From assembly GCF_030389965.1 (NCBI RefSeq), contig NZ_CP128399.1, positions 1,664,934-1,728,933 of the forward strand: a stretch of 64,000 nucleotides of DNA, written 5' to 3'. Shown here piece by piece: positions 1-64,000 of the stretch. Numbering within the stretch: position 1 is the first letter of the stretch; each line of letters begins with the position of its first letter. Origin of the DNA: Candidatus Chlorohelix allophototropha (GTDB taxonomy: Bacteria; Chloroflexota; Chloroflexia; Chloroheliales; Chloroheliaceae). Made by a program: the position numbers and the translations under genes. The notes under the pieces are model-generated. The model was not told where the DNA came from. It did no database searches and saw only the letters and a list, made by a program, of their open reading frames with translations.

Positions 1-356
1 GGGAACAGTTGCCCGGCGCTGGAACTATTGAACCTAAACTTTATGAAACGCCGATCGAAGACCTGAATTTGTCGGTGCGTACTTATAACTGCTTAAAGCG
101 CAGCAATATTACTAAGGTCGGTCAAATTCTGGCGATGGACGAAAAAGATCTGTTGAGTGTTCGCAATTTCGGGCGGAAATCTTACGACGAGTTGCGAGAA
201 CAACTGATTCGACATGGCTTTATGAGTACTGCCACTCCCATTGGACCTTTTTCCGGCACTGGATTGTATGAGGACTCCGATGAAGATGGAGCACTTTTAT
301 CTGCTGACGGTGGAGATGGTTTATACGGCGGCAACGGTGGCTTGGACGACGAATAG
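1..356 (+). CDS. rpoA: RNA polymerase alpha subunit, C-terminal part (cut by window edge)
   Basis: The reading frame is open from base 3 and continues upstream of the window, so only the last 118 or so residues are seen. They form the alpha C-terminal domain, which binds UP-element DNA and activators: helix-hairpin-helix segments with IEDLNLSVRTYNCLKRS and LLSVRNFGRKSYDELREQL are diagnostic. After the domain comes an acidic, Gly-rich tail of about 40 residues (ending GGLDDE), longer than the usual short tail. The next gene, rplQ, follows after 32 bases, the normal bacterial rpoA-rplQ order. The TTG at base 9 is inside the domain and is not a real start. Confidence 0.96.
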   Translation, partial: EQLPGAGTIEPKLYETPIEDLNLSVRTYNCLKRSNITKVGQILAMDEKDLLSVRNFGRKSYDELREQLIRHGFMSTATPIGPFSGTGLYEDSDEDGALLSADGGDGLYGGNGGLDDE

Positions 357-388
357 TTAGAAAAGATATAATCGCGAGGATTTAGATC

Positions 389-745
389 ATGAGACACGGA
401 GTAGCCGGTCGTAAATTTGACCGACCTACAGGGCAACGCCTCTCAATGTTCCGCAATTTGCTGATATCAGTTATTGCTCACGAACGCATTCGGACCACCG
501 AGGCTAAAGCTAAAGAAATCCAGCCTATGATTGAACATCTGGTTAGAATCTCCGTTGAGGATAATATCCCCAATCGCCGTATTGTAACCAGTAAATTGTC
601 CAACTCTGCGGCGGTAAATAAGCTCTTTACAGTTATCGGTCCGCGCTATACTGACCGCAGAGGCGGCTATACCCGTATTATTAAATTGGGTACTCGCTTG
701 GGCGATAATGCGGAGATGGTAATTATAGAGTTCGTACCTGCTTAA
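389..745 (+). CDS. rplQ: Large ribosomal subunit protein L17
   Basis: A 118-residue protein that matches bacterial L17 in length and sequence: the N-terminal block MRHGVAGRKFDRPTGQRLSM and the C-terminal block with GPRYTDRRGGYTRI are family hallmarks. It is a structural protein of the 50S subunit. It lies directly behind rpoA and in front of truA, the usual end of the alpha operon. An SD-like GCGAGGA sits about ten bases before the ATG. Confidence 0.97.
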   Translation: MRHGVAGRKFDRPTGQRLSMFRNLLISVIAHERIRTTEAKAKEIQPMIEHLVRISVEDNIPNRRIVTSKLSNSAAVNKLFTVIGPRYTDRRGGYTRIIKLGTRLGDNAEMVIIEFVPA

Positions 746-772
746 TCCATATCTGTTCGGTAGGGTTGGTTT

Positions 773-1546
773 GTGCGTAATATCAAGCTTGTTTTGGAAT
801 ATGACGGCACAAACTTTGCAGGCAGTCAGTTACAAGCTAACGGGCGTACTGTACAGGGTGAGCTTGAAAGGGCAATTGCAGAATTAACCGGATTATCATC
901 CGGGGCGCATTGCCGGGTACAATTGGCAGGAAGAACCGATTCGGGGGTTCATGCGGAAGGGCAGGTTGCTAATTTTAAAACGGATAGCAACCATTCGACT
1001 GAAATTTTCAGGAGAGGTTTAAATGCTCTCCTCCCCGTCGATCTGGTGGTTACAATAGCGGAAGAAGTGAGCAAGGATTTCCACGCCCGCTTCAGTGCCA
1101 CAGAGCGCGAATACCGCTATGAAATACTTAACCGGAGAAGTCGCTCTCCACTAAGTCGGCATTATGTTCACTGGGTTAAAACCCCGCTTGATGTGAACAA
1201 TATGGCAGAAGCAGGCAAAGTTCTGGTAGGCAGGCATGATTTTGCCAGTTTTGCCGGAGCAGGAATGGGTGTCCCGGACACCGAGAGCGAAGGTAAACCG
1301 GGTACAGTACGCGAGTTGCGCCGTCTTGAATGGCGTAGCGGTAAGGGTAGCCTGATTGAGTTCTGGGTTGCTGCTAACGCTTTTTTGCCGCATATGGTGC
1401 GGAATATTGTTGGAACTTTGCTGGAAGTGGGCGCAGGAAAAATAAACTTGCGCGAGTTTGAAGAAATCTTTGCGGCATGCGATCGCCGCCGGGCAGGGCC
1501 AACCGCCCCACCGAGCGGATTGTATCTTGTATCGGTAAAATATTAA
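773..1546 (+). CDS. truA: tRNA pseudouridine(38-40) synthase TruA
   Basis: A 257-residue TruA, normal family length. It converts uridines 38-40 of the tRNA anticodon arm to pseudouridine. The catalytic aspartate is D56 in the motif AGRTDSGVHA; the C-terminal half has the family block FLPHMVRNIVGTLLEVG. The start is a GTG 27 bases after the rplQ stop with GGTAGGG upstream. The position between rplQ and rplM is the common truA location in Gram-positive-like operons, so it is probably co-transcribed with ribosomal protein genes. Confidence 0.96.
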   Translation: MRNIKLVLEYDGTNFAGSQLQANGRTVQGELERAIAELTGLSSGAHCRVQLAGRTDSGVHAEGQVANFKTDSNHSTEIFRRGLNALLPVDLVVTIAEEVSKDFHARFSATEREYRYEILNRRSRSPLSRHYVHWVKTPLDVNNMAEAGKVLVGRHDFASFAGAGMGVPDTESEGKPGTVRELRRLEWRSGKGSLIEFWVAANAFLPHMVRNIVGTLLEVGAGKINLREFEEIFAACDRRRAGPTAPPSGLYLVSVKY

Positions 1547-1577
1547 CCGAGGTTTTAAAATCAGGAGTTATTCAGGA

Positions 1578-2027
1578 ATGGCTAAGACATACTCGCCCAA
1601 AGCAGCTGACATCAAGCGCGAATGGCATATAATCGATGCTAAAGGGCAAACTCTGGGTAGAGTCGCCACCGAGGTTGCTACCTTGTTACGTGGCAAGCAT
1701 AAAGCTATGTACTCTCCCCATATGGATACTGGTGACTTTGTAGTGGTAATAAATGCCGCAGAAATTGTGGTTTCAGGTAATAAACTGAATGATAAAATTT
1801 ATTATCATCACACCATGTGGCCTGATGGTTTCCGGCAAGAAAACCTCAGTGACCGCATAAACAGGCACCCAACTTGGCCGCTGTTTGATGCGATCAAGGG
1901 GATGATACCCCACAGTAAGCTTGGGCGGGCTATGATCAAGAAGTTGAAGATTTATGCCGGGGCAGAACATCCGCACTCTGCACAGCAGCCTAAAGAATAT
2001 GAGTTTAAATATCTGAAGGAAAGCTAA
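1578..2027 (+). CDS. rplM: Large ribosomal subunit protein L13
   Basis: A 149-residue L13. The signature segments HIIDAKGQTLGRVATEVA, LRGKHK and the stretch around AIKGMIPHSKLGRAMIKKLK are clear. It belongs to the 50S subunit. It is followed 36 bases later by rpsI, the conserved L13-S9 pair. AGGAG precedes the ATG at good spacing. Confidence 0.97.
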   Translation: MAKTYSPKAADIKREWHIIDAKGQTLGRVATEVATLLRGKHKAMYSPHMDTGDFVVVINAAEIVVSGNKLNDKIYYHHTMWPDGFRQENLSDRINRHPTWPLFDAIKGMIPHSKLGRAMIKKLKIYAGAEHPHSAQQPKEYEFKYLKES

Positions 2028-2063
2028 TCGAGCGTTTGCTCGTAGCTTTGGTTAAGGAGAAAG

Positions 2064-2468
2064 ATGGCTACGCTGAATAAGAACTATTTCTACGGAACCG
2101 GGCGACGCAAAACTGCCGTGGCGCGTGTGCGTCTTTATCCCGGCACCGGTCAGATTACGGTAAATAATAAAACTATTGTGGAGCATTTCGGTGCTCGGCA
2201 ACTCTTTGAAATTATAATTACCCAGCCCTTGCGGGCTACCAACAACTTGGGTCGCTATAATGTTTCGGTCAAGGTTGTCGGTGGCGGAGTAAGCGGTCAA
2301 GCTGGAGCGGTGAGGCACGGTATTGCCCGCGCTTTGCTACAGGCTGACGATACCCTGCGCCCAACCCTCAAAAAGAGTGGTTACCTGACTCGCGATCCAC
2401 GTATGAAGGAGCGCAAGAAACCCGGTCTCAAACGCGCCCGCAAAGCGCCGCAGTACACCAAGCGGTAA
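2064..2468 (+). CDS. rpsI: Small ribosomal subunit protein S9
   Basis: A 134-residue S9. N-terminal [17 protein letters not shown] and the basic C-terminal tail ([17 protein letters not shown]), which reaches into the ribosomal P site, are diagnostic. An AAGGAG-type SD is placed seven bases before the ATG. It is the last gene of the operon: a hairpin terminator begins about 40 bases after the stop. Confidence 0.97.
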
Positions 2469-2505
2469 AATTTCTCCGCTTCGTTCTACTATTAGAAAAT
2501 TTTCA

Positions 2506-2543
2506 GGGAAGAGAGGTTATGCCTCTTCTTCCCTTTTATTTTT
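2506..2543 (+). terminator. Rho-independent terminator of the rpoA-rpsI operon
   Basis: Arms GGGAAGAGAGG and CCTCTTCTTCCC (one bulged base) enclose a TTATG loop and are followed by TTTTATTTTT. It lies 38 bases beyond the rpsI stop on the coding strand. Confidence 0.88.
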
Positions 2544-2554
2544 CTATGAGTATA

Positions 2555-2593
2555 CAAAAATTAAAGAGCACACCTTTAGGTTGGTGTGCTCTT
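2555..2593 (-). terminator. Rho-independent terminator of the gene at 2632-3459
   Basis: A perfect 11-bp stem, AAGAGCACACC with GGTGTGCTCTT, and an 8-base loop. Read on the minus strand it is followed by TAATTTTTG, a U-rich tail. It sits 38 bases past the stop of the hydrolase-like gene and so faces the plus-strand operon terminator. Confidence 0.82.
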
Positions 2594-2631
2594 ACTTTAA
2601 ACCAAGCGGTTTATGAATCTCTACGTTGTCC

Positions 2632-3459
2632 TTAAATACGTGATCCAGATGTTGCCCTGAACTTTGGCGCTGCCGTCGCGGCACTTTTCAAATTACGGCT
2701 CAAGAAAGTGGTTGTAATTTCGAAAGCTTCTTTAGCCGCCGCTGCATTATAAACAGTGGGGCGACTGTCATTGAAAAAGCCGTTGGGTACATTGGGATAG
2801 GTCTTCAACTGGTAAATTTTGTTGCGCGAACGAAGCTCATTTTCTAGTGCCCGCACGTCCTGCAGCGAAATGTCTTCTTCCGGCGCTCCGTAGAATGCTA
2901 GGTAAGGAGCTTGGATGAAAGGAACATAATTGATAGGAGATTCTGGCTTAACTCGGTTAATCAGATATTTTGAATAAATTAAATCTCCGTAGAAGTTAAC
3001 CGCTGCTGCGAAGTTCGAGGTTTGTCCTGCTGCCAGCGTGGCTATAGTGCCACCAAAGCCAAATCCAACAATTGCAATACGACCAGGATCGGCATAGCCT
3101 TCTCTGGTGACGTATTCAAAACCGCGTGTAATGTCACTGACTGCAATTAAATCGGAAGTTTTCCTACGAATATCTCGGCGTTGCTCATAGGTGGTAGTAG
3201 GACCGGGACCATTGTGACCTCTTTCCCCCATACCGCTTTTGTTTGAATAGAAATCGGGAACCAACACCGAATATCCAAGTTTAGCAAAACGAATTGCTAC
3301 ATCCTGAATGTGGTCATCAAGACCAAAAATATCATGCGCAATTATTATACCGGGCAAGGGACCGGGGAAGTTTGGTACTGCCAGAAAAGCGTTGGTTTCC
3401 TTGTGACCGGTACGATAGCGCAGAAAAGTTACATCCACGTAATTTTGGCTCGTACTCAT
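2632..3459 (-). CDS. Dienelactone-hydrolase-fold protein lacking the catalytic residues
   Basis: A 275-residue alpha/beta hydrolase of the dienelactone hydrolase family, recognised by PGIIIAHDIFGLDDHIQD, GYSVLVPDFYS and the C-terminal block FFNDSRPTVYNAAAAKEAF. In active members the nucleophile is the Cys of a G-[FY]-C-x-G-G motif; here the motif reads GFGFGGT, so residue 134 is Gly (codon GGC). The catalytic His, normally in a HGF or HAF motif before the ND, is Asn 226 (codon AAC), and the Glu partner of the nucleophile is Asp 43. No signal peptide is seen, so it is probably cytoplasmic. It is monocistronic with its own terminator. Function unknown; it could be a binding or regulatory pseudoenzyme, or use other residues. 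Confidence 0.85.
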   Translation of the reverse strand: MSTSQNYVDVTFLRYRTGHKETNAFLAVPNFPGPLPGIIIAHDIFGLDDHIQDVAIRFAKLGYSVLVPDFYSNKSGMGERGHNGPGPTTTYEQRRDIRRKTSDLIAVSDITRGFEYVTREGYADPGRIAIVGFGFGGTIATLAAGQTSNFAAAVNFYGDLIYSKYLINRVKPESPINYVPFIQAPYLAFYGAPEEDISLQDVRALENELRSRNKIYQLKTYPNVPNGFFNDSRPTVYNAAAAKEAFEITTTFLSRNLKSAATAAPKFRATSGSRI

Positions 3460-3782
3460 AGCGGTTTCCTTCTTTTAACTTAAAAAGCTCTAAACCCTTC
3501 GTCTCTCAACTACAAAATTGTGGAGAAAGGCAAACATATCCACAAGATAAACAGTAGTCCTAAAATAACAGAAAGTCAAGATTATATATTGTTGCGGTAT
3601 GGTTTAGATTAAGCAGAAACCTTCGGAATGTTGATTTTGTAATCTATTTTGTTAGGTAGGCATGCTAAAATAATTTAATATTATAAGAAACGTGGCTATC
3701 TAAAGATTCTGTTAATGATTTTAAGGTGGCTGTGGGTATCTATATGGTTGTTGCGAGCAGCACTCAAATTCGGATGCTGAAC
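3460..3782. other. AT-rich intergenic region
   Basis: Divergent spacer between the hydrolase-like gene (minus) and the small unknown gene (plus). Apart from the promoter that begins at 3783 I see no gene, RNA or repeat. A minus-strand open frame here (3696-3908) overlaps the plus-strand gene and has no coding character. Confidence 0.6.
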
Positions 3783-3811
3783 TTGTAAAGGCGATAGGTA
3801 GAAGGTATAAT
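3783..3811 (+). promoter_or_regulatory. Sigma70-type promoter for the gene at 3846
   Basis: TTGTAA (3783-3788), a 17-base spacer and a perfect TATAAT (3806-3811). Transcription should begin near 3818. The box overlaps the first in-frame ATG (3810), which argues that this ATG is not the start. Confidence 0.6.
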
Positions 3812-3845
3812 GATAAAGGGAATAACTTTCATGGAGAATTATGAA

Positions 3846-4184
3846 ATGTCTGATATAGTAGCTTTTTCGTTGGATTATATAGAACCTGAACCGGTTGATG
3901 ATACTCAAGCAAAGTTGTTGAATAATGCCCTTCGCCGCTTTTGTGACGAAGTTGTCATAGACGAAATTTCGGTAGATGAGGAAAAGAATGTCGCTACTCG
4001 AAAGGTAGTCTGGAAATACGGTTCGTACCAGTTTCGTGCCAAACTAATAACATTTGATGGGCAGGTTAGCATCGGGCAATTTGATTACTCCCCCAGAAGA
4101 GATTGGGCTGAATGGAATCGTCTAACTACTCCGCGTGCATTGGCTGAGAAACTTACCGAGGCAAAAGTAGTTAACCAAAAGTAA
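3846..4184 (+). CDS. Small acidic protein of unknown function
   Basis: About 112 residues, beginning MSDIVAFSLDYIEPEPVDD. I do not recognise a family. The composition is soluble and mixed charged, with a central segment (KVVWKYGSYQFRAKLITF) that looks like beta strands; there is no signal peptide or membrane segment. In-frame ATGs lie at 3810, 3831 and 3846. I prefer 3846 because GGAG is spaced nine bases before it and because the TATAAT box covers 3810; 3831 has an AAAGGG before it and remains possible. It ends 39 bases before the next gene. Confidence 0.6.
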   Translation: MSDIVAFSLDYIEPEPVDDTQAKLLNNALRRFCDEVVIDEISVDEEKNVATRKVVWKYGSYQFRAKLITFDGQVSIGQFDYSPRRDWAEWNRLTTPRALAEKLTEAKVVNQK

Positions 4185-4223
4185 ATATTTCTAATCGGAT
4201 ATCTGGAATAAATTACTAATCAC

Positions 4224-5867
4224 TTGCTGAAAAACGCACAGAATAATAATTTAAATTCTTCTTCCCGGCGGCTGCCCTTTTATCTGGGCAGCCGTTTTGC
4301 GCTTCTATATCTCGTTTTAATCCTGCTTGGCTTCATAGCCTTTGTAATAGCGTTGCTTCCCCGCTTGGAATTTTTTAGCCAACAGGTACAGCGCTGGTTG
4401 AATTTCCAATATTTTCAAACCGGCTCAGAAGGCTTGATACTTAACGAGGTCACGCTTATTCGGGGTGGTGGTTCAATTTATGTTCCTCTAAGCGGTGACC
4501 AGTTTATCAGCGCGCCCTATCCGCCGCTTTATTACTACTTAGTTAACTGGTTATGGGCATCCGGCACTAACTATTCGACGGGCTTTGCTACCGGGCGCTT
4601 TGTATCTTTGCTTTCTGCCTTGCTGGTTGCCATAGGGATTGTACTACTGGTGGTTGCCGAAAATCGCACTTCGGGCGAGCGTGGTTATATGGTCGGTGCA
4701 ATAGGTGGTACGGTGGGCGGTTTGGTTTTTCTAAGTTTGCCTGCTGTGGCTATTTGGGCGGTCAGGGTACGCGCCGATATGCTGATGACCGCGTTTGGAA
4801 TAGTGGCGTTGGCATTGGTGGCATGGAAGCCAAGCGGTTGGGGTGCGTTTGTAGCAATACTCCCGCTTACCCTGGCGTTTTATACTAAACAGACTGCTTT
4901 GGCTGCTCCCGCTGCCAGTTTAGTTTACATAATATTATGCAATTGGCACAAACGCCGCTTGATTTTCTTTTGGATAGTCGGTTTTGCGGCAGCCTTGGGT
5001 ATTCCTTTTGTTGTCTTAAATTTTGCTACCGGACTGCAATTATATCGCCGCTTGTTCGAATACCACAATCTGCCTTGGAAGTTCGATAATTTTAAAACCT
5101 ACTTTGATTTATTTACCAGTGAAACCACCGCTTTGCTGATTACCGCGCTATGTTTGCTGGCGTTGGTGCTTGTTGGTTTGATAATAGATTGGCGCAATCA
5201 TACTGGTCGCCGCTTTGAAAAAATGATTTATTCTGCCAGAAATATCCCTTTGGTTGGCTGGTATCTACTTTTTTCAGCACCTTTATTGTTGGGAATGGGC
5301 GTTTCGGGGGCAGACCATAACCACTTTTTACCGGCTGAGGCAGCTCTTGCCGCTGGCGCCGGTCTCTTGCTGGCACGCTTGTTCGTCGCGCCGCTTGGTT
5401 TTGCACCGCGCTTAAAAACAATGATGCGCTGGCTGGCTTTACCTGCAATCGGGTTGCTTATATGGCAGGTGGGGGTGTTCTCTATCCCCTCTCAGCGTTA
5501 TGAAATTGAGCTGCGCTACCGCCCTGACGAAATTGCTGCGCTTGGTCGTGTCATTAATAATGCTACTGCTAACCCTAACCCTAATATTTTAACCAGTGAA
5601 GCAGGCTTTTTTGTGGTAACCGGAAAGCCTACTACCTATAACGATTTGTTTACCCTCTCCGCGCTAACAAAGCAGAATCTATATGATGAATCGCATCTAC
5701 TACAGCGGGTAAAAAATAAAGAGTTTGGCTTAATTCTCGCAAAAGACGATTTCTTTTCGCCCAGTTTTCGCACCGATGTTTGGTCAAAGGAATTGGCGGA
5801 TGTGATTCGCCAGAATTATTATTTAAAATTCCGCGACATTTGGTACACTTACGAACCCAAACCCTAG
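4224..5867 (+). CDS. GT39-like membrane glycosyltransferase
   Basis: A 547-residue polytopic membrane protein with about ten hydrophobic segments, beginning near residues 23-45. The segment APYPPLYYYLVNWLW after the first long loop and YTKQTALAAPAASLVY in the middle resemble the GT39/ArnT/PMT-like superfamily, which transfers sugars from polyprenyl-phosphate donors outside the membrane. The C-terminal 110 residues are a soluble domain. The start is TTG at 4224, since no ATG or GTG precedes the first membrane segment in frame. It converges on the lipoprotein gene at 5876 with only 8 bases between stops. Acceptor and donor cannot be told from sequence. Confidence 0.75.
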   Translation: MLKNAQNNNLNSSSRRLPFYLGSRFALLYLVLILLGFIAFVIALLPRLEFFSQQVQRWLNFQYFQTGSEGLILNEVTLIRGGGSIYVPLSGDQFISAPYPPLYYYLVNWLWASGTNYSTGFATGRFVSLLSALLVAIGIVLLVVAENRTSGERGYMVGAIGGTVGGLVFLSLPAVAIWAVRVRADMLMTAFGIVALALVAWKPSGWGAFVAILPLTLAFYTKQTALAAPAASLVYIILCNWHKRRLIFFWIVGFAAALGIPFVVLNFATGLQLYRRLFEYHNLPWKFDNFKTYFDLFTSETTALLITALCLLALVLVGLIIDWRNHTGRRFEKMIYSARNIPLVGWYLLFSAPLLLGMGVSGADHNHFLPAEAALAAGAGLLLARLFVAPLGFAPRLKTMMRWLALPAIGLLIWQVGVFSIPSQRYEIELRYRPDEIAALGRVINNATANPNPNILTSEAGFFVVTGKPTTYNDLFTLSALTKQNLYDESHLLQRVKNKEFGLILAKDDFFSPSFRTDVWSKELADVIRQNYYLKFRDIWYTYEPKP

Positions 5868-5875
5868 AATCAAAG

Positions 5876-7708
5876 TTACCTGATATACCAATCGGCGTAG
5901 TGGTTGGCAGCAATACCCAACGGGCTTTCGGTTACACCCCCTACAAAGGCAGCAACGCCCGCATAATCTTGATTAGCGTATAGATACAGGTAAGGCAACT
6001 CTTTTGCTTCCAATTGCTGAATTTGGTTGAGAAGTTCCATTCGCAAGGTTTTATCCACCACGCTATTCGCATTGCTGTAAAGGCTGATCAATTGCTGGTT
6101 GCGGTAACCTCCCGGTGGGTTGTTCCAAATTGTCCCGAATTGCTCTGGGTTAAACGTGTTGGATTTCCAAGCTGAAAGATATAGGTCAAAATCTGCTTTT
6201 GGGTCTTGCAGAGTGTTTAGAAAGGTTTGGTATTCGAGTGGTGTTAACTTTACCTTGAAACCCAACTTCTCAAATTGACTTGCGAGGTAGGAGGCAAGCC
6301 TCGTCCGAAACTCGCTTTCGTTGTTGTAAATCAGGTTAATTTCTGGCAAGTCTTTCCCGTTAGGATCACCTAATCTATATCCGTTAAGGCGATAACCGGC
6401 TGAGAGTAGCAACGCTTGGGCGGATTCGAGGCTATAAACAGGTTTTTCTACATTATCGGTATAGGCAGGGTTGCCGGGTGCTATATCGCTGTAAAGAGGC
6501 ACAGCGAGATTATCGGCAATGTCTTTCACCATGTCAGCGCGGTTCACGGCACTACTCAAAGCTTTGCGGACGTTCGAATTTTGCCATAGGGAATTCCTGA
6601 AATTAAACCCCAGATATTGCCATGTTGGGGAGGCAGGATTCCAGTGATAGGGTACGATCTTAGCCATTTGTTTGACCGTTTCAAAATCGGCGGGTGTGGG
6701 CGGTGTGTAAAAATCAATGTCGCCCTTTTGCAACAGTTCGAGTGCATTTTTGGAGTCGGCGCGTAGGAAGGTCAGACTGTTGATGTTTGGCACAGGCGAA
6801 CAGGCGCTAAGCTCATTTCTTACAAATATGATACGGTCGTCTTTGCGCCATTCTTTCAATTTCCATGCTCCGCTCACTGCCGTTGGTCGATTAATCTCGC
6901 GGTTTATCTCCGGTTCTGACCAGCTTTGCCCATCCCAGCGATGTTTAGGGAGCGGTTCTACCAGATTGGCAATTTCCAGCGGGTTTGAGTAGCGGTCGCG
7001 CAATTTTACTTGCAAGGTATATTTGTCCGGCGCGAAATAGCTCTCGATTTTCCCGGCATAAAGCGGCAAATCGATCCAGCCTCTGTCAGGGTCGGTAATA
7101 TACTGGTATGTCCAGATAAAATCATCGGTGGTGATGGGTGCACCGTCACTCCAGCGCATGTTGCGGCGCAACATAAAAGATACGGTTAGCGCCTTATCAT
7201 CATATTTGAAGGCGCTGGCGGCATAAGATTCCCATTCAAGGGTTTGGGAATTGCGCTTTAGCAGCTTCGCATCGTATAGCAACGAGCGGTATTCCTTGCT
7301 AACCGCATCGTTTAAACCGTAAGGGTGCAAAGTAGTAGGGTCGCGGTCACGCGCCGAAACGAGATCACCGCCAATAGCCCGTGATGGTCGGGGAGTTATA
7401 CTGGGGGCGGGTGTCAGCACAATTGGGGTAGCAGAAGGATTTGGCGAGGGGCTAGGGGTTACACGCGGGTTAAGGGTTGGAGTGGCTGTAGGACGGATAC
7501 GGGGGTTTGTGGTGGGCGTAGGAATGGCTGTAGGAGTAATCTCCGGTGTGACCGGAGCGGTGGGCGTAGGCGTGTTCAGTACAAAAGCCGGGCGCGGTGT
7601 TACAGTTGGTGTAATGGTTGCATCATCTGGGGCACTACTGCAAGCCGTAAGAAGTATTCCCATTATCATAAACAGCAAGCATAAGATGATCGATTTCTGA
7701 GTTGACAT
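5876..7708 (-). CDS. Peptide-type (family 5) solute-binding lipoprotein
   Basis: A 610-residue secreted lipoprotein. The signal peptide ends in the lipobox LLTAC (Cys at 23), followed by about 85 residues rich in Thr and Pro. From about residue 115 on it is a family 5 extracellular solute-binding domain (OppA/DppA type): LHPYGLNDAVSKEYRSLLYD, WSDGAPITTDDFIWTYQYI and NVRKALSSAVNRADMVKDI are characteristic. It would capture peptides or similar ligands for an ABC importer, but no Opp/Dpp permease genes lie beside it, so it is an orphan or serves another role. It is encoded 5 bases downstream of the DUF503 gene, probably in the same transcript. Confidence 0.87.
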   Translation of the reverse strand: MSTQKSIILCLLFMIMGILLTACSSAPDDATITPTVTPRPAFVLNTPTPTAPVTPEITPTAIPTPTTNPRIRPTATPTLNPRVTPSPSPNPSATPIVLTPAPSITPRPSRAIGGDLVSARDRDPTTLHPYGLNDAVSKEYRSLLYDAKLLKRNSQTLEWESYAASAFKYDDKALTVSFMLRRNMRWSDGAPITTDDFIWTYQYITDPDRGWIDLPLYAGKIESYFAPDKYTLQVKLRDRYSNPLEIANLVEPLPKHRWDGQSWSEPEINREINRPTAVSGAWKLKEWRKDDRIIFVRNELSACSPVPNINSLTFLRADSKNALELLQKGDIDFYTPPTPADFETVKQMAKIVPYHWNPASPTWQYLGFNFRNSLWQNSNVRKALSSAVNRADMVKDIADNLAVPLYSDIAPGNPAYTDNVEKPVYSLESAQALLLSAGYRLNGYRLGDPNGKDLPEINLIYNNESEFRTRLASYLASQFEKLGFKVKLTPLEYQTFLNTLQDPKADFDLYLSAWKSNTFNPEQFGTIWNNPPGGYRNQQLISLYSNANSVVDKTLRMELLNQIQQLEAKELPYLYLYANQDYAGVAAFVGGVTESPLGIAANHYADWYIR

Positions 7709-7713
7709 AACTG

Positions 7714-8028
7714 CTAAAACACCCTGACAATTTCGGTCTTGTAGTTGCCCAGAATACCATCTTTTAGATTTGCCTCAATCCAGTTGACTGCTTTGGCGAT
7801 AACCTCATCGGCATGTTTTGCGCTATTGCTAACATACGCTAGACCGATTTCGGCGTAATCCCATTCATCCAAACCGCCTACCTCTGCCACGCTCAGGTGC
7901 AACTCACGCTTGGCGCGTTCTATAATGGATTTAATCACATGGCGCTTATCTTTGAGTGATTCACAGTCAGGAATCTCAACTGAAAGCAGACATGTGCCTA
8001 TATACATGCTGGTATTGTCTTTACCCAT
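7714..8028 (-). CDS. DUF503 (YlxP-like) protein
   Basis: A 104-residue protein with the DUF503 signatures VEIPDCESLKDKRHVIKSII and AEVGGLDEWDYAEIGLAYVS. B. subtilis YlxP lies in the nusA-infB-rbfA region and is thought to act in ribosome or RNA metabolism; the function is not settled. Here it is placed between sugar permease genes and a binding-protein gene, away from infB. An alternative ATG at 8007 (protein starting MYIGTCLLSVEIP) would fit the usual family length better. Confidence 0.8.
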   Translation of the reverse strand: MGKDNTSMYIGTCLLSVEIPDCESLKDKRHVIKSIIERAKRELHLSVAEVGGLDEWDYAEIGLAYVSNSAKHADEVIAKAVNWIEANLKDGILGNYKTEIVRVF

Positions 8029-8043
8029 GTTCAGGATTATAAA

Positions 8044-8907
8044 CTATTTCATCCCGCTACGCAGGAAGCTATTGATAAACTGTCGCTGGAATATAATAAA
8101 AAGTAGCAATAAAGGGGTGACTACAATTAGAGTGCCTGCCCCTATCAAACCGTATTGTGCCCCAGACTCACTTCTCAAGATTTGTCCCAGACCAACCGTT
8201 AAAACCCGGTTATCGTCGCTACGAGTAATGATGAGGGGCCACAAGAACTCGTTCCAGTGTGCGCTGACTGAAGCAAGGCTAAAAGCGATATAGCCTGATA
8301 TAGAGGAAGGGATGTAAACGTGGCGCAATAAACCCAACCAGTTGCAACCGTCAATCCGCGCTGCATCTTCCAATTCGCGTGGAATTTGCCGGAAAGTTTG
8401 GCGCATTAGAAAAGTGCCGAAAGCTGACCCGATATAGGGCAGCATCAACGCCAGTTTGGTGTCGTAGAGGTTCAGAAAGCGAACAGTAGCAAAATTTGGT
8501 ACCAACAATACGGCAGATGGTATCATTATTTGTACCAATATGAGGATAAAGATGAAATCTCGCCCGAAAAAATCGAGGCGGGCGAAGGCGTAACCCGATA
8601 GTGTAATAGTAATCAGTTGTAGGGCGAGCAACCCGAATACGAATATAATAGTGGTAAGGTAATATGTACCCCATGGTTGGGAATCAAATGCACTTTGAAA
8701 CCACTCAAGGCTAAAACCCGAACCAAAGAAAATATTGCCAGTGCCAAGCGTATCCTTTTTGGGGCGCACACTCAAAAGTACAGTCATTATCAAAGGCATT
8801 AGCCAGATAATGCTAACCACTATCAAAATAACGTTTGTAATCAGCAAGTTCCAACGTGTTTTCTGGCGGTTCAGGGTAAAGGTTACAGGTGTTGCATCAG
8901 TCTTCAT
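8044..8907 (-). CDS. Sugar ABC transporter permease, MalG/UgpE type
   Basis: A 287-residue inner-membrane permease with six predicted membrane segments. The EAA loop, which contacts the ATPase, is visible as EDAARIDGCNWLGLLRHVYIP. Length and the N-terminal segment followed by a large periplasmic loop (LEWFQSAFDSQPWGTYYL) match CUT1 family MalG-type subunits. It overlaps the 3' end of the partner permease gene by 11 bases, so translation is probably coupled. Confidence 0.9.
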   Translation of the reverse strand: MKTDATPVTFTLNRQKTRWNLLITNVILIVVSIIWLMPLIMTVLLSVRPKKDTLGTGNIFFGSGFSLEWFQSAFDSQPWGTYYLTTIIFVFGLLALQLITITLSGYAFARLDFFGRDFIFILILVQIMIPSAVLLVPNFATVRFLNLYDTKLALMLPYIGSAFGTFLMRQTFRQIPRELEDAARIDGCNWLGLLRHVYIPSSISGYIAFSLASVSAHWNEFLWPLIITRSDDNRVLTVGLGQILRSESGAQYGLIGAGTLIVVTPLLLLFIIFQRQFINSFLRSGMK

Positions 8908-9925
8908 AGTTCGCTCTCCGCTCTATAAATATGAAATTGAAGACGGTGAAGACCAATAGTAATGTCAGAAGCAGAATTGTCATGGCATACACATAACCCC
9001 GGTCACGCGGTTCATTTAAATGCTGATAGATGAAATAAAGAATCAGGTTGCTGCGGTTAGCCGGATTACCTTCGCCCAGCGCGTAAAGCGGGTCGGCAGT
9101 TTGGAATGCGCCTACCCCTGCAATGACCAGTACAAAGAGCGTTGTACCGTTCAAAAGCGGAATAGTAAGGTTAAACATACGCTTGAGTGCACTTGCGCCA
9201 TCAAGTTGGGCTGCCTCATAAATATCCTGCGGCAGATTCTGTAAACCTGCGAGGTAGAAAATCATGTAAAAGCCGGTTTGTTTCCAGATTACCACCAGCA
9301 TAATCGAAATAAGCGCCCAATTAGCATCGCGGTTCCAACCCTGTGCAGGCAAACCGATCGCTTTGAGGGTGGTGTTTAGCATACCGAAACTGTCCGCAAA
9401 GAAAAAAGCCCAGATACTGGCTGCGCTCAATAGCGGCAATAATACGGGATAAAAAATGCCGGTGCGGTAAATGGAGGTCAGCTTCAATTTTTGGTTCAGC
9501 AACAGCGCCAGCAAAAAAGCCAGAATGACACAAACTGGAACAGTTACGGCTACAAATACCAAAGTGTTGACAAATACCCGTTGGAAGTTATCTTCCTGCC
9601 CGATGACGGTATTATTGTCGAATAGGTCGAGATAATTCTTTAAGCCTACAAATTCCGCTTCCTGTTGTACAGTGCGGGGAGGCTTAACGGTACTTTGGAT
9701 GGCAGAGTTGATAGTTGGAATGAAGGTGAACAGGGTTATTAAAGCTAAGGTCGGCAAAATGAGCAGATAGGGGAAAATAGCGCGTCCTAGCGATTTTCGT
9801 TTGGCATTTGCTTTAAAGGCAACTGCTATTGAGTCCGTATTTTTGGCTTCTATTAATGCTTGCTTTGATTCTTGTTCCATTAGTTTTATTTCGAGAAGAG
9901 TACATTTAAAATGGTAAAAATGCAT
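8897..9925 (-). CDS. Sugar ABC transporter permease, MalF/UgpA type
   Basis: A 342-residue membrane protein with an N-terminal cytoplasmic segment, then six membrane segments and the EAA loop YEAAQLDGASALKRMFNLTIP. It forms the heterodimeric channel with the product of 8044-8907. The ATG at 9925 has AAGG only three bases away; a second ATG at 9880 (protein starting MEQESKQALI) is equally possible since the N-terminal extension is not conserved. A palindromic repeat lies just upstream. Confidence 0.88.
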   Translation of the reverse strand: MHFYHFKCTLLEIKLMEQESKQALIEAKNTDSIAVAFKANAKRKSLGRAIFPYLLILPTLALITLFTFIPTINSAIQSTVKPPRTVQQEAEFVGLKNYLDLFDNNTVIGQEDNFQRVFVNTLVFVAVTVPVCVILAFLLALLLNQKLKLTSIYRTGIFYPVLLPLLSAASIWAFFFADSFGMLNTTLKAIGLPAQGWNRDANWALISIMLVVIWKQTGFYMIFYLAGLQNLPQDIYEAAQLDGASALKRMFNLTIPLLNGTTLFVLVIAGVGAFQTADPLYALGEGNPANRSNLILYFIYQHLNEPRDRGYVYAMTILLLTLLLVFTVFNFIFIERRANYED

Positions 9926-9934
9926 TTACCTTAG

Positions 9935-9960
9935 AGGCAAGGGGTTTATGCCCCTTGCCT
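9935..9960. repeat. Dispersed 26-bp hairpin repeat, copy A
   Basis: Perfect 10-bp arms AGGCAAGGGG and CCCCTTGCCT around a TTTATG loop. It lies between the binding-protein gene and the MalF-type gene. The same hairpin recurs at 29637, 40650, 41825, 46887 and 48191. No T-run follows in the direction of transcription, so it is not a standard terminator; it could stabilise or attenuate the polycistronic mRNA. Confidence 0.85.
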
Positions 9961-9999
9961 GAAATCACCTCTAAAACGAAAACCCTTCTCAGCTAAAGG

Positions 10000-11442
10000 T
10001 TAATCTTTGTAGTCAGCCAGAAGCTTATCGGCTTCTTTTTGAGCATCATCCAGCGCTTTAGCAGGGTCTTTATCGCCGGTTACTGCCGATTGTACTGCTT
10101 TACCCAGAATTTGCTGTACGGTAGCGCCTTCATGAGTAGCCAGTTCTTTAGCGGCGTATTGCAATTGATCACGGGCTACCGCATATTGAGGTTTATCTGC
10201 AACCAGCTTTTTCAATACGTCAGTATCCCATGCAGCTTTGCGCGGTGCAACATAGCCAGTAACAGTAGTCCAGTCCGCCAAACGAGCAGGTTCGGTCAGG
10301 AACTTAATGAACTGATAAGCCGCTTTTTGCTTTTCGGGTGAGCTTTTCTTCATAATGTAAAGGTTGCCGCCGCCGGTAGGAGCGCCGTAACCTTTAGAAC
10401 CAGCAGGTAAGAAAGATACGCCCACATCGAACTTCGCTCCACCTAAGATGGTGGTAAGGCTACCGGTGGTGTGGTAGATCATCGCGGCGTTGCCGGAGAT
10501 AAAGTCTTTAGGCGTGTCGCTCCAGACTATTACACCCTTTGGCATAGCTTTGTAATCGTTTACAAGGCTTACAAAATTCTTCAAACCCTCGGTAGCGGCA
10601 GGGGTGTTAAAGAATACTTTGTTAGCAGCCTCGCCCACTACGTTTTGCCCGTTAGAAATGGCAAAGCCCTGATACAGCCAATAGGGGAAACCATCGGAAG
10701 GAATCTTGATACCCCAGCGGCTACCGTCAGCTTTGGTCAATTTCTGAGCCATGTCAGCCATTTCCTTGAAGGTTGTAGGTGGCTTGTTTGGGTCTAATCC
10801 AACTTCTTTGAAAAGGTCTTTGTTGTAATAAAGTACCGGGGTACTGCGTTGGAAAGGAATACCCCAAGTTTTGCCGTTGGCTTGGCTATTAGCCATAAAA
10901 CCGGGATAGAAATCCTTGACCCAAGCATCTCCGGTGGTGTCACCCTTGATTAAATCGTCAAAAGAAACAACCAGCCCATTATCGGCGAGGGTATAAAGGT
11001 CAGTGCTGAGCATAATTGCTACATCAGCAGTAGAGCCACCGCCGCCAACTTCGGTCTGGATTTTCTTCAAAACATCGGCATAACCACCCGCATAGACGGT
11101 ATTGATTTTAATGTTGGGATTAGCCTTAGTAAAATCATCCGCATATTTCTTGAAGGTTTGGGGGATAGGACCATCTACTGCTGTTGGGAAGTAGAAGGTC
11201 AGTTCAATTGCTTGTGCGCTTGCCGCAGCAGTAGTAGCCGCCGCAGCGGTGGTAGTAGCTGCGGTAGTCGCGGCAGCCGCCGTAGTGGTAGTGGCCGCCG
11301 CTGTAGTCGCTGCTGCGGTAGTGGTAGTAGCGGCCGTTGTGGTAGCGGGTACAGGAGTGGCAGTGTTATCACCGCAGGCAACCATTATAGCAGCCAGCAT
11401 CAGTAGAGCAACAAAAGCTCCTAAACGTTTAAAGGATTTCAA
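10000..11442 (-). CDS. Sugar-type (family 1) solute-binding lipoprotein
   Basis: A secreted lipoprotein of about 480 residues. The lipobox MVAC is followed by GDNTATPV and then about 50 residues of almost pure Ala and Thr. The mature domain is a family 1 binding protein: SRWGIKIPSDGFPYWLYQGF, MIYHTTGSLTTILGG and APTGGGNLYIMKKSSPEKQ are typical of the ligand-binding lobes and hinge. With the two permeases downstream it forms a CUT1 importer; the ATPase must be encoded elsewhere. I place the start at the TTG at 11442 because AAAGGAG lies eight bases before it; the GTG at 11460 overlaps this site and has no SD of its own. Confidence 0.92.
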   Translation of the reverse strand: MKSFKRLGAFVALLMLAAIMVACGDNTATPVPATTTAATTTTAAATTAAATTTTAAAATTAATTTAAAATTAAASAQAIELTFYFPTAVDGPIPQTFKKYADDFTKANPNIKINTVYAGGYADVLKKIQTEVGGGGSTADVAIMLSTDLYTLADNGLVVSFDDLIKGDTTGDAWVKDFYPGFMANSQANGKTWGIPFQRSTPVLYYNKDLFKEVGLDPNKPPTTFKEMADMAQKLTKADGSRWGIKIPSDGFPYWLYQGFAISNGQNVVGEAANKVFFNTPAATEGLKNFVSLVNDYKAMPKGVIVWSDTPKDFISGNAAMIYHTTGSLTTILGGAKFDVGVSFLPAGSKGYGAPTGGGNLYIMKKSSPEKQKAAYQFIKFLTEPARLADWTTVTGYVAPRKAAWDTDVLKKLVADKPQYAVARDQLQYAAKELATHEGATVQQILGKAVQSAVTGDKDPAKALDDAQKEADKLLADYKD

Positions 11443-11603
11443 TACTCTCTCTCCTTTCACACAATAAAGACAGCTTGAATACTGTCATTTGGGGTTCTAT
11501 CATCCAATTTCCAGAGCTATGGTTTTGGAAGATACTTATAAGGGTATCAAGTTCCTATTAATAAATATTTAATCAATGGTTAAAGGGATGTTAAGCACAT
11601 TAT

Positions 11604-12455
11604 TTACCAACGGTCTGCAATTGCACCGGGTAACTTGAAATCCAGCCCAACCTCGGAGGGGATTGCATCCGGTGAGACGGGAATGACGGTTTTGTTACGG
11701 GCAACCTCCAACATATCAGCAATATTATCATGGATGGCAAGTCGGCGCAGATGTAATATCGTTGGGAAAATCAGGTTAAAATCACCCGCTTCGTAGCGCG
11801 CGAGAGCGGTTCTTGGGCTAATCCAGAGACCATGCGTTGTTTCCAGATAATCTGACTCGGCAATTTGGTCGGGTTGTGCCAATGTCACGAAAAAGCGCGT
11901 ATCGTAGCGGATAGGCTCAACAAAAGGGGTTATCCAGTGTGAATAATATACCAAACGGCTGGCATCCAGCAATAAGTTTTCCTGTGTCAGAATATCCCGG
12001 AAGCTGATTTCATGGACATGCAATTGATCGCGGTAACGGGCATATTTGTGATGTTCTGCCGAGCCTTCCAAAAGCTCGAACGATTCGCCCGTTTCTTTGT
12101 GTATTGCTAGCAATACGCCCGCTTCTTCAAAAAGCTCACGGAAGGTCGTTACAAAAAGACCTTTTTCCTGTGTAGCGGTCAGTGGTGTGCCTTGATCGTA
12201 GGCACCTTCGCCCGGTAAATCCCGAAAAAGCGTGCCTTCCGGAGAATCTAACTTGAGCAATGCCAGCGTTTCAGGTTCATAATCATGCGTTTCCAGACCA
12301 CCGCCCGGAAAAACATAGCGATCGGGCATAAATTTGCTGCGGGAGTGCCTCCGCAACATAAAAACTTCCATCACGTCATCCGGGTTGGCAGTAGGGCGTA
12401 CCACCATTACGGTTGCGCTAGGTTTGGGTGTCACCGGTTGGCTAGAATTGCTCAT
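11604..12455 (-). CDS. Nudix hydrolase, possibly NUDT19-like
   Basis: A 283-residue Nudix protein. The N-terminal strand TVMVVRPTANPDDVMEVFML and VFPGGGLE begin the Nudix fold, and FRELFEEAGVLLA is the RExxEExG half of the Nudix box. Between the two halves lie roughly 45 extra residues; the animal NUDT19 family of acyl-CoA diphosphatases has an insert of this kind. The substrate may therefore be a CoA derivative, but this is inference. It is transcribed from the opposite strand to the tannase-like gene, and the spacer upstream carries a transposase remnant. Confidence 0.82.
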   Translation of the reverse strand: MSNSSQPVTPKPSATVMVVRPTANPDDVMEVFMLRRHSRSKFMPDRYVFPGGGLETHDYEPETLALLKLDSPEGTLFRDLPGEGAYDQGTPLTATQEKGLFVTTFRELFEEAGVLLAIHKETGESFELLEGSAEHHKYARYRDQLHVHEISFRDILTQENLLLDASRLVYYSHWITPFVEPIRYDTRFFVTLAQPDQIAESDYLETTHGLWISPRTALARYEAGDFNLIFPTILHLRRLAIHDNIADMLEVARNKTVIPVSPDAIPSEVGLDFKLPGAIADRW

Positions 12456-12600
12456 AGCTTTATTACCAATTGCTCATATGAAAATTGAAAATGCTCTTGA
12501 ACTGAAATTTGAGATAAAGGATTATACCATTAAATCAATCTGAACTGTAACAGCCCTGATAGGCTCAGTTGACAAGACTGGTTGAAGTTGTCAAAGCTAA

Positions 12601-12845
12601 CCGACAAAGAGCAGGGCGCGCTACGAGCAACTTTACTGGCTCTTGATTAGGTATAGGGTTTGGCAGCTAATCCTTCTACCCAAGAGGGTTGGAAACGGGC
12701 TAAGCCCAAGTAGAGCAAGCCTAAAAAACTGTTGGATTGGCTTGAAAGGCAGCACCAGCAAGTGTTGCTGTTCGCCTATCGTTTTGAGGCGCCACTTGAT
12801 ACCAACTTTGCAGAGCGCGCTATTCGAACGGTGAAAATTTGCTGA
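12601..12845 (+). pseudogene. IS66-type transposase remnant, C-terminal DDE part
   Basis: Translating the frame that ends with TGA at 12843 gives GLAANPSTQEGWKRAKPK, a TAG stop, then SKPKKLLDWLERQHQQ and FAYRFEAPLDTNFAERAIRT. These align with the conserved IS66 transposase end (GLAANP, QSKAKNLLDRL, PFDNNQAERDLRMVK). The TAG stands where IS66 proteins have Gln, so it is a CAG-to-TAG change. Upstream, the continuation (RYEQLYWL) is in another frame, so there is also a frameshift. The rest of the transposase is gone. The surrounding gap (12456-13066) holds no other gene; I could not define terminal inverted repeats. Confidence 0.8.
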
Positions 12846-13066
12846 TAGCACTCCTTGATACTATTAGAGGACAACCTCCGCTTCCCAATCTACTCGCCTG
12901 CACTTTTGCGATTGGGAAAATAGCCCGCTAATTAAGAATTTTCTCAGTATTCTCTCAGGATTAGCTAAGCATACTTGGATATACTAATGCCTGTTGGATT
13001 GCTCACGAAAATTTTCACGAACACTCATCATTTTATTCAAAATTGTAAAAAAAAGGAAGCCAGTTT

Positions 13067-14740
13067 ATGAGAAAGAATTTCAATTCGGGTACACTCCGAA
13101 AATGGCGGTTGTTTCTGTCACTGACGGGGCTTTTTACCCTAGTCCTGACGGCTTGTGGCGACTCCACTAGTACTGCCGTACCCCCCACATCTACGGTAGC
13201 CGCCAGTACTACTGCGGCGGCAACCACCGCTCAGACTACCGCAACTTCAACCAAAGCTTCTACCACTGCGGCGGCAACTACTGCGGCATCAACCAACGGC
13301 GCTGATCCTTTATTATTTCCTGTGAATAACTTTACTGAGCAAACAGTGACTGTGACTACCTCTACAGGTACGAAGGAGGTTACTTACCGTCTATATCAGC
13401 ACATCACTTATGTCGCAAAACCTGTAGATGCTAACTATCAGAGCATGGATGTCAAGGTTCCGGTTAAGGTTGATGGAAAGGCTGTAGATGCCACGAACGC
13501 TCCTATCTTGTTCGGAAATTCAGTTGGCGGCTATATGTCATCGAGTAACACGAGCAGTGGCACGAACCCGGGTGGTATGGGCGGCACCGGTATGAATGGC
13601 GCACCACCTATGGGAAGTAAAGGCGGCGCTCCGGGTGGAAACAGTAGCGGTGTGAGTCGGAATACAGACCTTGCGCTTGCAGCGGGTTATGTGGTGGTAG
13701 CTCCCGGCGCACGTGGTCGGGATAATCAAGCAGCAGATGGCACTTACTATGGCAAAGCGCCTGCTGCCATTGTAGATTTGAAGTCCGCCATTCGCTACAT
13801 TCGCCATAACAAAGGTATCATCCCCGGCAATACAGACTGGATTGTCTCGACCGGCGTTAGTGCGGGTGGCGCTCTTTCCGCGCTTCTTGGCGCTTCCGGT
13901 AACAGTCATTTATATGACAGCTATTTCAAGGAGATTGGCGCGGCTGACGAGGATGATACTATTTTTGCTAGCGCGGACTTCTGCCCTATTATGGATCTGG
14001 AAAATGCCGATATGGCTTATGAGTGGATGTTCGGAACAATACCGCTTAACGGTAAATTGGTCGACCAGACCCTTTCTCAACAGTTAAAAAATGCCTTTGC
14101 TACTTACCAGACATCTCTTAACCTAAAAGGTGCAAATAATTTTGGCACTATCACTGCAGATAACTACGGTAACTATCTTGTGCAGACCTATTTGATTCCT
14201 TCGGCAAACAAGTACCTGAGCGCGTTAACTGATGAAAAACGTGCCACATACCTAGCAACTAATAGCTGGATTACATGGTCTAACAATTCGGCTACATTTA
14301 CCTTTGACGACTATGTCAAACATGTTGGCAGAATGAAGAGCCTCACGGCTTTTGACGCTCTTGACCTGACACAGGCTGAGAACATTTTGTTCGGGAATAA
14401 AACTACCAACGCACGTCATTTTACTAATTTCAGCTTGCAACAATCCAGCGGTAACACAACTGCCGAGGTTGCCAGCGACCTGAAAACGGTGGTAAATCTG
14501 ATGAATCCTATGTATTTCATCTCTCAAAATTCCAGCGGAGTCGCCAAATACTGGTGGATTCGCTACGGTTCCTCTGATAACAATACTGCGCTTAGCGTCA
14601 TCATCAATCTTGCTACTAGCTTGGAAAATAAGGGCAAGGATGTGAATACCTTACTTTATTGGGACGCAGGACACGGAGCAGATGAAGATCCTGAAGCTTT
14701 CATCGCTTGGATTGGTAAGATAACTGGTTTTACTAAATAA
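13067..14740 (+). CDS. Tannase-like (subtype B) secreted alpha/beta-hydrolase lipoprotein
   Basis: A 557-residue lipoprotein: signal peptide with lipobox LTAC (Cys 30), a Thr/Ala linker to about residue 80, then the catalytic domain. The nucleophile motif is TGVSAGGALSALLG (Ser 265); the likely Asp is D504 in YGSSDNNTALS and the His is H536 in WDAGHGADED. The 32-residue Asp-His spacing equals that of Lactobacillus plantarum tannase (D419/H451). A Gly/Ser/Met-rich insert (about 158-198) is unusual. The enzyme should hydrolyse an ester, perhaps a phenolic ester, at the cell surface; the substrate is not proven. AGGAAG lies before the ATG. Both flanks carry IS66 remnants, which suggests past transfer. 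Confidence 0.8.
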   Translation: MRKNFNSGTLRKWRLFLSLTGLFTLVLTACGDSTSTAVPPTSTVAASTTAAATTAQTTATSTKASTTAAATTAASTNGADPLLFPVNNFTEQTVTVTTSTGTKEVTYRLYQHITYVAKPVDANYQSMDVKVPVKVDGKAVDATNAPILFGNSVGGYMSSSNTSSGTNPGGMGGTGMNGAPPMGSKGGAPGGNSSGVSRNTDLALAAGYVVVAPGARGRDNQAADGTYYGKAPAAIVDLKSAIRYIRHNKGIIPGNTDWIVSTGVSAGGALSALLGASGNSHLYDSYFKEIGAADEDDTIFASADFCPIMDLENADMAYEWMFGTIPLNGKLVDQTLSQQLKNAFATYQTSLNLKGANNFGTITADNYGNYLVQTYLIPSANKYLSALTDEKRATYLATNSWITWSNNSATFTFDDYVKHVGRMKSLTAFDALDLTQAENILFGNKTTNARHFTNFSLQQSSGNTTAEVASDLKTVVNLMNPMYFISQNSSGVAKYWWIRYGSSDNNTALSVIINLATSLENKGKDVNTLLYWDAGHGADEDPEAFIAWIGKITGFTK

Positions 14741-14757
14741 GCTTTTGTTGTAATTAC

Positions 14758-14996
14758 TCAGGTAATGGAAACAGGGATAAGAGGGCAACCCAAGAAGGCT
14801 TGTTGCAAAACATAAAAGGCACTCTTACCCTGCTTCCGCAGTGTGGAAAAATGTCTGCGGCTGCAACTGAAAAGTTGCTCCCTGCTTTCTTCGAAAATAG
14901 GTGGAAACCTTTAGTACACCTTAACCATTCGTAAGTCCAGTTCTGCCTGATTGTTGGTAAAAGACATCTTAAAATCATAGGCAAATTGCTTGTGCT
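14758..14996 (-). pseudogene. IS66-type transposase remnant, C-terminal end
   Basis: Read on the minus strand, one frame gives FAYDFKMSFTNNQAELDLRM then VKVY, an in-frame TAA, and continues with RRHFSTLRKQGKSAFYVLQQ and AFLGCPLIP before a TGA. This matches the IS66 transposase terminus (DNNQAERDLRMVKVxQKISG, then STxRKQG and ALxGRPFxP). The sequence differs from the remnant at 12601-12845, so two different insertion sequences decayed here. They sit on opposite strands with their 3' ends facing the tannase-like gene. The only long open frame in this interval is a different frame and is not a gene. Confidence 0.8.
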
Positions 14997-15043
14997 ACCT
15001 ACTTCTTTTCACCCCGTGAACAGAGTTACTACGAGCTAAAAGT

Positions 15044-16066
15044 TCAGTCGAAATTTTGAGCTTCGAGGAGGGCTTTTTCAAGCTCAGGCGGTAGGGGAGC
15101 TTGAAACTCGCGATATTCGCCAGTAGAGGGTAAAGCCAAACCAAGCAAAGCAGCATGCAAAAACTGGCGTTTGAGATTCAGGGTAGGTTTGCGCCTCCCG
15201 TAAACCGGATCGCCTGTAACGGGATGCCCCATATAAGCGAAATGGACGCGAATCTGGTGGGTGCGTCCGGTGTGTAAACGCGCCATTAGCAGGGTATGGC
15301 GGGCGAAATAAGCGAGCACTTTGTATTCGGTGCGGGCGGGTTTACCGTTACGCACTACCGCCATTTGTTTGCGAGCTTTGGGGTCGCGTCCAATTGGAGC
15401 GTCGATAATCCCGGCAGGGGGTTGCACATTTCCTTCGACTAGCACCGTATATTCTTTGAGGGTGCTTTGTTCTTTCATTTGACCGATGAGGCTGTTCAGG
15501 GCTTTATCGGTTTTTGCTACTACCAGCAAACCACTGGTGTCCTTATCCAGCCTGTGAACTATGCCAGGACGAATATTGCCGTTGATATTCAGGTTAGGGA
15601 CATGATAAAGCAAGGCGTTAACCAGCGTGCCGCTGTAGTGGCCCGGTGCGGGGTGTACTACCAGTCCTGCCGGTTTATTGATAACCATAATATCGTCGTC
15701 CGAATAAACCACATCAAGTGGGATAGCTTCGGGCGCGAGATGCGCCAACGGGGCGGGTGGCGGCACTATCAAATGAATCAGGTCGGCTTCGCGCAGTTTG
15801 TAACCCGATTTGACAATAGTGCCGTTGATCGTCAGGTTTCCTTCTTCTATCAAGCGTTGCACATGCCCACGCGACAGGTCGGGGCGCATATTTGAAACGA
15901 GCTTATCCAGTCGCTCACCTTTGTCGGTGGCTGTAACGGTGTAACTCATTTCAGCGGGTAAAGTTGGATCAATAGTGATTGCATCCAGATTCTCGCCAAT
16001 TAGGTCGATATCCAGATCATCCTGAAATAATTCCAAATCGTCAAGGGACAGGGGTTCGAAAGACAT
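15044..16066 (-). CDS. rluD: RluD-type 23S rRNA pseudouridine synthase
   Basis: A 340-residue RluA-family enzyme: an N-terminal S4 RNA-binding domain (about 45-105) and the catalytic domain with HRLDKDTSGLLVVAKTD, where Asp 174 is the nucleophile, and the closing motif RTHQIRVHFAYMGHPVTGDP. The S4 domain points to the RluC/RluD subgroup that modifies 23S rRNA. The first 40 residues are an acidic extension. Its ATG shares one base with the lspA stop (TAATG), so the two are co-translated; the lspA-rluD order is common in bacteria. Confidence 0.9.
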   Translation of the reverse strand: MSFEPLSLDDLELFQDDLDIDLIGENLDAITIDPTLPAEMSYTVTATDKGERLDKLVSNMRPDLSRGHVQRLIEEGNLTINGTIVKSGYKLREADLIHLIVPPPAPLAHLAPEAIPLDVVYSDDDIMVINKPAGLVVHPAPGHYSGTLVNALLYHVPNLNINGNIRPGIVHRLDKDTSGLLVVAKTDKALNSLIGQMKEQSTLKEYTVLVEGNVQPPAGIIDAPIGRDPKARKQMAVVRNGKPARTEYKVLAYFARHTLLMARLHTGRTHQIRVHFAYMGHPVTGDPVYGRRKPTLNLKRQFLHAALLGLALPSTGEYREFQAPLPPELEKALLEAQNFD

Positions 16067-16626
16067 TATATGTTATCGCTCTTTGTAGAATTGTCGCGGT
16101 TTTCGCGTAATGACCTGAAGATGGTTACCAGCAAAAGGGTAGCTACTCCAACATTCAGGCTGACATCTGCCACATTAAAATTTTTGAAAATTTCAGCCCA
16201 AGGTAGGTTTATCATGTCGGTGACTGCCCCATTTTTAAAAAGGCGATCAGAGAGGTTGCCCACTGCCCCGGCAAGCAGCAAAGCTACACAGAATTGATAC
16301 CAGCAGTCAGTAGTGCCTCTCGTTACGTACCAGATAATAATTCCGATACTGGCAAGGCTGGCGACCAGCGCAAAAAACCACGGCGAGTTTTGTAGTATGC
16401 TGAAAGAAGCCCCGGTGTTTTTTACGTAACGGAAAATTACCAGCCCCCCTAATATTTCCGCCTGATTGCCGCTACCATAGGGACCTAGGTTATTTTCGGT
16501 CAACCATTTAGTGAATTGATCGAGAGCGAATATACCCACAGCAAAACCAAAGGGCCAGTAATATCCCAGCCCTCGTTTTTTCTGGGTTTTATTTTCAGTA
16601 AGGCTATCGGTTTCGTCTGTAATCAA
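16066..16626 (-). CDS. lspA: Lipoprotein signal peptidase (signal peptidase II)
   Basis: A 186-residue membrane protein with four hydrophobic segments. The catalytic aspartates are in GNLSDRLF (D127) and FNVADVSLNVG (D154), the two family signatures. It cleaves the signal peptide of prolipoproteins before the modified Cys, so it would process the seven lipoproteins encoded in this window. The N-terminal 20 residues are a charged extension. It lies 6 bases downstream of the DksA-like gene. Confidence 0.95.
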   Translation of the reverse strand: MITDETDSLTENKTQKKRGLGYYWPFGFAVGIFALDQFTKWLTENNLGPYGSGNQAEILGGLVIFRYVKNTGASFSILQNSPWFFALVASLASIGIIIWYVTRGTTDCWYQFCVALLLAGAVGNLSDRLFKNGAVTDMINLPWAEIFKNFNVADVSLNVGVATLLLVTIFRSLRENRDNSTKSDNI

Positions 16627-16632
16627 TAACTT

Positions 16633-16980
16633 TTACTTCTCTTCACCTACAAGTTTACTTGCCCACGGTAACGCCTCTAGCCGCTCAAAGGGTATGGGCT
16701 TGCCGGATACGACCGAAAGACCATAAGTGCCGTTCTCGAAACGCAGAAGCGCCTTATCAATTTCATTTAGAAGTGAGCGCACTTCCTCACGTTCTGACAT
16801 AATACGCTCTTGCTCGGTTACATCCGAGGCAATATCCGCCATTTCGCTAGGCGAACCTTCGGCGGACTGATCTGCGGCGTTTTCACGGGTATCAATCATT
16901 AAACGGTCGAGTTCTTCTTCCAAACGTGCTTTTTCAGCCAGCAATGTGGCTTTCAGGGCTGTCAGTTGTGCATTATCCAT
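16633..16980 (-). CDS. TraR/DksA-like RNA polymerase-binding protein without zinc cysteines
   Basis: About 115 residues. The N-terminal two thirds form a coiled coil (about 1-80) and the end has the DksA/TraR block GTYGLSVVSGKPIPFERLEA followed by LPW. In standard members this region is GxCxxCGKPIPxxRLEALPWA with a further Cys pair after it; here the first pair is Ser 89 and Ser 92 and the second pair is absent (ending KLVGEEK). So the fold is recognisable but cannot bind zinc in the usual way. The family inserts a coiled coil into the RNA polymerase secondary channel. Start chosen at ATG 16980; a GTG at 17043 would add 21 residues unlike the family. Confidence 0.83.
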   Translation of the reverse strand: MDNAQLTALKATLLAEKARLEEELDRLMIDTRENAADQSAEGSPSEMADIASDVTEQERIMSEREEVRSLLNEIDKALLRFENGTYGLSVVSGKPIPFERLEALPWASKLVGEEK

Positions 16981-17099
16981 AGTTAGGTTCTCTTTCCCGC
17001 AAATTACAGGTTCATCTTTAGTTAATCTGTTAAAACGCGACACTGCGTAGCCAGTCCTGTAAGTTGTCTAACAAGCGTCTTATTAATATTTTACCACAT

Positions 17100-18287
17100 T
17101 CAGGCAAAAGAGCTTTGCTTTAATGCCCGCATACGGCTAACCACTAACGGCAATTTTTCCAGAACGTACTCAATATCCTCATCTGAGGTATCTTTGCCAA
17201 GAGTCAGACGTAATGTTCCGGCGGCTGAATTTTCAACTCCACCGATCGCTCGAATAACATGGCTTGGTTCGATGCTGCCCACATTACAGGCAGAACCGTT
17301 GCTGGCGGCAATGCCCTGTAAATCAAGCGCTTGTAACAACCCCTCGCTATCGATTCCCTCAAAAGAAACATTAAGATTATTGACTAATCGCCGCGTGGGG
17401 TCAAGCGTACCATTTACGGTGGTTCCCGGTATTTGTGACATTATTCCTTGCAATAGCCTGTCGCGCAAACCGACAAGACGCAAGGTTTCTTGCGGTCGTT
17501 TTTCTTCGGCAAGCGTCAAGGCTTTTGCCATTCCCACTATACCCGGCACATTTTCTGTTCCGGCGCGGCGTTTGCGTTCCTGACTACCGCCTAGTTGTTG
17601 CCATGCCAGTTGTAAGCCCTGTCTGAGATAAAGCAACCCAACCCCTTTTGGTCCGTAAAACTTGTGGGCGGAAAGCGAGAGCATATCCACGCCAAGTTCG
17701 CGCACCTTTAACGGTAGCTGTCCAGCTGCTTGTACTGCATCAGTATGAAAAGGCACATTATATTGATGCGCGATTCGGGAAATTTCACCAAGCGGCTGAA
17801 TTGTGCCGATTTCGTTGTTGGCATACATAACACTGAGCAGGCTTGTTTTGCGGGGTATGATGGCTCTTTGCACTTCGGCAGGGTCAATCAGTCCGTCCTG
17901 ATTTACGGGAAGAAAGGTTATTTCAAAGCCTTTTTCCTTGAGATATGCGGCAGTGTGCAGTACAGCATGATGTTCAAACGCGCTGACAATAAGATGGTTG
18001 CCCAAACCTTTTTTCAGACCATATTCGGCTGCGCCCTTTAACGCCAGATTATCGCTTTCAGTGCCGCCGCCGGTAAAGATAAGTTCGCCCGGTGTACAGC
18101 CGAGAATAAGGGCAATTTGCTCCCGCGCTTCGGTGATACGCTGGTTTGCAACACGTCCTTTGTGGTAGAGCGCGCTGGCATTGCCCCAATCTGTGCTAAA
18201 AATCGGCAGCATGGCTTCTACTACCGCCGGGTCAACCGGGGTGGTAGCGGCATAATCAAGATAAACTTCTCGTTTATTGCCCGCCAT
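17100..18287 (-). CDS. Cysteine desulfurase (NifS/IscS family)
   Basis: A 395-residue PLP enzyme that takes sulfur from cysteine for Fe-S clusters or tRNA thiolation. The N-terminal VYLDYAATTPVDP, the PLP lysine in SLSAHKFYGPKG (K209) and the active-site cysteine in ASNGSACNVGSIEPSHV (C334) are all present. No iscU or mnmA gene is adjacent, so the sulfur acceptor cannot be named. It lies 5 bases downstream of the DHFR-like gene. Its product may supply clusters for the protochlorophyllide reductase encoded at the end of the window, but that is only a plausible link. Confidence 0.93.
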   Translation of the reverse strand: MAGNKREVYLDYAATTPVDPAVVEAMLPIFSTDWGNASALYHKGRVANQRITEAREQIALILGCTPGELIFTGGGTESDNLALKGAAEYGLKKGLGNHLIVSAFEHHAVLHTAAYLKEKGFEITFLPVNQDGLIDPAEVQRAIIPRKTSLLSVMYANNEIGTIQPLGEISRIAHQYNVPFHTDAVQAAGQLPLKVRELGVDMLSLSAHKFYGPKGVGLLYLRQGLQLAWQQLGGSQERKRRAGTENVPGIVGMAKALTLAEEKRPQETLRLVGLRDRLLQGIMSQIPGTTVNGTLDPTRRLVNNLNVSFEGIDSEGLLQALDLQGIAASNGSACNVGSIEPSHVIRAIGGVENSAAGTLRLTLGKDTSDEDIEYVLEKLPLVVSRMRALKQSSFA

Positions 18288-18292
18288 TTTTA

Positions 18293-18847
18293 TTATTTTT
18301 CTTCTTTTCTGACGGGCTGGTAGGAAAGTATGATAACGCCTGAACTTAATGTTTTTGTTTCTACAAGGCTCAAGCTCGTATTGATTCCGTCTCTAAAGAG
18401 CTTCTTTCCGTTACCCACTACCACAGGATAAATCATCAACCAGTATTCATCAATGAGGTCATGTTCCATCAGGGTTTGAACAAGAGTGGCGCTGCCGAAA
18501 ACCAATATATTCTGACCGGATTGTTGCTTCAGTTTGGAAACTTCTTCCACGATATTTTCTTTAAGCACCGTTGAATTGTTCCATTCCCCTTTTGTCATAG
18601 TGGTGGAAACGACATACTTGGGAAGGCTGTTCATTCTATCCGCATAGCCTTGTTCATCGGTCATAGAGGGCCACGCTTTGGCAAACCCTTCATAAGTCAC
18701 CCGCCCCAATAGAAGCGCGTCACTGGCAAATAGCTCAGCGAACTTAAACTCTCCTGCTTCTACAGTCCAGAATTGGAAAGACCACTTGTCGGGCGCTTCC
18801 ATGACTCCATCCAGTGTTAGGAACTCGGATACAACTACTTTTCTCAT
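18293..18847 (-). CDS. Dihydrofolate reductase family protein (RibD C-terminal-like)
   Basis: A 184-residue protein that begins KVVVSEFLTLDGVMEAPD and contains LLLGRVTYEGFAKAWP and NILVFGSATLVQTLMEHDLI, hallmarks of the YyaP/YwjB-type RibD_C family. These share the DHFR fold and a likely NADPH site; they are not the folate enzyme FolA. The physiological reaction is unknown. It shares a close downstream border with the cysteine desulfurase gene. Confidence 0.88.
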   Translation of the reverse strand: MRKVVVSEFLTLDGVMEAPDKWSFQFWTVEAGEFKFAELFASDALLLGRVTYEGFAKAWPSMTDEQGYADRMNSLPKYVVSTTMTKGEWNNSTVLKENIVEEVSKLKQQSGQNILVFGSATLVQTLMEHDLIDEYWLMIYPVVVGNGKKLFRDGINTSLSLVETKTLSSGVIILSYQPVRKEEK

Positions 18848-18927
18848 TTTATTTTTTACTCCCTGTTCAATTCAAAATAGAAAACCCTGCATTAATAACT
18901 GTTTTTATCAAATTACTTCCGGCTTTG

Positions 18928-18988
18928 CAAAAAAACATACAAAGCTGCTAGCAGGAGCGATTTTAAACCGCTCCGCCGGGCTTTGTAT
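18928..18988 (-). terminator. Rho-independent terminator after smc
   Basis: Arms ATACAAAGC and GCTTTGTAT enclose an inner stem GGAGCG/CGCTCC. Read on the minus strand the hairpin is followed by a run of seven T. It begins 7 bases after the smc stop. Confidence 0.82.
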
Positions 18989-18994
18989 TTTACC

Positions 18995-21900
18995 CTAATT
19001 TTTACTAATAAGGGAGGGGTCAGTCGTTGTTTCGGCGCTGCGTAGAGATTTATCGTATTTCTGGCGGAACTTTGAGACTTCATCTATCCTGAGCGAGATT
19101 GTTTTGGAGACGCTATCCGAACCCATTGAGATTCCGTAAATTGTGCGTGCCGCTTCGATAGTACCTCGGTTGTGCGTGACTACAATAAATTGGGTGCGTG
19201 CTGCCAGAACCTTTAGGGTTTCACAGAAGCGTCGCACATTTGCCTCGTCCAAAGCCGCATCCACCTCATCGAGAATACAGAAAGGTGTAGGGTTTACTTC
19301 CAGTAAGGCAAAAAGCAAGGCAACCGCCGTTAAAGCGCGTTCACCCCCGCTCAGTAATACCAGATTTTGCTGTTTTTTACCGGGAGGCTGTGCCACAATT
19401 TCTATGCCTGTATCCGCTAGATTATCCGGTGTGGTTAGAAAGAGCTTGGCGCTACCTCCGTTAAAAAGCTGTGCGAAATATTTGCTGAAAGCTTCGGCAA
19501 CCTTTGTAAAGGTTTCGGAGAAACGTAGTTGGGTAAGCTGATTTAGTTCTTTTATCAGTTCGCGCAGAGAGCGGGTAGCTTCTTCTAAATCCTCAAGCTG
19601 GCGGCTTAGGAAGCTGTGACGTGTGCTGGTTTCGTTATATTCCTGCATCGCCAGCGGATTGACTACCCCGATTCGGCGCAAGCGCACACGGCTTTGTTCA
19701 ATGCGCTCATGTAACTGACGCGCTTCATCCTCGCCTAATTCTAGCAACTCTATCCAATCTGCCGGATTAACCTGTGCCTGTTCGCCCTGCTCGCCCACCA
19801 TTGATGGGGCGAGATCGGCGTTAGCTTGTACTTGCAAAGTTTCAAGCTCGGCTTCAAGTCGTTGCACTTCCAGCGTAGCCCTACTATGCGATGCTTCAAG
19901 TTGTAGCATATGGGTACTCATCTCGCGCCAACGCTTATCGCTTTGTACCTGCTCTAGTTCTAGCGCTTCTAGCTGCCGCTCGTATGGCGCAATTTCGGCG
20001 CGTAGGGCTTCCAGTTGTTCGCTTAACTTCGCTAGTTCCCCTTGGGCTGTTTCGAGAGAGTGTTGTAAAGCGTTGTTCTGGTTTTCAAGTTCTTTTATCT
20101 GCTCTTCACGCGCTTTTACCTGCCCAATAACCCTATCTCGTTCGGTGCGGGCGAATTGGAGGTTTGACTCGGCGCTCTTGATACGTTGCTCGAAAAGGGC
20201 GTTAGCGGTACGCAAAGCGGTTAACTTATCGCGCTCTTTCTGCTCGGCTTCTTTGGCAGAATGCAAAGATTTTTCAAGACTCGCCACTTCTGCCTGTGTT
20301 TGTTCGCGTTGTTTGAGCGCGGTTTCTTTTCCGGTATTAATGGTGGTTTCCTGCTCGTCCAGTACGGCGCTTTCTCTTGCCAGATTTTGGCTGGTTTCTT
20401 CCCGCACCTTCAACTCGTGCGCTAATCTCTCCGCTTGCCCTGACAGGTTGCTCAACTTCCCCTGCGCTTTCTGGAGGGTGTCGTTCATTTGACGGGTTTC
20501 GCGCTCGGTATTGGCAATTTGCTGTTTGCGGGTGGACAATTGCACCTGTAATTTCGAAAGCTCTTGTGCGCCTTCAGCAATTTGTTTTTCAAGGGCGGCA
20601 AGTTTGACGGGTAACTCGCGCAACTCGCGCTCGCGCATAAGCATGCCGCTCTCTGCCCGTTCCCTGCCAAGCGTACCACCTGTAACTGCGCCGCCTCCGC
20701 GTACCGTTTCGCCACCAAGCGTAACTGCATTCCAGCCTATCGGTAAATCGGGCAGGATGCGGCGTGCAACCTTTAAATCATCTACCACCAGCCACCGCCC
20801 TAGTAGCTGTTCATAGACCGAACGATATTTTTCGGCGAAGCGAATCAGTCCGGTGGCAAGTCCGCGCACCCCTTCGGTTCTGAAAATTCTATCTTCGAGC
20901 CGACCCGAATTTTGGGATTTGAGACTATCGAGCGGTAAGAAAGTAGCGCGCCCCTGTCCGCCTTCTTTCAGGAAACGGATTGCATCCTCTGCATCTGCCC
21001 AACGGTCTACCACGATGTCCTGTAGATGCCCCCCTAATGCGGTTTCAATCGCCAGTTCCAATTCAACCGGAGCTTCTAGCAAATTTGCCGCCAAGCCCAA
21101 TATTCCCCCCAATGGGTTTTTATTCCGCTTTGTCGCTTGCATCACCGCTTTAACGCCGCTATGCAATCCGGCAAAGCTGTTTTGTAAATCCTGCAATAGA
21201 TTCAGGCGACTGCGGGTTGAGTCAAGATTGTTGCGTAAATCTTGCGCTTGTCGTTCTTTTAAGCGAATCGCTTCGGTGGTGGAGTTTAGCTCAACCTCTT
21301 CGCTTTTTCGCCGAACTGTTAGCGCGTTTACTTCTTTTTCAAAAGCGTTAAGCGAATTTCGGGCAACATCTATTTCCTGCTGTAATTCTTTCTGGCGTGC
21401 CAGCGTGTTATCCCGCACCTCGTAATAATGAGCTTGTTGCCGTGCCAGTTCTTCACGCCGTTTGACCTGTTGTGCCGTCTGTTGTTGGAGGCTGTCCAGA
21501 CGGTTGAGAATCTTTAAAACTTCGTCTCTTTTTTGCGCCCATGCGGTTTCAATACGGCTGGTTCCAAGCGTTTTTTCTTTCAACGCTGTTTCTTGTGTTG
21601 CTACTTTGGTATCTGCTTCGCTTATTTCGCTTTTAACCGCTTTGAACTCAAGTTCCAGATTAGCATAGCGGCGAGTGTTTTCTTCAGCCAGCATTCGCAA
21701 GCTAACCAGTTCCTGTTGGTGTGAATCGCGCTGGCGACTCAAGCCGTTTAGCTTTTCGCGCTCTACCGCCACCTGTTGCTGAAGTTGCTGGGCGCGTGTG
21801 TGGAGTGTACTGCTATCTTGATGTAAGCCCGCAAGCTTAACCCGCAATTCATTTTGCCGAGTGCGGGCGGCGTTGCTTTGTAGCTTAAGCGACTCCATAT

Positions 21901-22672
21901 CGAGGTTACACTTTTCAAGCTCGCTTTGGGCTTGCTGCTCGGTTCGTTTTGCGGCTACCAACGTTCGATTTGTACCACGCCAACGATACCCATACCAGCG
22001 TCGGAATAAGGTTTGAAGTTCTTCCTGAAGAGCGTAATATTCTTCGGCAAGACGGGCATGCTTTTCCATGCCTTTCATACGCGGCCCGATTTCTGCCAAT
22101 AGGTCAGAAATGCGTCGCATGTTCTCCTGAGTTTTGTTCAAGCGTTCTTCGGCTTCAATGCGGCGAGTGTTATAATGTCCGATTGCGGCGGCATCTTCAA
22201 AAAGGCTACGGCGCTCTTCGGGTTTCTGGCTCAGGGCAGCATCTACCATACCCTGCGTGATGACGGTATAGTTCGAGGAAATCTGATTTACCACTTCATG
22301 TATATCTTTAAGGCGCACCCGCGCTTTGTTGATGTAATATTCGTTCTCGCCGGTGCGGTAAGCGCGTCGGGTGATGATGACTTCGCTGAAATCAATCGGC
22401 AACTTGCGTTCGGTATTATCGAAGGTAATAGAGGCTTCGGCAAAACCCATTCCGGGTCTGCCGCTACTGCCCGCGAAAATCACATCTTCGGTTTTTTTGC
22501 CCCGCATGAGGCTATAACGCTGTTCCCCTAGAACCCAGCGCACCGCATCTGCAATATTACTTTTCCCGCTTCCGTTGGGACCTACTATGGCGGTGATACC
22601 GCTGTCGTAAAAAAACTCGGTTTTATTGGCAAAGGTTTTGAAGCCGTGTAATTGAAGCTTTTTTAAGTACAT
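18995..22672 (-). CDS. smc: Chromosome segregation protein SMC
   Basis: A 1225-residue SMC ATPase. The N-terminal Walker A is GPNGSGKSN (31-39). Two long coiled coils (about 170-500 and 690-1010) flank the hinge, where LGGILGLAANLLEAP and GGGAVTGGTLGRE are recognisable. The C-terminal head has the signature LLSGGERALTAVALLFAL and Walker B FCILDEVDAALDEANVRRF. It compacts and separates chromosomes together with ScpA and ScpB, which are not in this window. Length is typical. It is transcribed alone and has its own terminator. Confidence 0.97.
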   Translation of the reverse strand: MYLKKLQLHGFKTFANKTEFFYDSGITAIVGPNGSGKSNIADAVRWVLGEQRYSLMRGKKTEDVIFAGSSGRPGMGFAEASITFDNTERKLPIDFSEVIITRRAYRTGENEYYINKARVRLKDIHEVVNQISSNYTVITQGMVDAALSQKPEERRSLFEDAAAIGHYNTRRIEAEERLNKTQENMRRISDLLAEIGPRMKGMEKHARLAEEYYALQEELQTLFRRWYGYRWRGTNRTLVAAKRTEQQAQSELEKCNLDMESLKLQSNAARTRQNELRVKLAGLHQDSSTLHTRAQQLQQQVAVEREKLNGLSRQRDSHQQELVSLRMLAEENTRRYANLELEFKAVKSEISEADTKVATQETALKEKTLGTSRIETAWAQKRDEVLKILNRLDSLQQQTAQQVKRREELARQQAHYYEVRDNTLARQKELQQEIDVARNSLNAFEKEVNALTVRRKSEEVELNSTTEAIRLKERQAQDLRNNLDSTRSRLNLLQDLQNSFAGLHSGVKAVMQATKRNKNPLGGILGLAANLLEAPVELELAIETALGGHLQDIVVDRWADAEDAIRFLKEGGQGRATFLPLDSLKSQNSGRLEDRIFRTEGVRGLATGLIRFAEKYRSVYEQLLGRWLVVDDLKVARRILPDLPIGWNAVTLGGETVRGGGAVTGGTLGRERAESGMLMRERELRELPVKLAALEKQIAEGAQELSKLQVQLSTRKQQIANTERETRQMNDTLQKAQGKLSNLSGQAERLAHELKVREETSQNLARESAVLDEQETTINTGKETALKQREQTQAEVASLEKSLHSAKEAEQKERDKLTALRTANALFEQRIKSAESNLQFARTERDRVIGQVKAREEQIKELENQNNALQHSLETAQGELAKLSEQLEALRAEIAPYERQLEALELEQVQSDKRWREMSTHMLQLEASHSRATLEVQRLEAELETLQVQANADLAPSMVGEQGEQAQVNPADWIELLELGEDEARQLHERIEQSRVRLRRIGVVNPLAMQEYNETSTRHSFLSRQLEDLEEATRSLRELIKELNQLTQLRFSETFTKVAEAFSKYFAQLFNGGSAKLFLTTPDNLADTGIEIVAQPPGKKQQNLVLLSGGERALTAVALLFALLEVNPTPFCILDEVDAALDEANVRRFCETLKVLAARTQFIVVTHNRGTIEAARTIYGISMGSDSVSKTISLRIDEVSKFRQKYDKSLRSAETTTDPSLISKN

Positions 22673-23016
22673 GGATTACATCTTTCGCTAAAAAGTAGTC
22701 TGCTTGTCGGGTGGTTAGACACTTTTCGCGCTTACGCTTTGCGCGTTAGCCGATATTTTACCATGAATCGGCGATATGGTTTTAAGGGTACTGCGTTTTA
22801 GCGTATAATGTTTCTTGCTTCCCTTTCTTTAATCTATACGTGGTAATGACTTGCGCTATTCCTCTACACCCTCAATTTTGGCTTTGTTTTGCTAAAGGGG
22901 CATGGATTATTTACACATAATTGTGGTAATAGTAGAAGTATGTTGCTGAATTCACCTCAGAAACCAGTTGGGTTATATAAAATAAGCTTGTGAATTTTTG
23001 TTGACAGGAGAATGCT
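22673..23016. other. Divergent promoter region between smc and the acyl-CoA dehydrogenase gene
   Basis: No gene is visible. A TATAAT at 22804-22809 (plus strand) lacks a convincing -35 box. The AT-rich stretch TATATAAAAT at about 22975 could be a -10 region for the plus-strand gene. No hairpin repeat of the dispersed family is present. Confidence 0.5.
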
Positions 23017-24231
23017 ATGGATTTTGGATTCAGCCAAAAATCATTAGATTTACAAGAACGCCTGAAAGCGTTCATGAATAAATATGTGTATCCAAACGAA
23101 AAAATCCATCATGAGCAAATTAAAGCTTCGGGAAATCCTCACCATCATGCTGAAATTGTTGATGTATTAAAGGAGAAGGCAAAAGAAGAAGGGCTGTGGA
23201 ATCTCTTTTTGCCTGATACTAACTATGGCGCGGGTTTAACCAATCTCGAATATGCGCCAATGGCAGAGATTATGGGGCGAGTAATATGGGCATCTGAAGT
23301 TTTTAATTGTTCTGCGCCCGATACCGGAAATATGGAAATTCTGACACAGTTTGGCACTGAGGAGCAAAAAGAAACTTGGCTTAAGCCTTTGCTGGAAGGT
23401 AAAATCCGTTCTGCTTTTTCAATGACCGAACCGGATATCGCCAGTTCAGATGCAACCAATATACAGATGTATATTCGGCGTGATGGCGATGAATACGTGG
23501 TGAACGGGCGCAAATGGTTCATTTCTGGGGCAGCCCGTGAACGTTGCAAATTGCTTATCACCATGGGAAAAACTGACCCGCTAAACCCTGAAAAACATCA
23601 CCAGCAAAGCATGGTAATTATTCCGGTGAATACACCGGGTGTCACCATCAAGCGGGCTATCCCGGTTTTTGGAAACGTTGGCAATGAAGGGCATTGTGAA
23701 ATAATTTATGAAGATGCACGTGTGCCTATTACCAATATATTAGGCGAAGAAGGGGGCGGTTTTGCAATAGCACAGGCGCGGCTTGGTCCCGGTCGTATTC
23801 ATCATTGCATGCGTTCGATAGGGGCAGCGCAGCGTGCGCTCGAAATGATGTGCCAACGCGCTACTCGTCGGGTAGCTTTCGGCAAAGCTCTGGCAGAACA
23901 GGGCGTGGTACAAGACTGGATTGCACAATCGCGGGTGGAAATCGAAATGACACGTCTCCTGACTCTCAAGGCTGCTTGGATGATGGATACGGTTGGAAAA
24001 AAGGCGGCGCAGGACGAAATTGCTATGATTAAAATTATTGCACCCGAATTGCATACTACCGTTTTGAATCGTGCCATCCAACTTTTTGGTGCGGCAGGTG
24101 TGAGCGATGATTTTCCCTTAGCCGAGCAGTGGGTTTATGGGCGCACTTTGCATCTGGCAGATGGTCCTGATGAAGTGCATAAACGCTCTCTTGCTCGTTC
24201 TTGTCTGCGTCAGTGGGGTAATATCAAGTAA
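23017..24231 (+). CDS. Acyl-CoA dehydrogenase family protein (ACAD10/11-like)
   Basis: A 404-residue flavoprotein with the three-part acyl-CoA dehydrogenase layout: helical N-terminal region, middle strand domain with [18 protein letters not shown] and GRKWFISGA (FAD contacts), and C-terminal helical domain with [20 protein letters not shown] and [12 protein letters not shown]. The ending and the overall pattern resemble ACAD10/11 proteins. It would introduce a double bond next to the thioester and pass electrons to an electron-transfer flavoprotein. AGGAG stands seven bases before the ATG. No other beta-oxidation genes are adjacent. Confidence 0.92.
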
Positions 24232-24249
24232 AGGTAGTTGCAAAAAGGC

Positions 24250-24278
24250 TTGACGTAAACATTTTGCCCGTTTACAAT
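24250..24278 (+). promoter_or_regulatory. Sigma70-type promoter for the GNAT-TPR gene pair
   Basis: TTGACG (24250-24255), a 17-base spacer, and TACAAT (24273-24278). It is 44 bases before the ATG at 24322 and points at it. Confidence 0.7.
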
Positions 24279-24321
24279 TTGTAGAAGTTTAGCCTTGTAG
24301 AGATAGCACTTGAGGCTGGTT

Positions 24322-25038
24322 ATGGGTTTTTTATCGACGCTAAATCTATGGCGAAAAAAAAGAAGTAGTATGATTTCAGGACAGCGAGGAATGGTATTAG
24401 ATAACAGGGTTTTAGCCAGAGGACATAAAACACTAGTACATCAGTTCACGCGGGAAGATGTGGATAAGTGGATGGCGTGGCCTATGCACCCAGACCCACT
24501 GTATTCATCAAGTTATCCGCGCACGATGAGCCGTTTTGAACGAGATGACTGGTTTCAAGATCGTTCATCTCGCAACGATTATATGATGTTTGCGGCTGAT
24601 GATTTACAGGGAAATCTGATCGGCTTGATTACCCTTCGCAATATTGAGCGTAATCACACCCATGCGGTGTTAGGCATCACTGTTCGCCCCGAAATATTGG
24701 GCAGTGGCTTTGGCACCGATTGTCTATGGACATTCCTGAATTACTATTTTGAGGCGCTGAACTTCGATGCTTTGATTCTGGATGTGGCAGCGTATAATCA
24801 TCGCGCCCAAAAGGTTTACGAGAAGTGTGGCTTTGTTCAAACCGGAGAACACTGGGGTCATTATGATGATTATTCAGTTTTTTATAACGATTATTACAAA
24901 AATATCCGCAACTATTTTCGCCAGCATGGTGCGTGGATTGAAACCCTTTACTATGATATGATTTTACGTCGCTATGATTACTTGCATCTTCGGAAGCAGG
25001 GTTACGATCCTACTCAAATAAGGACTCAGAAAAAGTAA
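24322..25038 (+). CDS. GNAT family N-acetyltransferase
   Basis: About 238 residues. The GNAT core runs from about residue 25 to 170: FAADDLQGNLIGLITLRNIE (strands 2-4), AVLGITVRPEILGSGFGTDC (acetyl-CoA binding, a variant of the Q/RxxGxG/A motif) and VAAYNHRAQKVYEKCGFVQT (motif B). The RimJ-like layout suggests acetylation of a protein N-terminus or small molecule; the acceptor is unknown. The last 60 residues are rich in Tyr and Arg and extend beyond the fold. I start at ATG 24322 because GAGG lies six bases before; TTG 24310 and ATG 24370 are alternatives. Its stop overlaps the next gene's ATG (TAATG). Confidence 0.82.
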   Translation: MGFLSTLNLWRKKRSSMISGQRGMVLDNRVLARGHKTLVHQFTREDVDKWMAWPMHPDPLYSSSYPRTMSRFERDDWFQDRSSRNDYMMFAADDLQGNLIGLITLRNIERNHTHAVLGITVRPEILGSGFGTDCLWTFLNYYFEALNFDALILDVAAYNHRAQKVYEKCGFVQTGEHWGHYDDYSVFYNDYYKNIRNYFRQHGAWIETLYYDMILRRYDYLHLRKQGYDPTQIRTQKK

Positions 25039-25961
25039 TGAGTGATAAAGAGGAATTTTCTTCTAAATCTTCCCATCCACATTTCACCGATGAAATTATC
25101 TTCATAGAATTAAAACATGAAGTGGCTGCCCGGATGGAGTTGCCCCCGTTAGTGCCACTATTCCAGAAAGACTACGAAAACGAAATAGCACACGGTCAAT
25201 TGCCCCCTGCCGCAATTGCAGCAGCGATTGAAGCTTTCAAACTGGTTAAACCTGCTCTAACAGAATATGATCGTTTCCTAGCCCGTTATTATCTACTGGA
25301 AGCCCATCGCTCTCTTGAGCAAAAGCCCCCTGATGCATATCAGGCACAGCGTTATTTTCAGAAAGCTTTGGATTTGGATGTAGGCGAGCCTTCGGCAGAA
25401 GCAGCTTTTTATCTTGGTAATATGCTCTCGGCTGCGGATACTCTTGAAGCGGAGCGAATGTATCGGCTATCGCTGGATATAAAACCGGGAATAGCGACGG
25501 TACATTATGAGCTTGGGTTACTATTACGAACTAGGCGCGACCTGCCTAATGCGCTGGAAGAATTTGAAAAGGCATTTCGGCTTGAGCCTGATAATGCTAT
25601 CCTGCTAAATGAAGTGGCTGAAACCCAACTAATGGCTGAAAATTATGAACAAGCCAGAGCCGCTTTTGCGCGGGCTGCAGAAATTGAACCGGAGAACTGG
25701 TTTTACCCGGTTAAACTGGGTCTAACTGAATATCGTTTAGGTGAATATGCCGTTGCTATGAAGCATCTTCGCGCCGGTCTAGATGATTCACCGGACGAAT
25801 TATCGGATGGCGACACTCAATCGCTTTATATTGACGGGCTATTCTGTCTAGGGCTGGCTTATCGCGATACCGGCGATCCGGTTAGAGCGCGCAAGCTATT
25901 TAAAGCAGTGCTTAATATTGCACCCGGCTTTGAACCGGCTATACAGGCATTAAACGGTTAG
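25038..25961 (+). CDS. Tetratricopeptide repeat protein
   Basis: A 307-residue soluble protein with about five TPR units from residue 85 to the end; examples are AAFYLGNMLSAADTLEAERM, HYELGLLLRTRRDLPNALEE and LNEVAETQLMAENYEQARAA, each with the Gly/Ala and small-residue pattern of TPR helices. TPR arrays bind partner proteins. The gene overlaps the acetyltransferase gene by one base, so the two are translated together; the TPR protein may act with that enzyme or its target. No catalytic domain is visible. Confidence 0.85.
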   Translation: MSDKEEFSSKSSHPHFTDEIIFIELKHEVAARMELPPLVPLFQKDYENEIAHGQLPPAAIAAAIEAFKLVKPALTEYDRFLARYYLLEAHRSLEQKPPDAYQAQRYFQKALDLDVGEPSAEAAFYLGNMLSAADTLEAERMYRLSLDIKPGIATVHYELGLLLRTRRDLPNALEEFEKAFRLEPDNAILLNEVAETQLMAENYEQARAAFARAAEIEPENWFYPVKLGLTEYRLGEYAVAMKHLRAGLDDSPDELSDGDTQSLYIDGLFCLGLAYRDTGDPVRARKLFKAVLNIAPGFEPAIQALNG

Positions 25962-25963
25962 CA

Positions 25964-26173
25964 TTATTTCGCCGGGTCTTTATAAGGATTAAACATCAGG
26001 AAGGCATCACCTTTGTAGTTAGCTGCTTGTATTTTGAAAACCAGCCCGTCCTCAAAGGTAATCACCAAACTGTTGAGGTCGTTCCAAACTCCTGCGATTT
26101 TGCGTCCCTCTAGCCAACTCCAGTCCACGCTACAGCCTTGCTGCGCGGGGTTTGTGTTTTGGGAATCGGACAT
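25964..26173 (-). CDS. Small hypothetical protein, 69 residues
   Basis: A short soluble protein beginning MSDSQNTNPAQQGCSVDWSW. The central part alternates hydrophobic and polar residues (LNSLVITFEDGLVFKIQAAN), which fits a small beta-sheet protein. I recognise no family. The ATG is preceded by an AGGAGATA-type SD on the minus strand (CTAGGAGATATATAAAA), which supports translation. It converges on the TPR gene with 2 bases between stops and follows the GNAT gene by about 50 bases. Confidence 0.65.
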   Translation of the reverse strand: MSDSQNTNPAQQGCSVDWSWLEGRKIAGVWNDLNSLVITFEDGLVFKIQAANYKGDAFLMFNPYKDPAK

Positions 26174-26221
26174 TTTTATATATCTCCTAGTTTCAGTTCT
26201 AGATTAATCTATGAAGGGTAA

Positions 26222-26770
26222 TTAGATTCTTTTAGCCATGTAAATATCGGGCTTACCACGTCCGTTAGCATCGGGCAGTACCCCAATAATTGAAAAGCCC
26301 ATCTTCTGATAAAATTCATAAGGATGGCGGCGCAAATTCTTGATAGCGGCGATATGAGTCCACACATTGGGCTGATAAAGGTTAACACCGGAGAGTGTTG
26401 TCATATTATTTTCGTCATCTGTCCCTAGATATATCGTCAAACCGCCTTTTAGCCTGACTTGTTCCTCAAAATCCAGTACTAGCGCCCGTCCGATACCATG
26501 TGCCTGTTTAACGGGTTTCACTACTAGCGGGTGTAATTCCCAAGCATTGCCGTCATACATCCGGATTCCGCCAATCCATCCCAGCACTTCGCCATTGTCG
26601 CCAACCGCTATTCGGCTGATACGTTCCTCACTAAAAGACTCGCGCACTTCTGCAAGCGCGGATTCCAAATCAGGCCACGCCTCCGGCCAATTGTCGCGGA
26701 ATGCTTCCACCAACATTTCAGCGATGGATAAGATGCTTCCTTCATCAGGGGTAAGATTTATAATTTGCAT
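26222..26770 (-). CDS. GNAT family N-acetyltransferase
   Basis: A 182-residue GNAT domain protein. The pattern VGDNGEVLGWIGGIRMYDGN, ELHPLVVKPVKQAHGIGRAL (acetyl-CoA loop with QxxGIG) and FYQKMGFSIIGVLPDANG is typical; it resembles aminoglycoside 6'-acetyltransferase-like members. The substrate is not predictable. It starts 1 base after the cbiB stop and is the last gene of the hom-plsC-cbiB-GNAT operon. Confidence 0.85.
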   Translation of the reverse strand: MQIINLTPDEGSILSIAEMLVEAFRDNWPEAWPDLESALAEVRESFSEERISRIAVGDNGEVLGWIGGIRMYDGNAWELHPLVVKPVKQAHGIGRALVLDFEEQVRLKGGLTIYLGTDDENNMTTLSGVNLYQPNVWTHIAAIKNLRRHPYEFYQKMGFSIIGVLPDANGRGKPDIYMAKRI

Positions 26771-26771
26771 A

Positions 26772-27725
26772 TTAACTTAACATAATAATAGTAAATATTG
26801 CGGAAACTACTGCGAAGAGTATCACCATTTCCATCCCTACCAGATACAGTGCCGCCACTGCTTGGTTAATGTTATTCAACGTTATGGGCTTTTCCGAGTC
26901 ACCTAGAGTATAATGCCCGCTTTTTTCAAGCTGTACTTTCAATGCCCCTGCCATTGCTGCCATTGTCCATCCCGCGTTAGGGCTGGCAGTTTTGCTATGG
27001 TCGCGCAACGCTATTCTCCAAGCGTTTGCCGGGCTGGCCTTGTACCAGCGGGCATTGATTATCAACAACAAAGCGGTGAGGCGCGCTGGAAGGTAGTTTA
27101 GCAAATCGTCAAAACGAGCGGCGGCTTTGCCAACGTATTCGTATTTACCCCGGTAGCCGATCATTGAGTCGAAGGTGTTAGCGAGGCGATAAGCCAACGC
27201 ACCCGGCACACCTAGCAACGCAAAAAATATCAGGGGTGAAACGAAACTATCGGTGGTATTTTCCGCGACCGATTCGATGGTTGCGGCGATAATTAACGGT
27301 TCGCTGAGTTGCGTAGTATTGCGGCTGACCAAATCACGCATTTCAAAACGCGCCTCATCCAGGGTTTTTGCGCTCAGGATTTGCCTGATTTTCAAGCCGC
27401 TATCACCCAACATTTTTAGGCTGAAACAACTCTTTAGTAGGTAAGCTTCGAGAATTATAGTGGGGACAGGCAAGGTGGTTCGCAGCCAATCAAAGCCCCA
27501 CCAGCTAAAGGCGAATAATCCTCCTATGCTGATTATAACTGCCAATAGCCCGAAAAGAAATTGAAGCACCGGGTTTTGACGCGGCGCGATTCTTTCCCAA
27601 AGGCTGACCAATTTGCCCATCCCTACTACCGGATGAACCTGCGCGGGCGGTTCACCGATAGTTAGGTCGTAAGCTACTGCAATAAGCGACGCTATCAAAT
27701 ATTCAAGCGGGAGTGGGAATAGCAT
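26772..27725 (-). CDS. cbiB: Adenosylcobinamide-phosphate synthase CbiB/CobD
   Basis: A 317-residue membrane protein of cobalamin synthesis. The family block TIGEPPAQVHPVVGMGKLVS near the N-terminus, ESVAENTTDSFVSPLIFFAL in the middle and NAGWTMAAMAGALKVQLEK toward the end are diagnostic. It joins adenosylcobyric acid to (R)-1-amino-2-propanol or its phosphate. Several hydrophobic segments agree with the known membrane location. No other cobalamin genes are beside it. It follows plsC after 3 bases in a tight operon headed by homoserine dehydrogenase. Confidence 0.95.
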   Translation of the reverse strand: MLFPLPLEYLIASLIAVAYDLTIGEPPAQVHPVVGMGKLVSLWERIAPRQNPVLQFLFGLLAVIISIGGLFAFSWWGFDWLRTTLPVPTIILEAYLLKSCFSLKMLGDSGLKIRQILSAKTLDEARFEMRDLVSRNTTQLSEPLIIAATIESVAENTTDSFVSPLIFFALLGVPGALAYRLANTFDSMIGYRGKYEYVGKAAARFDDLLNYLPARLTALLLIINARWYKASPANAWRIALRDHSKTASPNAGWTMAAMAGALKVQLEKSGHYTLGDSEKPITLNNINQAVAALYLVGMEMVILFAVVSAIFTIIMLS

Positions 27726-27728
27726 TGT

Positions 27729-28451
27729 TTAATCCGGAATCGGATGTTCCTTTACTTCCTGAGTAAAAAGCTCGGTTAGGAATTTCCGCAAAATTTTCGG
27801 TCCGTCCGGTATGTGCGGCGGCGGGGTGAGCATCGCCGCGATCGCTTTAGCGGTGATTTCCGTTTGTTTGTTGGTTATATCCTTGCCGCCTTTTTCACCC
27901 GGTATTGGTACGCCGATGGTCATGCGGAGGCGTTTGCCTAGCCATAATTCTTTAGTACCACTAAAACCAACCGGAACAATCGGCACACCGCTCATACCTG
28001 CGAACATGCCCATGCCTCTTTTCAATGGCAAGATGCGCCCGGTTTCAATTGCCGAAACATCGCCTTCGGGGAAGATGCCAAGCACTCCTCCCCCTTCTAG
28101 CGTTTCCCTAACCTTCTCGATTAATTCGCGGCTCAAGCCTTTATCCCGGTCTATCGCGATAACGCCACCCACCTTTTCGGTGAATATGCGCCGCCAACGC
28201 GGAAAATATACTTCCTCACGGGCGGCAATAAAAAAGATACGCGGCTCTGAGGGGCAAAATGCCAGAATTAGGAAAGAATCAATCCAGCTAAGGTGATTTC
28301 CGGCAATTATATAGCCTCCCTCGTGGGGTAAGTTATGCCGCCCTTCTACCTTGATGCGGAACATCAGCCGAAAGAGTATTCGCCCGAAAAAGCGCAACGC
28401 CTTGAACGGAAGAGAGGCTTTGTAGAATTTGCCACTATGAACCGCGCTCAT
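27729..28451 (-). CDS. 1-acyl-sn-glycerol-3-phosphate acyltransferase (PlsC family)
   Basis: A 240-residue acyltransferase. The catalytic HX4D motif appears as NHLSWIDSF, and the substrate-binding motif as GIFPEGDVSA, both in the usual order, followed by VPIVPVGFSG. It would acylate lysophosphatidic acid at the inner face of the membrane. The role in the operon with hom and cbiB is not obvious and may reflect only co-transcription. Its start lies 1 base from the hom stop. Confidence 0.9.
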   Translation of the reverse strand: MSAVHSGKFYKASLPFKALRFFGRILFRLMFRIKVEGRHNLPHEGGYIIAGNHLSWIDSFLILAFCPSEPRIFFIAAREEVYFPRWRRIFTEKVGGVIAIDRDKGLSRELIEKVRETLEGGGVLGIFPEGDVSAIETGRILPLKRGMGMFAGMSGVPIVPVGFSGTKELWLGKRLRMTIGVPIPGEKGGKDITNKQTEITAKAIAAMLTPPPHIPDGPKILRKFLTELFTQEVKEHPIPD

Positions 28452-28452
28452 A

Positions 28453-29583
28453 TTATCTCCCGAAACTGATAATATCTGCCAATACGCCGGAAGCAGTTAC
28501 TTCTGGTCCTGCGCCGCGCCCTTGAATTACCATCGGGTTTGGGTCATAGCGTCGGGTTTTGAAGACTACTATATTATCGGTACCGCGTAACCGCCCGATT
28601 TGCGAATCTTTGGGGACACTCTGCAAGCCAACCGTTAGCCCTTTGCCGCTTACAATGGCAATGTAGCGCAGAGTTTCGCCCTTTTCGGCGGCTTTGGCAG
28701 CGAGTCCGGCATAGTATTCATCTACTTCGGGTAAGCGTGCCATAAATTCTGGTACGCTCAAACTTGAGAGTGAATCAGGATATAACGCTTCCACGGTTAC
28801 TTCACTTAACTCGATTCCCATGCCAAGGCTTCGCGCTAGGATAAGGGCTTTGCGCGCCACATCCACCCCACCCAAATCATCGCGAGGGTCAGGTTCGGTG
28901 TAGCCCTGCGCTTTGGCATCCGCCACAATTTCGCTGTATTTACGCCCGTTTTCAAGTTCGGTAGCCAGATAACCAAGCGTTCCGCTAAAGCACCCCGATA
29001 TTTCATTAATCTGGTCAAAGCTGTCCAGCAGCATACGCAAGGTGCTAACCACCGGCAACGCTGCGCCTGCTGTTGTTTCATAGCGTAGGCGCGCCATTCC
29101 CAAACCGGAGGCACTCGCCATCTGTCGGAAATCTTCAATAGGTCCGCAGAGAGGACGTTTGTTTGCCAGTACCGCACAATGTCCTTGTCGCAAAGCAGAA
29201 GTAAGCACCGGGGTCATCGCGCTATCAGAAGCCCCGCTTGTATCTACCACCACCAGTTTAGCGGCGCTATCTTCGCTGCGTATTCGGTCGAGTTCGGTGG
29301 CGAGAATAGATAATTCAGAGGGTTTTTGAACCGCTCCGGTTTGCTCGGAAATTCTCTCGCCCACTTCCGGTTTGAGTCGTGCCCACAGATACTGCATATA
29401 CTGCTGGTTCATTGCTGAGTTCAAATCAATGTGGAGGGCGTGGGTACTATCAACAATCGCTCGGTATCGCAAGTTAATACCCAACCGTTCTTTGATTTCG
29501 GGGGCATGTTGTACCACCAGTCCGAATAAGGCGCGTCCCACCCCGCCCATCCCATATTGCACAATCTCATAGAATTTAGACAT
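28453..29583 (-). CDS. hom: Homoserine dehydrogenase (short form)
   Basis: A 376-residue NAD(P)-dependent enzyme that reduces aspartate semialdehyde to homoserine. The Rossmann motif is YGMGGVGRALFG near residue 10; the substrate region has CFSGTLGYLATELENG and the signature AQGYTEPDPRDDLGGVDVAR. The C-terminal ACT regulatory domain of the longer bacterial form is missing, so feedback by threonine may act differently. It is the first gene of a four-gene operon with plsC, cbiB and GNAT. A hairpin repeat lies about 55 bases upstream of its ATG. Confidence 0.92.
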   Translation of the reverse strand: MSKFYEIVQYGMGGVGRALFGLVVQHAPEIKERLGINLRYRAIVDSTHALHIDLNSAMNQQYMQYLWARLKPEVGERISEQTGAVQKPSELSILATELDRIRSEDSAAKLVVVDTSGASDSAMTPVLTSALRQGHCAVLANKRPLCGPIEDFRQMASASGLGMARLRYETTAGAALPVVSTLRMLLDSFDQINEISGCFSGTLGYLATELENGRKYSEIVADAKAQGYTEPDPRDDLGGVDVARKALILARSLGMGIELSEVTVEALYPDSLSSLSVPEFMARLPEVDEYYAGLAAKAAEKGETLRYIAIVSGKGLTVGLQSVPKDSQIGRLRGTDNIVVFKTRRYDPNPMVIQGRGAGPEVTASGVLADIISFGR

Positions 29584-29636
29584 TTTGCTTTCCTGACCTA
29601 TCGTTTCTACGCTGGTACTATTTAAGGTTTGTTGTA

Positions 29637-29661
29637 AGCAAGGGGTTTATGCCCCTTGCCT
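29637..29661. repeat. Dispersed hairpin repeat, copy B
   Basis: GCAAGGGG (29638-29645), loop TTTATG, CCCCTTGC (29652-29659), with flanking A/T extending the stem. Its loop and orientation are identical to copy A. It lies between the S9 peptidase gene and hom, both on the minus strand. Confidence 0.83.
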
Positions 29662-29678
29662 AGATTTCGGGTTAATCT

Positions 29679-31526
29679 TTACTCCTCGTACCTTCCACCC
29701 AAATGTTTTGCTAGGAATTTCTCGGCAGCTGCATAAAACTTGAGGCGATTGTCAGGCTTGGCAAAACCATGTCCCTCATCGGGAAAGAGCATATATTCAT
29801 AGTCAATGCCCTTGCTTTTCATTGCCTCCACTACTTGTTCGGCTTCTGCTTGCTTGACACGGGGGTCGTTTGCGCCCTGCGCAATCAGCATCGGAATCTT
29901 GATATTGTCCACTTTGTAGAGCGGTGAGCGTGATTTCAAAAATTCTTCATCGGTATCAGGATTGCCGACCCGTTTCAACAATACGTTGAGGAAGGTAGCC
30001 CAATAAGGTGGAATTGATTTAATCAGGGTAATAAGGCTGCTAGGGCCAACTATATCAACGGCGCAGGAGAAAAGGTCGGGTGTAAAGGTCGCGCCCACCA
30101 GTGCGGCATATCCCCCATACGAACCACCGTAGATAGCTACTCGTTTAGGGTCGGCGTAACCCTGCTCTACTGCCCATTCCACCGCATCAACCAAATCGTT
30201 GTGCATATTTCCTGCCCACTCTCGGTCTCCGGCATTTACAAAATTCTTGCCATACCCGGTAGAACCTCGGAAATTGACTTGCAAACAGGCATATCCCCGA
30301 TTGGCAAACCACTGCACTTCTGGATTATAACCCCAAGTGTCACGCCCCCATGGCCCGCCGTGCACATTAAGCACCATTGGCAAGTTTTTATGCTCGCTCA
30401 AGGGCGGGAAGGTAATATAGCCATGTACGGTCAAGCCATCTCGAGCGGTGAAGGATATAGGGGAGATTTCAGCCAACTTATAGTTCGAAAGTGCCGGGTA
30501 ATTTACAAATAGAAAAGTAGCCTGTTTGGTATCCCGATTATAGCTGTAGTAGGAAACGGGTCCGTTATCTGCCATGTAAGCCACCAACCAAGTTTTATCA
30601 GCATGGTCGCGGCTGGTAACGGCAAAATCGCCGGGATGAATCCCACGGAGTACGGCAAAATCCTGCTCTACCTTAGGGCTGATTACCTGCCACTCGTTGC
30701 GGGCGCGGGTAAAGGATACCGCTTCAAGTTCATACGTATCAGGATTCAGCATCACACTACCGACATCGTACTGGGAGTCTTCGGCTAATATTTTGCTTTC
30801 TCCGGTCTCAAGGTTAAATAGCGTCAACTTTCCGGCGTTGGAATCGCGAGAATCGGTAAGGTACAAGCTTTTGCCGTCCAGCGTGAAAGAAACAGGTCCA
30901 CTGGTTAGCGCATCATCGGAGTCCCAAGCTGCCACTTTACGCCACTCGGAATTTGCGCTGTTGCGTATCATTAAATCGAAACCGCCTTCTTTAGTAGCTG
31001 CCAGTGCCCCTCGAACATTAAGCTCGTGGTCAGCCAGCCATCCGGCGACATTACCGGGGTTTTTAACTACTAGAGTTAGCTCGCCGCTATTAAGATTCAG
31101 ATTGTAAACATCGTGAACCTGTGGATTTTCTTTGTTTAATCCAATCAATAATTGGTCTGGGAAGTGTTTATCCTGCTGAACCAGTTGAACCTGAACATTT
31201 TCAAAGGGGGTAAGGTCATTTACTACGCCTGTATCAAGATCAACTCCGTAAAAACGCCAGTTCTCATTTCCGCCAACGTCTTGCAAATAAATCAGGTGGC
31301 GGCTGTCATCTGCCCAAAAATAGGCGCGGATACCTCGCTCGGTATCATTGGTAACGGGTTTGTAGTCGCCCGCTTCCACATTACCCACCCATACATTCAG
31401 CACATTATTTACGGGCGCAATATAAGCCAGCCGTTTTGCATCTGGGGAGAGACGTGGCATGGACTTTTCAGGATTACCGAATAAAACCTGTCGAGGTATT
31501 ACATCATAAGCTTGCTCGATAGTCAT
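29679..31526 (-). CDS. S9 family peptidase (prolyl oligopeptidase type)
   Basis: A 615-residue enzyme: an N-terminal seven-bladed propeller region (about 20-350) with repeated strands such as PRLSPDAKRLAYIAPVNNVL, and a C-terminal alpha/beta-hydrolase domain. The nucleophile is in YGGSYGGYAALVGAT, the aspartate in IAQGANDPRVKQAEAEQ and the histidine in FPDEGHGFAKPDNR. The domain order matches acylaminoacyl-peptidase or oligopeptidase members. No signal peptide is visible, so it is probably cytoplasmic. It cuts short peptides; the exact specificity is unknown. Confidence 0.92.
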   Translation of the reverse strand: MTIEQAYDVIPRQVLFGNPEKSMPRLSPDAKRLAYIAPVNNVLNVWVGNVEAGDYKPVTNDTERGIRAYFWADDSRHLIYLQDVGGNENWRFYGVDLDTGVVNDLTPFENVQVQLVQQDKHFPDQLLIGLNKENPQVHDVYNLNLNSGELTLVVKNPGNVAGWLADHELNVRGALAATKEGGFDLMIRNSANSEWRKVAAWDSDDALTSGPVSFTLDGKSLYLTDSRDSNAGKLTLFNLETGESKILAEDSQYDVGSVMLNPDTYELEAVSFTRARNEWQVISPKVEQDFAVLRGIHPGDFAVTSRDHADKTWLVAYMADNGPVSYYSYNRDTKQATFLFVNYPALSNYKLAEISPISFTARDGLTVHGYITFPPLSEHKNLPMVLNVHGGPWGRDTWGYNPEVQWFANRGYACLQVNFRGSTGYGKNFVNAGDREWAGNMHNDLVDAVEWAVEQGYADPKRVAIYGGSYGGYAALVGATFTPDLFSCAVDIVGPSSLITLIKSIPPYWATFLNVLLKRVGNPDTDEEFLKSRSPLYKVDNIKIPMLIAQGANDPRVKQAEAEQVVEAMKSKGIDYEYMLFPDEGHGFAKPDNRLKFYAAAEKFLAKHLGGRYEE

Positions 31527-31650
31527 TATTTTTCACTCCTTTGAGCTATAGTTTATATTTTATCTCGCCTAATGCAAACAAAATACACTAATCTAGAGTT
31601 GTTTAATCGCTTGATAATGCTACTTTCCACATGTGAATGTGCATAACCTG

Positions 31651-31679
31651 TTGACAAAATCTGGAAATGGTGTTAATAT
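31651..31679 (+). promoter_or_regulatory. Sigma70-like promoter, no clear target gene
   Basis: A perfect TTGACA (31651-31656), 17-base spacer, TAATAT (31674-31679). It points rightward, into the 3' end of the minus-strand lipoprotein gene that ends at 31748, and no credible plus-strand gene follows. After about 25 bases there is a small bulged hairpin (CAG-C-AAACC/GGTTTCTG) and, a little later, TTCTTTTTTC, which could end a short antisense RNA. Confidence 0.45.
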
Positions 31680-31747
31680 AATTTCGTCGGGAGGAGGGCA
31701 GTCAGCAAACCTTAGGTTTCTGAGTGCTCTTCTTTTTTCATACACTT

Positions 31748-32923
31748 TTACTCTCGGTAATCAAATCCTCCATGTGCGCCTTCATCCGATTTCTTGGATA
31801 ATTTTCCGGTATCAACTTCTACTGTGTAAAACCCCTGCCCTGCTAGAAATATTATCTGCTTACCATCTTTAGACCAGCTTGCCATCGGTTGATCTTCAAA
31901 AAGGACAGTCAACCGCCGCAAATTAGTGCCGTCTGTCTTTATAAGCCATAGATCATAGGGCATTCCATGCAAAGCCAACCCTTGTACTGAACCTATGCTG
32001 GGCGTAGCGGTAGGCGAGTTCGCGGAATACTCTGGACCTCCCACGCCCGCAAATACAACCCATTGACCGTCTGGAGAGATACGCGGGAAATAATAGCTGA
32101 GAAAATTTAGCTCGGGCTTGATAAGCTCCCTTTCCTGTTTGGTCGCAAGGTCAAGCACTTTAAAGGAGTAATCGAAGGTCATGGTGGAAGCGGCGACTCC
32201 TATAAACACTAACGATTTACCATCGGGAGTGGGAACAGGCTCACGCGCATCCTGCACGAGTGTCTCCCGATTTCCGGTAGCCAGTTCCAGCCTTTGTATT
32301 CCTACTTTTTGTCCAATCACTGCCCCTGTTTTATCGCGTTCAGGAGAGCGATAACTGGCATAAAGATATTTACCGTCCGGTGACCATGCCGGGTCTTCGA
32401 GAAACATGTCCGGCTCTTGCCGTTCCATCAGCACCTTTGCAGCCTTGGTTTTTAGGTCTAAGGTCATTATATCCTGACCGATAATGGTTCGCCCATTTTT
32501 GATTTCAGGGTCAGGAGAATAGGCATAAGCCAGCGTTTGACCATCGGGAGAGAGCGCGGGAGTTTTAGTTATGGCTAAAGCAGAAACATTGGTTAGGGCA
32601 ATTCCGCCTAACTTGGTAGTAGAGACAGGCGGGATACCGGGCAAGCCGATGCCCCCTTGCCAAATGTTGTTGTTTTTGACGTAGAAGAAAGAACCTTTAA
32701 AGTTACCGACGGTTGCGGTTGGCGCTACTACCGTAATTTGACCATCAGGTCCAACCAGTGGGGTTAAGGCGTTGGCGGGGCTGCTCTGGGTGGTTTGGCT
32801 TGGGCGCGTGCTGATGGTTGAAAAGGTAGTCGAGGGCGCTGCTGTGGTTGAGGAGTCGCCACATGCACTCAAAATCAGGGTCAAAACAAATAAAGTTGTT
32901 GCTATATATGGAAATTTATTCAT
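31748..32923 (-). CDS. Lipoprotein with TolB-like (PD40) beta-propeller
   Basis: A 391-residue secreted protein. The signal peptide ends LILSACGDSS (lipobox LSAC), followed by a Thr/Ser/Pro-rich linker to about residue 55. The mature part has at least four PD40/WD40-like units: TPALSPDGQTLAYAYSPD, DPAWSPDGKYLYASYRSP, PVPTPDGKSLVFIGVAA and FPRISPDGQWVVFAGVGG. Such propellers bind proteins or ligands; no catalytic residues stand out. It is next to the S9 peptidase but separated by 221 bases with a plus-strand promoter. Confidence 0.85.
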   Translation of the reverse strand: MNKFPYIATTLFVLTLILSACGDSSTTAAPSTTFSTISTRPSQTTQSSPANALTPLVGPDGQITVVAPTATVGNFKGSFFYVKNNNIWQGGIGLPGIPPVSTTKLGGIALTNVSALAITKTPALSPDGQTLAYAYSPDPEIKNGRTIIGQDIMTLDLKTKAAKVLMERQEPDMFLEDPAWSPDGKYLYASYRSPERDKTGAVIGQKVGIQRLELATGNRETLVQDAREPVPTPDGKSLVFIGVAASTMTFDYSFKVLDLATKQERELIKPELNFLSYYFPRISPDGQWVVFAGVGGPEYSANSPTATPSIGSVQGLALHGMPYDLWLIKTDGTNLRRLTVLFEDQPMASWSKDGKQIIFLAGQGFYTVEVDTGKLSKKSDEGAHGGFDYRE

Positions 32924-33002
32924 ACTAAACCGGCTTTGAAACTTGTTAAAATCAGGACTTTCCCCCTCAGAAGGTCAAAGGGGGAAAGCATTTTCAAAGT
33001 CA

Positions 33003-35672
33003 TTATAGCAGAGAATTTAAACGTTCCTGTAATTTAACCGCACGTTCCTGAGCGGCGGCAAGTTTTTCACGCTCTTTCTCGACCACCGGAGCGGGAGCGC
33101 GATCTACAAAGTTAGAATTTGAAAGCATTGCAATGCTTTTCTCCGCTTCGCGCTGAGCATCTTCGATTTCTTTGGAGAGCCGCGCCCGTTCTTGTTCAAG
33201 ATCAAGCAACCCACTCAACGGCAAATACACAGTAGCGGCAGTGGTGACAAGCGCCATTGCTTGAGCAGGCGCTTCCGCTAGTTGATCAACAATTTGCAGT
33301 CCGGTTGCTTCTATACCCGCAAGGCGAATCAGCGTGTCTTTTTCAGATTCGAACAATGCCAGTTCTTCCGGCTTAGTTAGCACGATTGCAGGCACACGCT
33401 TGCTCTCAACCTTTGCTTCCACTTTAGCATTACGCACTGCGCGGATAACTTCCTGCAATTCTTCAAACGAGCGTACCGCGTCAGGGTCTTCACCGAGTGG
33501 AGCGGGCCAGTCGGCAATTATCAACGCCTCACCGGAATGCGGTAGGTTTTGCCACAATTCTTCGGTCACAAAAGGCATAAAGGGATGTAGCAGACGCAAT
33601 GAGCGTTCCAGCACGCCCACCAACACCTTTTGCACCGCCAGTTTTTCTTCTGGGTTGCCGCTGCTTAGACGAATTTTGCAACTTTCGATATACCAGTCGC
33701 AAAACTCACTCCACAAGAAATCATAGATTAATCTGCCAGCCTCGCCCAACTGGTAGGTTTCCATTAGGCGACTCACATCTTGCGCCAGAAGGCTGTAGCG
33801 ACTAATCACCCAACGATCAGCCAGCGGCATACCCGGCGTAAACTGCAAATCTTCATCCTTCACCGGAGGCATTTCAGCCTCTAGGTTCATAGTAATGAAG
33901 CGGGTAGCGTTCCAGATTTTATTGGCAAAGTTGCGACTATCCACAATTCTGCTAAAGGAAAGTTTGGTATCAACCCCCGGTGTACTGCTGGTAAGCAAGG
34001 TAAAGCGCAGCGCGTCCGAGCCGTATTTATCAATGGTTTCGAGCGGGTCAATGGTATTGCCTTTGCTCTTGCTCATCTTCTCGCCTTTTTCATCGCGCAC
34101 CAAGCCATGCAAATAGACGGTGTGGAAAGGCGGTTCGCCCATGGCATAGATTCCCAACATTATCATACGCGCTACCCAGAAGAAGATAATGTCGTAGCCG
34201 GTTTCCATGACCGCACCGGGATAAAAATAGGCTAAATCTTCGGTTTGATCGGGCCAACCAAGCGTGCTGAATGTCCACAACCCGCTGCTGAACCACGTAT
34301 CCAACACATCGGCATCTTGGGTTACTTTGTCGCTACCGCAATGCTCGCAAGCCTTTAACGAATCGTCAGCAGTACAGGTTTGCTTACCGCAATTTCCACA
34401 GTACCAAACCGGAATACGATGTCCCCAGAAAAGTTGGCGCGAGATATTCCAATCGTGGATATTTTCAAGCCATTGGGTATAGACTTTGGTGAAACGCTCC
34501 GGCACAAACTTAACACGACCATCCAGCGCTGCCTGTAGGGCGGGTTCGGAGAGGGGTTGAATTTTTAGCCACCACTGCATCCGCACTAACGGCTCAATCG
34601 GCACACCCGCTTTTTCGCTGTAAGGCACAGAATGGCGATAGGGTTCGGTTTTCACCAGATAGCCCTGTTCTTCAAGGTCTTTCACCACTTGCTTGCGAGC
34701 CGCGAAACGCTCTAACCCTTGATATTGTCCGCCATTCTCATTGATAGTAGCATCCAGATTCAGTATGGTGATGACTGGCAGATTATGACGCTGCCCAATT
34801 TCAAAGTCGAGCGGGTCATGACCGGGCGTAACTTTCACCGCACCTGTGCCGAACTCCTTATCCACGCCTGCGTCTGCCACAATTGGGATTTTACGATTCA
34901 TGAGTGGTAGGATGAGCATTTTGCCGTGCAAGTCTTTATAGCGTTCGTCTTCGGGATGCACCGCCACCGATGTATCACCTAGCATGGTTTCAGGGCGAGT
35001 GGTTGCCACAATCACATAACGCTCAGGCTCACCCTTCACCGGATAACGGATGTGCCACAGAAAGCCTTCTTCCTCGACCATGTTCACTTCAAGGTCGCTG
35101 ACCACCGTTTGCGAACCGGGACACCAATTCACGATACGTTCTGCTTGATAGATTAAGCCCTCGTCATACATTTTCTTGAAGATGGTACGCACCGCTCGTT
35201 GAGGACCTTCATCCATCGTAAAGCATTTGCGAGTCCAATCGCAGCTTGCCCCTAACACACGCAATTGGTTGACAATCACATCGCGATATTCATCCATCCA
35301 TTGCCACATGCGCTTTAGGAAAGCATCTCTACCGATTTCATTTTTGCTCTTTTTAAATTCTTTCCGCACCTGTTTTTCCAGCACCGTTTCAGCGCTGATA
35401 CCGGCATGGTCGCTTCCGGGCAGCCACAGCACAGAATCTCCGTTCATGCGCCGCCACCGCACCAGCGCATCTTCCACACCCACAAACATAGCGTGTCCCT
35501 GATGTAACGCGCCTGTCACGTTGGGAGGGGGCATAATTATTACGTAGGGTTTACGCTTGGAATCAATTTTAGGAGTAAACCAGCCGTTTTCTTCCCAGAA
35601 TTTATAAAGCCGTTCTTCGGTAGTTTTTGGATCATAGGCTTTTGGCATTTCTTTTCTGTTAGTATCCGTCAT
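33003..35672 (-). CDS. valS: Valyl-tRNA synthetase
   Basis: An 889-residue class I synthetase that charges tRNA-Val. The HIGH-like motif is PPPNVTGALHQGHAM near residue 50 and the KMSKS loop is GEKMSKSKGNTIDP near 535. The editing (CP1) domain lies between, with VATTRPETMLGDTSVAVHP. The C-terminal 70 residues are the valine-enzyme coiled coil (LDLEQERARLSKEIEDAQRE). A T-box leader upstream controls it. An AGAGGAAA-type SD precedes the ATG. Confidence 0.98.
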   Translation of the reverse strand: MTDTNRKEMPKAYDPKTTEERLYKFWEENGWFTPKIDSKRKPYVIIMPPPNVTGALHQGHAMFVGVEDALVRWRRMNGDSVLWLPGSDHAGISAETVLEKQVRKEFKKSKNEIGRDAFLKRMWQWMDEYRDVIVNQLRVLGASCDWTRKCFTMDEGPQRAVRTIFKKMYDEGLIYQAERIVNWCPGSQTVVSDLEVNMVEEEGFLWHIRYPVKGEPERYVIVATTRPETMLGDTSVAVHPEDERYKDLHGKMLILPLMNRKIPIVADAGVDKEFGTGAVKVTPGHDPLDFEIGQRHNLPVITILNLDATINENGGQYQGLERFAARKQVVKDLEEQGYLVKTEPYRHSVPYSEKAGVPIEPLVRMQWWLKIQPLSEPALQAALDGRVKFVPERFTKVYTQWLENIHDWNISRQLFWGHRIPVWYCGNCGKQTCTADDSLKACEHCGSDKVTQDADVLDTWFSSGLWTFSTLGWPDQTEDLAYFYPGAVMETGYDIIFFWVARMIMLGIYAMGEPPFHTVYLHGLVRDEKGEKMSKSKGNTIDPLETIDKYGSDALRFTLLTSSTPGVDTKLSFSRIVDSRNFANKIWNATRFITMNLEAEMPPVKDEDLQFTPGMPLADRWVISRYSLLAQDVSRLMETYQLGEAGRLIYDFLWSEFCDWYIESCKIRLSSGNPEEKLAVQKVLVGVLERSLRLLHPFMPFVTEELWQNLPHSGEALIIADWPAPLGEDPDAVRSFEELQEVIRAVRNAKVEAKVESKRVPAIVLTKPEELALFESEKDTLIRLAGIEATGLQIVDQLAEAPAQAMALVTTAATVYLPLSGLLDLEQERARLSKEIEDAQREAEKSIAMLSNSNFVDRAPAPVVEKEREKLAAAQERAVKLQERLNSLL

Positions 35673-35745
35673 TATAATTTCCTCTCATCGCTGTTTATCT
35701 AAAGCGTATTCCACGATTGCACACATTTAATGATTTCCAAAAATT

Positions 35746-36025
35746 CCTATAAAATAAAAATACCCATCCGTCTCCGTAAGGACGAAAGGGCAAAAGCCTC
35801 GCGTGGTACCACCCTACCTTCAGCAAGCCGAAAAGGCTGCTCTCAGCGCGGATATAACGGTCCTTACCCGCCACCCCCTATTGTGGATTGTTCAGGGGCA
35901 GAACTCCCAGGCTACGTTCGGTTCTCCTGTTGCCTGCAAGGGCTTTCAGCCGCTGACCCTCGCTCTCTAAAGGTAGTTAGAACTTACTCTTCCTGTTCCC
36001 AGTTTATAATATATACAGCTAACCG
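35746..36025 (-). promoter_or_regulatory. T-box riboswitch of valS
   Basis: On the minus strand the leader contains the T-box sequence AGGGTGGTACCACGCG (35800-35815). Its bulge UGGU pairs with an uncharged ACCA end, as in tRNA-Val with discriminator A. Upstream are Stem I elements including AGAGAG, and two Val codons that could be the specifier: GTA (35913-35915) or the GTT a little downstream. After the T-box a hairpin terminator (35763-35790, 9 base pairs with one U-U mismatch) is followed by TATTTTTATTTT. Uncharged tRNA-Val should favour the antiterminator and so raise valS expression. Confidence 0.9.
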
Positions 36026-36031
36026 AATAAA

Positions 36032-36060
36032 ATTGTACCAATAAATGCTAAAAATGTCAA
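36032..36060 (-). promoter_or_regulatory. Sigma70-type promoter of the valS T-box leader
   Basis: Read on the minus strand: TTGACA (36060-36055), a 17-base spacer and TACAAT (36037-36032). Transcription should begin near 36025, giving a leader of about 350 bases. Confidence 0.8.
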
Positions 36061-36177
36061 GCGAGTTGAAAGTTTATTCTAGAGTTTAATTATTCTTAAT
36101 AAAAAAAACTAAATATCGTTGTAATTTGTTTTGTAATGTTGGAGTGTAATAATTCAATTGGAAAGTACATAAGCAAT

Positions 36178-36301
36178 AAAAAACCCGGTTGAGCCAGCCG
36201 GTATCTCCGTACTAATCCTTAGAATATATCCCTCAATATTTGTTAAATCTCCTTTCGTTGTTCGTTTCGCAACAACGCCGAGCTGTTTCCCTCGGCGTTG
36301 T
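36178..36301 (-). ncRNA. Possible structured small RNA between valS and the CoA-transferase gene
   Basis: Read on the minus strand this stretch begins with an 11-bp hairpin (ACAACGCCGAG with CTCGGCGTTGT, 36272-36301), contains an SD-like AAAGGAG, and ends in a short CCGG/CCGG stem followed by six T (36178-36183), a weak terminator. On the plus strand, CGTTGTT and AACAACG just before the hairpin could form an alternative stem. Neither the class nor the transcription direction is proven; the hairpin followed by TGTTATTTTAT could instead be a plus-strand terminator. Confidence 0.3.
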
Positions 36302-36326
36302 GTTATTTTATACGCACAGGTATAAT
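36298..36326 (+). promoter_or_regulatory. Promoter of the CoA-transferase gene
   Basis: TTGTGT (36298-36303), 17-base spacer, perfect TATAAT (36321-36326). The start TTG is 28 bases further. The -35 box overlaps the right arm of the hairpin at 36272-36301. Confidence 0.6.
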
Positions 36327-36353
36327 GCCCCTAAAAAAGAGGAAACCTGACTA

Positions 36354-37601
36354 TTGAAACTGCTCAAATCTGCTAACGAATGTCTAGAGCTATTGCCTGC
36401 CGCCCCTATAATCGCGCTTCATTCCGCTTGTGCTGAGCCTCAATCTTTATTGGAAGCTCTTTTGGCTGCCATTCGCTCTGGCGCTTCACCCCTCAGCGGC
36501 GCGACTCTATACGCCCTAACCTATCGCGGGGCTGGTTCGCCTCCACCTCTCTATGCCGATGTCGAGCTTTTGGCAGAATGCAAGCTGCATTTGAAAAGCT
36601 TTTTCCCGCATCCTTCATTGCGACAAGCAGCGCATGCAGGGTTGGTGGATTACGTACCTGCCAGCTTTTCAACAGTGCCGGGGCTGATTAGACGGGGTTT
36701 CTTGAAATTGGATGCGGCTTTTTTACAAGTATCTGTACCGGATGCGGAAGGCTATTGCTCACTTGGTCCTAGCGCAGATTATGCTGAAGCGTTGGTAGAT
36801 AGCGTTCCCTTGCTCATAGCCGAAATGAATCGCCAAATGCCGCGTATTAATGGGCTACGGGTGCATATTGATAGGTTTGCCGCCGTTATCGAAACTGACC
36901 GACCTTTGTTGGAAGTGCCTCCGTTGGAAGCAGGTGAACTGGAACGCCGTGTGGCAGCGAATGTAGCCAACCTGATTGGAGATGGCGCAACGGTGCAACT
37001 AGGGGTGGGCACAGTGCCGGAACAGGTGGCACGCTTGCTTAAATCCCATCGAAATTTGGGTATTCACGGCGGCGCAATTACCGACCCGTTAATCGAGTTG
37101 CTGGAATCGGGGGCGGTAACAAACCAGAATAAACCTTTTGACAAAGGCAAGAGCGTCACTGCCCTATTAATCGGCACGCAACGTTTGTTCGACTATGCCC
37201 ATGAGCATCCCGCGATTGAGTTGCAGGGGATTGATGTCGCTAACAACCCTGCGCATATCTCACAATTACCGAATTTTGTTTCGGTTAATTCGGCGATTGA
37301 GGTCGATTACTGGGGGCAGGTTAATGCCGAAGCTATCGGCGACTGGCAATTGGCGGGAGTCGGTGGGCAACTTGACTATGTTATTGGGGCATGGGGAGCG
37401 GAAAACGGTCTTTCCATAATAGCTTTGCCAAGTGTGACAGTTAAGGGGCATCCCCGCATCGTGCCGCACTTAAAGGCTAGTACGCCGGTGAGTACCCCAC
37501 GCCATCTGGCACAAGTTATCGTGACCGAGAATGGCGTAGCCGATTTGCGTGGGAAATCGCTTTCGGAACGCAAAAAATTACTGACTCAACTAATTTCTTA
37601 A
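36354..37601 (+). CDS. Acetyl-CoA hydrolase/transferase family protein
   Basis: A 415-residue family I CoA-transferase-like enzyme (4-hydroxybutyrate CoA-transferase or acetyl-CoA hydrolase group). GDGATVQLGVGTVPEQVA, NLGIHGGAITDPLIEL and FVSVNSAIEVDYWGQVNAEA are the family blocks; the Glu in SAIEVD is the likely catalytic residue that forms the CoA-thioester intermediate. The C-terminal part VTENGVADLRGKSLSERK is also standard. It starts with TTG behind GAGGAAA. The natural acyl donor and acceptor are not determined. Confidence 0.88.
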   Translation: MKLLKSANECLELLPAAPIIALHSACAEPQSLLEALLAAIRSGASPLSGATLYALTYRGAGSPPPLYADVELLAECKLHLKSFFPHPSLRQAAHAGLVDYVPASFSTVPGLIRRGFLKLDAAFLQVSVPDAEGYCSLGPSADYAEALVDSVPLLIAEMNRQMPRINGLRVHIDRFAAVIETDRPLLEVPPLEAGELERRVAANVANLIGDGATVQLGVGTVPEQVARLLKSHRNLGIHGGAITDPLIELLESGAVTNQNKPFDKGKSVTALLIGTQRLFDYAHEHPAIELQGIDVANNPAHISQLPNFVSVNSAIEVDYWGQVNAEAIGDWQLAGVGGQLDYVIGAWGAENGLSIIALPSVTVKGHPRIVPHLKASTPVSTPRHLAQVIVTENGVADLRGKSLSERKKLLTQLIS

Positions 37602-37612
37602 AGTAGGGTTCA

Positions 37613-38101
37613 ATGGGATATCGGGTTAGGGTTTACAAAGAAAATTTCGATTTTAGCGCAGGTCACTTTATTACTATGAGTGGGCGCTGCGAATCCTTGC
37701 ATGGACATAATTACCGGGTGGAGGTTATGCTGGAAGGCGAGAACGGAGCAGATGCTTTTCTCTATAATTTCAGTGAATTGAAACCACTGGTGCGGCTAGA
37801 ATGCAACGTCTTAAATCACAAAATGTTATTGGCACTCAATAACCCGCATATGCGTTATAATATGAGCGGAGAAGAAATAGAGGTGCTTTACCAAAATCGC
37901 CGCTATGTCTTTCCATTGGCGGAAGTAGTTTTGCTGCCGGTAATTAACACTACCGCCGAAGAACTGGCGCGTTATTTAACTGGTTGCCTCCGTAAGCGGA
38001 TTCTGGAATTAAACCACCCTGAAACAAAACTGCTTCATGCTATTGAAGTGGGAGTAGAAGAACAGCCGGGTCAGGCTGCTTACTACTTTGAGCCGTTTTA
38101 A
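37613..38101 (+). CDS. 6-pyruvoyltetrahydropterin synthase / QueD family protein
   Basis: A 162-residue protein of the PTPS family. The zinc-binding histidines are in FDFSAGHF and HGHNYRVEV, and the catalytic cysteine is in SGRCESLHGHNY. Between them and the C-terminal LHAIEVGVEEQPGQAAYYFE there is an insert of roughly 20-30 residues (MRYNMSGEEIEVLYQNRRYV) not seen in short QueD proteins. It may make 6-carboxytetrahydropterin for queuosine or act on another pterin. No other que genes are near. It begins 11 bases after the CoA-transferase stop. Confidence 0.82.
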   Translation: MGYRVRVYKENFDFSAGHFITMSGRCESLHGHNYRVEVMLEGENGADAFLYNFSELKPLVRLECNVLNHKMLLALNNPHMRYNMSGEEIEVLYQNRRYVFPLAEVVLLPVINTTAEELARYLTGCLRKRILELNHPETKLLHAIEVGVEEQPGQAAYYFEPF

Positions 38102-38152
38102 AATGCTTCGCAATGCCCTGAGTTGGCTGGAAAGGCGATTTGCCAAGCGCAA

Positions 38153-38521
38153 ATGAAAAAGAAACCCAAAATACTTATAGCTGAAGATGAAGATGCTTTG
38201 CGTCTTTTGACTCGCGAAACTCTAGCCTCACAGGACGCAGAGTTGTTCGAAGCGTCCGATGGTCTGGAAGCGCTGGAAATAGCTCGCCGTGAAATGCCCG
38301 AACTCCTGTTGCTGGATGTGGCAATGCCGGGTCTAACCGGCTTCGAAGTTTGCGAGAAGCTAAAATCCGATCCTGATACTGCTGGAATAGTAATTGTAAT
38401 GCTTACTGCGCATGGTCAGGGTAGCGACCGCGCGCGTGCGGTAGCAGTGGGAGCCGACCATTTTATGACCAAGCCCTTCAGCCCTGTACAACTCATCCGG
38501 TTGGTGGGGCAGATTCTATAG
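38153..38521 (+). CDS. Stand-alone response regulator receiver domain
   Basis: About 122 residues forming only a CheY-like receiver. The acidic pocket is AEDEDA, the phosphorylated Asp is in LLLLDVAMPG (D55) and the conserved Lys is in FMTKPFSP. No output domain is attached. No histidine kinase lies nearby; the pair at 58743-60518 is far away. I start at the ATG 38153 (MKKKPKILIAEDED) because the TTG at 38123 would add an unlikely ten residues. Confidence 0.87.
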   Translation: MKKKPKILIAEDEDALRLLTRETLASQDAELFEASDGLEALEIARREMPELLLLDVAMPGLTGFEVCEKLKSDPDTAGIVIVMLTAHGQGSDRARAVAVGADHFMTKPFSPVQLIRLVGQIL

Positions 38522-38541
38522 GGGCTAGAATTTCAAGGCTT

Positions 38542-39459
38542 ATGCTGCCGGTAATGTCAGGCTCTAAGCGAGGTTTTGCGCCGGGTAAGGCGAAAAAAAG
38601 GCTGGTTGTCTCTGTCTTTGCTTTGTGGTTAAATTTATTTTTGGTTGGCGCGTGTGGGGATGAATCTGCCACCCGTCCGGCTTATATACCACCGACTCCG
38701 CCGCCGACTCCCGCCAATTTTGATAATGTTTCGCCTGCCGCTACCCTTGCAATTGGCGCACGCACTACCACCACCGCTCCGCTTATTTACTATACGCCGC
38801 TTCCTATACCCTCGTCTACGAGTGATGATGACGCTAACCGAGGCTTTATTAATGCCGACCCTACTTTGCTGGCTCAAATTTTCGGTACTCCCGGTCCGGG
38901 TAACTCAACCCCAAGCGGTGGGAGCGGTAAGCCTAGCGGTATTCGCCCTACCCCCACCCTTAATACCAGTTCTGGACAAACTACAATAGGTTCATTGCGT
39001 ACCAGCCGGGTTTCGTTCCAGTTTGCTTATCGACAAGCGTTGGCGCGTGTCCAACTTTTGCAGCGACAGGCGGTGATTGTTTTCGCCTCTGCCCAGAATC
39101 TCAAGCCGGAACATACCACTTGGACTTTCTTTTTCTCATGGGCGGAGGGGCGTAAAACATGGCGGGTGATTTTCGATGCGCGTTCGGATCAAGCCCAACC
39201 GGATTTACAGCTTGAAGAAGTGGCTTCCACTATGCTATCGGATGTGGGGCAAATTGATATGACGCGGGTACTGGATGGGGATGAACTGGTCAGTCGGATT
39301 GAAGCGGCGGGTTTACGAGTCAATATTCCGGTAGATGTAGTAAATTTCCAATTGGACGGGACTACCCGCCAACCCAGTTTTATAATGACCAATGTGCCGC
39401 AGGGTAAGCAGCTAGTGATTAACGCTTATAATGGACAAATTCTCCGCAATGATTTCTAG
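38542..39459 (+). CDS. Secreted lipoprotein of unknown function, paralogue 1
   Basis: A 305-residue lipoprotein: charged N-terminus, hydrophobic segment and lipobox VGAC followed by GDES. A Pro/Thr/Ser-rich linker runs to about residue 140. The C-terminal domain (about 150-305) includes FQFAYRQALARVQLLQRQAV, TTWTFFFSWAEGRKTWRVIF, LSDVGQIDMTRVLDGDELVS and VINAYNGQILRNDF. The same blocks occur in the next gene product, so the two are tandem paralogues. I know no named family. A start at ATG 38554 is also possible. The genes are separated by 10 bases and look co-transcribed. Confidence 0.75.
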   Translation: MLPVMSGSKRGFAPGKAKKRLVVSVFALWLNLFLVGACGDESATRPAYIPPTPPPTPANFDNVSPAATLAIGARTTTTAPLIYYTPLPIPSSTSDDDANRGFINADPTLLAQIFGTPGPGNSTPSGGSGKPSGIRPTPTLNTSSGQTTIGSLRTSRVSFQFAYRQALARVQLLQRQAVIVFASAQNLKPEHTTWTFFFSWAEGRKTWRVIFDARSDQAQPDLQLEEVASTMLSDVGQIDMTRVLDGDELVSRIEAAGLRVNIPVDVVNFQLDGTTRQPSFIMTNVPQGKQLVINAYNGQILRNDF

Positions 39460-39469
39460 GAAATGAGCA

Positions 39470-40195
39470 ATGCGTTATTCAAGGTTACTTTTTGCCATCA
39501 CTTTTTGTCTTATGTTGCTGGCTGCTTGCGGGGAAACCGTTAATACGCCTGTTCCTACTCCACCCCCTACCCAAACTCCAATGCCTATCCCCACCGAAGT
39601 TTTCCCGACCCCAACCCCCGTTACTCCGCTGCCAACCTTTACGCCTTTTCGTCCGCCGCCAACCGCCACCAGTACCCCCTATATTTTGCCCACTTATACG
39701 CCCGTTCCGGTTAATTCAAGTTTGGGAATTTTAAGTCAGGCACGAGGCGCATTCAAAGAGGCTTATGCCAAAGCGTTTTCTAGAATAGAACAACCCGGCG
39801 CTGCGTTAGTTTTGGCGCAGACCAATCAATTTGGGACAGACCACATCACTTGGAATCTCTATTTTGTAAAGTCAGATACCGAGCAAATGTGGGTAGTGGC
39901 TTACGACTCGGTGCGAGGAATACTGCGCGTTGATGATACTCAGAAACCGATTCTGCTCAGTGATGTCGGGCAAATTGACATAACTAAAACACTCGATAGC
40001 AATATAGCGGCGCAACGGTTAGTGGCGCGTGGTTTCTCGGCGCAAACCCCGGTTGACACCTTTATTTTGCAGCTATACCAGACTCAGGATAATAAAAGGA
40101 TACCGGCATGGTTTGCAGTAAGCTCAGCTTACAATCGTCAGGTTGTGTTGAACGCCTATAGCGGTGATATAATGGAAAACAACTTTAACCGTTAA
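39470..40195 (+). CDS. Secreted lipoprotein of unknown function, paralogue 2
   Basis: A 241-residue lipoprotein with lipobox LAACG, then about 65 residues rich in Pro and Thr (PTPPPTQTPMPIPTEVFPTP). The C-terminal domain matches its neighbour: FKEAYAKAFSRIEQPGAALV, HITWNLYFVKSDTEQMWVVA, LLSDVGQIDITKTLDSN and VVLNAYSGDIMENNF. Shared features are the LSDVGQID block and the closing NAYxGxIxxN motif, which suggest a compact domain present at the cell surface in two versions. No enzymatic motif is visible. Confidence 0.75.
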   Translation: MRYSRLLFAITFCLMLLAACGETVNTPVPTPPPTQTPMPIPTEVFPTPTPVTPLPTFTPFRPPPTATSTPYILPTYTPVPVNSSLGILSQARGAFKEAYAKAFSRIEQPGAALVLAQTNQFGTDHITWNLYFVKSDTEQMWVVAYDSVRGILRVDDTQKPILLSDVGQIDITKTLDSNIAAQRLVARGFSAQTPVDTFILQLYQTQDNKRIPAWFAVSSAYNRQVVLNAYSGDIMENNFNR

Positions 40196-40247
40196 AATTA
40201 ACTGGTGCAAGATTCATTTGAAATTACATTCAGGAGGATATAAAGCC

Positions 40248-40661
40248 GTGTCACCGGAGCAAGCTTTGAAGGTGGGAATGAAAGCTAGTGTTGAGGTTGA
40301 GGTAGTTGATGCCAACACTGCCGCTACTTTTGGCAGCGGATTGGCAAGGGTTTATTCTACTCCGCACATGATAGGGCTAATGGAAACCGCTTCATGGCAC
40401 TCGGTGCAAAATGCTATGCCGGAGGGTTTTAGTACAGTCGGGATACTGGTCGAAATTAAGCATCTGGCGGCATCTCCACTCGGTTTCAAGGTACGGGCGG
40501 AGGCAGAACTGGCGGAAATTGATGGTCGCCGCTTGGTTTTTAAGGTGGTAGCCTACGACGATGTAGAAAAAGTGGGCGAAGGAATACACGAACGCTTTAT
40601 AATTGATAATGCCAAATTTATGGGTAGGGTTGAACAGAAAGCAAAAAAACAAGGGGCTTAA
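40248..40661 (+). CDS. FlK-like hotdog-fold thioesterase
   Basis: About 137 residues with the fluoroacetyl-CoA thioesterase (FlK)-like pattern: VYSTPHMIGLMETAS holds the Thr and Glu positions and VEIKHLAASPLGFKVRAEAE holds the His. FlK hydrolyses a toxic CoA ester; relatives in other bacteria are general small acyl-CoA thioesterases, so I do not assign fluoroacetate. I choose the GTG at 40248 because AGGAGG lies ten bases upstream; TTG 40218 has no SD. The last four residues (KQGA) and the stop codon are encoded by the dispersed hairpin repeat, copy C. Confidence 0.83.
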   Translation: MSPEQALKVGMKASVEVEVVDANTAATFGSGLARVYSTPHMIGLMETASWHSVQNAMPEGFSTVGILVEIKHLAASPLGFKVRAEAELAEIDGRRLVFKVVAYDDVEKVGEGIHERFIIDNAKFMGRVEQKAKKQGA

Positions 40662-40672
40662 ACCCCTTGCCT
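40650..40672. repeat. Dispersed hairpin repeat, copy C
   Basis: Arms CAAGGGG (40650-40656) and CCCCTTG (40663-40669) around CTTAAA. The TAA stop of the thioesterase gene (40659-40661) is the loop, so the repeat forms the gene's end. It continues into GCCTGAAAAGG, which supplies the SD of the next gene. Confidence 0.83.
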
Positions 40673-40689
40673 GAAAAGGAGGATTTAGC

Positions 40690-41796
40690 ATGTCAGGCAC
40701 CGTTGAGACCGAGCAAATATTGTTTACACGGGGCGTTCCTGCCGCGGAAGCCTTGCCCGCAAAGCTTATAGGCGATTGCTTGCATACCGTTTTGAGTGGT
40801 CCGGATGCAAAAGTAGTTTTGCAATATGGGCATAATGGCGGTTACTTACCGCTTCGCAAGTTAATCGGTGAGCAATACGGCTTAACCGAAAATGAAGTTA
40901 TAATCGGCAACGGTTCGTTGCATTTACAGGATTTGCTGGCAGCTTTATTTCTCAAGCCGGGTGATACTGTGCTGGTGGAACAGCCCAGCTACGACCGCGC
41001 GATTCGCACTTTCCGAAGACGTGGTGCAACTGTAATCGGCATTCCGCTCGATTTAGACGGGGTAAACCTTGAAAAACTGGAACTGGCGTTGGAGCAATAT
41101 AAACCGGCTTTTATGTACGTCATCCCCGATTTCCAGAACCCGGCAGGGGTTACGATGTCGGAGGCGAAGCGCCGGAAACTGGTGGAATTGGCAGAAAAGC
41201 ACGATTTCTGGTTGCTTGAAGATGTGCCGTATCGTACCCTGCGCTACGGAGGTGAGTCTGTGCCGTTGCTGCGCGATATTAGCCCGAAGCGGGTTGTAAC
41301 CTTGAGTTCCTTTAGTAAGCTCATCAGTCCAGCACTGCGGGTCGGATATGCGATTGCTCCGGCAGATTTAGTTACACGCTTGCGCGATTTAATGGAAGAA
41401 ACAATTCTTGCGCCGGTGCTACCCACTCAAGCGGCAGTGGTGGAGTTTTTTAAGAGCGGCTATTTCGATACCAACCTTGCCTATTTGAAAGAGCTTTATG
41501 CCCCGCGTCTTGCTGCTACCATCGCGGCTATCAAGAAATATTTGCCGGGCGTGCCTTTTGCCGAACCGGAAGGCGGCTTCTTTGTTAGCGTGAATCTGCC
41601 CGGTAAAGGCAATATGGTTGAATTGCTGAAACAGGCAAAGGATAAGGGTTTAGTATTGACCGATGGGCGCAGTTTCTTTGCCGATGTGTTAGAGGAAGGA
41701 ACTGATACGGGCGAGCGTTTTGTGCGCTTACCCTTCTGTGCGCTTACTCCGGCGCAGATTGACGAAGGAATTAAGCGGTTGGCAAGCCCGATTTAA
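40690..41796 (+). CDS. PLP-dependent aminotransferase (2-aminoadipate transaminase-like)
   Basis: A 368-residue fold-type I aminotransferase. The substrate-binding segment is VVLQYGHNGGYLPLRKLIGE, the central block is VIPDFQNPAGVTMSEAKRRK and the PLP lysine is in TLSSFSKLISPALRVGYAIA. This pattern fits the LysN/MocR-type class without the N-terminal HTH domain. It may transaminate 2-aminoadipate, aromatic or branched amino acids; the exact substrate is unknown. AAAAGGAGG lies nine bases before the ATG, partly inside repeat copy C's downstream flank. Confidence 0.88.
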   Translation: MSGTVETEQILFTRGVPAAEALPAKLIGDCLHTVLSGPDAKVVLQYGHNGGYLPLRKLIGEQYGLTENEVIIGNGSLHLQDLLAALFLKPGDTVLVEQPSYDRAIRTFRRRGATVIGIPLDLDGVNLEKLELALEQYKPAFMYVIPDFQNPAGVTMSEAKRRKLVELAEKHDFWLLEDVPYRTLRYGGESVPLLRDISPKRVVTLSSFSKLISPALRVGYAIAPADLVTRLRDLMEETILAPVLPTQAAVVEFFKSGYFDTNLAYLKELYAPRLAATIAAIKKYLPGVPFAEPEGGFFVSVNLPGKGNMVELLKQAKDKGLVLTDGRSFFADVLEEGTDTGERFVRLPFCALTPAQIDEGIKRLASPI

Positions 41797-41824
41797 GAGG
41801 CAATTTCGTTTTAATAAGGATTTC

Positions 41825-41850
41825 AGACAAGGGGTAAAAGCCCCTTGTCT
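41825..41850. repeat. Dispersed hairpin repeat, copy E
   Basis: Perfect 10-bp arms AGACAAGGGG and CCCCTTGTCT around TAAAAG. It lies in the short gap where the aminotransferase gene (plus) and purA (minus) converge; a TTTGATT follows on the plus strand, so it might also serve as a weak terminator. Confidence 0.85.
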
Positions 41851-41864
41851 TTGATTCGAGTTAT

Positions 41865-43136
41865 TTAGCGAATAATGGTTTCGCGTCGATCAGGTCCTGT
41901 CCCGATCATGCTCACAGGTACGCCTGTTACCTGCTCGATGCGCTCGATATAGTTGACTGCGCCCCGCGGCAAATCACTCCAGCGATTGACTCCCCGAATA
42001 TCCTTTTCCCAACCCGGCAGACTTTCGTAAACAGGTTGACATTCTTCGAGGAATACTGCATCGCCATCGAAATAGTGCGCTTTTTGACCGCCCCACTCGT
42101 AGCCGGTAGCGATTTTCACTTCGTGGAAAGTATCCAGCACATCCAGCAAACTTAACGCCAGTTCGGTGAAGCCGTTAAGGGCGGCAGTGAAGCGCACCAG
42201 TTCGGCATCTAGCCAACCGCATCGGCGAGGTCGTCCGGTGCTGGTTCCGTATTCGCGCCCAATCTTGCGAATACGATCTCCCGTTTCATCGGTCAATTCG
42301 GTAGGCATTGGTCCGTTACCTACCCGGGTGGTATAGGCTTTACATACTCCCACGATACGGTCAATAGCGCGGGGCGGGATGCCTAATCCGGGAGTCGCGG
42401 CGGATACCAATGTGCTGCTGCCGGTGACGAAGGGGTAAGTACCCCAGTCGGTATCGAGCAAAGTTGCTTGCGCTCCTTCGAGCAGTACATTCTGGTTACT
42501 TTTAACCGCGTCCTGTAGCAGCCCGAAAGTCTCTTTAATAAAGGGTTGGAGGATGCGGAAATATTCGAAATATTCGTCCGCAATCTTGTCGGCATCCATC
42601 GGTTCGCCCCCCAATGCACCGATTAGGCGGTTTTTGATGGAAACTTGGGTCGAGAGCTTTTCGATGAAAAGGGTACGACGTTGCAAATCGGCGAGGCGCA
42701 AACCGTTGTAGCCCGCTTTATCGGCATAAGTAGGTCCGATACCTCTGCCGGTTGTTCCGGTGCTAAGGTGTCCTTTTGCGCTTTCGTAAAGTCGATCCAG
42801 CACTCGATGATAGGGCATTACCAAATGACAACGCGGCGAGATAAATAGCCGCCCTTTGAGTGGGACTCCGGCTTTATCAAGGGTATTGATTTCTTCGGCT
42901 ATACCGGCAAGGTCTAGCACAACACCGGGTCCGATAATGCAGGTAGCCTTGGGGTTGAAAACGCCGCTGGGGAGCAAATGTAGCTTGAATGTACCCAGTT
43001 CGTTGATAACGGTATGTCCGGCATTATTACCGCCGTTAAAGCGAGCTACAACATGGGCATCTTGCGCCAGAATATCAACGTATTTGCCTTTGCCTTCGTC
43101 GCCCCACTGAGCGCCGATTACTGCTGTTACAGGCAT
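41865..43136 (-). CDS. purA: Adenylosuccinate synthetase
   Basis: A 423-residue enzyme that makes adenylosuccinate from IMP, aspartate and GTP, the first step to AMP. The GTP-binding motif is GAQWGDEGKGK at residues 7-17 and the motif GNNAGHTV follows. Other blocks are GTTGRGIGPTYADKAGY, TSTGRPRRCGWLDA and GTGPDRRETI at the C-terminus. An AGAAGGAGA SD lies just before the ATG. purC and a purN-like gene lie 6-8 kb away on the other strand. Confidence 0.97.
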   Translation of the reverse strand: MPVTAVIGAQWGDEGKGKYVDILAQDAHVVARFNGGNNAGHTVINELGTFKLHLLPSGVFNPKATCIIGPGVVLDLAGIAEEINTLDKAGVPLKGRLFISPRCHLVMPYHRVLDRLYESAKGHLSTGTTGRGIGPTYADKAGYNGLRLADLQRRTLFIEKLSTQVSIKNRLIGALGGEPMDADKIADEYFEYFRILQPFIKETFGLLQDAVKSNQNVLLEGAQATLLDTDWGTYPFVTGSSTLVSAATPGLGIPPRAIDRIVGVCKAYTTRVGNGPMPTELTDETGDRIRKIGREYGTSTGRPRRCGWLDAELVRFTAALNGFTELALSLLDVLDTFHEVKIATGYEWGGQKAHYFDGDAVFLEECQPVYESLPGWEKDIRGVNRWSDLPRGAVNYIERIEQVTGVPVSMIGTGPDRRETIIR

Positions 43137-43255
43137 AGGTGAAATCTCCTTCTGCTATTGGTTGGTTAATAGTAGAAGAAGTATTCCAAAACTCCTTTTT
43201 CAAGCCAGCGGGCAAGACTTTTTCCGCTTGAGATCCGAGCTTTGAAAGTACCTCA

Positions 43256-43292
43256 AATAAAAAAGGCGAAACCCTACCAACGTGGGCTCACC
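43256..43292 (-). terminator. Rho-independent terminator after the SnoaL-like gene
   Basis: Read on the minus strand: arms GGTGAGCCC and GGGTTTCGCC (G-U pairs and one bulge), then TTTTTTATTT. It lies about 105 bases past the gene stop and 120 bases before the purA start. Confidence 0.65.
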
Positions 43293-43397
43293 TTAAAATT
43301 AGCCTACTTAAGTTTAACATTTTCAAAGCTGAAGGGCAAGTTAATTTTTAAAGCAGGCTTGGGACAGAAAAGCCCTATCCCCTAACCCCTTTTTAAT

Positions 43398-43826
43398 TTA
43401 TTGTCCAAGCGCGGGAATAACGCCTAGTTGCTGCAACATACCCAGAGTGTCCCAATTGTTCCAAGCTTCCGCTATTTTGCCGTCAACGAAGCGATCTATA
43501 TTGAGACCAGTGACAATGGAAGCCTTGCCACTGGCAGGCATCCCCATTAATGGTCCGGTGTTCGTACCACGCGCTGTCCAACGTGTAGCTACAAGGTCGC
43601 CTTCAGCCAACTGCGCTTCAATCGTAAACTTGATGTCGGGAAAAGCAGCCCGGTAGCCCAGAATTAGCTGTGTTGCTCCTTCAACTCCGACTATCGGAAC
43701 TGGACTAGCCGGGTCATGATCAACGTAACCGGGTGCATATAGCTCTGCCAAAATAGCTACATTTCCGGTACTAAAAGCTTCTAGGAAAAATCGACGGACG
43801 GCTGCCTTATTTTGTTCGGTTGACAT
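43398..43826 (-). CDS. SnoaL-like polyketide cyclase / ester cyclase family protein
   Basis: A 142-residue protein of the SnoaL/NTF2-like fold: AVRRFFLEAFSTGNVAILAE and YVDHDPASPVPIVGVEGATQ at the N-terminus, then GYRAAFPDIKFTIEAQLAEG and GKIAEAWNNWDTLGMLQQLG. It is widely distributed in bacteria with mostly unknown roles, and the pocket could bind a small hydrophobic ligand. It is transcribed alone with an AAAGGAG SD and a terminator. Confidence 0.88.
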   Translation of the reverse strand: MSTEQNKAAVRRFFLEAFSTGNVAILAELYAPGYVDHDPASPVPIVGVEGATQLILGYRAAFPDIKFTIEAQLAEGDLVATRWTARGTNTGPLMGMPASGKASIVTGLNIDRFVDGKIAEAWNNWDTLGMLQQLGVIPALGQ

Positions 43827-44229
43827 AGTATTTGCTCCTTTGTTTAATAAAGCCCAAAGTTCAAAATCTATAGGGTCAAAGCCGAGTTACAAGAAACAGA
43901 TGTATTGGATATCTACTCTAGACCACGCTATCTATCTCCTTCCCGCGAGAGATGGTTGTAGTTGGAGAGTAATGCCTAGCGTTTTATTCTTACCGCTGTA
44001 AGATTGGTTGAGTAGGGACAAGTTAAATGGAGAGTAATGTTACGATGTGATTGGAAGTGATATTAGCATTTCCAGTGATTATATTATAGCAAAATAGCTA
44101 AAAGTGCTAGATGTACAAAGCAACTTGAGCGGTAAGCAAATTTGGGCGCACCTATATTAAATGCCTAAAAGCTACCTTTATGTTAAAATACTGTGGTTAA
44201 GCTTATTTAATGACTGAAGGAATATTGCT
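43827..44229. other. Intergenic region before ftsY
   Basis: Divergent spacer of 403 bases. It holds the 12-base direct repeat TGGAGAGTAATG at 43963-43974 and 44028-44039, 65 bases apart, a possible regulator site. I saw no gene, RNA or complete promoter; ATTATAG near 44092 is the best -10-like sequence but lacks a clear -35. Confidence 0.5.
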
Positions 44230-45348
44230 GTGTTCAATTTTTTCCGACGTAAGAAACAAGAAGAAGCCGAGATTCAGGAACGCACCCGTGAAGCGCTCGA
44301 AAAAACCAGAACGAGCGGGGGAGGGTTTCTCTCGCGTCTTTTCGAGCTTGACGATATAACCGACCAGTTCTGGGAAGACCTCAAGGAAACCTTGATAAAA
44401 GCCGATCTTGGTTATAACCTAACTGAGAAGCTTATCCAGCAGTCGCAAAAGCGCACCCTCGATGAGGATACCACTCGCAGTAAAGATGTAGAGCGGATTT
44501 TTCGCGGTGAGATGGTGAGGACGCTGGAAGAGGCGCAAAACAAGGCGCAAGCCAGTGTATTGGCGAATGCGGAGAAAGAGAAGCAACGCCGCGAGATAGA
44601 ACGCCGCAACGCCGAGATGGAGCGCCGTCGCAAGGATAAGGTGCAGGTGAAAAAAGGCACTTTTCAATCGCCTGATGCACCACCTGCTGCCGCCGTTATA
44701 CCAAGCGCTGGCGTTGGGGCGCAGGGCGAGAAACGTCCTTATGTCATTATGGTGGTGGGCGTAAACGGGAGCGGCAAGACTACCTCGATTGCCAAACTGG
44801 CGCAATATTACCGCAACGGAGGTGGTTCGGTGGTGTTAGGTGCAGCCGATACCTTCCGGGCAGGGGCGATTGACCAGCTAAAAATCTGGGGTGGACGGGT
44901 AGGTGTGCCGGTTATTGCGCGTGCGGAAGGTTCTGACCCGGCTTCGGTGGCATTCGATACCGTAAAATATGCCAACGATAACGGCATAGATATTGTAATT
45001 ATTGATACCGCCGGGCGTTTGCAAACCAACTTCAACTTGATGGAAGAAATGAAGCGGGTAGAGCGTGTTATCGAGAAAGCGCAACCGGGTGCGCCCCACG
45101 AAATTGTGTTGGTGCTGGATGCGGTGACCGGACAAAACGGCTTGAGCCAAGCAAAGCATTTTTCCAATGCGGTTGGAATTGATGGCGTTATTCTGACTAA
45201 ATTGGATGGGACGGCAAAGGGTGGAGTAGCCTTCGCCATTGCTAATGATATGAAGATTCCGATTAAATATATCGGTACAGGGGAAAAAGTGGGCGATTTC
45301 GCTGAGTTTGAAGCGCTCGCTTATGTGAATGCGCTTTTTGAAAAATAG
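44230..45348 (+). CDS. ftsY: Signal recognition particle receptor FtsY
   Basis: A 372-residue SRP GTPase. The N domain occupies about residues 35-100 (FWEDLKETLIKADLGYNLTE). The G domain begins near residue 169 with VVGVNGSGKTTSIAKL (G1, 177-184), DTAGRLQTN (G3) and TKLDGTAKGGVAFAI (G4). Between the two lies an insert of about 65 charged residues (102-168), with KEKQRREIERRNAEMERRRK, then a Pro/Ala-rich stretch. In most FtsY proteins the N and G domains are nearly adjacent, so this is odd. It starts with GTG. It docks ribosomes carrying membrane proteins, together with Ffh. Confidence 0.95.
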   Translation: MFNFFRRKKQEEAEIQERTREALEKTRTSGGGFLSRLFELDDITDQFWEDLKETLIKADLGYNLTEKLIQQSQKRTLDEDTTRSKDVERIFRGEMVRTLEEAQNKAQASVLANAEKEKQRREIERRNAEMERRRKDKVQVKKGTFQSPDAPPAAAVIPSAGVGAQGEKRPYVIMVVGVNGSGKTTSIAKLAQYYRNGGGSVVLGAADTFRAGAIDQLKIWGGRVGVPVIARAEGSDPASVAFDTVKYANDNGIDIVIIDTAGRLQTNFNLMEEMKRVERVIEKAQPGAPHEIVLVLDAVTGQNGLSQAKHFSNAVGIDGVILTKLDGTAKGGVAFAIANDMKIPIKYIGTGEKVGDFAEFEALAYVNALFEK

Positions 45349-45392
45349 GCTATTCTTGCTGCGGGAACTAAAATCTGCATACGGAGTGAAAA

Positions 45393-46862
45393 ATGTTCGA
45401 TACACTGAGCGATAAATTAGAGGGCGTATTTAGAGGGCTGACCGGGCGTGGTAGCATTTCGCCTGAAGACATCAAAAAGGCGATGAATGAGGTGGAACGC
45501 GCCCTCATCGAAGCGGACGTAAACTTGCGGGTCACTCGCTCCTTTATTGCTGCCATCGAAGAAGAGGCGGTAGGTGAGAAGGTTCTTAAAGGCTTAAATC
45601 CGGGTCAGCAGGTCGTTAAAATTGTAAACGACAAACTGATTGAGGTTTTAGGTGGTGAGAACGAAAAGCTTATAACTTCACCGCAAGCTCCTACTATTAT
45701 TATGATGGTAGGCTTACAGGGTAGTGGTAAAACTACCCATGTGGCAAAACTGGCGCGTATGTTGCGAAAGGGCGGCAAACGCCCCTTGATGGTAGCTTGC
45801 GATACCCAACGCCCTGCCGCCGTTGATCAGCTTCAAACACTCGGTAAGCAACTCAATATACCCGTTTATAGCGAAGGTACTGAACCGCGTCCGCCCGAAA
45901 TCGCCAAACGCGCGCTTGACGCTGCCCGTAAGGGTGGTAATGACGTAATCATTCTTGATACCGCCGGACGTTTGCAGATTGATGATGCCCTGATGACCGA
46001 ATTGGAAGAGGTAAAGGGCAATACCAAACCGCACGAAATTCTGCTAGTGGTAGATGCCATGACCGGGCAGGAATCGGTTAATGTGGCGGAGGAATTTAAT
46101 CGGCGCGTGGGCTTGACAGGTGTTATCCTCACCAAAATGGACGGCGATGCACGCGGTGGTGCGGCTCTTTCGGTAAGGGCAGTTACCGGCGTACCGATCA
46201 AGTTTATGGGTACGGGCGAAAAAACCGATGCTATCGAGCCGTTCTATCCCGATCGTATTGCCAGCCGTATTCTCGGCATGGGCGACATCTTAACCCTCAT
46301 TGAGAAGGCGCAGCAACAATTTGACGAAGCAGAAGCCCAAAAACTTCAGGATAAAATGAAGAAGGGCAGCTTTGACCTTGAAGATTTTGTAGACCAATTG
46401 CGCAAAATCCGCAAAATGGGTTCTTTGAGCGGATTGCTAGGCTTATTACCCGGTGTTGGCAAGCAAATGAAAGAATTGCGGAATGCGTTGGAAACACCCG
46501 AAGCTGAACGCGAACTAAGCCGCACCGAAGCCATCGTTATGTCCATGACTAAAAATGAGCGGCATAACCCTGACTTGATTGATTCTAGCCGCCGAAAGCG
46601 TATTGCTAAAGGTAGTGGTGTACAGGTATCGGATGTCAATAACCTGTTGCAACAGTTCCGCACTATGCGTCAGATGATGCGCAGCATGGGTAAAGGCGAA
46701 ATGCCAAACATGGGTGCGATGATGGGCGGCGGGGGTGGTGCTGGCGGCGGTTTTGGTGGCGTGAACTCGCGCAAGAGCAATCAACCCAAGCAGGTTGATC
46801 CGTTGGCTGCTTACAAGAGTGGAAAACCCGGTGGTCCGCGCCCTACCAAAAAGAAGAAGTAA
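45393..46862 (+). CDS. ffh: Signal recognition particle protein Ffh (SRP54)
   Basis: A 489-residue SRP54: N domain (1-85), GTPase domain with GLQGSGKTTHVAKLAR (G1, 107-114), DTAGRLQIDDALM and TKMDGDARGGAALS, and the methionine-rich M domain (about 310-440), which binds signal peptides and 4.5S RNA (IVMSMTKNERHNPDLID, RRKRIAKGSG). A Gly/Met-rich tail with GGGGGAGGGFGG and a basic end (PTKKKK) follows. It lies 44 bases after ftsY, so both partners of the SRP cycle are encoded together. Confidence 0.97.
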   Translation: MFDTLSDKLEGVFRGLTGRGSISPEDIKKAMNEVERALIEADVNLRVTRSFIAAIEEEAVGEKVLKGLNPGQQVVKIVNDKLIEVLGGENEKLITSPQAPTIIMMVGLQGSGKTTHVAKLARMLRKGGKRPLMVACDTQRPAAVDQLQTLGKQLNIPVYSEGTEPRPPEIAKRALDAARKGGNDVIILDTAGRLQIDDALMTELEEVKGNTKPHEILLVVDAMTGQESVNVAEEFNRRVGLTGVILTKMDGDARGGAALSVRAVTGVPIKFMGTGEKTDAIEPFYPDRIASRILGMGDILTLIEKAQQQFDEAEAQKLQDKMKKGSFDLEDFVDQLRKIRKMGSLSGLLGLLPGVGKQMKELRNALETPEAERELSRTEAIVMSMTKNERHNPDLIDSSRRKRIAKGSGVQVSDVNNLLQQFRTMRQMMRSMGKGEMPNMGAMMGGGGGAGGGFGGVNSRKSNQPKQVDPLAAYKSGKPGGPRPTKKKK

Positions 46863-46886
46863 ATTTTTGCGAAGTGAGAGTATTTC

Positions 46887-46911
46887 AGGCAGGGGGTTAA
46901 ACCCCTTGTCT
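46887..46911. repeat. Dispersed hairpin repeat, copy F
   Basis: AGGCAGGGGG, TTAAA and CCCCTTGTCT, with a partly mismatched stem. It lies between ffh and the MoxR gene, both on the plus strand. Confidence 0.78.
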
Positions 46912-46935
46912 TTACAGCGAGAGAGGTAATAGACG

Positions 46936-47871
46936 TTGACCGCGACTGATAACAATATGACTCCGGTGACTGAGTGGGTCTCTGTTGATCAAGTAGTTAC
47001 TGAATTAAGTAACCGCCGTTATGTGATTGAGCGAAGCCTTGCCACTGCGTTATTTCTTGCTTTGAAATTAGGAAAACCGCTATTGCTGGAAGGTGAAGCA
47101 GGAGTCGGTAAAACCGAGGTTGCTAAAGTCCTTACCGAAGCGATGGGAGCGCGTTTGATACGCCTCCAATGCTATGAAGGTTTGGATGTGAATAGCGCGG
47201 TGTACGAGTGGAACTATTCTCGGCAAATGCTGCATATCCGCATGCTGGAACTGGAAGCTGATGAAACCTTACGCAAGGAAGGCGCGAAAGAGCTTTTCAG
47301 CGAGGAGTTTTTGATAAAACGCCCCCTGTTACAAGCGTTGGATAGCGTAGATGGTAAGCCCACCGTTTTATTGATAGATGAGCTAGACCGCGCCGATGAA
47401 GAATTCGAAGCATTTTTGCTGGAAATTCTCTCCGATTTTCAGGTAACCGTACCGGAAATAGGCACAATTAAAGCGGAACGCCCGCCGGTGGTGATTATTA
47501 CTAGCAACCGCACTCGCGAAATTCATGATGCTTTGAAACGCCGTTGCCTCTATCACTGGATTGATTACCCCTCTCTCGAAAAAGAATACCGGATTTTGCT
47601 GGCGAAAGTGCCGAATGCCCCCGAAACGCTGGCGGAACAGGTAGTTTCATTTGTTCAGGAGTTGCGAAAAATCGAATTGTACAAACTACCGGGCGTGGCA
47701 GAAACGCTGGATTGGGCAACCGCGCTTACAGCTTTGGATCAGCGCGACCTTGAGGAGAAGGTAGTTGAGGAAACCCTCGGCGTTATCCTGAAATATCAAG
47801 AAGATGTTGACAAGCTCAAGGGCGAAAAAGTACGCGCTCTTGTGCAGCGGGCAAAACAGACTCGCAAGTAA
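46936..47871 (+). CDS. MoxR family AAA+ ATPase
   Basis: A 311-residue AAA+ protein. Walker A is LLEGEAGVGKTEVAKVL, Walker B is VLLIDELDRADEEFEAFLLE, and VIITSNRTREIHDALKRRCL holds sensor 1 and the arginine finger region. MoxR ATPases act as chaperones in pairs with VWA-domain proteins and help assemble enzymes such as methanol or CO dehydrogenases. The 88-residue gene and the VWA gene follow on the same strand. The start is a TTG at 46936 with GAGAGG before it; ATG 46960 is an alternative. Confidence 0.9.
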   Translation: MTATDNNMTPVTEWVSVDQVVTELSNRRYVIERSLATALFLALKLGKPLLLEGEAGVGKTEVAKVLTEAMGARLIRLQCYEGLDVNSAVYEWNYSRQMLHIRMLELEADETLRKEGAKELFSEEFLIKRPLLQALDSVDGKPTVLLIDELDRADEEFEAFLLEILSDFQVTVPEIGTIKAERPPVVIITSNRTREIHDALKRRCLYHWIDYPSLEKEYRILLAKVPNAPETLAEQVVSFVQELRKIELYKLPGVAETLDWATALTALDQRDLEEKVVEETLGVILKYQEDVDKLKGEKVRALVQRAKQTRK

Positions 47872-47935
47872 ACATGGACGAGCTTATCGTTCGGTTGGTG
47901 CGAACCGTCAATATTATGAACGGGGATAACATAGC

Positions 47936-48202
47936 ATGCGAGCCAAGAGAAAAGCCGATAGAGGGCATCATCTCAGAGATGTAACGCATAAAGTCGAAGA
48001 TACTACCGAGAGTGGCGTTATTCCAGCATCGCTAATGCAAGGCTTAAAGGGAATAGATGAAGGCAATATTCCACTGCTGATTCCGCGTCTGCTTGAGCAT
48101 TTCCTAACCGAACAGGGTATTTACAGATCGAGCATGACACCGTTGGAAGCGTGGATAGCGTTGAAAGTTTACCACGATAATATGGAGAAACAAGGGGCTT
48201 AA
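47936..48202 (+). CDS. Small protein between MoxR and VWA genes, 88 residues
   Basis: A soluble, mostly helical-looking protein (GIDEGNIPLLIPRLLEHFLT, TPLEAWIALKVYHDN). I recognise no family. Its position between MoxR and the VWA protein suggests it belongs to the same system, as small accessory proteins often do. The stop codon and the last four residues (KQGA) come from hairpin repeat copy D. GGGGAT precedes the ATG. Confidence 0.72.
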   Translation: MRAKRKADRGHHLRDVTHKVEDTTESGVIPASLMQGLKGIDEGNIPLLIPRLLEHFLTEQGIYRSSMTPLEAWIALKVYHDNMEKQGA

Positions 48203-48213
48203 GCCTCTTGCCT
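48191..48213. repeat. Dispersed hairpin repeat, copy D
   Basis: CAAGGGGCTT and AAGCCTCTTG form an almost perfect 20-base palindrome, followed by CCT. The TAA of the 88-residue gene (48200-48202) is at its centre. The TTG CCT end resembles copy C. Confidence 0.8.
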
Positions 48214-48230
48214 GAAGTTCAAGGTTATAG

Positions 48231-49556
48231 ATGCTGAACGATGAAGTAAGACAATTTAGAGCGCAGTATGTCAATAGGGGTCATGGACACCTTTTTCATA
48301 ATCTGCTGCTTTTTTGTAGAATTTTGCGCGAGATGGGTCTGGATGTAAACCCGACTCGCACCATTGATTTGCTGCGAAGCCTTGAATTTATCAACCTGAA
48401 GAACAAACAGGATTTCTATGAGGTAGGCAAAGCCATTATGCTGCGCCATAACGATGAGCAGCCGATTTATGATTATGTTTTCCAGATGTTCTGGCGTAAG
48501 TGGCCCACCAAAGAAGAGCTTGAAAACCCGCTGAACGATTTGCCACCCGAATATTGGGGCGATAAAAAAGAACCGGGGCAATTGCCAAAGAATCCAAACC
48601 CTGAGCGGGAAGATGCCAATAAAAATAAAGAAGGGCAGGAAATCGATCAGGGCAAAATGAGTCGCAAAGTCAGCGAAGATGAAGCGGACGAAAACGCGCC
48701 TGAAGATGAGCAATTGCTGGATAGAGAACAAACTTACAGCGCCAGCGAAATTCTCCAATCGAAAGATTTCCAGGATTTTTCGCAGGAAGAGTTACAAGAA
48801 GCCAAAAGACTTTTGAGCGAATTGCGCTGGAAACTCAGTTTGCGCGTGTGCCGCCGCTATGCTCCTTCGCGAAATGGAAATCGCTTTGACGGACGACGTA
48901 CCGTGCGAAAAGCCTTGCGCTTTGGGGGCGTGCCACTAGAACTCGCTCGCAAGGAACGTAAGCAAAAACCGCGCCAACTGGTTTTAATCTGTGACGTTAG
49001 CGGCTCAATGGATTTGTATTCGCGCTTGTTGCTCCAATTCATGCACTCGCTGGAAAACGGCTTGCGCTATGTGGAAACCTTCGTTTTTGGGACGCGCCTA
49101 ACCCGCATTACCCACGAGTTGCGCAACAAAAATGTAGATGAAGCTTTGCTTAACGTTTCAAAAGTGGTCAAGGATTGGGCAGGTGGTACTAAAATCGGCG
49201 AGTCGCTGGAAACGTTTAATGTGCATTGGGCGCGGCGGGTATTAGGACACGGCGCAATCGTGATAATTATCAGTGATGGCTGGGACAGAGGCGGTGTGGA
49301 TATCTTGCGGCGCGAGATGGCACGCTTGCAACGCTTGAGCTATCGTCTAATCTGGCTGAATCCTTTGCTGGGTTTGCCGGATTACCAACCGCTAACCGTG
49401 GGCATCCAAGCGGCTTTAGACTATGTGGATGATTTCCTACCTGCCCATAATTTCAAAAGCATGCGTGAACTGGGTATGTTGCTAGAGAGCCTTTCTACCG
49501 CGCAACGCCCTGAGCGCAAACAACATTTCGCCAAGCCTTTGATGGCAAAACGTTAG
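48231..49556 (+). CDS. VWA domain protein, CoxE-like
   Basis: A 441-residue protein. The N-terminal 230 residues are helical and charged, with an acidic middle (SEDEADENAPEDEQLLDREQ). The VWA domain begins near residue 245: the MIDAS motif is LICDVSGSMDLYSRLLLQF, with GGTKIGESLETFNVHWARRV and IVIIISDGWDRGGVDI completing the metal site. CoxE-type proteins work with MoxR ATPases to insert or mature metal cofactors. The target enzyme is not next to the genes, so the client is unknown. The start ATG has an AAGG six bases before it. Confidence 0.88.
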   Translation: MLNDEVRQFRAQYVNRGHGHLFHNLLLFCRILREMGLDVNPTRTIDLLRSLEFINLKNKQDFYEVGKAIMLRHNDEQPIYDYVFQMFWRKWPTKEELENPLNDLPPEYWGDKKEPGQLPKNPNPEREDANKNKEGQEIDQGKMSRKVSEDEADENAPEDEQLLDREQTYSASEILQSKDFQDFSQEELQEAKRLLSELRWKLSLRVCRRYAPSRNGNRFDGRRTVRKALRFGGVPLELARKERKQKPRQLVLICDVSGSMDLYSRLLLQFMHSLENGLRYVETFVFGTRLTRITHELRNKNVDEALLNVSKVVKDWAGGTKIGESLETFNVHWARRVLGHGAIVIIISDGWDRGGVDILRREMARLQRLSYRLIWLNPLLGLPDYQPLTVGIQAALDYVDDFLPAHNFKSMRELGMLLESLSTAQRPERKQHFAKPLMAKR

Positions 49557-49566
49557 GGATTCTAAA

Positions 49567-50538
49567 ATGTATTCAGCCGAGATAATTCTGGAACAGCGTA
49601 CACGCGCACTAAGTGAAATCAACCTTAACGGGTTTGGGCAACGCCATCAAGGAAAAGTACGCGATTTCTATAGCTTGCCGGGTAACCGCCGCTTGTTGGT
49701 GACCACCGATCGCCAATCGGCTTTTGACCGGATTCTGGGGCAAATTCCTTTCAAGGGGCAGGTATTAAACCAGTTAAGCCAATTCTGGTTTGAGCAAAGT
49801 AGCGATATTCTACCAAACCACATGCTTTCCGTGCCCGACCCGAATGTAATGTTGGCGCGAGAAGCGCAAATGTTCCCGGTGGAAATTGTGGTGCGCGGTT
49901 ATATGACAGGCGTAACCGATACCAGTATCTGGACGATGTACCAGAAAGGTTCGCGCCAGATGTACGGTTACAATTTCAAGGATGGAATGTACAAAAACCA
50001 ACCATTAGCTACTCCAATTATAACTCCCACCACCCATGCCGAATTGGGCGGACATGACAAACCGCTTTCTCGCACTGAAATTATCGAATCTGGTTTGGTG
50101 GCAGAAGAAATATATACCCAAATTGAAGAAAAGGCGCTGGCATTATTCGCTCGTGGGCAAGAACTTTGTGGCAAAGGTGGCTTGATTCTGGTAGATACAA
50201 AATACGAATTCGGCTTGATTGATGGTCAGGTAGCAATTACCGATGAGGTGCATACCCCCGATAGCTCGCGCTTCTGGATAGCGAGCACTTACGAGTCGCG
50301 TTTGGGGCAAGGACAAGAGCCGGAAAACTTTGATAAAGAGCTTTTACGACTGTGGATGCGTAGTAAAGGTTTTGGGGGTGATGGCGCACCGCCTGCGCTG
50401 GACGAAGATATTATCGCTCGTTTGAGTCAGCGTTACATCGGTTGCTACGAGCGGATTACCGGACGCGAATTTGAAAGCGACCTGACACAGCCTGTAGCCG
50501 AACGTATCAAGGCTAATTTAGAAGGGTTGGCGTTATAG
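49567..50538 (+). CDS. purC: Phosphoribosylaminoimidazole-succinocarboxamide synthase
   Basis: A 323-residue SAICAR synthase of the longer type: GKVRDFYSLPGNRRLLVTTD and FDRILGQIPFKGQVLNQLSQ at the N-terminus, FPVEIVVRGYMTGVTDTSIW, then the ATP and substrate segments LILVDTKYEFGLIDGQ and ITDEVHTPDSSRFW. It joins aspartate to CAIR in purine synthesis. Bacterial PurC is often near 240 residues; this form resembles the about 300-residue variant. It starts 10 bases after the VWA gene. Confidence 0.95.
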   Translation: MYSAEIILEQRTRALSEINLNGFGQRHQGKVRDFYSLPGNRRLLVTTDRQSAFDRILGQIPFKGQVLNQLSQFWFEQSSDILPNHMLSVPDPNVMLAREAQMFPVEIVVRGYMTGVTDTSIWTMYQKGSRQMYGYNFKDGMYKNQPLATPIITPTTHAELGGHDKPLSRTEIIESGLVAEEIYTQIEEKALALFARGQELCGKGGLILVDTKYEFGLIDGQVAITDEVHTPDSSRFWIASTYESRLGQGQEPENFDKELLRLWMRSKGFGGDGAPPALDEDIIARLSQRYIGCYERITGREFESDLTQPVAERIKANLEGLAL

Positions 50539-50569
50539 GTGAGAGTTATAAAACGACAGGGGGCTGCCT

Positions 50570-51238
50570 GTGACTAAGCGCGTAAAAATCGGCGCGCTCA
50601 TTGGAAATGGCGGGCGCTTAAACGCAATCTGGGAAGGCACACGGCAAGCGGATTCGCTGGCAGAATTAGCGACGGTTATCACTTTCAAGAAAAACTCGCC
50701 GGGGGCGCAGTGGGCTAGAACCCAAAATATTCCGACTTATACCGTACGTTGGCCCGAGTTCAGAGATGCTGGCAAGCAACGGGCTGATTATGATCTTTAT
50801 ATTGCCGAATTGCTTAAATATTGCGGGGTGGAACTGGTAGCTATTGCTGGCTGGGGCTTGATGCTTACCAAAGAATTTCTGAACGAGTTTCCGAATAGAA
50901 TTATCAATGTACATCCTGCCCTTTTATCAGACTCGCTTGAGGCATCTATTCGCACCCATAGCGGAGTTTCGATTCCGGTATTTCGCGGCAATCACGCGCT
51001 GGAACTAGCGTTGGCGGCAGGGGTAGAAACAACTGGTTGTACCGTCCATTATGTCACCGAAGAAATGGATTGTGGTCCCGTTATTTTGAGGCGTGAAGTA
51101 GCGATTCGTGGCGGCGATACCCTCGAAACTCTGGCAGACCGCGTACACCAAGCCGAAGATGCAATTTTGCCACAGGCTATTAATATTGCTTGTGCGCGGA
51201 TTCTGGATGATAAGAACCAATCCGGTGCATTGGGTTAA
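50570..51238 (+). CDS. purN: Formyltransferase, PurN-like
   Basis: A 222-residue protein of the phosphoribosylglycinamide formyltransferase family: KIGALIGNGGRLNAI (phosphoribosyl site), VAIAGWGLMLTKEFLNEFPN, the catalytic NVHPALL, and the loop GCTVHYVTEEMDCGPVIL with the catalytic Asp. Catalytic His and Asp are in place. GAR as substrate is likely but, without the glycinamide partner gene beside it, not certain. A GTG start at 50570 follows AGGGGG by six bases. Position next to purC fits a purine role. Confidence 0.86.
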   Translation: MTKRVKIGALIGNGGRLNAIWEGTRQADSLAELATVITFKKNSPGAQWARTQNIPTYTVRWPEFRDAGKQRADYDLYIAELLKYCGVELVAIAGWGLMLTKEFLNEFPNRIINVHPALLSDSLEASIRTHSGVSIPVFRGNHALELALAAGVETTGCTVHYVTEEMDCGPVILRREVAIRGGDTLETLADRVHQAEDAILPQAINIACARILDDKNQSGALG

Positions 51239-51325
51239 AACCGATTTTTCATACTTTGTTGTAACTGTGCTCTTTTTAAGAGCGTGGGGCTTTCCTGCGA
51301 AATTTCACCAGTTAGTTTCTGATTC

Positions 51326-51355
51326 TTGACCCCCTTAAATTAGTATTGCTATGAT
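51326..51355 (+). promoter_or_regulatory. Sigma70-like promoter with long leader
   Basis: TTGACC (51326-51331), 18-base spacer and TATGAT (51350-51355). The next gene starts about 180 bases away. The leader contains a 7-bp stem TTGCGGG/CCCGCAA (51400-51426) with a T-rich loop. Confidence 0.5.
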
Positions 51356-51399
51356 AGCATCTTCGAACTCATTCCAACGTTTTAATTAATAGCTTAACC

Positions 51400-51426
51400 T
51401 TGCGGGTTTAGCTTTTTACCCCGCAA
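51400..51426 (+). other. Hairpin in the leader of the 51537 gene
   Basis: TTGCGGG and CCCGCAA pair around a 13-base loop; no T-run follows, so it is not a terminator. The rest of the leader is AT-rich and includes runs such as TTATAATTAATAATAATTAT near 51478. No known riboswitch class is recognised. Confidence 0.35.
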
Positions 51427-51536
51427 ATTGAATACTAATGTGAATTTGGACATATCTATAAGGCAAACGTCTTGGTATTATAATTAATAATAATTATAAT
51501 TTGTTAGATTCGTTGGAGAGTGAGTGACGGGTTTAA

Positions 51537-52226
51537 ATGCCAAAAGTCGGTGATTATCATATATGTATAACCGGGCTAGATGATAATTTTTACCCTTCAA
51601 TTGAAAAATCGGTTCAACTGATAGATTTTCTTGATTTTGGTATGTATCTGGACGGCCCGGATAATGAAACTTCAGCTTTTGTACGTATCCCTTACCGCGA
51701 TACCAAGCAATGGGCGGAGTATGTGCGTGTAAGTTCTGAACATCCTGTCAAGCGTTTGCGCCGTCGCTATGTTTATTTACTCCATTCCCCTATCGCTCTA
51801 GATCAACCTTATAAATATTATAATGATTTACTTCAAATCATTGAAGGTATTACTCCCCGCGATGCCGGATTTATTGCCTCACTGGGGAAAGGCACTAGAC
51901 GATTACTAGATATTTTACATTGTCCGATTCCCGGTGAAAACCGACGTTGGATTCAACAGGTAACAGTTCACCTAATTCGGGGATACCATCCGGTTTGGCG
52001 TAGGGTCTGGAACTCGGAAGAAGGGCGCAAAGAGTGGGAACTATCGGCTGTAAAGGGCTTCAATCTGATGCTGGTTTGTAAACTTGACCCCCGGATCGAT
52101 GCATTTACCCTCGAAGAATACCTAGAAGTGCTGCGCTTAAAACATGAATTCCGCGAATTTCTGGTAAAAATTGGCAAGACTATTGGCTATCTTGATTTCG
52201 AATTGCTAGGAGAGGTTTCAAACTAG
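51537..52226 (+). CDS. Hypothetical protein, 229 residues
   Basis: A soluble, positively charged protein beginning MPKVGDYHICITGLDDNFYP. I find no family motif. The middle has YVYLLHSPIALDQPYKYYND, GITPRDAGFIASLGKGTRRL and HLIRGYHPVWRRVWNSEEGR, which are unusually rich in Arg, Trp and Tyr; the C-terminal part ends in a helical-looking segment (FTLEEYLEVLRLKHEFREFL). No signal peptide or membrane segment. It ends immediately before the GTG of the M29 aminopeptidase gene, so they may be co-transcribed. The start is the ATG at 51537, with GGAGAGTGAG about 20 bases upstream. Confidence 0.65.
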   Translation: MPKVGDYHICITGLDDNFYPSIEKSVQLIDFLDFGMYLDGPDNETSAFVRIPYRDTKQWAEYVRVSSEHPVKRLRRRYVYLLHSPIALDQPYKYYNDLLQIIEGITPRDAGFIASLGKGTRRLLDILHCPIPGENRRWIQQVTVHLIRGYHPVWRRVWNSEEGRKEWELSAVKGFNLMLVCKLDPRIDAFTLEEYLEVLRLKHEFREFLVKIGKTIGYLDFELLGEVSN

Positions 52227-53345
52227 GTGGATTTAATCCAACCGGACTATAGGGTAATTGCCCGTCAATTAATCCGTGTTTCTGCCAGAGTACAACCCGG
52301 TGAGGCAGTTACAATTTTGGGGCGTGCCGATAGCTTGGAATTTTGTGAGGCTCTAGAATTGGAATGCCGGAGAGTCGGAGCGCTGCCCTTTGTGGTGGTA
52401 GGCAGCGATTCGGCGTTACTCGCGGCGCTTTCCGACCCTGATGTAACATTGGAACAGCTTGCTACTTCTAGCCCACCGCTTTTAGCCGCTTTAAAAGCTT
52501 CTGATCTGGTTATTACAACCTTTTTTGAGCGTGCAAATCCTCTTGCTTTTCACCCACCCCATATATTACCTGAACGAATCGAGGCGCAGCGTCGAAGTGA
52601 AGTAGCGCCTAGCGATATTATATTTGACGGTAAGCGGCGTTGGTTAGGCACAGAAATACCCACCCCGGCTCAAGCTGAAGCTTTGGATTGTCGGTGGGAA
52701 ACTTTACACAATAATTTTTGGAGAGCTATGCAAGCCGATTATGTAGCAATCGGCGCACAAGCAGAGCGGGTGAAAGCGCGTCTAAATGGGGCACAGGAAA
52801 TCAGGATTTTTGCCGATAACGGCACTGCATTGACTCTCAAAATCGGTGGTCGTCCACTCGAATGTGATGACGGTATTATTTCAGAGCAAGATATTCTGGA
52901 TGGGGCGTTGTATTTGAATATGCCTTCGGGTGAGGTGTGCTTTGCCCCTCCGGAGTATTCGGCGCAGGGTAGGGCAGTGGTGGAAGTGGCTTTTTGGCAA
53001 GGTAGAGTGGTACGCGAACTGGTGCTTGATTTTGAAGATGGTTGGGCAAGCGCGATTTCTGCCGCAGAAGGGCTGGAACTTTTTCGGGAGGTTGTGGCTG
53101 GAGGTGGTAAGGATGGGGCGCGGTTGGGCGAGTTTGGAATTGGGCTAAATCCTGCAATTGAGCGGGTGATAGGGTTTACCCTTTTAGACGAAAAAATTTA
53201 TGGGACGATTCACCTCGCTCTGGGTGAAAACCGCCCGTTGGGAGGCACAAATAACAGCCAAATACATTGGGATTTGGTATTACCGAAGGTAACAGTATTG
53301 GTGGATGGGCTTCCCCTGTTGCAAGATGGCAAACTGCTGGTATAA
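52227..53345 (+). CDS. M29 family aminopeptidase
   Basis: A 372-residue metallo-aminopeptidase of the thermophilic M29 family (AmpS, aminopeptidase T). The metal-binding and family blocks are YLNMPSGEVCFAPPEYSAQG, LGEFGIGLNPAIERVIGFTL and GTIHLALGENRPLGGTNNSQ followed by IHWD. The Glu, His and Asp ligands of the family fit these motifs. It removes N-terminal residues from peptides in the cytoplasm. The start is a GTG that directly abuts the preceding stop. Confidence 0.88.
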   Translation: MDLIQPDYRVIARQLIRVSARVQPGEAVTILGRADSLEFCEALELECRRVGALPFVVVGSDSALLAALSDPDVTLEQLATSSPPLLAALKASDLVITTFFERANPLAFHPPHILPERIEAQRRSEVAPSDIIFDGKRRWLGTEIPTPAQAEALDCRWETLHNNFWRAMQADYVAIGAQAERVKARLNGAQEIRIFADNGTALTLKIGGRPLECDDGIISEQDILDGALYLNMPSGEVCFAPPEYSAQGRAVVEVAFWQGRVVRELVLDFEDGWASAISAAEGLELFREVVAGGGKDGARLGEFGIGLNPAIERVIGFTLLDEKIYGTIHLALGENRPLGGTNNSQIHWDLVLPKVTVLVDGLPLLQDGKLLV

Positions 53346-53391
53346 TTCTTTGCGCTACTGTTACTCAAAGAAACTATCAGGGGAAGTGATA

Positions 53392-54597
53392 TTGGTTCAT
53401 AAAAATTATAGAAGTTTATTATTTTTCGGGTTACTGGCGCTGTTAGCCGGGTTGTTTGCGGCTTGTGGCGATGAATCTCCTGTGGCTACTCTTACGGTTG
53501 CAGCCTCGCCAACTTCCGCTCCTACGATTACTCTAGCTCCTTCTATGGCAACGGCTACCGCGATTGTGCTGCCTACTATTACCCCATCGCCTTTACCTAC
53601 CGCAACGCAAGTTCCTCCAACTGCCACCCCTACTATTGCGCCAAGTCCAACCCCTGCAGTTCCGGTCAAGCCGATAGCGCAAAAGGCGCTGCTTGAGCCG
53701 ATGAGTTGGGAATCGCAGAAGTGGAATAATTGCGGTCCGGTGTCGGCGATGATGGTTTTGAGCTATTACGGTATTAAAAAGACTCAGGACGAGTGTGCTA
53801 CTGCGCTCAAACCGGCAGAGGCTGATAAAAAAGTACGACCTGCCGAATTAGTGGATTTTTTGACCACTAACGGGGTGAAAACTCTGATTGTAGAGAACGG
53901 GAATCTTGATACTTTGCGAAAACTATTATCAAATGGGATTCCGGTTATCACTCAATCATGGCTTAAGCCTGATGATGATATAGCGCATTACCGGGTGATA
54001 CGTGGCTTTGATACGACAAAGGGTACCTTTATTGTAAATGATTCGATGTTTGACAAAGCTTCGGTGTCGGTTGAAAATGCGCTAGAAGATACGCTTTGGA
54101 AAGCCTTTGACCATCGCTTCTTGCCTGTGTACACTGCCAAGAGCGAACCGTTGGTGAAAGCTATACTAGGGGTAGATTTCGACAGTAAAACAAACCTGAC
54201 CCGCGCTTTAGCGGCAGCCGAGAGTTTTCTCGATAAGAACCCGCGCGACTTGGACGGACTGCGTAATGCGGGCTACCTTAGGGCTACCAGTGGAAATTAC
54301 GAAGGGGCGTTACAAATCTGGGATAGGATTGTGGCGCTTGGACCTTACGGGCGATTCCTGTGGTATCAGATGTGGCCTTTGGAGAGTTTGAACAAGTTGG
54401 GGAAATACCAGCAGGCGTTGAAAATGACGGATGAAATATTGCAGCAAGCGCCGGTCTATTCCGAGGCGCATTATGAACGAGCCGTTGCGCTGGTAGCTTT
54501 GAATCGGAAAGATGAAGCTAAAAAAGAACTTAAGCTCTCGCTGTTAGACGGGTATTACCAACCCAGTCGCGATTTGTTGGATAAATTGGGCGGCTAA
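53392..54597 (+). CDS. Lipoprotein with C39-like peptidase domain and TPR region
   Basis: About 401 residues. Signal peptide with lipobox LFAACGDES, a Thr/Pro-rich linker of about 80 residues, then a papain-like C39 domain: the Cys in WNNCGPVSAMMVLSYYG and the His in IAHYRVIRGFDTTKGTFIVN. The C-terminal 130 residues contain TPR-like helices (YEGALQIWDRIVALGPYGRF, EAHYERAVALVALNRKDEAK). It is probably a surface cysteine peptidase or inactive relative that binds partners. The TTG at 53392 (after AGGGGAAG) gives the right signal peptide; an in-frame ATG at 53305 lies inside the previous gene and is unlikely. Confidence 0.82.
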   Translation: MVHKNYRSLLFFGLLALLAGLFAACGDESPVATLTVAASPTSAPTITLAPSMATATAIVLPTITPSPLPTATQVPPTATPTIAPSPTPAVPVKPIAQKALLEPMSWESQKWNNCGPVSAMMVLSYYGIKKTQDECATALKPAEADKKVRPAELVDFLTTNGVKTLIVENGNLDTLRKLLSNGIPVITQSWLKPDDDIAHYRVIRGFDTTKGTFIVNDSMFDKASVSVENALEDTLWKAFDHRFLPVYTAKSEPLVKAILGVDFDSKTNLTRALAAAESFLDKNPRDLDGLRNAGYLRATSGNYEGALQIWDRIVALGPYGRFLWYQMWPLESLNKLGKYQQALKMTDEILQQAPVYSEAHYERAVALVALNRKDEAKKELKLSLLDGYYQPSRDLLDKLGG

Positions 54598-54599
54598 CG

Positions 54600-55046
54600 G
54601 TGGTTATACATCCGCTATTAACCCACTTTCCGATTGCGCTATTGCTGGCAGGCAGCCTTACACTGGTTTGGCAAACCGTGACTCATAAAGAAAATAGCGC
54701 AATCGTGCCTTTTGTAGATGGGGCGCTAGGCTTGGGTTATGCCGGATTGTTAATGACGGTTGCCACCGGCTTGTTCGATATGCAGAACAGCCCGAAAACA
54801 AATGCAAAGGAAGGCTGGCTATTATTTGCGGTGCTGCACATAATCGCGGGAGTTTCGCTGGTACTGGTGTACGGTATAATGCTTTTCCGACGCTTTGTAT
54901 CGCTGGCAGCCGATTCGAAAGATGAGGAAATCAGGAAAGTTGATCAGCTTGCGCTGGTATTAAATATTGTTGGTATAATTTTGCTGGTAGCGGTAGGCTG
55001 GCTTGGCGGTCACATTGTATATGAATACAGGGTGGGAATAGGCTAA
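54600..55046 (+). CDS. DUF2231 membrane protein
   Basis: A 148-residue protein with four membrane segments. The N-terminal HPLLTHFPIALLLAGSLTLV and the Gly-rich second segment match DUF2231, a family of small membrane proteins that often accompany electron-transfer or redox proteins; two conserved His residues stand in the first segment. Function unknown. It starts with GTG 2 bases after the C39-like gene, and so is in the same operon. Confidence 0.8.
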   Translation: MVIHPLLTHFPIALLLAGSLTLVWQTVTHKENSAIVPFVDGALGLGYAGLLMTVATGLFDMQNSPKTNAKEGWLLFAVLHIIAGVSLVLVYGIMLFRRFVSLAADSKDEEIRKVDQLALVLNIVGIILLVAVGWLGGHIVYEYRVGIG

Positions 55047-55093
55047 AGCGGTTCCCCTGATTAATCTTATTCTAACATTGTGCAAATTGCGGA

Positions 55094-55122
55094 TTGTACA
55101 GGCTTTTAGCCGGTGCTATAAT
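55094..55122 (+). promoter_or_regulatory. Sigma70-type promoter of gatB
   Basis: TTGTAC (55094-55099), a 17-base spacer, perfect TATAAT (55117-55122). It is about 38 bases before the gatB ATG. Confidence 0.65.
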
Positions 55123-55160
55123 TATAAATGGTACATAAACTAGAAAAGAAGGCTGGATAA

Positions 55161-56639
55161 ATGCTTACTGTTGATAAAAACGCACTTGAGACCGAATTCG
55201 ATGTAATTATAGGCTTAGAAACACATATTCAGCTAAGCACCGCCAGTAAAATGTTTTGTTCATGCAGCGCCGATTATGCCAACGCTGCTCCAAACAGCCA
55301 TACCTGCCCCATTTGTCTTGGAATGCCGGGTGTATTACCGGTAATAAATTCCAAAGCTATCGAATATATCGTAAGATTCGGATTAGCCTTGAATTGCACT
55401 ATTCCAGAATACAGCAAGTTTGACCGCAAAAATTATTTTTACCCTGATTTGGTAAAGGGCTATCAAATCAGTCAGTTTGATTTGCCCGTATGTGTCAACG
55501 GTTGGGTTGATATTGAGGTAAACGGAGAGATAAAGCGCATCGGGATTACCCGCGTACATCAGGAAGAAGACACTGGTAAATTGGTGCATATGGATACCAC
55601 TGAAGGCGAAAACTACTCGCTGGTGGATTACAACCGTTGTGGTGTACCTTTAATGGAGTGTGTAAGCGAACCTGATATTCGAAGCGCAGAGGAAGCGCGA
55701 GAGTACCTTACCAAATTGCGCCAAATTGTGCGTTGGCTTGGCATCGGCACCGGCAATATGGAAGAAGGTGCAATGCGCTGTGATGCCAATATTTCGATTA
55801 TGCCCAAAGGCTCGAAGCACTGGGGTACTAAAGTCGAAATAAAGAACATGAATAGCATCAACAACGTGTATGAAGCTATTAAATTTGAGCTTAAGCGGCA
55901 GGCGCATGAATTAAAATCAGGTCGCGTAATTACGCAGCACACACGGGGTTGGGACGAAGAAACCGCCGAGACTGTTTTCCAACGCAGTAAGGAAAACAGC
56001 AATGATTACCGCTATTTCCCAGAACCCGATTTACCGCCGTTGCAATTGGTACACACGTATATTGAAAATATTCGCGCCAGCATGCCTGAAATGCCAGACG
56101 TGCGTGGTGCAAGATTTATACGCGATTATAGCCTGAGTCCGTATGATGCCACTTTACTCACCAGTGACCGCAAGTTGGCAGATTGGTTTGAAGAGGCGTT
56201 GGGCGCGTCAAAAACAGCTTCCAGAGCCAAGCTTACCAGCAACTGGATTCTCAACGAGTTATTCGCTCGCTTGAAAGAAACCGGAACCGAATTGGCGGAG
56301 ACTAAAGTTAAGCCGTCTCAATTAGCCGATTTAATCGGTTTGGTAGAGCAAGGTACTATAAACAATACTTCTGCCAAGGTAGTTTTCGAAGAGATGTTTG
56401 CCACCGGAAAAGAAGCGGAGGCAATCGTCAAAGAGAAAAACTTGGCACAAATATCAGATGAGGGAACAATTACGGCAGTCGTAGGAGAGGTTATCCAGAA
56501 TAACCCTAAAGCCGTAGCCGATTATAAAGCAGGCAATCCCAACACGCTGAACTTCCTTATCGGTCAGGTAATGAAAGCTACTCGCGGCACAGCTAATAAA
56601 GATGTGGTGCGGAGGCTATTAGAAGATAGGTTAACGTAG
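55161..56639 (+). CDS. gatB: Aspartyl/glutamyl-tRNA amidotransferase subunit B
   Basis: A 492-residue GatB. The family features are VIIGLETHIQL, SHTCPICLGMPGVLPVIN, GVPLMECVSEPDIRSAEEAR, MRCDANISI and KVEIKNMNSINNVYEAI; the C-terminal YqeY-like tail is IGQVMKATRGTANKDVVRRL. With GatA and GatC it converts Glu-tRNA-Gln (or Asp-tRNA-Asn) to the amide. gatA and gatC are not in the window. The gene follows a promoter and is transcribed alone. Confidence 0.97.
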   Translation: MLTVDKNALETEFDVIIGLETHIQLSTASKMFCSCSADYANAAPNSHTCPICLGMPGVLPVINSKAIEYIVRFGLALNCTIPEYSKFDRKNYFYPDLVKGYQISQFDLPVCVNGWVDIEVNGEIKRIGITRVHQEEDTGKLVHMDTTEGENYSLVDYNRCGVPLMECVSEPDIRSAEEAREYLTKLRQIVRWLGIGTGNMEEGAMRCDANISIMPKGSKHWGTKVEIKNMNSINNVYEAIKFELKRQAHELKSGRVITQHTRGWDEETAETVFQRSKENSNDYRYFPEPDLPPLQLVHTYIENIRASMPEMPDVRGARFIRDYSLSPYDATLLTSDRKLADWFEEALGASKTASRAKLTSNWILNELFARLKETGTELAETKVKPSQLADLIGLVEQGTINNTSAKVVFEEMFATGKEAEAIVKEKNLAQISDEGTITAVVGEVIQNNPKAVADYKAGNPNTLNFLIGQVMKATRGTANKDVVRRLLEDRLT

Positions 56640-56717
56640 GAACTTTATAAACGCTTGTACCATTGGGGCGCAACGTGGCGTTCCTACTAGTTCACACTCA
56701 ATGGAGAGGTGAAATCT

Positions 56718-57983
56718 ATGACGACTGAATATTCGGCGAAAGTACAAAACCCCTATGAGATAGCCAAAAAGCAATTAGAAATTGCTGCTGACTATCTCGG
56801 CTTGGAATCAGGCATCCGCAAGGTTTTGATGCACCCCGCTCGCGAGTTAACCGTTAGTTTTCCTGTTCAGATGGACGACGGGAGCATCGAAGTTTACACC
56901 GGTTTCCGAATCCAACATAACCTCGCTCGTGGTCCTGCAAAAGGCGGTATCCGCTATCACTCACAAGTTTCACTTGATGAAGTACGCGCGCTATCTATGT
57001 GGATGACTTGGAAGTGTGCGGTCGTTAATATTCCTTTCGGTGGGGCTAAGGGCGGTGTCATAGTGGATCCTAAGAAACTGAGCAAGCGGGAACTGGAACA
57101 CCTCACCCGTCGCTACACCACCGAAATATCTCTGTTGATCGGTCCTGAAACCGACATCCCCGCCCCGGATGTTAATACCAATTCACAAACGATGGCATGG
57201 ATTATGGATACTTATTCCATGCATAAAGGCTATAGTGTAACGGCTGTAGTTACCGGCAAACCCCTGAATATCGGTGGCGCAGAAGGGCGCAACGAGGCAA
57301 CAGCACGCGGCTGCCAGTATATTATCCGTGAAGCCACTAAATTGAAGGGCATGGATTTGGCTAAATCCACAGTTGTAGTGCAGGGCTTTGGCAATGCTGG
57401 AGCAATTGTAGCACGCCTACTATCCGAAGATAGTGCAACTATAGTGGGAGTGAGTGACTCACAAGGCGGTATTTACAATCCAAAGGGATTGGATGTACGC
57501 GCGGTGATGTCTTTTAAAGGCGAACATGGTACGGTGGTGGGTTTCCCCGGTGCCCAAGTAGTATCGAATGAAGCCTTGCTGGAACTGCCCTGCGATATTC
57601 TGATACCAGCAGCGTTAGAAAATCAGCTAAACGGCGATAATGCCAAACGTGTAAAGGCGAAAATTATTGCTGAAGCTGCAAACGGACCAACTAATCCCGA
57701 TGCCGATAAGGTCTTTTTTGAACGAGGCATTATGGTATTGCCGGATATTTTGGCAAACGCGGGTGGCGTAACGGTCAGTTACTTTGAATGGGTACAGGAC
57801 TTGCAGAGCTTTTTCTGGACTGAAGCAGAAACCAATAATCGCTTGCAACAGATTATGGTACGCTCTTTCAATGATGTACTGCGGCTGGCTGAACTGCACA
57901 AGGTAGATATGCGCACTGCCGCATACATTCTGGCAGTTGGTCGGGTGGCTGAAGCTACCAAGACGCGGGGAATTTATCCTTAA
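56718..57983 (+). CDS. gdhA: Glutamate dehydrogenase (Glu/Leu/Phe/Val dehydrogenase family)
   Basis: About 421 residues. The substrate-binding Lys motifs are PVQMDDGSIEVYTGFRIQHN and KGGIRYHSQVSLDEVRALSM, and the NAD(P) fold has VVQGFGNAGAIVARLL. Other blocks are PFGGAKGGVIVDP and ANAGGVTVSYFEWVQD. Hexameric catabolic or biosynthetic glutamate dehydrogenase is likely. I start at ATG 56718, behind GAGAGG at eight bases; the GTG at 56709 adds only three residues. Confidence 0.92.
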   Translation: MTTEYSAKVQNPYEIAKKQLEIAADYLGLESGIRKVLMHPARELTVSFPVQMDDGSIEVYTGFRIQHNLARGPAKGGIRYHSQVSLDEVRALSMWMTWKCAVVNIPFGGAKGGVIVDPKKLSKRELEHLTRRYTTEISLLIGPETDIPAPDVNTNSQTMAWIMDTYSMHKGYSVTAVVTGKPLNIGGAEGRNEATARGCQYIIREATKLKGMDLAKSTVVVQGFGNAGAIVARLLSEDSATIVGVSDSQGGIYNPKGLDVRAVMSFKGEHGTVVGFPGAQVVSNEALLELPCDILIPAALENQLNGDNAKRVKAKIIAEAANGPTNPDADKVFFERGIMVLPDILANAGGVTVSYFEWVQDLQSFFWTEAETNNRLQQIMVRSFNDVLRLAELHKVDMRTAAYILAVGRVAEATKTRGIYP

Positions 57984-58120
57984 TCCAGTTATATCTTGGG
58001 GAAGGCGCGGGGGTAACCCCACACCTGCATACAGGTTTTAGTTAGATTAATCCGACATTGCCGGGCAACACCAGTAATTTTACCGGTTTGCTCGGCATTT
58101 TTATTTCAAGAGGTGAGGCA

Positions 58121-58738
58121 ATGCACTTACAGGGTCACTTTGGGCTTTTTGATGACCAGCCGTTGTATCTTCCATTACAAGATGCTTCGGTAATTTATTA
58201 TGAAAGTTTTTTCCAAGAGGTTGCTTGCACCCGTTATTTCCGTGAATTGCGCGAAGGCATTGAATGGAAACAGGAGGTATTACGGATGCCTTCGGGAAAT
58301 GTGCTTCAACCGCGCCTAACTGCTTGGTATGGAGAGGAAGGCAAAAGCTACACCTATTCCAGTTTAACCCTAAATCCAAATAAATGGACAACGGCGTTAC
58401 TCGAAATAAAAGAGAAAGTAGAGAGTGTAGCGGGCATGAGTTTTAACAGTGCCCTTTTGAACCTGTACCGGAACGAAAAAGATAGCGTTGCTTGGCACAG
58501 CGATGATGAGCGTGAATTGGGAATAAATCCGGTGATTGCTTCGGTTAGTTTTGGGGCTATCAGACGTTTTCGGCTAAAGCATAAAAGTAATCCCGCACTG
58601 ACTTATCAGTTGGAGTTGAAAAATGGCAGCTTGTTGCTAATGCAAGGTACAACCCAGCACTATTGGAAACATTGTGTGCCAAAAGAAACCTTCTCTTGTG
58701 GGGAGAGGCTAAATATCACTTTTAGAGTGATTGTTTAA
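58121..58738 (+). CDS. AlkB-like 2OG-Fe(II) oxygenase
   Basis: About 205 residues. The iron ligands are in DSVAWHSDDERELGINPVIA (HxD) and TTQHYWKHCVPK (second His), and GERLNITFRVI contains the arginines that hold 2-oxoglutarate. NSALLNLYRNEKDSVAWHSD is the AlkB/ALKBH2-3 type substrate-side block, so it probably repairs alkylated bases or acts on another N-alkyl group. The ATG at 58121 follows AAGAGGTGAGG; a TTG at 58058 would add 21 residues. It converges with the response regulator gene. Confidence 0.85.
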   Translation: MHLQGHFGLFDDQPLYLPLQDASVIYYESFFQEVACTRYFRELREGIEWKQEVLRMPSGNVLQPRLTAWYGEEGKSYTYSSLTLNPNKWTTALLEIKEKVESVAGMSFNSALLNLYRNEKDSVAWHSDDERELGINPVIASVSFGAIRRFRLKHKSNPALTYQLELKNGSLLLMQGTTQHYWKHCVPKETFSCGERLNITFRVIV

Positions 58739-58742
58739 GGTC

Positions 58743-59402
58743 TTATTCTTCGAAGCTAGGTTCGAGCAATCCATGTTTGAGCGCATATCGTACCAACTCG
58801 GAACGATGATGCAGCCCCAACTTTTCCATTATACGGCTGCGATAGGTATCCACAGTTTTTGAGCTGATAACTAGCTTTTCGCCGATTTCTTGGCTGGTAT
58901 AGCCTTCGGCGGTAAGTCGCAAAACTTCTTCTTCTCGATCGCTCAATACCGCTGTTTTTTCTTCTTCATCGCGGCGGCTTAGATAGCCTCTTAACAGTAA
59001 TTTGGTGGCTGCCGGATAAAGATATACATTTCCGGTCTGTACAGTGCGGATTGCTTCCAGCAAATCGGTATCGGCTGAGCTTTTTAGCACATAGCCAGAG
59101 CCACCCTGTTGTAAGACCTGATAGAGATAACGTTCTTCACTGTACATGGTGAGAACCAGCACTTTAGAGGGCGAGTTAGTCCCCCTGATTTTTTTCAACG
59201 CGCCTAAACCGCCAAGACCCGGCATGTTTAAATCCAGTACTAGTACATCCGGCTTTAGCTCATAGGTAAGCTTAACGGCTTCTTCTCCATTGCCTGCCTC
59301 GCCGATAACCTCAATATCAGGTTCTGCGTTAAGAAGGGCGCGCAAACCGCTGCGCAATACCGCGTGATCGTCTGCTAGCAATACCCTTATTTTATCTGGC
59401 AT
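58743..59402 (-). CDS. NarL/FixJ-family response regulator
   Basis: A 219-residue two-domain regulator. The receiver (1-120) has DD at residues 11-12 and the phospho-acceptor D57 in DVLVLDLNMPG; SYVLKSSADTDLLEAIRTV follows the Lys. The C-terminal LuxR-type HTH (about 150-210) is LSDREEEVLRLTAEGYTSQE and KTVDTYRSRIMEKLG. It is the partner of the histidine kinase 24 bases upstream and probably binds DNA when phosphorylated. It is encoded just downstream of bchL on the same strand, but a terminator and the kinase gene lie between. Confidence 0.92.
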   Translation of the reverse strand: MPDKIRVLLADDHAVLRSGLRALLNAEPDIEVIGEAGNGEEAVKLTYELKPDVLVLDLNMPGLGGLGALKKIRGTNSPSKVLVLTMYSEERYLYQVLQQGGSGYVLKSSADTDLLEAIRTVQTGNVYLYPAATKLLLRGYLSRRDEEEKTAVLSDREEEVLRLTAEGYTSQEIGEKLVISSKTVDTYRSRIMEKLGLHHRSELVRYALKHGLLEPSFEE

Positions 59403-59426
59403 AGTTCTCCGAGCTTTTAGTAATAT

Positions 59427-60518
59427 TTATTGCAAGTAACTGGTATCTTTCCCGTGTTTAAGTGGAATTTCAAGTCGTACTTCTGTACCCTTACCCGGCT
59501 TGCTGTTTATATACAGATTACCGGAAACCAACTGAGCACGCTCACGCATCCCAACCAGCCCTAGCCCAGTTTTTTCATATGCTGTGTCTGGATTAAAGCC
59601 TATTCCATCATCTGTAACGCTAAGGGTTATTTTATCAGCGGTAGCCAAATGCACCTCTATTTTTGTTGCCTGTGAATATTTTATCGCATTGGTTAACGCT
59701 TCCTGCGCCACTCTGTAACAGACTAATTCTACCATTTCCGGGAGTCGTATGGCTTGTTCGGCTTCCTCTTGCTGGAAGGTTATTTTGCGTGGCAAACGCT
59801 CGCTTATAGCTTGAATATAACTTTCTAAGGCGGCAACCAAACCTTGATCATCCAATAGGCTAGGGCGCAGATTCCGGCTTAATTCGCGCACCTCGTCCAT
59901 AGTGTTGCTCAGGATGGTGCGCATTTCACTCAATCCTTTTTTCAAATCTTCTACGCTTGATGATTTTTCCAGCAATTTCAGGCGTACCATAACAGCGGTC
60001 AGCGATTGCGCAGTTTCATCGTGAAGTTCCCGTGCGATACGGGTACGCTCATCTTCTTGCGCTTTTATAATTTGAGTAGCGGTAGAGTGTAGTTGGTCGT
60101 TACGCTCTTCTAAGGTATCAAGCATGGTGTTAAAAGTGTTGGCGAGTTCTTCCATTTGAGGGTCGGTAACAAGGCTACTCTTAGCTCGGGCTTTTAAATC
60201 GCCACCACGAACTGCTGCAGATGTTTGCACAAGCTCGGTGAGGGGATGAAAAGCTGCCCGTAGGACAACGAAATTTACTACCCCACTAAATGACAGACCT
60301 ATAAAAGTGAGTAGCAAGGCAAGTTCAATGGTAAAATGATCCTCGCCCCCAGATACAAAGGTGGTTAACCAAGTACCCACGAAAGCGCCCCCCCCTACAA
60401 TAATAGAGTTTGCAATCAAAACCTTCAGCAGCAAAGGCAACTGGAGTAATTTCAGTATAAAATTTGAGTTTTTAGTTCGTGGTGGAGGTTGCTTCAATTT
60501 TCCCAGAACTTTTGCCAT
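59427..60518 (-). CDS. Sensor histidine kinase, NarX/DegS type
   Basis: A 363-residue kinase: two membrane segments (about 29-52 and 64-86), a HAMP-like linker (87-140), the HisKA_3 dimerisation helix with the phosphorylated His 166 in RIARELHDETAQSLTAV, and the ATPase domain with the N box ALTNAIKYSQ and G box TGLGLVGMRERAQLVSG. The sensory loop is only a few residues, so the signal may be sensed in the membrane or by a partner. It is paired with the response regulator downstream. Confidence 0.92.
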   Translation of the reverse strand: MAKVLGKLKQPPPRTKNSNFILKLLQLPLLLKVLIANSIIVGGGAFVGTWLTTFVSGGEDHFTIELALLLTFIGLSFSGVVNFVVLRAAFHPLTELVQTSAAVRGGDLKARAKSSLVTDPQMEELANTFNTMLDTLEERNDQLHSTATQIIKAQEDERTRIARELHDETAQSLTAVMVRLKLLEKSSSVEDLKKGLSEMRTILSNTMDEVRELSRNLRPSLLDDQGLVAALESYIQAISERLPRKITFQQEEAEQAIRLPEMVELVCYRVAQEALTNAIKYSQATKIEVHLATADKITLSVTDDGIGFNPDTAYEKTGLGLVGMRERAQLVSGNLYINSKPGKGTEVRLEIPLKHGKDTSYLQ

Positions 60519-60603
60519 AAATTCCTTTAATTATTTTTATACTCTGACTTGCTACATTTTACCAATATTCCGATATTTATGTAAGCTACCAATAAGGTGG
60601 GTA

Positions 60604-60634
60604 AATAAAAAAACCGAACCATTGCGGGTTCGGT
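60604..60634 (-). terminator. Rho-independent terminator of the bchNBL operon
   Basis: A perfect 8-bp stem (ACCGAACC with GGTTCGGT, 6-base loop), followed on the minus strand by TTTTTTTATTTA. It lies 36 bases beyond the bchL stop and before the histidine kinase gene, so the two-component pair has its own transcript. Confidence 0.88.
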
Positions 60635-60669
60635 CTGATGCCAAATTTATTTAATTTCAACCGTTCAGG

Positions 60670-61491
60670 CTAAATGCGATTCCCAATGACCTGAAATACT
60701 GCTCTATCACCCATTGGTTTTGGAATTACGGTTTCAGGTTCGCATAACAGCGCGTTTGCTAGGTTCTCGTAAGGAGAGGTATCTATGCCTTCAAGCTCAA
60801 AAAGGGTTTTACCGCTTATACGACTGCGTCGAATGTGGTCTTCCGCGGGAACATAGCCCAACACTTGCGTGCCAACTTCACTGGCAAAGAGATCAATTAG
60901 CTCATGACCGCTCTCGCCGTTTCCGTTTGGATTTGCTAAAATGCGGTTACCAACCACGCCCGCCAGCCTAACTCTGTATTTGGCAGCTTTGGCTTTAACT
61001 GCTACGCAGATACGATTGGCGGCAAAGAGGCTATCAAAGTCATTGGCGGTTACAATAACGGCGTATTCTGCCCATTGCAAAGGGGTAGCGAAACCACCAC
61101 AAACGACATCACCTAACACGTCAAACAGGATGCAGTCGTAATTATCGTAAACACCCATGCGGTTGAGCATTTTCATGGTTTCGCCCACTACATACCCGCC
61201 ACAACCTACCCCGGCTGGCGGGCCTCCGGTTTCGACGGCAGCCACACCAAGATAGCCAGTTTTAATAATGTCGTCCGGCTCGACTTCCTCGGCGTGATAG
61301 TTTTTCTTCTCTAGGATGTCAATCACCGTATCAATCATGTGTCCGGTAATGGTGAAGGTGGAATCATGTTTGGGGTCACAGCCTATCAGCAAGACTTTCG
61401 CCCCCATTTTTGCCATTGCAACTGCCACATTTGATGAGGTAGTGCTTTTGCCGATGCCACCCTTTCCATAAAAAGCGTAAGCATGGTTCAT
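60670..61491 (-). CDS. bchL: Protochlorophyllide reductase iron-sulfur ATP-binding protein
   Basis: A 273-residue NifH-like protein: P-loop YGKGGIGKSTTSSN (9-17), the metal-cluster cysteines in GCGGYVVGETMK and LGDVVCGGFATPL, which bridge a [4Fe-4S] cluster between two subunits, and DPKHDSTFT (switch region). It is the ATP-driven electron donor of the dark-operative protochlorophyllide reductase. It supplies electrons to BchNB. It lacks a long N-terminal extension. AAAGGAG lies before the ATG; it is 95 bases behind bchB and the last gene before the terminator. Confidence 0.97.
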   Translation of the reverse strand: MNHAYAFYGKGGIGKSTTSSNVAVAMAKMGAKVLLIGCDPKHDSTFTITGHMIDTVIDILEKKNYHAEEVEPDDIIKTGYLGVAAVETGGPPAGVGCGGYVVGETMKMLNRMGVYDNYDCILFDVLGDVVCGGFATPLQWAEYAVIVTANDFDSLFAANRICVAVKAKAAKYRVRLAGVVGNRILANPNGNGESGHELIDLFASEVGTQVLGYVPAEDHIRRSRISGKTLFELEGIDTSPYENLANALLCEPETVIPKPMGDRAVFQVIGNRI

Positions 61492-61586
61492 ATCTATGTA
61501 AATCTCCTTTTTATAATACTGGTTTTTTGAGTTACCGGGTTCAAGCTTTTTAGAGCGCTTGCGATAATTTTGAAGCCGGTTTCCTC

Positions 61587-63266
61587 TTATTGCTGGGCTT
61601 TTTCTCTGACTTCATATACAAGGTCTAGTGTGATAAGGCTGTAACCGTGCGAACGTGCATACTCCTCGACTCGTTTCTGGACTTTTGGTCTTACAAAGAA
61701 AGGTATTTGTTTCAAAGCTTTTTGAGCTTCGTCTGTCCAAACCAACTCAGCCGTGATTGCAGCAACTGGTGGCGCTTTGACCGCAACTGCTGCGCCGCTT
61801 TCTACCGCTAACTGGGTTGCTTTAGCGCGAAGTTCTTCCGCGATTTTATATGCTTCCAATTCCTGTTCGCGGGCTTCCGGTTCGGGGGCGACCTGAATTT
61901 TGCCCCGTTCATTCGCTTTGAGCCGGGCTTCTTCCACTCCAAGACCGGCATCGCCGAACATTTCAATCATGTGTTTTTCAAGACCTAACGTACAGGTGTG
62001 ATACACTCGATCGGTGATGAAGTTTGAGCCGTCATAGCCAAGGAAAGGCTGGTAACTCAGAGAGAAATCTTCTATATGAGTGGGATTGCTGATAGTGGCG
62101 CATGGTATATCAAATTCGGCGGAGGTATGCCGTTCCATCTGGGTTCCCATCACTATATCGGGCAGCGTTTCCCCAATTGCTTTGCGTACTTCGGCAAATT
62201 CACTGCTACAGATGATGTTATCTGTATAAGGTTTTACTAGCTCTCGAAATTCGTTGGCGAGTTTGCGATTATAGGTGCCTGCGCCGACTATTTGCATGTC
62301 TAGTTCGGTTGCCAGCATCCGGGTAATGGCGACTGCGTGCGTAAAGTCTCCAAAGACAAAAGCCTTCTTTGAACTGTAGCCCTGTACGTCGGCGGTGATG
62401 GTGAACCAAGGCAGCCCGCTGGGCGCGCTTTTCTGATCCATGGAAAAGGCGGCAATCGCCGGTTCTTTAAGGTCAAAAGTCAGCCCATTGCCGGAAGCGA
62501 ATTTGTTCAAGCTTTCTAGCACTTCGCGTACCCATTTGCGGGTGGCAACCACTCCGATAGGGGCACTAGTTACAGCGGGGATGTTGTGCATCTTTTCCAG
62601 CACAATTGCTGCATCTGCGCCCATCTCACGATAGGGTGCAATGGTTGCCCATGCCTGTGGCAGTTTCTTGATATCTGCTACGGTTGCGCCAAGTGGGAAG
62701 ACTACATTAACCGCAATTCCCATAGTTTCCAGCATGCGTTGGAGGCTAAGTAAGTCGTGTTTATGGTGGAAGCCCAACGAGATAGGTCCGATGATATTGA
62801 CGCTTGGTTTGGAAGTGGGCGGTAATTTCATAGCGGCAAATTGCTCAACCATTACGGTTAGCAAGCCGTTTGCCGATTCATCTTCCTCAACCCGGAAAGG
62901 GTTAGGGGCATATATCAAGACTTCGTTCGGAATATTCGCTTGGCGTGCCAATGACCCGTAATCTTCTTGTAGCAGGCTAGAAGAGCAGGTTTGTGTGACT
63001 ACTATGAGGTCAGGGTTGTGGTCGTGACTAACTTCCCGCAAGGATTCGGGCAGGCGGTTTATACCCATGCCCATTGTCTTAAGGTCGAGTACGCTGGTGT
63101 GAACAGGAGGGAAGCGTTTTTCACGCTCCATCATGGTAAACATCGAATTTATATAGCAATCGCCTACCGGAGAATAGGCTACGGCATGCACCCCGTTCAT
63201 ACTGCTTGCCACTCGCGCTACACCAGTGTGGGCGGTTCCCTGATATTCCCAAAAGCTCATTCGCAT
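61587..63266 (-). CDS. bchB: Protochlorophyllide reductase subunit B
   Basis: A 559-residue NifK-like catalytic subunit. Asp 36 in SPVGDCYINSM matches the Asp ligand (BchB-D36 in Rhodobacter) that, with three BchN cysteines, holds the unusual [4Fe-4S] NB cluster. ITADVQGYSSKKAFVFGDFT contains the later conserved Asp of the active site. The C-terminal 55 residues are the PCP_red domain (WTDEAQKALKQIPFFVRPKV). It reduces ring D of protochlorophyllide in the dark. AGGAGAATTAGCT precedes the ATG, inside the end of bchN; the genes are 2 bases apart and translated together. Confidence 0.97.
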   Translation of the reverse strand: MRMSFWEYQGTAHTGVARVASSMNGVHAVAYSPVGDCYINSMFTMMEREKRFPPVHTSVLDLKTMGMGINRLPESLREVSHDHNPDLIVVTQTCSSSLLQEDYGSLARQANIPNEVLIYAPNPFRVEEDESANGLLTVMVEQFAAMKLPPTSKPSVNIIGPISLGFHHKHDLLSLQRMLETMGIAVNVVFPLGATVADIKKLPQAWATIAPYREMGADAAIVLEKMHNIPAVTSAPIGVVATRKWVREVLESLNKFASGNGLTFDLKEPAIAAFSMDQKSAPSGLPWFTITADVQGYSSKKAFVFGDFTHAVAITRMLATELDMQIVGAGTYNRKLANEFRELVKPYTDNIICSSEFAEVRKAIGETLPDIVMGTQMERHTSAEFDIPCATISNPTHIEDFSLSYQPFLGYDGSNFITDRVYHTCTLGLEKHMIEMFGDAGLGVEEARLKANERGKIQVAPEPEAREQELEAYKIAEELRAKATQLAVESGAAVAVKAPPVAAITAELVWTDEAQKALKQIPFFVRPKVQKRVEEYARSHGYSLITLDLVYEVREKAQQ

Positions 63267-63268
63267 AG

Positions 63269-64000
63269 CTAATTCTCCTGGTTATTAGGCAAGAATTCTT
63301 TCCAATCCAGCACATCGAGTTTGCGGTGCCGGTTCAACGCGCGAGCAAACAGGTTGGCGAGGTCACTTGCACCCGTAAAGCCGTAGATTGGGGTAAAGAT
63401 AATCTCGGTTGACCATTTGGTGGCAATGCCTTCGGCTTCAAAGGGGTTAGCCTCCCAGAAATTTGTAACAACGAGATCGGGTTTTAGCTCTCGGATGTCG
63501 CGAATCTGGCGATGCATGTTGGGCATTTCAACCACTCTTAAGCCATTCAATGCTTGCAATTCGCGTTTATGGAATTTGCGATTTACATAAGGTGTGCCAA
63601 CTTCGATCAGTTCCGCACCACACTTGCGTAAAAACCGCGCGATGGGCAATTCCAGCATGTTATCTCCGGTAATGAAGATGCGTTTGCCTCGAATTGCTGA
63701 AACTTTGCTTTCCAAGTTGCGCCAGATTTCCGCTTCGCGCTCGGCAAGGTTGATTTCCTTACCAAAGTGGCGTGCCAAATCTTCAAAGAAAACGCGAGTG
63801 CCATCAGGTCCAATCGGAAATTGGCTTTGCAGCACTTTTGCTCCCCGTAAGCGGCTGAACTGTGTAATAGATTTAGCTACATAGGGATGTAGCGGGGCTA
63901 AGATGGTATCCGGTCCTATTGCCGGAAGCTCGCCGATAGTGTTGGCAGGTACGAAGCCGGCAACCGGCAGCCCCAATTTTTCGGCTTCTCGTTTTAGGTC
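63269..64000 (-). CDS. bchN: Protochlorophyllide reductase subunit N, C-terminal part (cut by window edge)
   Basis: The frame stays open to the window edge, so only the last 244 residues are seen. They match BchN/ChlN, the NifD-like subunit: LGLPVAGFVPANTIGELPAI, GKRIFITGDNMLELPIARFL, GTPYVNRKFHKRELQALNG and PIYGFTGASDLANLFARALN are family blocks. The Cys ligands of the NB cluster lie in the missing N-terminal part. The order N-B-L is the same as in several purple bacteria. The TTG at 63976 is internal and not a start. Confidence 0.95.
   Translation of the reverse strand, partial: DLKREAEKLGLPVAGFVPANTIGELPAIGPDTILAPLHPYVAKSITQFSRLRGAKVLQSQFPIGPDGTRVFFEDLARHFGKEINLAEREAEIWRNLESKVSAIRGKRIFITGDNMLELPIARFLRKCGAELIEVGTPYVNRKFHKRELQALNGLRVVEMPNMHRQIRDIRELKPDLVVTNFWEANPFEAEGIATKWSTEIIFTPIYGFTGASDLANLFARALNRHRKLDVLDWKEFLPNNQEN

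Follow-up and report, generated by a model that had tools for sequence, protein, structure and literature searches.

A conserved dienelactone hydrolase-fold protein of 'Candidatus Chlorohelix allophototropha' that appears to have lost the catalytic residues of its family

Is a protein that has kept the fold of a dienelactone hydrolase (DLH) but lost the catalytic cysteine and histidine still an enzyme, or does its pocket serve another purpose? The question is raised by an ORF of 275 amino acids on the minus strand at 2632-3459 of the window, by which we mean the whole stretch of 64,000 nucleotides analysed here. The ORF begins with ATG and is free of internal stops. The host genome consists of 5 contigs with 6,086,194 bases in all, 2,961,161 of them on the window's contig. 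As given in part of PMC10972752, the genome of 'Ca. Chlorohelix allophototropha' L227-S17 comprises two chromosomes (2.96 and 2.45 Mb), a chromid of 375 kb and two plasmids (241 and 55 kb); neither 'dienelactone' nor 'hydrolase' occurs in the main text. The host, a member of the Chloroflexota that is phototrophic with a type-I reaction centre, was described only recently, and its lineage-specific genes are of interest. The window itself carries, at 60670-61491 and 61587-63266, two ORFs recognized by eye as BchL and BchB of bacteriochlorophyll synthesis, which fits a phototrophic host.

The window protein matches the DLH profile PF01738 with an E-value of 1.9e-42 and 145.8 bits (cut-off 21) between profile positions 2 and 215 of 217. 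Coverage is thus nearly end to end, and the statement in the initial annotation that the fold blocks are otherwise strong holds. Among solved DLHs the best phmmer match is 3f67 (E 3.5e-25). The best NCBIfam model is that of the YghX family hydrolases (NF041440), yet the score of 98.2 bits lies far under the cut-off of 460 and membership of this family was rejected. Four paralogues with both Cys and His (L002, L003, L004 and L005) are encoded in the same genome. One of them, L004, is 63% identical to its orthologue in locus L096 of G002, a genome from another genus of the same order; both carry YPDVRG at the place of the DLH glutamate, keep Cys and His, and make up a subgroup of their own among DLHs that look intact. 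Family models by themselves would label the window protein a dienelactone hydrolase.

The positions compared below are those which we take to hold, in DLH, the nucleophile, the catalytic His, the triad Asp and a Glu that pairs with the Cys. C123 and E36 are named in the PDB titles of DLH structures. An active DLH is expected to carry Cys or Ser in a G-x-C-x-G-G elbow, His in an HGF or HAF motif, and the triad Asp; the window protein has Gly134, Asn226 and Glu194 at these places. The motif coordinates, all on the minus strand, were computed from residue numbers. The nucleophile elbow reads GFGFGG (residues 132-137; 3049-3066), as placed by alignment and by the structure model, and the His loop reads PNGF (residues 225-228; 2776-2787), as placed by alignment. 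Gly134 falls opposite Cys or Ser and Asn226 opposite His without gap ambiguity, both in two MAFFT alignments and in phmmer alignments to four solved DLHs. Misalignment of the active-site columns is thereby rejected. With correct gapping, neither site receives a Cys, a Ser or a His. Among 56 other homologues, which are the best matches to the window protein and not a random sample, the nucleophile column holds C in 50, S in 4 and G in 2, and the His column H in 54, N in 1 and R in 1. The exceptions are the same two proteins in both columns: L007, which is the orthologue, and L055, a distant homologue (see below). Both losses named in the initial annotation, that of the nucleophile and that of the His, are therefore real replacements. 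The codons GGC (Gly134) and AAC (Asn226) each differ by a single base from one for Cys and one for His, respectively.

The triad acid, which did not figure in the earlier list of losses, is changed as well. Its place falls in APEEDI (residues 192-197; 2869-2886), part of a GAPEED motif that starts at residue 191; here the window protein has Glu194, and the 56 other homologues have D (52), P (3) or G (1, the orthologue). Glu194 might stand in for the triad Asp, in the window protein alone. The substitution at the Glu place is of another kind. Asp43, in the HDIFGL motif aligned with E36 (residues 42-47; 3319-3336), had been counted as part of the loss. This column holds E in 43 homologues, D in 7, H in 4, A in 1 and a gap in 1, so that Asp occurs in 7 of the 55 relatives with a letter there and must be regarded as an ordinary variant.

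The exchange of Cys for Gly removes the nucleophile and that of His for Asn the general base, and the triad acid is no longer kept. Sequence and established enzymology together therefore lead us to expect that DLH-type covalent hydrolysis cannot proceed, and the protein very probably does not catalyse it. Takeover of catalysis by another residue was considered and rejected. The window protein has no Cys at all, and the only His that it has in common with its orthologue is H42, a position that is His in 30 of the 56 relatives, mostly with intact triads, and hence is not specific. The protein would remain an enzyme if its pocket supported another mechanism that dispenses with Cys or Ser and with His, for instance that of a lyase, an isomerase or an acyl-transfer enzyme acting through H42, D43 and shared Tyr and Arg residues. 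The orthologue does keep H42-D43, Arg94, Arg98, Arg99, Tyr157, Tyr162 and Tyr190, and the part of PMC11878206 available to us describes carboxy lyases of this fold that use a D/E-H dyad without Ser, as well as CGI-58, which lacks the Ser. However, the dyad members named there retain the His that is lost here, the Cys is absent too, and H42 is shared with relatives whose triads are mostly intact. We hold this alternative to be distinctly unlikely, though chemistry of another kind might be sustained by Asn226 or by a base that is not typical of the family.

Does the protein still fold like a DLH? An AF2 model, built from a five-row alignment, has a mean pLDDT of 70.7 and a pTM of 0.76, with pLDDT below 50 at residues 1-4, 73-89, 160-177 and 260-275. 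Gly134 sits, elbow-like, between a strand (123-133) and a helix (135-146). The block 221-230, which includes Asn226, is weakly modelled, with a mean pLDDT of 60. Foldseek and VIA rank DLHs first among the matches listed, and the lists continue into other alpha/beta hydrolases; the best solved match is again 3f67 (TM 0.75/0.85, Z 27.7, rmsd 3.0 over 238 residues). The structure prediction thus bears out the proposed fold, as far as a predicted model can, and places Gly134 at the elbow. Taken together, the alignments, the AF2 model and the structure match describe an alpha/beta-hydrolase pseudoenzyme, with the fold kept and the catalytic residues lost.

The closest relative is the G002 protein L007 (264 aa), 46% identical to the window protein (120 of 261 aligned residues), and the two form a clade with support of 100/98. 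L007 carries GFGFGG, PNGF and HD, that is, the same Gly, Asn and Asp. The Gly and Asn, whose conservation in orthologues had been proposed as a check, are thus both kept in the sole orthologue found, at 46% identity and with saturated synonymous sites; two shared residues at this overall identity are not improbable by themselves, and their conservation is a single comparison. By the Nei-Gojobori method pS is 0.82 (saturated) and pN is 0.37, and the frame is lost in neither gene. The saturation of pS against a pN of 0.37 indicates that the protein is under constraint. On these sequence data the loss of the catalytic residues appears to be kept under selection, with one orthologue as the witness. 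The suggestion that the frame is intact and not decaying agrees with the 275 residues without internal stop and with the frame kept in the orthologue.

Could the constraint nevertheless be relaxed, with the gene on its way to decay? The identity of 46% is below that of the intact DLH orthologue pairs from the same two genomes (52.5% for L005, 63% for L004) and below that of rplM (68%), rpsI (79%), rplQ (70%) and TruA (64%), from which it follows that the window protein evolves somewhat faster than those. The gene is also missing from the order's remaining three genomes. Yet an alignment of 261 residues with 120 identities persists despite saturated synonymous sites, and Gly, Asn and Asp are identical in the two orthologues. 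We therefore give decay hardly any credence and consider that the gene has, in all likelihood, retained a function.

The distribution of the identities within the pair bears on what this function may be. Of five blocks tested, the elbow block 127-140 is the best kept, with 11 of 14 residues identical, as compared with 6/13 in block 38-50, 6/9 in 155-163, 6/13 in 186-198 and 7/12 in 219-230, and with 120/261 over the whole alignment. This is more readily understood as a kept pocket than as the mark of a structural or scaffold protein that uses the fold for protein-protein contacts and for which the pocket is irrelevant, although elbow glycines matter for the fold too. Precedents for a scaffold do exist. 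The inactive fold members Arb2 and DUF687 have partner-binding or scaffold roles, according to the portion of PMC11878206 consulted, and a possible further case is a DLH-like chain, 8g2z_3D (RIB26), which is part of a ciliary doublet microtubule structure; a literature search for RIB26 returned nothing. We regard a pure scaffold role as rather unlikely.

The distant relative L055, encoded in G357 (another family of the same phylum), has GFGMGG at the elbow and Arg at the His place but keeps the triad Asp. A family search of 29 genomes yielded 3 copies, all three with the Gly and the Arg; the other two are 70 and 78% identical to the query. In the tree L055 stands apart from the window protein; the deep branches are open and a single origin is compatible with the starred branches. 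We read the L055 branch as a probable separate loss of both residues, which points to a repeated origin of DLH pseudoenzymes within this widespread family. The branch is represented by loci L055 and L099 in G357, L098 and L100 in G350 and L101 in G171, three species in all. In the two surroundings that were read, the gene lies between ORFs named by eye as putative glucoamylase-like and protein-phosphatase-like, and these neighbours yielded no functional clue.

The gene itself is narrowly distributed. Matches at E 1e-27 or better occur in only 3 of the 158 genomes of the class, namely the window's genome, G002 and G036. The G036 protein (L008) has Cys and His, which leaves the dead gene in 2 of the 158, with no orthologue beyond L007. 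Nor did a search of 400 genomes of the phylum reveal any other; the best remaining match, L039, is 36% identical and has Cys and His. A scan of genome contigs with peptide patterns, suited to close relatives only, gave no orthologue and three distant Bacillota loci, and viral contigs gave none and one distant locus in all. The 287 plasmid records with distant relatives are all below 60% identity. Within the order the gene is present in 2 of 5 genomes, and these are the same two that have FmoA and CsmA matches. A species tree from rplQ, TruA, rplM and rpsI does not decide whether the two carriers are sisters (support 49); in this tree the TruA of G004 is split and the G004 row is partial. Shared ancestry could explain the co-occurrence with FmoA and CsmA, which is a lead from two genomes, without statistical weight. 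It is a long shot that this pseudo-hydrolase is confined to its lineage because of a link with phototrophy by a type-I reaction centre in the Chloroflexota, in which it may bind a ligand from the pigment pathway, a lipid or a carboxylate.

The gene stands alone, and the surrounding gene order is without counterpart in relatives. Its convergent neighbour is rpsI. The ORF list (limit 80 aa) has no minus-strand ORF between the gene and 5140; the minus-strand ORFs listed at 5140 and at 5650 both overlap a plus-strand ORF, 4224-5867. When four window proteins (the DLH-like protein, those of ORFs 3810 and 4224, and a solute-binding protein) were compared by BLAST, none was found near rpsI in G001, G002 or G003. 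A conserved neighbourhood was thus sought as a functional clue and found neither at the window locus nor at that of the G002 orthologue. There, L007 lies between a large putative FtsK-like ORF and a putative glycine dehydrogenase subunit ORF, both named by eye. Beside the gene in the window, ORFs 3810-4184 and 4224-5867 have no Pfam match at E 0.001, and the latter, judged by eye, resembles a membrane glycosyltransferase; further on, 7714-8028 encodes a DUF503 protein (E 8.3e-28) between transport genes. The gene had also been credited with its own terminator. A terminator-like hairpin of 11 pairs with a T-rich tail does lie downstream on the gene's strand (2593-2564), by pattern match only; the region has 2 such sites where shuffled sequence has 1.3 on average, so that the hairpin is weak on its own.

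We conclude that the window protein is likely a conserved pseudo-hydrolase, having the DLH fold without DLH chemistry and a pocket that now binds a ligand or a partner. Of the earlier proposal of a pseudoenzyme with a binding or regulatory function, the first half is upheld by Gly134 and Asn226 and their retention in the orthologue, while the second is still what we infer: the function is probably ligand or partner binding, and the chances that it is a pocket-based ligand or regulatory role are about even. What the old active-site pocket binds would be either a partner protein or a small molecule, the latter perhaps a lactone-like compound or an organic acid. The protein would then serve for sensing, transport or regulation, and in the last case its target may be one of the four intact DLH paralogues that the cell also has. 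In the phmmer alignment Arg94, Arg98 and Arg99 fall in a stretch aligned with a segment of Pseudomonas DLH that presumably lines the pocket. They would suit an anionic ligand, a weak hint from the alignment. The protein makes a clear case for asking what a pocket serves once catalysis is lost.

How does the window protein compare with known systems? With the DLH family (PF01738; 3f67, 4zv9, Pseudomonas DLH 1zi6 and 1din) it shares the fold and sequence over the full length, elbow and His-loop blocks included. Unlike that family it is without the catalytic Cys and His and does not hold the triad acid, and its stretches at about 77-90 and 160-177 are longer than in most relatives. Our literature search found no paper joining 'dienelactone hydrolase' with 'pseudoenzyme', and those joining it with 'catalytically inactive' concern other subjects, to go by their titles and the start of their abstracts. 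The kind is known, in that fold members without the triad are on record, and a conserved dead member of the DLH family was not found in print by this search. Among the alpha/beta-hydrolase-fold proteins without a working triad, PMC11878206, in the part seen, names Arb2, DUF687 and CGI-58. Like the window protein, CGI-58, the Arb2 domain and DUF687 retain the fold and have lost catalytic residues, and partner-binding or scaffold roles are given there for some of them; they differ from it in sequence family, host and domain context.
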